Source: a virus
DNA length: 23,027 nucleotides
IMG/VR virus record: IMGVR_UViG_3300008012_000216
Coordinates: 1 to 23,027 of that record
Direction: 5' to 3' (one strand)
Shown here: positions 1-23,027 of the stretch, piece after piece
Layout of the letters: the number at the start of each line of letters is the position of its first letter
How positions within the stretch are numbered: the first letter of the stretch is position 1
Translations under genes and position numbers: made by a program
Notes under the pieces: generated by a model
Seen by the model: the letters and a program-made list of their open reading frames with translations, nothing else
What the model was told of the DNA's origin: nothing
The model's database searches: none

Positions 1-34
1 ATATAAGTTATAAATCATAAAAATCAATTTAAAT

Positions 35-244
35 ATGGCGTATTATACCGCAAAAGTTCAACTAACAACGTTGACAGATACCGCAAACGGTACAAAAGAA
101 AAGAAAGCAACTGAAATGTATTTAGTTGAAGCAATGTCTGTGACAGAAGCTGAAGCAAAAGTCGTTAAAGATTTCCAAGGTGTTACTATTGACTTCGAAG
201 TTAAAGCAGTAACTAATAGTAAAATCATTAAAATCATCGACTAA
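35..244 (+). CDS. DUF4494-like small protein
   Basis: This 69-residue protein has no known biochemical role. Residues about 28-48 carry a pattern (MYLVEAMSVTEAEAKVV) that I recognise from DUF4494, a short family widespread in Bacteroidetes genomes and their mobile elements, in which a 'YLV-A-S-TEAEA' core follows an N-terminal beta strand. The N-terminus (AYYTAKVQL) and the alternating hydrophobic C-terminus (SKIIKIID) fit the small alpha/beta fold expected. The ATG follows an AT-rich leader. The stop codon is immediately followed by the next gene (TAATG, one-base overlap), so the two are probably co-translated. The family assignment comes from memory of the motif, not from a search. It is the best host-lineage marker in the window. 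Confidence 0.7.
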   Translation: MAYYTAKVQLTTLTDTANGTKEKKATEMYLVEAMSVTEAEAKVVKDFQGVTIDFEVKAVTNSKIIKIID

Positions 245-522
245 TGTATAATCCAGGAGAAACTGTTATAGTAACACAAGACGACGTTAACAAAGTTGGT
301 GTAGTTATCGATCAATACAAAGTAAATAAGCAAACTGTATATGATGTTCTATTGGAAAATCGTAGTGCGTTGTGTATGATTACCACTGCACCTAAACATA
401 CAACTAGAATCAATAGAAGTCTTACTAGTAATTTGTCGATTGACAATGGCGGACCTATAGAAGCTAAAGTTCCATATCGTGAATTAGTAGAGACTGAGTC
501 ATTACCGATTACAAAATCATGA
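244..522 (+). CDS. Hypothetical protein with possible SH3-like N-terminus
   Basis: This is a 92-residue protein that I cannot assign to a named family. Residues 3-40 read like a small SH3-type or KOW-like barrel: a turn 'NPGETVIV', then 'KVGVVIDQY', then 'VYDVLLEN', which are short beta strands with charged turns. The rest is polar and has no clear fold. The start overlaps the preceding stop by one base, and the end overlaps the methyltransferase start by four bases (ATGA), so the three genes form a translationally coupled set. The 2218 gene later in the window begins with a comparable 'AGDKVIIKW' barrel-like stretch, but the similarity is too short to call them paralogues. Confidence 0.75.
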   Translation: MYNPGETVIVTQDDVNKVGVVIDQYKVNKQTVYDVLLENRSALCMITTAPKHTTRINRSLTSNLSIDNGGPIEAKVPYRELVETESLPITKS

Positions 523-1169
523 ATCAACAAGAATTAACAGAAAAAATTACAGAAAATTTGACAAGTTCCGACAGATTTGATAATTGGGACAAGTTAACAC
601 CGGAAGATTCTGATTATATGATGTATAGTCCAACTCCTGTTGGGTATAATACCACTGCTGAGCAAAGATATTTAATGCAAAATCTATTAATCGGATGGAA
701 TTATGAATCTATACTAGACGTAGGTTGTGGAAGAGCTGATTTATATGGCTTTATCAATGATTTTTATACAGAGTCTGCATATTCATATCATGGAATAGAT
801 CATAATCCAATTATGACAAATATAGCTAAGCAAAAATATGACATAGAATGTTTAACTAATCCATTTGAATCTGCAAAATTACCAGAAACATCATGGGTTG
901 TAGCAAATGGATTATTTACTCAGCGTCGATGTGAAACTGAAGATGAAGATTTACAAAAATTATTCGAAGATTTAGATTTGCTATACAATAAAGCAACTAA
1001 TGTCGTTTCATTTAATCTGCTTAATCCAATAAACAACACTCATCATGAAGGGTTTTTTTACGTCCACCCAGGATTAGTGTTGGATATGTTAATAGAAAAA
1101 TATCAAAATGTTGTTTTACGCAACAATTATTCAAAAGACGTGTATACAGTAACAATTTATAAAATATAA
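519..1169 (+). CDS. Class I SAM-dependent methyltransferase
   Basis: This 216-residue protein should transfer a methyl group from S-adenosylmethionine; the substrate is not evident. Motif I, the SAM-binding glycine loop, is clear at residues 65-75 (ILDVGCGRADL). The acidic residue that would contact the SAM ribose follows in 'YHGIDHNP' at 90-97. A motif IV-like stretch (SWVVANGLF) lies at about 125-133. There is no DPPY or NPPY signature of DNA N6/N4 methylases and no Pro-Cys motif of cytosine-C5 enzymes, so DNA methylation is not indicated. The gene overlaps its upstream neighbour by four bases and sits among small unknown phage genes. Possible targets include a small molecule, a protein, or a sugar or base intermediate. 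Confidence 0.85.
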   Translation: MNQQELTEKITENLTSSDRFDNWDKLTPEDSDYMMYSPTPVGYNTTAEQRYLMQNLLIGWNYESILDVGCGRADLYGFINDFYTESAYSYHGIDHNPIMTNIAKQKYDIECLTNPFESAKLPETSWVVANGLFTQRRCETEDEDLQKLFEDLDLLYNKATNVVSFNLLNPINNTHHEGFFYVHPGLVLDMLIEKYQNVVLRNNYSKDVYTVTIYKI

Positions 1170-1177
1170 AATAACAA

Positions 1178-1564
1178 ATGACAAAAAGCGTTAACCAATC
1201 ATGGTCAGTGAGCCAAAAATTCAGAACTCGTTATGGCTCGACATGGGCAGATTTAGACTTTTTCTTTAAAGATAAAGTATCTGCAGAAAGTTTTAAAACA
1301 GATCCAATGAATACCAATATTGGATCATTGCAAATTGCAGGAACTTCGATTCCTTTTAGATATAAAGATTTAATTAACTATGCTAAAAAGGCAACTAAGC
1401 TAGGAGGTGCAACACACCGATCAGATTTGTCAGAAAAATTTGACTTTGAAGTACGATCCAAGAATATTCAGCTGAATAGACAAGAAATTAACAGATTACG
1501 TGAAACATTAGACGATGCATTGGTAACTGTGCAGCGTTCTTATGAGTTAGGTTTATATTTATAA
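1178..1564 (+). CDS. Hypothetical protein, 128 aa
   Basis: I do not recognise this protein. It is soluble, basic in the N-terminal third (FRTRYGSTWADLDFFF) and has a helical C-terminal half, with a likely amphipathic helix around residues 95-122 (RQEINRLRETLDDALVTV). There is no signal peptide, membrane segment or cysteine pattern. It starts eight bases after the methyltransferase stop. Its own stop codon lies inside the ATATTTATAATAAAG element that precedes the next gene, so that element would have to work while overlapping coding sequence. Its place among small plus-strand genes suggests an accessory phage function, but nothing in the sequence specifies one. Confidence 0.75.
   Translation: MTKSVNQSWSVSQKFRTRYGSTWADLDFFFKDKVSAESFKTDPMNTNIGSLQIAGTSIPFRYKDLINYAKKATKLGGATHRSDLSEKFDFEVRSKNIQLNRQEINRLRETLDDALVTVQRSYELGLYL
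1555..1563 (+). promoter_or_regulatory. Candidate late-promoter motif ATATTTATA
   Basis: An exact ATATTTATA lies on the sense strand and overlaps the stop codon of the preceding gene. It ends 10 bases before the ATG at 1574. The same nonamer recurs ahead of other genes that head a run (see the entries at 8612, 14035, 16857 and 22954). The promoter role is inferred from recurrence and orientation. Confidence 0.4.
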
Positions 1565-1573
1565 TAAAGAAAC

Positions 1574-1768
1574 ATGGATACATATGTATACCTTTTTCGA
1601 AATGACTCTTCCAATGAACCAATTGGTCGTGTACAGGCAACGGGATTGTTAGACGCACGAAGAAAAGTCGGTTTAATTAAACGATTAGACATTGACTTAG
1701 TTGATAATTTATATATTATAAAAAAACTTAGCGACCATGAACAACAAAATAAAAAATATCCACGTTAA
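1574..1768 (+). CDS. Hypothetical small protein, 64 aa
   Basis: A 64-residue protein of unknown function. It begins with beta-like 'TYVYLFRND', has a central 'ATGLLDARRKVGLIKRL' that may form a helix, and ends in a lysine- and glutamine-rich tail. The pattern 'A-GLLDARRKV' is loosely like the short DUF4494-type core (a strand followed by an alanine-rich helix), but I would not call it a homologue. The 3' end overlaps the next gene by 32 bases in another frame. A 32-base overlap is long for this genome, and the last residues may be constrained mainly by the neighbour. Confidence 0.6.
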   Translation: MDTYVYLFRNDSSNEPIGRVQATGLLDARRKVGLIKRLDIDLVDNLYIIKKLSDHEQQNKKYPR

Positions 1769-2171
1769 TTATTCGGAATATTGTTATTTTGATTATCTAT
1801 CTGACTCAGAAGCTATAGAATATTTTTTTCAATTATTTGAAGGAATTAATACTAAAGAAAATTTAGATTTAAACGGATTCTTTGATCAAATTAACGAAGA
1901 ATATAACATACAAGATGAACCGGTAGTTAGATTAAAAAAAGATATCCCAGATCACTCAAACAGAGTAGACATCATGATTGATGATGAATATTTACTAGTA
2001 GAGTCTAATAGTCTTAAAGCAATACGCATTGTGTTAACTAAATTTATGGAGTCTGGGTATGTGATGAGTCGTGACGTCAAATCAGAAAAAATGTTTAAAG
2101 CAGACAAGACTACCAGATATCTTCGTGTATTCAATATTATCGGACAAATACCAGGACTAAGTCTTAGTTAA
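1737..2171 (+). CDS. Hypothetical acidic protein, 144 aa
   Basis: I do not recognise a family. The protein is acidic and soluble. Residues 12-45 contain many aromatic and acidic residues (SEYCYFDYLSDSEAIEYFF), and the middle (RVDIMIDDEYLLVES) reads like a pair of beta strands followed by the helix 'LKAIRIVLTKFMESGYVM'. A strand-helix layout of this kind occurs in many small phage regulators, but nothing diagnostic is present. The start is chosen at 1737 because the next in-frame ATG would remove more than half of the protein. It overlaps the preceding gene by 32 bases. Confidence 0.7.
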   Translation: MNNKIKNIHVNYSEYCYFDYLSDSEAIEYFFQLFEGINTKENLDLNGFFDQINEEYNIQDEPVVRLKKDIPDHSNRVDIMIDDEYLLVESNSLKAIRIVLTKFMESGYVMSRDVKSEKMFKADKTTRYLRVFNIIGQIPGLSLS

Positions 2172-2217
2172 CGCCCCAAATAACAAGTTATAACGACATC
2201 TACTAAATCTTATTAAA

Positions 2218-2766
2218 ATGGCAAAGAAGAAAAGTAAAATACCGGCATATGTGCTTAAACAGTTCGAAAAGGCTATGTATAAAGCTGGAGACAAGGTAAT
2301 TATTAAATGGTTAGGACAAATAAAGACAGGTTATGTTAAAAGCAGTAAAGAAAATAATTGGGGTCGTAGCTACATGGTTGAAGTGGAAGAAAAAGGACTC
2401 AAACCAAACGACGATATCACCCGATATCCTTGTGGAATTGAAATCAAAGGGCATCGAACTCAATATGACGTCGGACTCATACTCCACGACAGAACACAAA
2501 GCGGAGATTGGCCAACGAGTCAAAGAATTTATGAAAACTCCGGAAGCGACAAGGCTTCGCAGCGAAATGACGATTCGAGCAGCAGAGGACATGATGATAG
2601 CAATAGTGGAAAAAATGGAGTCGGAGGATCATCCAATACACACAAAGATGTTGCTAAGCCTAGCTCTACACGAAAGCGCACAAGCAATGCAAACTCATCA
2701 AGCAAAGATCTTGATAATGCAGTAAATCGACAAAAAGATTTCTTAAAGGGATTTGTTAAGGATTAA
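2218..2766 (+). CDS. SH3-like protein with disordered tail
   Basis: This 182-residue protein has two unlike halves. Residues 1-95 look folded: a basic start (MAKKKSKIP), then 'AGDKVIIKWLGQIKTGYV' and 'WGRSYMVEVEE', which suggest a small SH3-like beta barrel. Residues about 100-160 are rich in Ser, Asn, Asp, Gly and Lys and look disordered. A short helical tail (RQKDFLKGFVKD) ends the protein. The tail overlaps a +1-frame reading frame at 2465-2725 whose composition looks more like a normal protein (see that entry). Local G+C rises to 110 of 240 bases over 2461-2700. The stop lies two bases from the stop of the convergent minus-strand gene. Function is unknown. Confidence 0.65.
   Translation: MAKKKSKIPAYVLKQFEKAMYKAGDKVIIKWLGQIKTGYVKSSKENNWGRSYMVEVEEKGLKPNDDITRYPCGIEIKGHRTQYDVGLILHDRTQSGDWPTSQRIYENSGSDKASQRNDDSSSRGHDDSNSGKNGVGGSSNTHKDVAKPSSTRKRTSNANSSSKDLDNAVNRQKDFLKGFVKD
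2465..2725 (+). CDS. Candidate overprinted gene or +1-frame extension
   Basis: An 86-residue reading frame lies in the +1 frame, wholly inside the 2218-2766 gene. Its product is Met-, Ala- and Glu-rich and reads as three helices: 'AEIGQRVKEFMKTPEATRL', then 'EMTIRAAEDMMIAIVEKM', then 'HTKMLLSLALHESAQAM'. By contrast, the same DNA read in the main frame gives a low-complexity Ser/Asn/Asp/Gly segment. The +1 frame is open from 2333 or earlier, so it could be expressed from the ATG at 2465, from the ATG at 2333, or by a +1 frameshift out of the main gene. An AAAGG at 2446-2450 is rather far (14 bases) from the 2465 ATG. A minus-strand frame is also open here, so the lack of stops alone is weak evidence. 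Confidence 0.4.
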   Translation: MTSDSYSTTEHKAEIGQRVKEFMKTPEATRLRSEMTIRAAEDMMIAIVEKMESEDHPIHTKMLLSLALHESAQAMQTHQAKILIMQ

Positions 2767-2768
2767 TA

Positions 2769-3599
2769 TTATAATGTTCTTTGGGCATTAGCATAATATT
2801 CTACACCATATTTTCTGGCTTTTTCTAATTGTATTCTAGCCGCGTCTTGATATAATTTAGTTTTTTTATAATTTTTACCTAAAAGTTGTTTAAGAACATC
2901 TACAGTAACTTTACCCTTAGTAATATCTGCTAATAATGGTTTAGTTATATCTTTTAATAACGCAGATATAGTTATATCACCACGCATAGCAGCACTTCTC
3001 AATTGTTTTAATAATTCTTTTTCTTCTTTTGTTGAAGCTTTAACTAATGTTTCAAAGCTTTGTTTTCCTGATAAATAAGTCATTAACTCTATTAAAGCTC
3101 CTTCTTGTTTATCTTTTTGGTTGCCCCGAACTAATCTTATGAATGGTTTACCTCCAGAAATGATAAATTTAAATAATATGTCATAAACTGGAAATGCCTT
3201 TTGTAATATCTTACTTGTTCTTAATCCAACATATTCCCCTTTTCCTCCTTTCCATATCAATCTAAATAATCCTGGACCTAATAGTACTCCTAATGCAATC
3301 ATTAAGTTAGTTAGTTCGTAACCGAAGATTTTCGAATTCTCACCCTCATCACCAAGACTATATATAGCACCGTCATCAGTATCTTGGCCAAGCCCCCCGG
3401 ATTCTATACTACCTAACCACCATTCTGTATATCCATATTCATTGTAAGCGTTTTCTTTAGTCATAGAAGGTTTATTTTCATCTGCCCACGCATCAAATGA
3501 TTGTTTTTGTTTTTCTGTTAATTTATCATACGTAACTGGGAAATCTTTATCATCTTCAGTTAGAAATCGTTTCCATTCTGTTAAATATTTTCTTTCCAT
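2769..3599 (-). CDS. Putative virion-internal protein with targeting peptide
   Basis: This 276-residue protein has no family that I can name. Its N-terminus (MERKYLTEWKRFLTEDD) is a short amphipathic helix with two Leu-Thr-Glu sites (residues 6-8 and 13-15). That matches the style of T4 capsid-targeting sequences, which the prohead protease gp21 cuts after L/I-x-E. Residues 97-116 are strongly hydrophobic (LMIALGVLLGPGLFRLIW), and a second hydrophobic stretch lies around 138-158. The C-terminal third is basic and helical. It lies four bases downstream of the larger minus-strand gene, so the two form one operon. A packaged protein ejected with the DNA and able to touch a membrane is my inference; the stop is two bases from a convergent gene. 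Confidence 0.7.
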   Translation of the reverse strand: MERKYLTEWKRFLTEDDKDFPVTYDKLTEKQKQSFDAWADENKPSMTKENAYNEYGYTEWWLGSIESGGLGQDTDDGAIYSLGDEGENSKIFGYELTNLMIALGVLLGPGLFRLIWKGGKGEYVGLRTSKILQKAFPVYDILFKFIISGGKPFIRLVRGNQKDKQEGALIELMTYLSGKQSFETLVKASTKEEKELLKQLRSAAMRGDITISALLKDITKPLLADITKGKVTVDVLKQLLGKNYKKTKLYQDAARIQLEKARKYGVEYYANAQRTL

Positions 3600-3603
3600 A
3601 ATA

Positions 3604-4959
3604 TTACTTTTGTTTTTTTATTTGTTTTTTATTAATTAAATTGGCAATAGTTGTAATAAATTTAGGACCAGGGCCTATTTTATCACCAATTGGTAAGCCA
3701 GCATTTTTTAGTTTGTTAAACAATAATTTAAATGATCCCTTTCCTTGTATAGGTTGCCCATTGTATTTTGCAACACCTCCAAAAAAGTATTTACCAAATG
3801 CCTCAGCTGTTGTGTCGCCAAATGACCAATCCTTTTTTTGTTTGTAAAATCCATTGTCTATTAGAAATTGTTGTATATCCCCGGCATTTGAAGTTACGAG
3901 ATCAACTTCTAATTGTTTAACTAATGGAATCGCATCAAGTGATTTTTTTGAATATGTTGGTATTTTTTGTTTTTGATTCATTAACTTGTCTAATTCATTT
4001 TCAACTTCAGTGTAACTCATATTTTTAATGTCATCACTTACATTAGCGTCTTCCAATGCTTGTGCGCATGCAATTGCTATTTCTTTGCTTTCTATTGTTG
4101 CATTGAAATCTTTTTTATCTAATCCCAGGTAATAATAAATTTTTATCCATGCTTCAGTTAAATCTTTTTTAATCACTGACTCGGTACCAAAAAACATTCC
4201 CAACGTTAACGCGCCTTTACCTAACGCTGTAATAACTTGTTGAATTGTAATTAATCCTTTTTTTAATGCGTACTGTATATAAAATATTGCCATTGCAGCT
4301 CGGCCTGATGTTACTTTGGATACTAACGCAGAAAATGATTTGCTAAAATACTTTTTTACCTGATCTGTTGTTGCTGCAACAGTTGCTTTAGTAAAAATTG
4401 TCTGTACAGATTTAGGATTTGATATGATGTATTCAACTGCTTGTTTTTCTTGTCGTGTTAATTGCTGTAATGCTTTTTTCTGAATATTTTTAGTGTTTTT
4501 AACATTTTTAAAATAACTTAAAACTTTATTCCAAGATTGTTTTCCTAATTTTAATACAACTGGTGCATATGCATCTATAAATCTCATTGCTCCTAACATT
4601 GCTAATGTCTCAACAACTGATACCCCGGCTTTATAATAGTCTTTGTCGTCAAATACATATACTGCGGCATCTAATAATCCTAATAGTCCATATGCTAAAT
4701 ATCCTGGTCCACCTGGTATAAAAATAGCAATCATTTGTGCTGCTTGTATTATTTCATGTGGGTGATTTACTACAAAATCTGCTAAATCTTTTCTTGCTTG
4801 TGATTGTTTTTCTGCATTACGCACAAGTTCAGCTGCAGTGTAATTGCCAGATAATCCGTAGTCAGATTGACCCGGCATTAAATTATCTGGTTTTTGTTCT
4901 TGAACAAAGTTTAATTCTTCTCGTATAATCGATTCTAGTAAATTTGCGGATTCTTGCAT
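3604..4959 (-). CDS. Putative virion-internal protein, PG-binding-like motif
   Basis: This 451-residue protein is unrecognised as a whole. The N-terminus (MQESANLLESIIREELNF) is an amphipathic helix with several L/I-x-E sites, as in the other two minus-strand proteins. Hydrophobic segments lie at about 70-103 (a Gly/Pro-rich 'IAIFIPGGPGYLAYGLLGLL'), 112-128 and around 250-285. Residues about 361-394 show the pattern of a peptidoglycan-binding type 1 repeat: 'IQQFLIDNGFY', then 'DWSFGDTTAEAFGKYF', comparable with the family's 'LQ..L...Gy....D..fG..T..Av..fQ'. The tail is lysine-rich. It leads the two-gene minus-strand operon. A virion protein acting at the cell envelope during entry is plausible, but the domain match is by eye only. 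Confidence 0.7.
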   Translation of the reverse strand: MQESANLLESIIREELNFVQEQKPDNLMPGQSDYGLSGNYTAAELVRNAEKQSQARKDLADFVVNHPHEIIQAAQMIAIFIPGGPGYLAYGLLGLLDAAVYVFDDKDYYKAGVSVVETLAMLGAMRFIDAYAPVVLKLGKQSWNKVLSYFKNVKNTKNIQKKALQQLTRQEKQAVEYIISNPKSVQTIFTKATVAATTDQVKKYFSKSFSALVSKVTSGRAAMAIFYIQYALKKGLITIQQVITALGKGALTLGMFFGTESVIKKDLTEAWIKIYYYLGLDKKDFNATIESKEIAIACAQALEDANVSDDIKNMSYTEVENELDKLMNQKQKIPTYSKKSLDAIPLVKQLEVDLVTSNAGDIQQFLIDNGFYKQKKDWSFGDTTAEAFGKYFFGGVAKYNGQPIQGKGSFKLLFNKLKNAGLPIGDKIGPGPKFITTIANLINKKQIKKQK

Positions 4960-4962
4960 ATT

Positions 4963-4971
4963 AATAAATAT
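4963..4971 (-). promoter_or_regulatory. Variant late-promoter-like motif ATATTTATT
   Basis: Read on the minus strand, ATATTTATT lies just three bases before the ATG at 4959. The orientation matches the other copies, but the spacing is too short for a normal leader. It would give a leaderless transcript, or it is a chance match in AT-rich DNA. Confidence 0.2.
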
Positions 4972-4994
4972 CGGTAAAATATAATTCGTGATTC

Positions 4995-5035
4995 ATTAGG
5001 ATATATGCAAAATTTTTCTTATATTTATATTATAA
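4995..5035 (+). promoter_or_regulatory. 41-base conserved promoter-like block (copy 1)
   Basis: This block lies in the 100-base divergent gap ahead of the CAP gene. It aligns without gaps with a block at 7536-7576 ahead of uvsE. Both copies have ATTAGGAT, then TGCA seven bases on, then TTTTTCTTATATT, then ATA and TATAA at the same spacing. The end of the block resembles a -10 element (TATAAT at 5031-5036). It also contains an ATATTTATA at 5021-5029. The block is most simply a promoter, possibly early, used by two accessory genes. Confidence 0.55.
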
Positions 5036-5059
5036 TTAAATAGTTAAACAATTAAAGTT

Positions 5060-5575
5060 ATGAAAAAGTTATTATTATTATCTGTGTCGTTATTGATTAC
5101 CGCTGTGAGTTTTTCACAAATGTCAGAATCAGATCCAATGTTAAATTTCTTTATATCAAAGAATAAAAAAACAATAAAAAAATATTCAATTGATTCTATA
5201 GAATTAACAATTGTTAATCAGATTAACAAACTTCGTAAATCTAATGGATTAAATGAACTAGAAATTGATATTAATTTAAATACATATTGTAGCGCACATT
5301 CGCAAAATCAATTAGTATCTAATGAAATATATCATAGTGATATACAATCTAATAGTATTACGTCTGAAAATTGTTATATATTAAAAGTGTTTGGAGGCTG
5401 GTGGCCGTTGGATTTAAAACAGTTATCTTCAAAGATATATGATAGTTGGATTACTTCTAAACTTCACACTAGAAATATGTTAGTTAGTGGTAATACTATA
5501 GGTATAGCAATAGAATTATACCCAATTAATTCAGGTGCTGGATATGATATTTCGTCTACCATGGTAATACGATAA
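5060..5575 (+). CDS. Secreted CAP/SCP-domain protein
   Basis: This is a 171-residue exported protein of the CAP (SCP/PR-1, PF00188-type) family. Residues 1-20 form a typical signal peptide: two lysines, a leucine-rich core and 'AVSFSQ', with no lipobox cysteine, so it is likely cut by signal peptidase I after residue 18-20. The mature part shows CAP landmarks in order: an N-terminal helix 'INKLRKSNGLNELEID', His80 in 'YCSAHSQNQ', Glu103 in 'SENC', then 'WITSKLHTRNML' (His136) and 'GNTIGIAI'. The two His and the Glu fit the conserved CAP cavity. At 171 residues it is near the minimal family size. It is the only plus-strand gene in the inverted island and has its own promoter-like block. Its role in infection is unknown. 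Confidence 0.75.
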   Translation: MKKLLLLSVSLLITAVSFSQMSESDPMLNFFISKNKKTIKKYSIDSIELTIVNQINKLRKSNGLNELEIDINLNTYCSAHSQNQLVSNEIYHSDIQSNSITSENCYILKVFGGWWPLDLKQLSSKIYDSWITSKLHTRNMLVSGNTIGIAIELYPINSGAGYDISSTMVIR

Positions 5576-5578
5576 CAA

Positions 5579-7480
5579 TTATCCCCAACTTGGACAGCCG
5601 GTCGATCTACCTTTAAATACAGGCATAGGAGCTCCTCCCGATCGGCTTCCTCCACCCATTTTCTTAATACCAGTCCCAATCTTTTTAACACCTCGTTTAA
5701 ATTTACGTTTCATTCCTGTCCAATCTACTCCTGCGGGGAATTGAACATCTATTAACATTTCTGGTGTACCACCTACTAGAAAATCTTGTATTACTTCTTG
5801 TTTAGCAAGTAACTCCGGTATTCGTAATTGTATTGTAAACGCACATGTAGATTGCCGATATTTGGCATATACTGATTCATATTCTTGTTTTAATTGAGGG
5901 GTCGATCGAAGACCATAAAAACGTTGAGGAGTAATTTTTGGATCACGAGCATATGCTTGTTGAAACAATGGACCATAATCCTTTATAGTAATTTGTGTGC
6001 CATCTGGTAACTTACCTCCAACACTCATCCATTCAGGACCAACATTTGGATATAAAAATTGTTCCGATGGACCTTCAACGTCAAACTCATTCAATGTGTC
6101 ATTGTTTTCAATTAATTCTTTCATTTTAGCAATCATTGCATTGTATCTACCTGTTGCCAATGGTATATTGTTAGCTTTATTAGATCTTCTACGTTTATCG
6201 CCATATGTAGTATTTACTGTGCTAGTAGAACTATATGCTGAGTATTGAAATGATATTATTTCCATATCCGGCACATCGGTATTTACTTGAGCTTTAATTG
6301 CTTCCACTTTTTGTTGATATTCTTGTATAAATGCTGCAGCTGCTTGAATTTGTGCATTCAATGCAGTTTCTGCTTGTGATGATACACTTATACTATTGTC
6401 AGCAAACATAGATCTACCCATGGCATTACGCTGTTCGCCTTGTGGAATGTTTAATGGCGGAAAACAAAATATTGGAGAACTAATATCACTCATGGTAGCT
6501 TCCTTCGTTATCTCGGTGTATTCAGACCAACCTGATTTTATTTCTGACATTTGATTTGTTATCGAAATACTCTTTGCAGCCATTATTGCTTTTGAAAAGT
6601 TACTCAATGCTTTTTTACCTTCTGCATCTATTACAGATTTTTGTAATGATGAAATGACATTTGTTTTAATTTGTGATAAATTAGCACCTGACTTAGTCAT
6701 ATCAACTTTTAAGTCACCACCATCCGTATCAACCGTCAAAATTTTAGCTAATCCTGCATCTTCACCACTAAATATATCAACAAAATATTCTAATATTTCT
6801 TTTACTGAACTATAATATTCAGCGTCTTCCCAAAAACTATCTCCAGCTTTATCCAGTTTAACATTTGTATTTGAACTATTTTTAATTTTGTTAATTACAA
6901 TTTTAACATCACTTCCAATTAACATTAACTGTTTAATAAAGTCACGTACATCATCGGAGTCAGTAAACGACAATCCTTTTGCATTATATGCTTTTATTTC
7001 TTGTTGTAATTGTTGAATATATTTTTTTAAATTATTAGCTATATTTGTGTCACTATATAATTGAGGCACGGTAATTATTTGTTCTAAGTTTGTTAATGCT
7101 TGACTAATTGTTCCTAAATCTTCTTTCTGATCTTTTTTCTTTACTTTAGGTTGCTTGGCGCCACCAAATACAATATTATCAAATACCCATGCTTTGAGAG
7201 ATGCTCTAGTTTCTTTAGAATCGTTTTTTGCAAACCAAGCCATCATAGCTTCATACTCAGGCATATTTAAAAAAGATCCTCCAGATTTAGCATCTACTTC
7301 TTTGACAAATTTAATTATCAATTCTAACTTAGCTTTTTCCCAAGTCTTTTTTCCGCCTTCAGACCAATCAGTTAAATCTTCATTTTGTTCTGTTAAGAGT
7401 TGTAATATATTATTAACATTGGATTCGGTTAAATTCTTAACCCCAAATCTAAGCATATTTTCTGCTAAAATACTTTTCAT
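5579..7480 (-). CDS. Large putative virion-internal protein, 633 aa
   Basis: This 633-residue protein is mostly helical and matches no family I know. The N-terminus (MKSILAENMLRFGVKNLTE) is amphipathic with Leu-x-Glu sites at residues 5-7, 17-19 and 29-31, again like capsid-targeting sequences processed by a gp21-type protease. Residues about 380-405 are an alanine- and glutamine-rich helix. Around 405-460, 'ISFQYSAYSS' followed by 'NNIPLATGRYNAMIAKMKEL' is faintly like an OmpA-type domain (a strand, then N..L...R and a helix). The C-terminus is very basic and glycine-rich (KRKFKRGVKKIGTGIKKMGG) and could bind DNA or membrane. The stop lies three bases from the convergent CAP gene. Size and N-terminus suggest a packaged or ejected protein. 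Confidence 0.7.
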   Translation of the reverse strand: MKSILAENMLRFGVKNLTESNVNNILQLLTEQNEDLTDWSEGGKKTWEKAKLELIIKFVKEVDAKSGGSFLNMPEYEAMMAWFAKNDSKETRASLKAWVFDNIVFGGAKQPKVKKKDQKEDLGTISQALTNLEQIITVPQLYSDTNIANNLKKYIQQLQQEIKAYNAKGLSFTDSDDVRDFIKQLMLIGSDVKIVINKIKNSSNTNVKLDKAGDSFWEDAEYYSSVKEILEYFVDIFSGEDAGLAKILTVDTDGGDLKVDMTKSGANLSQIKTNVISSLQKSVIDAEGKKALSNFSKAIMAAKSISITNQMSEIKSGWSEYTEITKEATMSDISSPIFCFPPLNIPQGEQRNAMGRSMFADNSISVSSQAETALNAQIQAAAAFIQEYQQKVEAIKAQVNTDVPDMEIISFQYSAYSSTSTVNTTYGDKRRRSNKANNIPLATGRYNAMIAKMKELIENNDTLNEFDVEGPSEQFLYPNVGPEWMSVGGKLPDGTQITIKDYGPLFQQAYARDPKITPQRFYGLRSTPQLKQEYESVYAKYRQSTCAFTIQLRIPELLAKQEVIQDFLVGGTPEMLIDVQFPAGVDWTGMKRKFKRGVKKIGTGIKKMGGGSRSGGAPMPVFKGRSTGCPSWG

Positions 7481-7504
7481 TTATTTCCTATTAAGTTTCT
7501 TTTA

Positions 7505-7513
7505 TATAAATAT
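7505..7513 (-). promoter_or_regulatory. Candidate late-promoter motif ATATTTATA (minus)
   Basis: Read on the minus strand this is an exact ATATTTATA, 24 bases before the ATG at 7480, followed by TATAAAAG. It shows that the motif keeps its sense orientation when the gene is inverted. It shares the 107-base divergent gap with the uvsE promoter-like block. Confidence 0.45.
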
Positions 7514-7535
7514 AACTGTTTACTAAAACCGATCT

Positions 7536-7576
7536 ATTAGGATTTCTGCATTTTTTTTCTTATATTAATAATATAA
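7536..7576 (+). promoter_or_regulatory. 41-base conserved promoter-like block (copy 2)
   Basis: This is the partner of the block at 4995-5035, in the same position relative to a plus-strand start, 11 bases before the uvsE ATG. ATTAGGAT, TGCA, TTTTTCTTATATT and the final TATAA are identical in sequence and spacing. The mismatches fall between these segments. The two downstream genes are unrelated, so the conservation is regulatory and does not come from gene duplication. Confidence 0.55.
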
Positions 7577-7587
7577 AATTAAAAGTT

Positions 7588-8610
7588 ATGATTAGATTTG
7601 GTTATGCATGTAACAACATGACATTAGGCAAGGCAGGTATTCGCACCGGCCGGACAATGATTCAACGCATCTTCGAAAAAGGTGGTATGCCTTTAGCAAG
7701 CGAGCGCAGTCTGCTTAACGCAGAAGATTTACTCCCTATACTCAAATGGAATTTAGCCCATGGCATTCGACTCTTTCGCATAGGCAGTGAAATGTTTCCT
7801 CGTTGGAATCATTACGAGATCAAGGACTTGCCTGACTATGATCGTATCTGTGAGGTGTTGCAAGAAGCTGGCGACTTTGCTCGCGAGCATGGTATTCGAC
7901 TTACTACGCATCCTGGTCCTTTCCATATATTAGGTAGCCCCGATCCGGTTGTGGTTGACAATAGTATTCTCGGCCTCGAACGTCATAGCGAAATGTTTGA
8001 TATGCTTGGCTATGCTCCTAGCTTCGACAACAAGATCAATATTCATATAGGTGCCGCTTACAATGATAAGCCGGCTACTATTGCACGATGGATCAAGAAT
8101 TATTATAGACTATCAGAATCGTGTCGTGCTCGTCTTGTTATTGAGAATGACGACAAGGCATCTATGTATTCCGTTCGCGACTTATACGAGATGGTGCATT
8201 CTGCTACTGGTATTCCTATTACTTTTGACTATTGGCATCATACTTTCAATACCGGTGACTTATCTGAGGAGGAGGCATTCTTCATGGCTCGTGAAACTTG
8301 GCAGAAGCATGGTGTTACTCAATGCACTCATTACAGCGAGTCTCGCAGACGTGAGCAGCAACGAATTATAGAAGGCATTTGCGAGAAGCACAATATTGCT
8401 TGGGACGATCTCCCACAATGGCCTACCTTTGCTAAGGCATACAAAGAGTTCAGCAAGATCAAAGAGCAAGCTCATGCAGATTATATATTGACTACTCCTA
8501 ATACTTATGGCGTAGACAGCCTGGATGTTGTGGTTGAAGCTAAGGCAAAAGAATTGGCTTTGCAAAATATCAATGTAGAGTGTTGTCAAACACCATTAAT
8601 CCTAGACTAA
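7588..8610 (+). CDS. uvsE: UV-damage endonuclease UvsE/UvdE
   Basis: This enzyme nicks DNA on the 5' side of UV photoproducts and some other lesions, starting alternative excision repair. The 340-residue protein covers the whole TIM-barrel family (about 280-320 residues in bacteria). Expected signatures appear in order: 'RFGYAC' at the N-terminus, 'RIGSEMFP' (64-71), 'TTHPG' with His108, 'INIHIG' with His153, 'LVIENDD' with Glu186, 'TFDYWHH' with Asp214 and His217/218, 'CTHYSES' with His248, and a C-terminal 'HADY' plus 'VEAKAKELAL'. These are the metal-site and lysine positions of the family. G+C over 7621-7860 is 111 of 240 bases (46%), against 63 of 240 in the gp6 gene at 15001-15240, which suggests recent acquisition. 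It has its own promoter-like block. Confidence 0.93.
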   Translation: MIRFGYACNNMTLGKAGIRTGRTMIQRIFEKGGMPLASERSLLNAEDLLPILKWNLAHGIRLFRIGSEMFPRWNHYEIKDLPDYDRICEVLQEAGDFAREHGIRLTTHPGPFHILGSPDPVVVDNSILGLERHSEMFDMLGYAPSFDNKINIHIGAAYNDKPATIARWIKNYYRLSESCRARLVIENDDKASMYSVRDLYEMVHSATGIPITFDYWHHTFNTGDLSEEEAFFMARETWQKHGVTQCTHYSESRRREQQRIIEGICEKHNIAWDDLPQWPTFAKAYKEFSKIKEQAHADYILTTPNTYGVDSLDVVVEAKAKELALQNINVECCQTPLILD

Positions 8611-8611
8611 C

Positions 8612-8620
8612 ATATTTATA
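8612..8620 (+). promoter_or_regulatory. Candidate late-promoter motif ATATTTATA
   Basis: An exact sense-strand copy lies just after the uvsE stop and 32 bases before the ATG at 8653. It would open the run of plus-strand genes that leads to the sigma factor. A purine-rich AAAAAGG at 8641-8647 sits close to that ATG as a likely ribosome-binding site. Confidence 0.4.
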
Positions 8621-8652
8621 TTAAATAGTATTAATATTATAAAAAGGTCACA

Positions 8653-8832
8653 ATGGCAGAATTTCGTTACAAAAACAAACTAACTGATGACATCGAAGAT
8701 GCAAAGGAAATGGTTAGAACAACAGGCAAAATGCTAATGGAAGGTAAAATTGATAAAAAATCAGCAGTTGATAATTTAGCAAGAGCATTCCGTAAATTAG
8801 AATCAGCAAAGTATTATATCGACAGATCATAA
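8653..8832 (+). CDS. Small helical protein, 59 aa
   Basis: The 59-residue product starts MAEFRYKNKLTDD and ends KLESAKYYIDRS. It is highly charged and almost certainly all-helical, with two helices joined around 'EGKIDKKSA'. No family is recognised. Support for it being real: a good AAAAAGG ribosome-binding site, a promoter-like motif upstream, no other gene in the space, and a stop that overlaps the next start by one base (TAATG). It may partner the membrane protein that follows, since their translation appears coupled. Confidence 0.75.
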   Translation: MAEFRYKNKLTDDIEDAKEMVRTTGKMLMEGKIDKKSAVDNLARAFRKLESAKYYIDRS

Positions 8833-9785
8833 TGAAACGCTTTTTTCCATATGTTGTATTCTCAGCATCCATAGGTTTAGCCGGAACGGCTGCATATTAC
8901 AGTGTATTTGGACTTAGCAAATTATTTTCAGCTCAAGCAACCGCGGTTATTATAATGGCTTCAATATTAGAAGTTAGCAAATTAATAACCGCTTCTTATC
9001 TACACCAACAATGGAAATCCGTATCCGTGCTTTTAAAGAGCTATCTGGTAACAGCTGTATTCATATTGATGTGTATCACTTCATTGGGTATATATGGCTT
9101 TTTAGTTTCTGCATATCAGGAAACAGCATATGAACTTGCAAATCAAGAATCTCAAATTTCAGTTTTACAATTAAAGAAGCAAAGATATCAAACCGCGGCC
9201 AATGATATTAGAACTGAAAAGGAATCATTAAATAAAAATATTACAGAATTGACATCTGGATTATCTAATAACGTTATACAATATACTAATGCTGATGGGG
9301 AAGTTATAACAACAACTAGCTCAGCAACCAGAAGAGTATTAGAAAAACAATTAGATCAGACAATATCTAGAAGAGACACATTATACAGCCGAGAAATTGC
9401 ATATTCTGACTCAGTTAGCAACTTAGATCAACAGGTGCTCAAAATACAAACTCAGAGCAAAGTTTCGGCCGAAGTAGGCCCTATTAAATATGTAGCACAA
9501 CGTGTAAACCAACCAGTTGATAGTGTTGTGAATTGGTTTATACTACTTTTTATATTTGTATTTGACCCATTAGCAGTTATGTTATTAATTGCATCAAATC
9601 GATTATTTTCAACAAAAGACCCCCTGTCTGAGGTGATACCAGAAGTTGCAGAGGAGGAGAGTAAAGCCGAGCGGGTTAAAGCCCCAACTCCTCCAACTTC
9701 GCCAACTATAGACACACCAGAAGATTTATATCAAGAAAAACAAAAAGAAAAACAAAAACGAGTTATAAGATCAGAAATAAAATAA
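8832..9785 (+). CDS. Phage membrane protein with coiled coil
   Basis: This 317-residue protein should sit in the host inner membrane. Three hydrophobic segments lie near the N-terminus (about 6-27, 36-56 and 70-93). A long polar helical region (about 100-215), likely a coiled coil, comes next, then a fourth segment at about 232-256 ending in 'FDPLAVMLLIASNRLF', and finally a charged, proline-rich tail with lysine/glutamine repeats. The 'VFDPLAV-LLIA-N' stretch is one I have seen in uncharacterised phage membrane proteins. With four helices the coiled coil would lie on one face of the membrane. It might act in lysis control, superinfection exclusion or membrane anchoring of phage processes; the sequence does not decide between these. 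Confidence 0.75.
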   Translation: MKRFFPYVVFSASIGLAGTAAYYSVFGLSKLFSAQATAVIIMASILEVSKLITASYLHQQWKSVSVLLKSYLVTAVFILMCITSLGIYGFLVSAYQETAYELANQESQISVLQLKKQRYQTAANDIRTEKESLNKNITELTSGLSNNVIQYTNADGEVITTTSSATRRVLEKQLDQTISRRDTLYSREIAYSDSVSNLDQQVLKIQTQSKVSAEVGPIKYVAQRVNQPVDSVVNWFILLFIFVFDPLAVMLLIASNRLFSTKDPLSEVIPEVAEEESKAERVKAPTPPTSPTIDTPEDLYQEKQKEKQKRVIRSEIK

Positions 9786-9789
9786 AAAA

Positions 9790-9951
9790 ATGAAAAGAAA
9801 CAAAGTTACAAAAAATAATGGTTATAAAAAATTACAGTGTAAATACTGTGATCGAATATGTCAAAGAGTTGATGTTAATGCTACTAAAGTTACATGTTGG
9901 AAATGCACTAGTGATCTAGTAAATGGCAAAGTATTGGAATTACGAAAATAA
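9790..9951 (+). CDS. Zinc-ribbon mini-protein, 53 aa
   Basis: This 53-residue protein carries two CxxC pairs, Cys17-x-x-Cys20 (QCKYC) and Cys36-x-x-Cys39 (TCWKC), spaced as in a zinc ribbon, with one extra cysteine at 24. The N- and C-termini are basic. Such mini-proteins often bind nucleic acid or adapt larger enzymes such as RNA polymerase, but nothing fixes the role here. It starts four bases after the membrane-protein stop within an A-rich run. Its place two genes before an HD hydrolase and three before the late sigma factor makes a transcription-related role conceivable. Confidence 0.7.
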   Translation: MKRNKVTKNNGYKKLQCKYCDRICQRVDVNATKVTCWKCTSDLVNGKVLELRK

Positions 9952-9968
9952 TTTAATATTATAATAAT

Positions 9969-10739
9969 ATGTTAGAAGCAAATCAAATAAAAGAAAATTG
10001 GGAAAACTTTCGAGAAGAAATCGATTTACAGTTTCCTACAAGAGCCAAACAAATTCACAAAATGTATGATGACTTTGAAGAACGAATCGCAATGATGCCG
10101 GCGTCTTCGATAGCACATTATCATAATGCATTTGCAGGAGGTTACATAGACCATGTACTTCGTGTAATGAATTGCACTCATGAATTATATAACTTATGGA
10201 AGAAACTAGGTTCAGATATGTCAGGTTATACATTGGAAGAATTAATGTTTGCAGCAATGCATCATGACTTAGGCAAAATAGGATTTCCAGGAGATGGTAA
10301 TGAAGTTTACCAAGTAGAGACTTCGGATTGGCACAGAAAGAATATGGGTCGAATGTATAAGCACAATGAAAATATTCCTTTCTCAATGGTACCGGATCTT
10401 TCTGTATGGCTTCTACAAAAATATGAAATACCAATGTCTTGGAACGAATATCAAGCTATTAAAATTCATGATGGAATGTATGATGAAGCTAATAAACCAT
10501 ATTTCGTTGCAAGAAGTGCTCAAGCTAAATTGAAAACCAATATGGCTGTTGTTTTACATCATGGTGATCATATGGCTGCTCAGATAGAGTATGAGCGATG
10601 GAAAAATCATAAAGCAGGAACTCCTACCAAAGTATCCGAAAAAAGCAAAGCAACTAAAAGCACAGCTATAAAAAACTTAGCAGAGAATAATCCAAATATA
10701 GGAAGTTCGATTGCGGATATTTTTAAGGATATATCATGA
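9969..10739 (+). CDS. HD-domain metal-dependent hydrolase
   Basis: This is a 256-residue protein of the HD superfamily, metal-dependent phosphohydrolases that act on nucleotides, cyclic nucleotides or (p)ppGpp-like alarmones. The core motifs are all visible: 'GGYIDHVLRV' with His62, the defining 'HHDLGK' (His98-His99-Asp100), a further His at 132 (KHNENIPF), 'KIHDGMYDE' with His167-Asp168, and 'HHGDHMAAQIEYERW' at 197-211. The extra His and Asp residues suggest a two-metal site. The last 45 residues are lysine-rich and probably flexible. The gene ends with a four-base overlap with the next one. The substrate cannot be told from sequence. Confidence 0.8.
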   Translation: MLEANQIKENWENFREEIDLQFPTRAKQIHKMYDDFEERIAMMPASSIAHYHNAFAGGYIDHVLRVMNCTHELYNLWKKLGSDMSGYTLEELMFAAMHHDLGKIGFPGDGNEVYQVETSDWHRKNMGRMYKHNENIPFSMVPDLSVWLLQKYEIPMSWNEYQAIKIHDGMYDEANKPYFVARSAQAKLKTNMAVVLHHGDHMAAQIEYERWKNHKAGTPTKVSEKSKATKSTAIKNLAENNPNIGSSIADIFKDIS

Positions 10740-11032
10740 TACCATTTATTATATTAAGTGTATTGTTTTTAGGAACAACTGCATATTTTGCTTATCGAGC
10801 TTTTGTATTAGCAGGAGTTTTAGCAGATCAAGAAGAATATTACGAAACCGTTTCACAGACAAATGAATATATGTTTATGAGAATTCGACAAACTCATGAA
10901 GCAATGCAACGCATTGATCGGTTAGGTGCATTTGAAAAAGATGATGAAACAGGATCTACTTTTGAATTATTAAAACAAGTAGTAGACGAACTAAAAGAGG
11001 AATTTGATGCCCCGGAAGAAAAAGAAGAGTAA
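10736..11032 (+). CDS. Single-pass membrane protein, 98 aa
   Basis: A small protein with one hydrophobic segment at residues 2-23 (PFIILSVLFLGTTAYFAYRA) followed by a soluble, acidic helical tail. The tail probably forms a coiled coil (residues 33-90) and ends in 'EEKEE'. The start overlaps the HD gene by four bases (ATGA), and the end overlaps the sigma-factor gene by 26 bases. It is likely anchored in the host inner membrane with the tail in the cytoplasm. It resembles small spanin- or scaffold-like helpers in shape only; no lysis function can be claimed. Confidence 0.75.
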   Translation: MIPFIILSVLFLGTTAYFAYRAFVLAGVLADQEEYYETVSQTNEYMFMRIRQTHEAMQRIDRLGAFEKDDETGSTFELLKQVVDELKEEFDAPEEKEE

Positions 11033-11711
11033 CGCATATTATACACGTATTCAAGACGTAGCTATTTGTGCTTATAATAAATCAGATAGTGCAGCACAGC
11101 GAGAAAAGATATATAGAAGATTTATATATCCACCATTTATGAAGCTTACAGAAAATTTAATTAACAAAGTAAAGCCAACATATGTATTACAAAAATGTTC
11201 ATTTCAAGATTTACAAACAGATATAGTTACATACCTAACTGCACGTTTAGAAAAATTTAAACCCGAGTCGGGTAAATCATATTCATATTACACTCGAACA
11301 ACTTTTAATTATCTTATTGCTGAAAATCAAAAAGCATATGTTAAAGTAAAACAAAATAGAGAGCCAATTGATTTAGATGAACAAAGAAATATTCCTACTG
11401 AAATGCATAATGATGATATGACAACAGTACTAAAGTATTTTATGGATGAATATATAGAATATTGTTATGACAATCTAAATTCAATCTTTACTAATCCAAC
11501 CGATATTCATGTTGCTGACTCTATATTGCATTTATTTGAAGAACGTGTTAACATTGAAAATTATAATAAAAAAGCACTTTATATCTATATTCGTGAACGT
11601 ACTGGTCTTCAAACTAATAACATTACCAAAGTAATCAAAGTTTTAAAAAATCTTTACGAAACAAAATTTAAACAATACGCCGATACCGAATTCATAAAAT
11701 TACCTTTTTGA
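11007..11711 (+). CDS. gp55: T4 gp55-like late-transcription sigma factor
   Basis: This 234-residue protein most resembles the T4 gp55 family, minimal sigma factors that direct host RNA polymerase to phage late promoters together with the sliding clamp. A basic N-terminus (MPRKKKKSN) precedes a helical domain. 'FQDLQTDIVTYLTARLEKF' and 'SYSYYTRTTFNYLIAENQK' (about residues 68-110) match the sigma region 2 layout in which T4 gp55 has 'NPHAYITQACFNAFVQRIK'. The C-terminal part is helical and could hold the clamp- or core-binding tail. A TTG at 11004 would add one residue; I prefer the ATG at 11007, preceded by AGAGGAA. It overlaps the upstream gene and sits just before the baseplate genes. The assignment rests on pattern only. 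Confidence 0.65.
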   Translation: MPRKKKKSNAYYTRIQDVAICAYNKSDSAAQREKIYRRFIYPPFMKLTENLINKVKPTYVLQKCSFQDLQTDIVTYLTARLEKFKPESGKSYSYYTRTTFNYLIAENQKAYVKVKQNREPIDLDEQRNIPTEMHNDDMTTVLKYFMDEYIEYCYDNLNSIFTNPTDIHVADSILHLFEERVNIENYNKKALYIYIRERTGLQTNNITKVIKVLKNLYETKFKQYADTEFIKLPF

Positions 11712-11719
11712 TATTTATT
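11711..11719 (+). promoter_or_regulatory. Variant late-promoter-like motif ATATTTATT
   Basis: This sense-strand variant starts at the last base of the sigma-factor stop codon and ends 16 bases before the ATG at 11736, a spacing shared with two exact copies. An AAAGGA at 11723-11728 provides a ribosome-binding site. It would open transcription of the baseplate module. Confidence 0.4.
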
Positions 11720-11735
11720 ATTAAAGGATTCATGT

Positions 11736-12173
11736 ATGGACAAGAATGAAGAAATATTCAAAGGTACCAGTTTTGCTGACCTAATGCATGACGTTTATCA
11801 CAATTCAAAAAAGAAAGATCGACAGATCAATCAACTCATATCACAACTACAACCGTTAATTCGCAATGCGTCGGATGCTACTATTATAGTTCCACTTATT
11901 AAAGAATACTTAGATGTAGCAGTTAAAAATGACGATCATTTAGTTAAATTAACAGCGATTGTTCAACGGTATATATCTACTAGTCAAACAATTTCAGGTA
12001 CAGATTCATTGTTATCAGATGAAGAAAAACAACAATTAATTAAAATTGCAGAGACTACATTAACACACGAACTTGAAGATGAATTAGAAAAAATTGAAGA
12101 AGAGGATCGTGAGATAAACCAAAAAATTGCAGAAGCAAAATCCAAGTTAAAGGATAACGATGTCACATCATGA
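11736..12173 (+). CDS. Coiled-coil protein, 145 aa
   Basis: I do not recognise this protein. It is acidic and helical. The first half contains 'FADLMHDVYHNSKKKDRQI', and residues about 100-140 form a clear coiled coil dense in Glu and Lys (ELEDELEKIEEEDREIN). There is no membrane segment or cysteine pattern. It is the first gene of the baseplate run and overlaps the gp5-like gene by 14 bases, so its product may be needed in step with the hub, for instance as an assembly chaperone or a small hub/tube component. This is inference from position. A good AAAGGA site supports the start. Confidence 0.75.
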   Translation: MDKNEEIFKGTSFADLMHDVYHNSKKKDRQINQLISQLQPLIRNASDATIIVPLIKEYLDVAVKNDDHLVKLTAIVQRYISTSQTISGTDSLLSDEEKQQLIKIAETTLTHELEDELEKIEEEDREINQKIAEAKSKLKDNDVTS

Positions 12174-13191
12174 TAACGAAAATGTACAGTTTGAAATTGC
12201 CGAAGTAATAGAAATTAACAATGCATTTAAATGGGATAAAGGTATAGCTGCAGGAGCAACTATGTTTATGTGTCGAGCTCGTTCATGTACTACATATACA
12301 GATACATATGAATATGATGTAGTTCCGATGAGTAACAGAAAAAGTGAAATTCCAGTAGTTGGGGAAATAATACTAATATGTCGTACTGTTAATCGAGCGT
12401 TACGAAGAAAAAAAGATAAAGCTGAATCTTGGTATTATATTCAAACATTGGATTTACAAGATGGTGTAAATAATAATCGTTCTACTGGTATGACTGCTAC
12501 TGCGCAGGAAATTGCAAAAAATGATCCACAATATATTCCTGCCGGCACAAATTTTGTTGATACGAAGATATCACATCTTCAACCATATGAAGGAGATATT
12601 ATATATCAAGGACGTTGGGGTAACAGTATTAGATTTGGTAGCACTATATCTACAATACCAGACGATGCTTATTATCATAAATCACCAACATGGACAGGAG
12701 ATATAAATGGTGCTCCTATTACAATATTATCAAATGGTCGGGTAAATTTAGATAATAAAGAGTTTGTTGTTGAAGATATTGAAAAAGATAATTCGTCTTT
12801 ATATTTAACAAGTACCCAAAAAGTAAATAATATAACATTTAGCACAGTGGCTCCAAAACAATTTAATTCATTTGCTGGTTCTAATTTTATCGGCATTGCA
12901 GATAGAGTAATGTTACGGGCTAAGACTGATCGTGCAGTTATTGATTCACAAAAAGACATATTATTGAATACACCAAATCGTGTTAATATAGGCGGAGATA
13001 CTAATTTAGCTCCAATACCGCAAGGAGATATTTTGCGGGATATATTAATGGATATAGCTCAGATATTACAATCAGGACATATAGTTCAAGGTTCATTAGC
13101 TACTCCATTAGCACAAAGTAAAATAACAGGATTACTATCAAAAATATTTAAAATGAATAGTACTAATTATTCAATAAAAAAGAATACATAA
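12160..13191 (+). CDS. gp5-like baseplate hub/spike OB-fold protein
   Basis: This 343-residue protein likely forms the central spike or hub of the baseplate, as T4 gp5 and VgrG proteins do. Residues about 40-75 are beta-rich ('YEYDVVP', then 'PVVGEIILIC'), consistent with the N-terminal OB fold. A typical block follows at about 145-195: 'GDIIYQGRWGNSIRFGST', a tryptophan in 'PTWTG', and 'APITILSNGR'. I know this arrangement from hub proteins of marine T4-like phages. The region after 200 is beta-rich with repeated short strands ('DRAVIDSQKDILLNT', 'RVNIGGD'), like a trimeric spike. There is no lysozyme domain, unlike T4 gp5. It is followed after one base by a membrane protein. Confidence 0.7.
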   Translation: MSHHDNENVQFEIAEVIEINNAFKWDKGIAAGATMFMCRARSCTTYTDTYEYDVVPMSNRKSEIPVVGEIILICRTVNRALRRKKDKAESWYYIQTLDLQDGVNNNRSTGMTATAQEIAKNDPQYIPAGTNFVDTKISHLQPYEGDIIYQGRWGNSIRFGSTISTIPDDAYYHKSPTWTGDINGAPITILSNGRVNLDNKEFVVEDIEKDNSSLYLTSTQKVNNITFSTVAPKQFNSFAGSNFIGIADRVMLRAKTDRAVIDSQKDILLNTPNRVNIGGDTNLAPIPQGDILRDILMDIAQILQSGHIVQGSLATPLAQSKITGLLSKIFKMNSTNYSIKKNT

Positions 13192-13192
13192 C

Positions 13193-14029
13193 ATGGCATT
13201 AACACCCCCTTTCGATCAAGCAGTCAAACCTATACTAAATTTATTTGGAGAAATGAATGGTAAAGTAGGTGAGCTTCAAAGTAAATTGCTTGATCAGTTA
13301 ACTGAGTTACAAAGCAAAGTAACTGATTTGCCTGACGACATTAAATGTAGCGATCCTAGGATCAATGATATAAAGCAAGACATACAACGTGTTAACGACA
13401 CAATATCAGATATACAAACAATGTTTAATAACATACAAAACGTAGTAAACATACTATTAATTATTGCAACAATTTCTGCAGTTGTAATATCATTAGCATT
13501 AATTAATGTCATACCAATACCAGAAGCTGCAGCAAAGGGAATTGAAGTAGCATCATTTGTTGTGGCTACCATATTAGGAATTTTAGGAGCTATAACTGGA
13601 TTGATTGCCTTTGCACAATCAATGTTATCTAATGTATCATCGGCTTTAGGTCCTATATTAAATAAATTAGGAAGTATTTGTAATAATGAAACATTTGTTG
13701 TTAATACTGATACTGCTAATTCTATTTTAAATGACATATCAAAACAAACTGCAGGATATGGAGATATGACAGAAACAGAATTTTATCGAAATGTTAATGT
13801 GTCTGAAGATGACTTGCAAGATCGACAACAAAAAATAGAACAATTATTAGAACAACAAAGAAATTTAATTGATAACTTAATAGAAGCTCCTAGCCAAGTT
13901 ATTAATGATGTTGGTGTACCTAGCATTGATATTGGTAATATTGGTGATTATTATATAGACGAAACAAACAAAAATATATATGGACCAAAAATATCCGATA
14001 CGGATTGGGGAACACCAGTAAATTACTAA
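13193..14029 (+). CDS. Two-helix membrane protein in tail module
   Basis: This 278-residue protein has no family I can name. Residues 18-80 form an amphipathic, coiled-coil-like region ('KVGELQSKLLDQLTELQSKV'). Two very hydrophobic segments follow (about 84-108 and 119-143), joined by 'PIPEAAAKG', which makes a tight helical hairpin. A second coiled-coil stretch lies at about 200-232 (DDLQDRQQKIEQLLEQQRNL). The tail is polar. Such a hydrophobic hairpin is unusual among baseplate genes. The gene follows the spike gene after one base, so the product is probably made with it. It may be a tail-tip or tape-measure-like protein that inserts into the host membrane during DNA delivery. A lysis-related role is less likely here. 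Confidence 0.75.
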   Translation: MALTPPFDQAVKPILNLFGEMNGKVGELQSKLLDQLTELQSKVTDLPDDIKCSDPRINDIKQDIQRVNDTISDIQTMFNNIQNVVNILLIIATISAVVISLALINVIPIPEAAAKGIEVASFVVATILGILGAITGLIAFAQSMLSNVSSALGPILNKLGSICNNETFVVNTDTANSILNDISKQTAGYGDMTETEFYRNVNVSEDDLQDRQQKIEQLLEQQRNLIDNLIEAPSQVINDVGVPSIDIGNIGDYYIDETNKNIYGPKISDTDWGTPVNY

Positions 14030-14034
14030 TACAT

Positions 14035-14043
14035 ATATTTATA
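14035..14043 (+). promoter_or_regulatory. Candidate late-promoter motif ATATTTATA
   Basis: An exact sense-strand copy in a 30-base gap, 16 bases before the ATG at 14060. It is followed by AATAAAAAAGA, which may serve as the ribosome-binding stretch. Confidence 0.45.
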
Positions 14044-14059
14044 ATAAAAAAGAATACCT

Positions 14060-14527
14060 ATGGAAACTAAAGCACTTGTAAAAGCACTTAAAACAGCCGT
14101 ACGTGAGGTTATTAAGGAAGAATTAACAGAAATTCTTCGTGAAGGATTACAATCCACAGTTACAGAATTACAAACAGAAACAAAACAACCAGGAAATACT
14201 CCAGTTGCACCTAAAACAAAAAAACGCAAAGAAACCATGTATGCGCGCAATAAGTTTGCAGATGTATTAAATGACACTGACAGTTTGCGTGAACAAGGAT
14301 CATATGCTGATTTAATGAAAGAAGGAATGCCGGAAATGTCGTTTACTTCAAATGATGCTCAGGGATTTGGAATGATGCGAAATAATTCAGCACCACAAAT
14401 AATGGAAGATCCTGAAACGGGTAAAAACATGAAAGTCGACCCAGTAATTGCAGATGTAATGAATCGTGATTATTCTGCATTAATGAAAGCAATAGATAAA
14501 AAGAAAAATAAAGGCGGTGCATTGTAA
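14060..14527 (+). CDS. Small virion-associated-like protein, 155 aa
   Basis: This 155-residue protein has an amphipathic N-terminal helix rich in Lys and Glu (ALVKALKTAVREVIKEELTE), a flexible Pro/Thr/Lys linker around 42-58, and a polar remainder with 'KFADVLNDTDSLREQGSYADLM' split by a Met-rich segment. It ends near 'DRDYSALMKAI'-like residues (NRDYSALMKAIDKKK) and a basic tail. I recall similar short proteins next to gp25 in T4-like marine phages but cannot name a family. The N-terminal helix includes L-T-E and L-R-E sites like those of the minus-strand proteins. Its stop overlaps the gp25 start by one base. A role in the baseplate or its assembly is inferred from position. Confidence 0.7.
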   Translation: METKALVKALKTAVREVIKEELTEILREGLQSTVTELQTETKQPGNTPVAPKTKKRKETMYARNKFADVLNDTDSLREQGSYADLMKEGMPEMSFTSNDAQGFGMMRNNSAPQIMEDPETGKNMKVDPVIADVMNRDYSALMKAIDKKKNKGGAL

Positions 14528-14976
14528 TGGCATATCGAGTTATTTCGCCAGATGAAATAAATACCAATCAAACAGGATTAGGTATATCATATAATGGCGG
14601 AAGTTCTCGTGTATTTAAATCTATACGAATTACAAATACGCAAGCGTTAGAAAATTTAAAAAATTTATTATTAACAAGAATAGGAGAACGTTATCTTCAA
14701 CCTAATTTTGGAAGTCAACTATTAAATATATTATTCGAACCTGCAGTAAACGATTTAAAACCAGAAATTGAAGATATAATTACAGAGCCTATAAATTATT
14801 GGTTACCATATATCAATATCGAAGCACTTGATATTATTACAGTTGAAGATGAACCTTCTTTGCCACATAACGTTAAAATAACATTAGGATTTTCTGTGAA
14901 TGGTTTTGAAAGACAAAATATTACATTAGCAGCTAATGAAAATGGAACTATAGAAATAGGAGACTCGGATGAATAA
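14527..14976 (+). CDS. gp25: gp25-like baseplate wedge protein
   Basis: This 149-residue protein is a member of the T4 gp25 / P2 gpW family, a universal wedge component of contractile injection machines that contacts the sheath and tube start. The hallmark is at residues 47-65: 'LLLTRIGERYLQPNFGSQL', matching the family's 'LLT..GER...P.FG..L' with the conserved Glu-Arg pair. 'INYWLPYINIEALDI' and 'VKITLGFSV' follow the usual helix-strand order. Its length is close to that of T4 gp25. It is coupled to both neighbours (one-base overlap upstream, eight-base overlap with gp6 downstream). Confidence is high because the motif is complete and the next gene is gp6. Confidence 0.92.
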   Translation: MAYRVISPDEINTNQTGLGISYNGGSSRVFKSIRITNTQALENLKNLLLTRIGERYLQPNFGSQLLNILFEPAVNDLKPEIEDIITEPINYWLPYINIEALDIITVEDEPSLPHNVKITLGFSVNGFERQNITLAANENGTIEIGDSDE

Positions 14977-16849
14977 TACTAAAGATGTATCATATATTGG
15001 TAAAGATTATAATCAATTTAAAACAAATTTAATTGAATTTACAAAACAATATTTTCCGGATACATATACAGATTTTAATGAATCGTCTCCTGGTACTATT
15101 TTTTTAGAAATGGCTGCATACGTAGGAGATGTACTGTCTTTTTATGCTGACGATAATCTTAAAGAATCATTATTAGAACAAGCTTCTGAACGTGGTAATA
15201 TATATGATTTAGCAAAAACATTAGGTTATAAAGCAAATAATTCAGTTCCTGCTTATGTTGATTTAAGTGTTTTTCAATTAGTACCTGCTACTGGGACTGG
15301 TGATAATGTACGTCCAAATTTTGATTATACATTATCAATTAAACCAGGAATGCGAGTCAGGCAAAGTAATGGAGCTTCAACATTTAGAACATTAGACTCA
15401 ATTGATTTTGGATTTTCATCATCGATTGATACTACCGAAGTTACCATATATGAAACAGACTCGTCTACTAATCTTCCTACATATTATCTTTTAAAGAAAA
15501 CAGCAAAAGCAGTTTCCGGAGATGTAAAAACAGCAAGATTTACTTTTAATAGTCCGATTGCATATGATAAAATTGTATTATCTGAATCTAATGTTATTGA
15601 TATAATTTCAGTTACGGAATCAGATGGTGATAATTGGTATGAAGTTCCATATTTAGCACAAGATACTGTATTTGAAAGTGTTCCTAATTTATTAGAAAAC
15701 GATCCAGATTTTGTTCAATATCGATCTAGCTCGCCTAGTTTATTAAAATTAAGAAAATCATCAAAAAGATTTATTACGAGATTACGTAGCGATAACCGAT
15801 TAGAATTACAATTTGGTGCTGGTATATCTGATAATAATGATGAAGAGATTGTTCCTAATCCAGATAACGTAGGAAATGGATTAGCAGGATTTCGTCGAGG
15901 AATCGATGTAGATATAGATCCATCAAATTTTTTATATACTAGAACATATGGACAAGCACCAGCAAATACAACATTAACAGTAACATATACAGTTGGAAAT
16001 GGAATAACAGATAATGTTGCTGCTGGCGAGTTAACTAAATTAGATTTTATTGAGTATGACGAAGATGTTAATAGTACTAATAATATTGGTATTGTAAACT
16101 TTGTTAAAAATAGTATAGCAATTAATAATAATAATCCTGCAATTGGTGCAAAAACAAATGATTCATTACAAGACATTAAAAATAATGCATTAGGTAATTT
16201 TGCAACACAGAATAGATTAGTAACAAGAGAAGACTATATTATTAGATCATATTCTATGCCAGCAAAATTTGGTAGTATAGCAAAAGCATACATTGTACCT
16301 GATGATCAGATTGCTCAACAAGACTTAATTGAAACTAGAATTGCTAATCCATTAGCAATGAATATGTATGTTCTAGGATTTAATTCTTCTAAACAATTAA
16401 CCGAATTAAATGATGCAGTAAAAAATAATTTAAAAACATATCTAGAATATTACAGAATGCTTACTGATGCTATTAATATAAAAGATGCATTTATTATTAA
16501 TATGGCATTACGATTTGAAATATCAGTATTATCAAATTATAATAGCAATGAAGTTTTATTGCAATGTGTTAATTCATTAAAAACATATTTTGATATAGAT
16601 CGTTGGCAAATTAATCAACCTATAATAAAATCCGAAGTTCAAAATCTAATAGGAAATGTTCCAGGTGTATTATCAGTAGTTAATGTTTATTTTGAAAATA
16701 AGTTTGATTCTGATCAAGGTTATTCTGGTAATGCATATGATTTAGCATCAGCTACTAGAAACGGAGTAATCTATCCTTCTTTAGATCCTAGTATATTCGA
16801 AGTAAAATTTCCTAATCAAGATATCCGAGGTAGAGTCGTAAGTTCTTAA
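14969..16849 (+). CDS. gp6: gp6-like baseplate wedge protein
   Basis: This 626-residue protein corresponds to T4 gp6 / P2 gpJ, the wedge protein that dimerises to form the inner baseplate ring. The N-terminal signature is clear: 'DFNESSPGTIFLEMAAYVGD' around residues 35-54, then 'LSFYADDNLKE', then 'ERGNIYDLAKTLGYK'. A core typical of this family appears near residue 415 (NRLVTREDYIIRSYSMPAKF), followed by 'GSIAKAYIV'. The length is close to T4 gp6 (about 660). The C-terminus (PSIFEVKFPNQDIRGRV) is also in keeping with the family. It directly follows gp25, as in related phages. G+C is low (26% over 15001-15240), in line with native phage genes. Confidence 0.92.
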   Translation: MNNTKDVSYIGKDYNQFKTNLIEFTKQYFPDTYTDFNESSPGTIFLEMAAYVGDVLSFYADDNLKESLLEQASERGNIYDLAKTLGYKANNSVPAYVDLSVFQLVPATGTGDNVRPNFDYTLSIKPGMRVRQSNGASTFRTLDSIDFGFSSSIDTTEVTIYETDSSTNLPTYYLLKKTAKAVSGDVKTARFTFNSPIAYDKIVLSESNVIDIISVTESDGDNWYEVPYLAQDTVFESVPNLLENDPDFVQYRSSSPSLLKLRKSSKRFITRLRSDNRLELQFGAGISDNNDEEIVPNPDNVGNGLAGFRRGIDVDIDPSNFLYTRTYGQAPANTTLTVTYTVGNGITDNVAAGELTKLDFIEYDEDVNSTNNIGIVNFVKNSIAINNNNPAIGAKTNDSLQDIKNNALGNFATQNRLVTREDYIIRSYSMPAKFGSIAKAYIVPDDQIAQQDLIETRIANPLAMNMYVLGFNSSKQLTELNDAVKNNLKTYLEYYRMLTDAINIKDAFIINMALRFEISVLSNYNSNEVLLQCVNSLKTYFDIDRWQINQPIIKSEVQNLIGNVPGVLSVVNVYFENKFDSDQGYSGNAYDLASATRNGVIYPSLDPSIFEVKFPNQDIRGRVVSS

Positions 16850-16856
16850 TATCATT

Positions 16857-16865
16857 ATATTTATA
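16857..16865 (+). promoter_or_regulatory. Candidate late-promoter motif ATATTTATA
   Basis: An exact sense-strand copy right after the gp6 stop, 16 bases before the ATG at 16882. An AAAAGGA ribosome-binding site follows at 16868-16874. Confidence 0.45.
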
Positions 16866-16881
16866 CTAAAAGGACTATGAA

Positions 16882-17304
16882 ATGGGCGTAATACGAAATA
16901 ATCGCACAAATATTGTAGCTGGTGGATTAATATCAGCAAGTTATGTATCTGATGTATATGATGTGTTAACTGCAAATGCTGTGGAAGATATAGTATTATC
17001 TGGATCATTAGGTGTTAGTGGAAGTTTAACTGCAAATTTAACTGGTACTGCTGATACAGCTTCATATGTAACTTTGGCTCAGACCGCATCTTATGTAACT
17101 ACTGCACAAACTTCTTCATATGTAGTTAATGCAATTTCAAGTTCATATATGTCAGGATCGACTATGTCTGCAACATCTGCTTCAATCGAAAGATTAGATG
17201 TACAATCTGGAATTGTATTTATTACAGGATCATTACCAACATCAGATCCAAGCAACCCAGGACAATTATGGCGTAGTGGTAGTTATTTAATGATTAGTAT
17301 TTAA
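16882..17304 (+). CDS. Short fibre-like protein with 9-residue repeats
   Basis: This 140-residue protein is rich in Ser, Thr, Ala and Gly, as in tail fibres. The start 'GVIRNNRTNIVAGGLISASYV' suggests a baseplate-attachment segment. 'VLSGSLGVSGSLTANLTGTA' is beta-like. Four tandem 9-residue repeats follow (residues 57-92), then 'IERLDVQSGIVFITGS' and 'PSNPGQLWRSGSYLMI'. The last block resembles short C-terminal elements of marine phage fibre or tip proteins. Repeats of this kind usually trimerise into a rod. Its position between gp6 and a DNRLRE-like gene fits a peripheral baseplate or short fibre component. The receptor is unknown. Confidence 0.7.
   Translation: MGVIRNNRTNIVAGGLISASYVSDVYDVLTANAVEDIVLSGSLGVSGSLTANLTGTADTASYVTLAQTASYVTTAQTSSYVVNAISSSYMSGSTMSATSASIERLDVQSGIVFITGSLPTSDPSNPGQLWRSGSYLMISI
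17050..17157 (+). repeat. Four 27-base coding repeats
   Basis: Four in-frame 27-base units start at 17050, 17077, 17104 and 17131. The encoded units are ADTASYVTL, AQTASYVTT, AQTSSYVVN and AISSSYMSG; each has Ser-Tyr at positions 6-7. The DNA has diverged more than the protein, so the repeats are old and kept for structure. Confidence 0.7.
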
Positions 17305-17311
17305 GGTAATT

Positions 17312-18514
17312 ATGTTTAGAATATTTTATGCAGATAGCGATGCAACAATGTATGAGGCTAGTAGCCTTATAAATTCTAATACTGGGTTAGATGAGATTTT
17401 AGAAGTTGGTAAGCAATTGGATACTGATGGAGAAACATTAGTAAAAAGTAGATTTGTCGTTAAATTCGATATGTCTGAAATTACTAAAACTCTTACTAAG
17501 TATTCTGCAGATTTAAATTCTTGTAAATTTATGTTACAATTATTTACAACCCATGCAAAAAATTTACCTGCAGCATATACATTAGATGCAAAATTAATGG
17601 GGCAACCATGGACTAATGGAACTGGATTTGAAAATGATTCAACTGCTACTACGAATGGTATAGCTTGGGCTACGCCTTTTGATTCGTGGTCATTTACTCC
17701 AAGTGGCTCTAACACATTATCTGGTTCATCTTGGATATCCAGTAGTCAAGCTATTAATACTGGTGCACCTAGTTTATATATTTCTGGAAGTGGTAGTGGT
17801 GGAAGTTGGTTGTGGCAATCAGGAAGTGGCTTTTTTGATACTTCTTCTTTTGACTCGGTATATTTTTATCAGCCAGGTTTAGACGAAGACGAAACATTTA
17901 GTTACCGTCCAACTGATATTAACATGGATGTAACTGGTGCAATCAAAACTTGGATATCAGGTAGTGGAGGCGAAACTGTAGAAAATAATGGATTCTTGCT
18001 TAAATTTTCTGAAGCAGATGAAGCTGATGGAACTAAGACCGGGATCATTAGATTTTTTAGTCGTGAAACTCATACTATATATGTGCCTAGATTAACTATG
18101 TACTGGGATAACAGCACTTTTACAACAGGATCGTTGTCGTCGGTAGATTTAGAGTCATATTTAACATATAGCAAAACAAAACCAACGTATAAAGATACTG
18201 AGATAACTAAGGTTAGAATATATGCTCGAGATAAATATCCACAAAAATCTCCAACAAATTTATTTCCTACACAAACAGTTAAACATTTACCTTCGACTAC
18301 TTATTATGCAATACGGGATGCGGCTACAGATGAGTACATAATTCCGTTTGATAATATTTATAATAAAGTAAGTTGCGATAGCACAAGTAATTTTATCTAT
18401 GTAGACATGAATAGTTTTATGCCGGAGCGTTATTACCGCATAGAATTAAAAGTAATAGACGGATTTACAGAAGAATATATCGACGACCAAATTTATTTTA
18501 AAGTAGTTAGATAA
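17312..18514 (+). CDS. DNRLRE-like virion structural protein
   Basis: This 400-residue beta-rich protein is probably on the outside of the baseplate. Residues about 35-90 ('RFVVKFDMSEI', then 'CKFMLQLF') and 205-265 ('DVTGAIKTWISG', 'NGFLLKFSE', 'IRFFSRET', 'PRLTMYW') follow the pattern of DNRLRE-type beta-sandwich domains, which are common on cell-surface and virion proteins. A Gly/Ser/Trp-rich insert (about 135-175) separates them. The C-terminal part ('ITKVRIYARDKY', 'RYYRIELKVIDGF') looks like another beta domain. It starts seven bases after the fibre-like gene, with AAGG at 17303-17306, and its stop overlaps the next start by one base. No counterpart in T4 is obvious. The family call is moderate. 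Confidence 0.7.
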   Translation: MFRIFYADSDATMYEASSLINSNTGLDEILEVGKQLDTDGETLVKSRFVVKFDMSEITKTLTKYSADLNSCKFMLQLFTTHAKNLPAAYTLDAKLMGQPWTNGTGFENDSTATTNGIAWATPFDSWSFTPSGSNTLSGSSWISSSQAINTGAPSLYISGSGSGGSWLWQSGSGFFDTSSFDSVYFYQPGLDEDETFSYRPTDINMDVTGAIKTWISGSGGETVENNGFLLKFSEADEADGTKTGIIRFFSRETHTIYVPRLTMYWDNSTFTTGSLSSVDLESYLTYSKTKPTYKDTEITKVRIYARDKYPQKSPTNLFPTQTVKHLPSTTYYAIRDAATDEYIIPFDNIYNKVSCDSTSNFIYVDMNSFMPERYYRIELKVIDGFTEEYIDDQIYFKVVR

Positions 18515-19383
18515 TGGCAATTAACAAAGAAAAATTATTAGATCCTATAGATTTAGAATTACAAGCTAAATATCAAGAACAGGGTATTACATATATATCA
18601 AATAATGATTCTGTTGTTAATAGAGATAATGCTGGTAATGTTATTTTAAAAGAAGGTGAGCAAAATCAATTATTAATAGTACAACCAGTAACTACTAAAA
18701 TTGTTAATTCATCTGTAATAAAAGTTATTGATACTCAGTTTAAATATTTTAAATTTCCTGCTAAAATTGTTGAAGTCGACAATCAAGATTTAGATTTCGA
18801 TATCAGTGGATTGGAACAAGATTCTGTATTTGCTAGATATAAACCAACTGACAATGTACGATTACAAGATGATGGTGGTCCAAATCAGTCCGATGTAGTA
18901 CGGCCGGTACTAATACCATTTGATCGTGTAGTTAGGGGTAATATTCAAGAAAACACAAGCAAATATACCATTAATGAAGAAATTAAGAATTCTGGTGTTG
19001 ATTTGCGTTTTGACATTAAAATACAACATCGATTTGATGCAGTAGATCCACAAGGAATTGGCGTATCATATTTTTATATATCACGCGAAGGACCTGATAA
19101 GTCTATACAAAAAAATTATTTAGGACCATTTGCAAATACATCTGATAAAGCACCAGATACATTTGGTAGTATAGGTACATATCAAGTTCAAACATTAAAT
19201 ATAAATAGAATTATAACTAATGATCAATTTGAAATTGGAGATACGTTTTTTATATCTGCAATAGGTGATCCAAATGAAAATACATCTAATACAGATTTTC
19301 ATACTGTGAATAGTGAACAAACATATTGGGTAATATCAGATGCTTCAAAAAATGTAGATGATTGGAATCAGGAAATTGAATAA
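18514..19383 (+). CDS. Unknown virion/baseplate protein, 289 aa
   Basis: I do not recognise this 289-residue protein. It is soluble and beta-rich. The N-terminus is helical (PIDLELQAKYQEQGITYI), the middle has strands such as 'VIKVIDTQFKYFKFPAKIV' and 'VRPVLIPFDRVVRG', and the C-terminal half includes 'VSYFYISREGPDK', 'INRIITNDQFEIGDTFFI' and 'TYWVISDAS'. It is coupled to both neighbours by one-base overlaps (TAATG), so it is probably made in fixed ratio with the large wedge protein that follows. In T4 the gene next to gp7 is gp8, and this could be its positional equivalent, but I see no sequence signature to prove it. Confidence 0.75.
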   Translation: MAINKEKLLDPIDLELQAKYQEQGITYISNNDSVVNRDNAGNVILKEGEQNQLLIVQPVTTKIVNSSVIKVIDTQFKYFKFPAKIVEVDNQDLDFDISGLEQDSVFARYKPTDNVRLQDDGGPNQSDVVRPVLIPFDRVVRGNIQENTSKYTINEEIKNSGVDLRFDIKIQHRFDAVDPQGIGVSYFYISREGPDKSIQKNYLGPFANTSDKAPDTFGSIGTYQVQTLNINRIITNDQFEIGDTFFISAIGDPNENTSNTDFHTVNSEQTYWVISDASKNVDDWNQEIE

Positions 19384-22300
19384 TGTTAACGCAATATAAA
19401 AATATCGATCAAATTAAAACGTCTACAAAGTCATTGCAGGCTTCTAGATTTTTAAAGTCTAAAACTGATTTATTTACATATGTGTCAAATCAAACAGTTG
19501 TTCCTAATACTGAAATTTTAAATGATACTATTGATAATCGAATTGAGCTACATGTATATTCTGATGAAGCATGGATTAGTGGCAATCATAAAATACAATT
19601 TCAAGATACCATTCCAGAATTTAGAGATAAAAATACCAATTCTATAATAAACGTTAATAAAGCAATTGGGTTTGATTTATATAAACAGTTTGAAGATCTA
19701 CAAATAACATCTGGAAATTTTAGATTTGTTTTAAACTTTTTTAAAAATTTAATAGGAAGTTTTGAACAACAACATTTACGGATTGATGAAATATCTCCAG
19801 ATCGCACCGAAATTAGATTACGAGCCATTGACTCAGATAACCCGGAGTTTTTAACACAGATAACAAATTTTATTCAGAATGTAGATCAAACTAATGATTC
19901 TGTATTATATAAAACGTATTTATTAAACTTTAGTCGAAATCAATGTGTTCAATTTGTTAATAGTGTTGTTATTGGCGAATATGTATATGTAAAATTACAA
20001 GATGCATTACCAGACGAATTTCAAGAAGATTTTAAATGTTGGATTGTAGAAGAACAAAAAAATCCATATATTGATCGTGTTAATATATTAGCACAGGAAA
20101 TTAAAAAAACGTTTAATCAATTATCTAACCCGAATTGGCAAGCAAATTATTCGTATAATACATCAACAGAGACAGGATTAAAAAATTGGACAGACTTATT
20201 AGGTTCTTCAATTCAAACGTCACAACAATTAGTTGATCATTATTTTTCTGGTAGTTTATCTGGAATGACTTTAAATATAGATTATTCTGATTTTAATAAT
20301 TTTGTATTTTATAGTTCAGCTACAGAACGTTTAGAAAATTTTAAATATAAATTAGAATTAATTGAATATTATACGTCGCAAAGTATTGTAGTATCTGGTA
20401 TATCTGGTAGTGTAGCTACGACAAATCAGTCTGATTTTAATAAACTTAAAACTAATTTAATTGGTGGATTTGATAACTTTGAACATTATCTTTATTATGA
20501 ATCATCTTCGAAACTAACAACACATGATATTCCAATAATAAATGCAACAGTACCACAAGTTACTGGAAGTTATATACAACCAGTACCTAAAACAAATTCT
20601 ACGGTACCTTATGCATTATATTCAACTACCAGTAGCTTATTTAAAGATTGGTATAATGCAATACAGGTGAGTGCATCATTATATGATAATTTAAATAGAA
20701 ATTCATTAATATATGCAGTTCCAGAACATATAAATCTAAACCCATTATATTCGCAAGTTAGCACGTTTGTTTATATGTTAGGCCAACACTTTGATGTATT
20801 ATATACATATATTAATAATATGACTCGAATTAACAGTCGAGAAGAGAATCCAAAATTAGGAATGCCTAATGAATTGTTATATTCCGTAGCTAAACAGTTT
20901 GGTTGGAATTTAACCGACGGACATCAATATCAGGATTTATGGGAGTATGCGTTAGGTGTAAATGAATCTGGAATTCCTATTACTGGATCTAATACAGTTG
21001 GTGATCCTTCTGTTTCTGGTAAAAATATGACTTATACTGTTTGGAGGCGTATTGTAAATAATCTTCCATTATTATTAAAGTCTAAAGGGACAAAAAGAAG
21101 TATAAGAGCATTACTTTCATGTTATGGAATTCCTCAATCATTTATAACAATTAATGAATATGGTGGTCCTAGACTTGAACGAGCACCTATATATGAAAAA
21201 TTAAATTTTGATTACGCATTAGATTTAATTACAAATACAGCTGGTACAGTTACTGTTAATTATGATCAACCTATAGAATCAGTAGAACTTCGTTTCCGTA
21301 CGGATGATGTTATAAAAAATCCTACAATGCCTAGTACTATGAATTTATTTACTATAGGCAGTAACACAGTTACATTAGATTATACAAGTGGTACTTTAGG
21401 TACTATACAAATTAATGGTAATAGTAGTAGCAATATAGAATTATTCGATGGTGGTTGGTTAACTGCATTATTAAGAAAAGATGGATCTAATTTAGAAATT
21501 GTTGCAAAAAAATCTAAATACGGTAAAATTATAGCAGCAGTTAGTGCGTCAGATGTAACATCATTTGCAAGTAGTGGCACGTTAACATTAGGTGGTACTA
21601 CAGGCGGTAGTCGTTTACAAGGACAACTTCAAGAATTGAGACTATGGACTAGTAGTTTACAAGATTCTGCTTTTAACAATCATGTGTCTGCACCAGCAGC
21701 GTATGATGGAAATGTTTCTGCATATGATGAATTGGTATTTAGAACGCCATTAACTCAAAAAATTAATCATGCTACAACAAGTAGTTTAACAGGTGTTGAA
21801 CCTAATAATTCTGGTATATCGGCTTCATTTGCAAGTTGGACTAATAATACCCCATATGATTCACTTGAAGAAACATATTATTATGACGGTATATCATTAG
21901 GAGCAGGAACGTTAGATGATAATAAAATACGTTTAGAAAATAATGAACTTATTGGAAATTTAGATGTAACTACTAGAGCTGAACGTAGTCAATTTGATAA
22001 AGCCCCATTGGATAGTAATAAGTTAGGAGTATATTTTTCTCCACAAACAATGATTGATGAGGATATAATTGCTCAATTAGGATTTACGAGTTTAGATGAT
22101 TATATAGGAGATCCAGGTAGTTTAAACGAAAAGTCATATCCAGATTTAATTCAACGAGCGAGAGATTACTGGAAAAAATATAGCGAGTCAAATGATGTTA
22201 ATGCTTATATTAATATGTTTACATTGTTTGATTTATCATTTTTTAAACAATTGGAACAATTACTTCCAGCACGTGCTAATAAATTAACTGGTATTTTAAT

Positions 22301-22928
22301 TCAGCCGAATATATTAGAACGAAGCAAAGACACTATATTACCTACAATTAAAAAATTTAACGACGCTTATAATGTAACAATACAAAATATGGATCCTACT
22401 GCTAGTGCGGATTATCCATATTATATTGGAAGTGTTGAAGGTAAAATTGCAACTTTAGATGCAATAGATGATGATCAATATCAAATGTATTTAACTGCGT
22501 CAGAAGCAGAAAAATATAATGGAACTACGTATTCATATGATTATTTAATTAGATCTGGAAGCACATATACAACCGCATCATCTCCGTATTGGAGAAGTGA
22601 AGGGCTGAACCCAACTATATTAGATTCGGTGTTATCTGAAATAAAAGAAATAGTTGCAGTACCACCAGGTGTATATGGTGGATATTCATATGGAGCTGCA
22701 AGTTATGGTCAAACTGGATCTATGCAATTTGCACAAGTCCAAGACTATTTACCAACCGGCGTATTTCGTCAAAGGTATGCTGGGTCAAAATTAACTAGTG
22801 CAGATTTTAATATAGTTTCAAGTCAAACTGTTGATAATGGAGCACCTGTAGAAGTTAGAAGTGCAAATCCAAATCAACTAATATATCAGGATAATGGGGA
22901 ACAAGGAAGTTTTGTGTTAGTTCGTTAA
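19383..22928 (+). CDS. gp7/gpI-like large baseplate wedge protein
   Basis: This 1181-residue protein is probably the large wedge subunit. Residues about 493-585 follow the Tail_P2_I (gpI) pattern: 'GMPNELLYSVAKQFGWNL', a dipping 'LWEYALG', then 'WRRIVNNLPLLLKSKGTKRS' and 'IRALLSCYGIP'. A LamG/concanavalin-like beta-sandwich follows at about 620-775 ('VELRFRTDD', 'LFTIGSNTVTLDY', 'WLTALLRKDG', 'LGGTTGGSRLQGQLQELRLW'). Near 930-980, 'FFKQLEQLLPARANKLTGIL' and 'IQPNILERSK' read like a second conserved helical core. The C-terminus is Gly/Tyr-rich. T4 gp7 is of similar size (about 1030) and shares the gpI-like part. The LamG insert may bind glycans. Confidence 0.75.
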   Translation: MLTQYKNIDQIKTSTKSLQASRFLKSKTDLFTYVSNQTVVPNTEILNDTIDNRIELHVYSDEAWISGNHKIQFQDTIPEFRDKNTNSIINVNKAIGFDLYKQFEDLQITSGNFRFVLNFFKNLIGSFEQQHLRIDEISPDRTEIRLRAIDSDNPEFLTQITNFIQNVDQTNDSVLYKTYLLNFSRNQCVQFVNSVVIGEYVYVKLQDALPDEFQEDFKCWIVEEQKNPYIDRVNILAQEIKKTFNQLSNPNWQANYSYNTSTETGLKNWTDLLGSSIQTSQQLVDHYFSGSLSGMTLNIDYSDFNNFVFYSSATERLENFKYKLELIEYYTSQSIVVSGISGSVATTNQSDFNKLKTNLIGGFDNFEHYLYYESSSKLTTHDIPIINATVPQVTGSYIQPVPKTNSTVPYALYSTTSSLFKDWYNAIQVSASLYDNLNRNSLIYAVPEHINLNPLYSQVSTFVYMLGQHFDVLYTYINNMTRINSREENPKLGMPNELLYSVAKQFGWNLTDGHQYQDLWEYALGVNESGIPITGSNTVGDPSVSGKNMTYTVWRRIVNNLPLLLKSKGTKRSIRALLSCYGIPQSFITINEYGGPRLERAPIYEKLNFDYALDLITNTAGTVTVNYDQPIESVELRFRTDDVIKNPTMPSTMNLFTIGSNTVTLDYTSGTLGTIQINGNSSSNIELFDGGWLTALLRKDGSNLEIVAKKSKYGKIIAAVSASDVTSFASSGTLTLGGTTGGSRLQGQLQELRLWTSSLQDSAFNNHVSAPAAYDGNVSAYDELVFRTPLTQKINHATTSSLTGVEPNNSGISASFASWTNNTPYDSLEETYYYDGISLGAGTLDDNKIRLENNELIGNLDVTTRAERSQFDKAPLDSNKLGVYFSPQTMIDEDIIAQLGFTSLDDYIGDPGSLNEKSYPDLIQRARDYWKKYSESNDVNAYINMFTLFDLSFFKQLEQLLPARANKLTGILIQPNILERSKDTILPTIKKFNDAYNVTIQNMDPTASADYPYYIGSVEGKIATLDAIDDDQYQMYLTASEAEKYNGTTYSYDYLIRSGSTYTTASSPYWRSEGLNPTILDSVLSEIKEIVAVPPGVYGGYSYGAASYGQTGSMQFAQVQDYLPTGVFRQRYAGSKLTSADFNIVSSQTVDNGAPVEVRSANPNQLIYQDNGEQGSFVLVR

Positions 22929-22953
22929 ATTAACATCAAAAATAACATTAGCA

Positions 22954-22962
22954 ATATTTATA
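22954..22962 (+). promoter_or_regulatory. Candidate late-promoter motif ATATTTATA
   Basis: An exact sense-strand copy in the 53-base gap after the wedge gene, 19 bases before the ATG at 22982. AAGG at 22970-22973 serves as a plausible ribosome-binding site. Confidence 0.45.
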
Positions 22963-22981
22963 TAAAATTAAGGTAAACAAT

Positions 22982-23027
22982 ATGGGATATTTAGACAATT
23001 CAAGTGTAACAGTAGATGCTATACTAA
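22982..23027 (+). CDS. Start of a further structural gene (partial)
   Basis: Only 15 codons are present (MGYLDNSSVTVDAIL), and the frame is open to the window edge. I recall phage structural proteins beginning with a very similar 'LDN-TVTVDAIL' sequence. The promoter-like motif and ribosome-binding site upstream support a true start. The product is probably another virion protein, but the remaining sequence is needed to name it. Confidence 0.6.
   Translation, partial: MGYLDNSSVTVDAIL

Follow-up and report, generated by a model that had tools for sequence, protein, structure and literature searches.

What does it mean that two unrelated genes of an uncultured phage, one for a secreted CAP-domain protein and one for the UV-damage endonuclease UvsE, are preceded by nearly the same 41 bases? 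The stretch of DNA that we analysed (the window) comprises 23,027 nucleotides, positions 1 to 23,027 of the IMG/VR record IMGVR_UViG_3300008012_000216, and is a 23-kb viral fragment with T4-like baseplate genes. Among annotated records, its baseplate protein is closest to that of Microcystis phage Mel-JY01 (52%), followed by an unannotated 484-kb phage at 42% and by Flavobacterium phage immuto at 39%. A sequence-only reading had proposed that the blocks mark a distinct promoter class, perhaps early and read by host polymerase, for acquired accessory genes. We find it likely, with a probability of roughly 0.78, that each block is a promoter of the type used by the Bacteroidota primary sigma, active early in infection and read by the host RNA polymerase. 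Sites of this type are called class A below.

The two blocks in the window

In an ungapped alignment the blocks agree at 34 of 41 positions, and ATTAGGAT, TGCA, TTTTTCTTATATT, and TATAA are common to both at equal spacing, exactly as first described. When 270 first-order Markov sequences matching the window in length and composition were examined, the best direct pair of 41 bases had 28-31 matches; since the observed 34 exceeds all of these maxima, the pair is not a chance resemblance. The orientation given in the sequence-only reading is likewise correct. Block 1 lies directly upstream of the CAP ATG at 5060 (plus strand) and diverges from a minus-strand start at 4959, while block 2 lies directly upstream of the uvsE ATG at 7588 (plus strand) and diverges from a minus-strand start at 7480. 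The distance from block start to ATG is 65 nt for CAP and 52 nt for uvsE, and the leaders of both are 15-28 nt long, A-rich, and without a Shine-Dalgarno sequence.

The window was scanned with a weight matrix trained solely on G012 (169 kb) and G010 (77 kb), a pair of related contigs, so that the window's own family was excluded. The two blocks scored 35.7 and 32.5, compared to 7.5 for the next best position and a maximum of 4.7 in the reversed control. At this strength, the claim that the block is absent from all other genes of the window is correct, but it overlooks a diverged site at 9931-9966 and a third promoter that is lost at the left end. The diverged site precedes the HD-domain gene, and strong class A sites occupy the equivalent place in relatives G007 and G010. 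The window's left edge falls just past the -7 box of the promoter of its first gene (35-244), which has a class A promoter upstream in all four relatives checked (G002, G005, G009, and G016).

Transcripts had been expected to start just downstream of the TATAA segment. This position has to be revised: the -7 box is TATATTTA in block 1 and TATATTAA in block 2, not TATAA, so the predicted starts (~5032 and ~7573), which we set 4 nt past the -7 element on the Flavobacterium johnsoniae model (PMC6847099), fall at or inside the TATAA segment. Between 4900 and 8800, a scan for general sigma70 sites returned 17, fewer than the 20.6 in shuffled sequences. No intrinsic terminators were found in the same interval, and we therefore do not claim a terminator-bounded unit.

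Table 1. Features of the window, with putative promoter elements assigned by comparison with related contigs
Feature	Position	Strand	Remark
3' remnant of a putative third class A promoter, truncated at the left edge of the window	1..34	+	Alignment with G002, G005, G009, G016
Block 1, putative class A (early-type) promoter of the CAP gene	4995..5035	+	Matrix score 35.7, window's top
Block 1, -33 element TTAG	4996..4999	+	Aligns with TTTG/GTTG of relatives
Block 1, -7 element TATATTTA	5020..5027	+	Transcript start predicted at ~5032
Secreted CAP-domain protein gene with signal peptide	5060..5575	+	PF00188, E 2.5e-6; start MKKLLLLSVSLLITAVSFSQ resembles a signal peptide
Putative class B (late-type) motif TATATTTATATAAA facing minus-strand gene 5579-7480	7501..7514	-	ATATTTAT coding-strand bias; precedes structural genes
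Block 2, putative class A (early-type) promoter of uvsE	7536..7576	+	Matrix score 32.5, rank 2 in window
Block 2, -33 element TTAG	7537..7540	+	TTTG or TTTGG there in L004, L047, L063 and others
Block 2, -7 element TATATTAA	7561..7568	+	20 nt past the -33 element, as in immuto and G012; start predicted at ~7573
uvsE, UV-damage endonuclease (UvdE)	7588..8610	+	PF03851, E 3.6e-57
Diverged class A-like site TTGG-N20-TATTAT before the HD-domain gene (9969-10739)	9931..9966	+	Matrix score 5.5
Class B motif upstream of gene starts	1574, 7480(-), 8653, 11736, 14060, 16882, 22982

Class A sites and their genes in related phages

The repetition of the block, its spacing, its conservation, and its distribution can all be followed directly in related contigs. 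The exact pattern occurs in ten further IMG/VR contigs, ahead of uvsE or of genes for small secreted or membrane proteins. When as many as 3 mismatches were allowed, each larger relative had 3-6 copies, all on one strand, and the reversed-pattern control gave 0. A relaxed, extended version of the pattern was present in 14 of 2.9 million viral contigs, mostly of the window's clade; the same search of 11.3 million genome contigs gave a single match, within an archaeal gene. A loose expression for the Bacteroidota box alone showed no enrichment over reversed sequence, and only the full spaced matrix was specific.

Relatives of 169, 160, 93, 77, and 72 kb carry from 4 to ~20 copies, lined up on one strand in arrays that precede tiny genes. 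In G012 and G010, class A sites recur every few hundred bases ahead of tiny ORFs, on the coding strand only, and in G025, G029, and G032 there are 16, 4, and 13 sites, respectively, in bins at the array end of the contig and few elsewhere. In the direction of the genes, the array sits just upstream of the HD-domain and baseplate genes, which is just upstream of the region covered by the window. Copies are nearly absent from the structural genes of relatives. Two flavours, ATTAGGAT and GTTGAC, are interspersed within one array; the second takes the form GTTGACA-N17-TATATT, which also fits a general sigma70 promoter.

Five relatives together supplied 91 class A sites, and every one of these has T-35, T-12, A-11, and T-7; G-33 is present in 98%, while -34 is divided between A (53%) and T (47%). 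G never occurs at -10/-9 (0/91); T-8 and T-6 are found in 84% and 69%, and at -5 there is A in 81% and G in 3%. Both blocks, immuto, and the array sites all have 20 nt separating the two boxes, which equals the spacing of Bacteroidota sigmaA promoters. Leaders 3' of class A sites are A-rich with a median of 18 nt, and only 2 of 93 have a run resembling a Shine-Dalgarno sequence, as expected for Bacteroidota. When a matrix was built from 23 array sites of immuto alone, the window's blocks ranked 2nd and 4th of ~46,000 positions, with the 1st and 3rd lying inside genes.

The blocks had been assigned to acquired accessory genes, and this part of the proposal is not supported: the small-gene array is where most copies are found, many members of the clade have uvsE, and of the two genes only CAP, seen only in the window's closest relatives, looks accessory. 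In 30 distinct related contigs, a set that was partly fetched through the block itself and is thus a biased sample, uvsE (~67-100% identity) lies directly upstream of the same 59-aa gene. It is missing from a few relatives, G010 among them, although truncation may explain its loss in some fragments. Its class A promoter persists in relatives to ~70% protein identity, with TTAG swapped for TTTG or TTTGG. The GC content of uvsE is 43%, versus 32% for the genome fragment, and is raised (39-44%) in every relative examined, so uvsE is possibly an old acquisition. At the place of CAP, varying signal-peptide proteins (MKKLL...FSQ) are found in G002, G004, G007, G010, G012, and G016, each behind a class A promoter. 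Given that uvsE is widespread and that other signal-peptide proteins stand behind the same promoter in relatives, class A promoters would therefore not be specific to acquired genes.

Class A also differs from the motif ahead of structural genes, in agreement with the suggestion of a distinct promoter class. This second motif, ATATTTATA(A/T), here class B, precedes many structural genes in the window and its relatives with a strong coding-strand bias (9:50 in G012, whose genes are nearly all on the minus strand, and 31:4 in immuto). In immuto, 17 of the 31 lie in structural blocks. We consider class B a probable late promoter motif.

Host polymerase and other candidate readers

From these features we infer that the sites are active as promoters, that they act early, and which sigma factor they use. 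An early promoter read by the host, as the sequence-only reading suggested, is the most likely interpretation given the sigmaA geometry, the arrays before tiny genes, and the near-absence of sites from structural blocks. Furthermore, no phage RNA polymerase was found: no Rpb2-type polymerase was detected in five relatives in a search whose positive controls worked, while a search for a T7-type polymerase was negative but had no working control and is not used as evidence. In each promoter, a -33 box TT(A/T)G and a -7 box TATATT(T/A)A would be separated by 20 nt and followed by an A-rich leader without a Shine-Dalgarno sequence. The host RNA polymerase would read the blocks at the start of infection, as it would the related array promoters before the tiny genes just upstream. 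The two blocks would then form the downstream end of the array and allow early transcription of CAP and uvsE, despite the position of these genes among minus-strand and structural genes bearing a different, probably late, motif.

Several observations count against a Bacteroidota reading. The blocks have TTAG in place of TTTG at -33, and they are missing the G-5 of TAnnTTTG (in immuto, the G is one base later). In addition, the host of the phage is known only indirectly, the GTTGACA-N17-TATATT flavour fits general sigma70, and relatives encode a sigma factor of their own.

This last point gives rise to the strongest alternative. Within the array, G012 (L166:1132-1872), G010 (L167:1342-2079), and G011 encode a sigma-70 factor of ~246 aa that is RpoD/RpoS-like, with regions 1.2, 2, and 4 and no match to region 3; further loci are L168-L185. 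Homologues were found in 18 viral contigs (56-100%). The baseplate gene is co-present in 12 of the 19 contigs of the sigma search, at 68-79% identity, and uvsE in 12 of 17 sigma-bearing contigs. The ATTAGGAT flavour might then be a phage-specific (middle) promoter of this RpoD-like sigma, with the GTTGAC flavour left to the host sigma. It is consistent with such an arrangement that the factor is encoded by G012, G010, G011, and ~17 related contigs, that immuto has neither a sigma match nor the ATTAGGAT flavour, and that the conserved element, ATTAGGAT-N3-TGnA, is longer than the host consensus. However, the promoter upstream of the sigma gene is itself TTAGGA in some phages and G/CTTGAC in others, which together with the TTAG/TTTG swap at uvsE makes the flavours look interchangeable. 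Both flavours are also intermixed within one array, and the first copy of the sigma would need a host-read promoter unless the protein were packaged. Exchange of flavours at matching positions suggests that one reader serves all class A flavours. We therefore think it unlikely that the phage sigma reads or prefers the ATTAGGAT promoters, keeping the host -7 box and shifting the preference at -33. If it did, the phage would be supplying a primary-type sigma of its own, and the result would be a self-reinforcing early switch.

It is more doubtful still that the blocks serve as operators or binding sites through which a phage regulator would coordinate the early genes, with an ordinary promoter overlapping them. 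The 8-12 conserved bases around -33 (ATTAGGATCC, GTTGACACGC) are more than a -33 box needs, but phage early promoters commonly share extended sequence within one genome, and conservation is highest at the -7 box and in the constant 20-nt spacing. A recent duplication that copied an intergenic cassette from one gene pair to the other, with no promoter role, would account for L007, where a pair of blocks shows 36 identical bases and similar flanks, but this explanation is very improbable: it is contradicted by the conservation of the sites, those of uvsE being recognisable at ~70% protein identity, and by unrelated genes of distant relatives, whose starts are preceded by boxes of this spacing at a comparable distance.

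If class A is indeed a host-read early promoter, these sites can be used to map promoters across a large group of uncultured T4-like phages and to sort genes into probable early and late classes from sequence alone. They would also point, at the sequence level, to a Bacteroidota host. A CAP-domain protein and a UV-repair enzyme would probably be made early, though their genes adjoin virion genes, and the role of the phage-encoded sigma becomes testable.

Comparison with known promoters

Promoters of the Bacteroidota primary sigma have the layout TTTG / TAnnTTTG (PMC6847099; PMC2483708). In F. johnsoniae, the -7 box has been refined to TAHHTTTG, with starts 4-5 nt downstream, and the organism's own -33 box is weak (PMC6847099). 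The window blocks share with these sigmaABfr promoters the 20-nt gap, the TAHHTT core, the exclusion of G at -10/-9, a predicted start 4-5 nt past the -7 box, and an A-rich leader without a Shine-Dalgarno sequence. They differ in having TTAG at -33, A for G at -5, and extended shared sequence around -33.

Phage immuto (MW353175), which was cultured on Flavobacterium, has 35 distinct class A sites, with the array form GTTGC-N20-TAT[AC]TTTAG. The tiny-gene array accounts for 23 of them, 11 lie within 1-45 kb (DNA and nucleotide metabolism), one is at 106 kb, and none is in the ~65 kb of structural genes (0/35). Its array promoters resemble the window's class A sites in geometry, -7 box, setting before tiny genes, and absence from structural genes, whereas GTTGC at -33, a fixed AGGTATCAATAATTAAAA initial sequence, and the lack of both the ATTAGGAT flavour and a sigma match set them apart. 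We also noted two subtypes of class A site in immuto (2358-35489, 60930-76190), GTTGC...TATATTTAGG for the tiny-gene array and TTGGA...TATATTA ahead of genes for DNA metabolism, which are possibly early and middle promoters.

Mel-JY01 (PP395634.1) is recorded on Microcystis and contains TTGCATAC...TA(A/T)ATTTGTA sites, for example at 69083, 69445, and 129956. Since these sites agree with the consensus of Bacteroidota promoters, it may be worth re-examining the host recorded for this phage. A literature search that left most subscription papers outside its coverage yielded no description of these promoters, and none of immuto transcription or of Mel-JY01.

As is proposed for class A in the present T4-like phages, the early promoters of T4 are a host-sigma series with an extended consensus, located before small early genes. 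They differ from class A in that the host sigma class, and with it the -7/-10 box, is a different one. Class B similarly differs in sequence from the T4 motif TATAAATA. The MotA-dependent middle promoters of T4 pair an element specific to the phage, near -30, with a downstream box of the host type; no activator was identified in our analysis of the present phages, and here, unlike in T4, TTAG swaps with TTTG and GTTG at one position. On the sequence comparisons made here, class A is probably a new, clade-specific version of a known promoter type.
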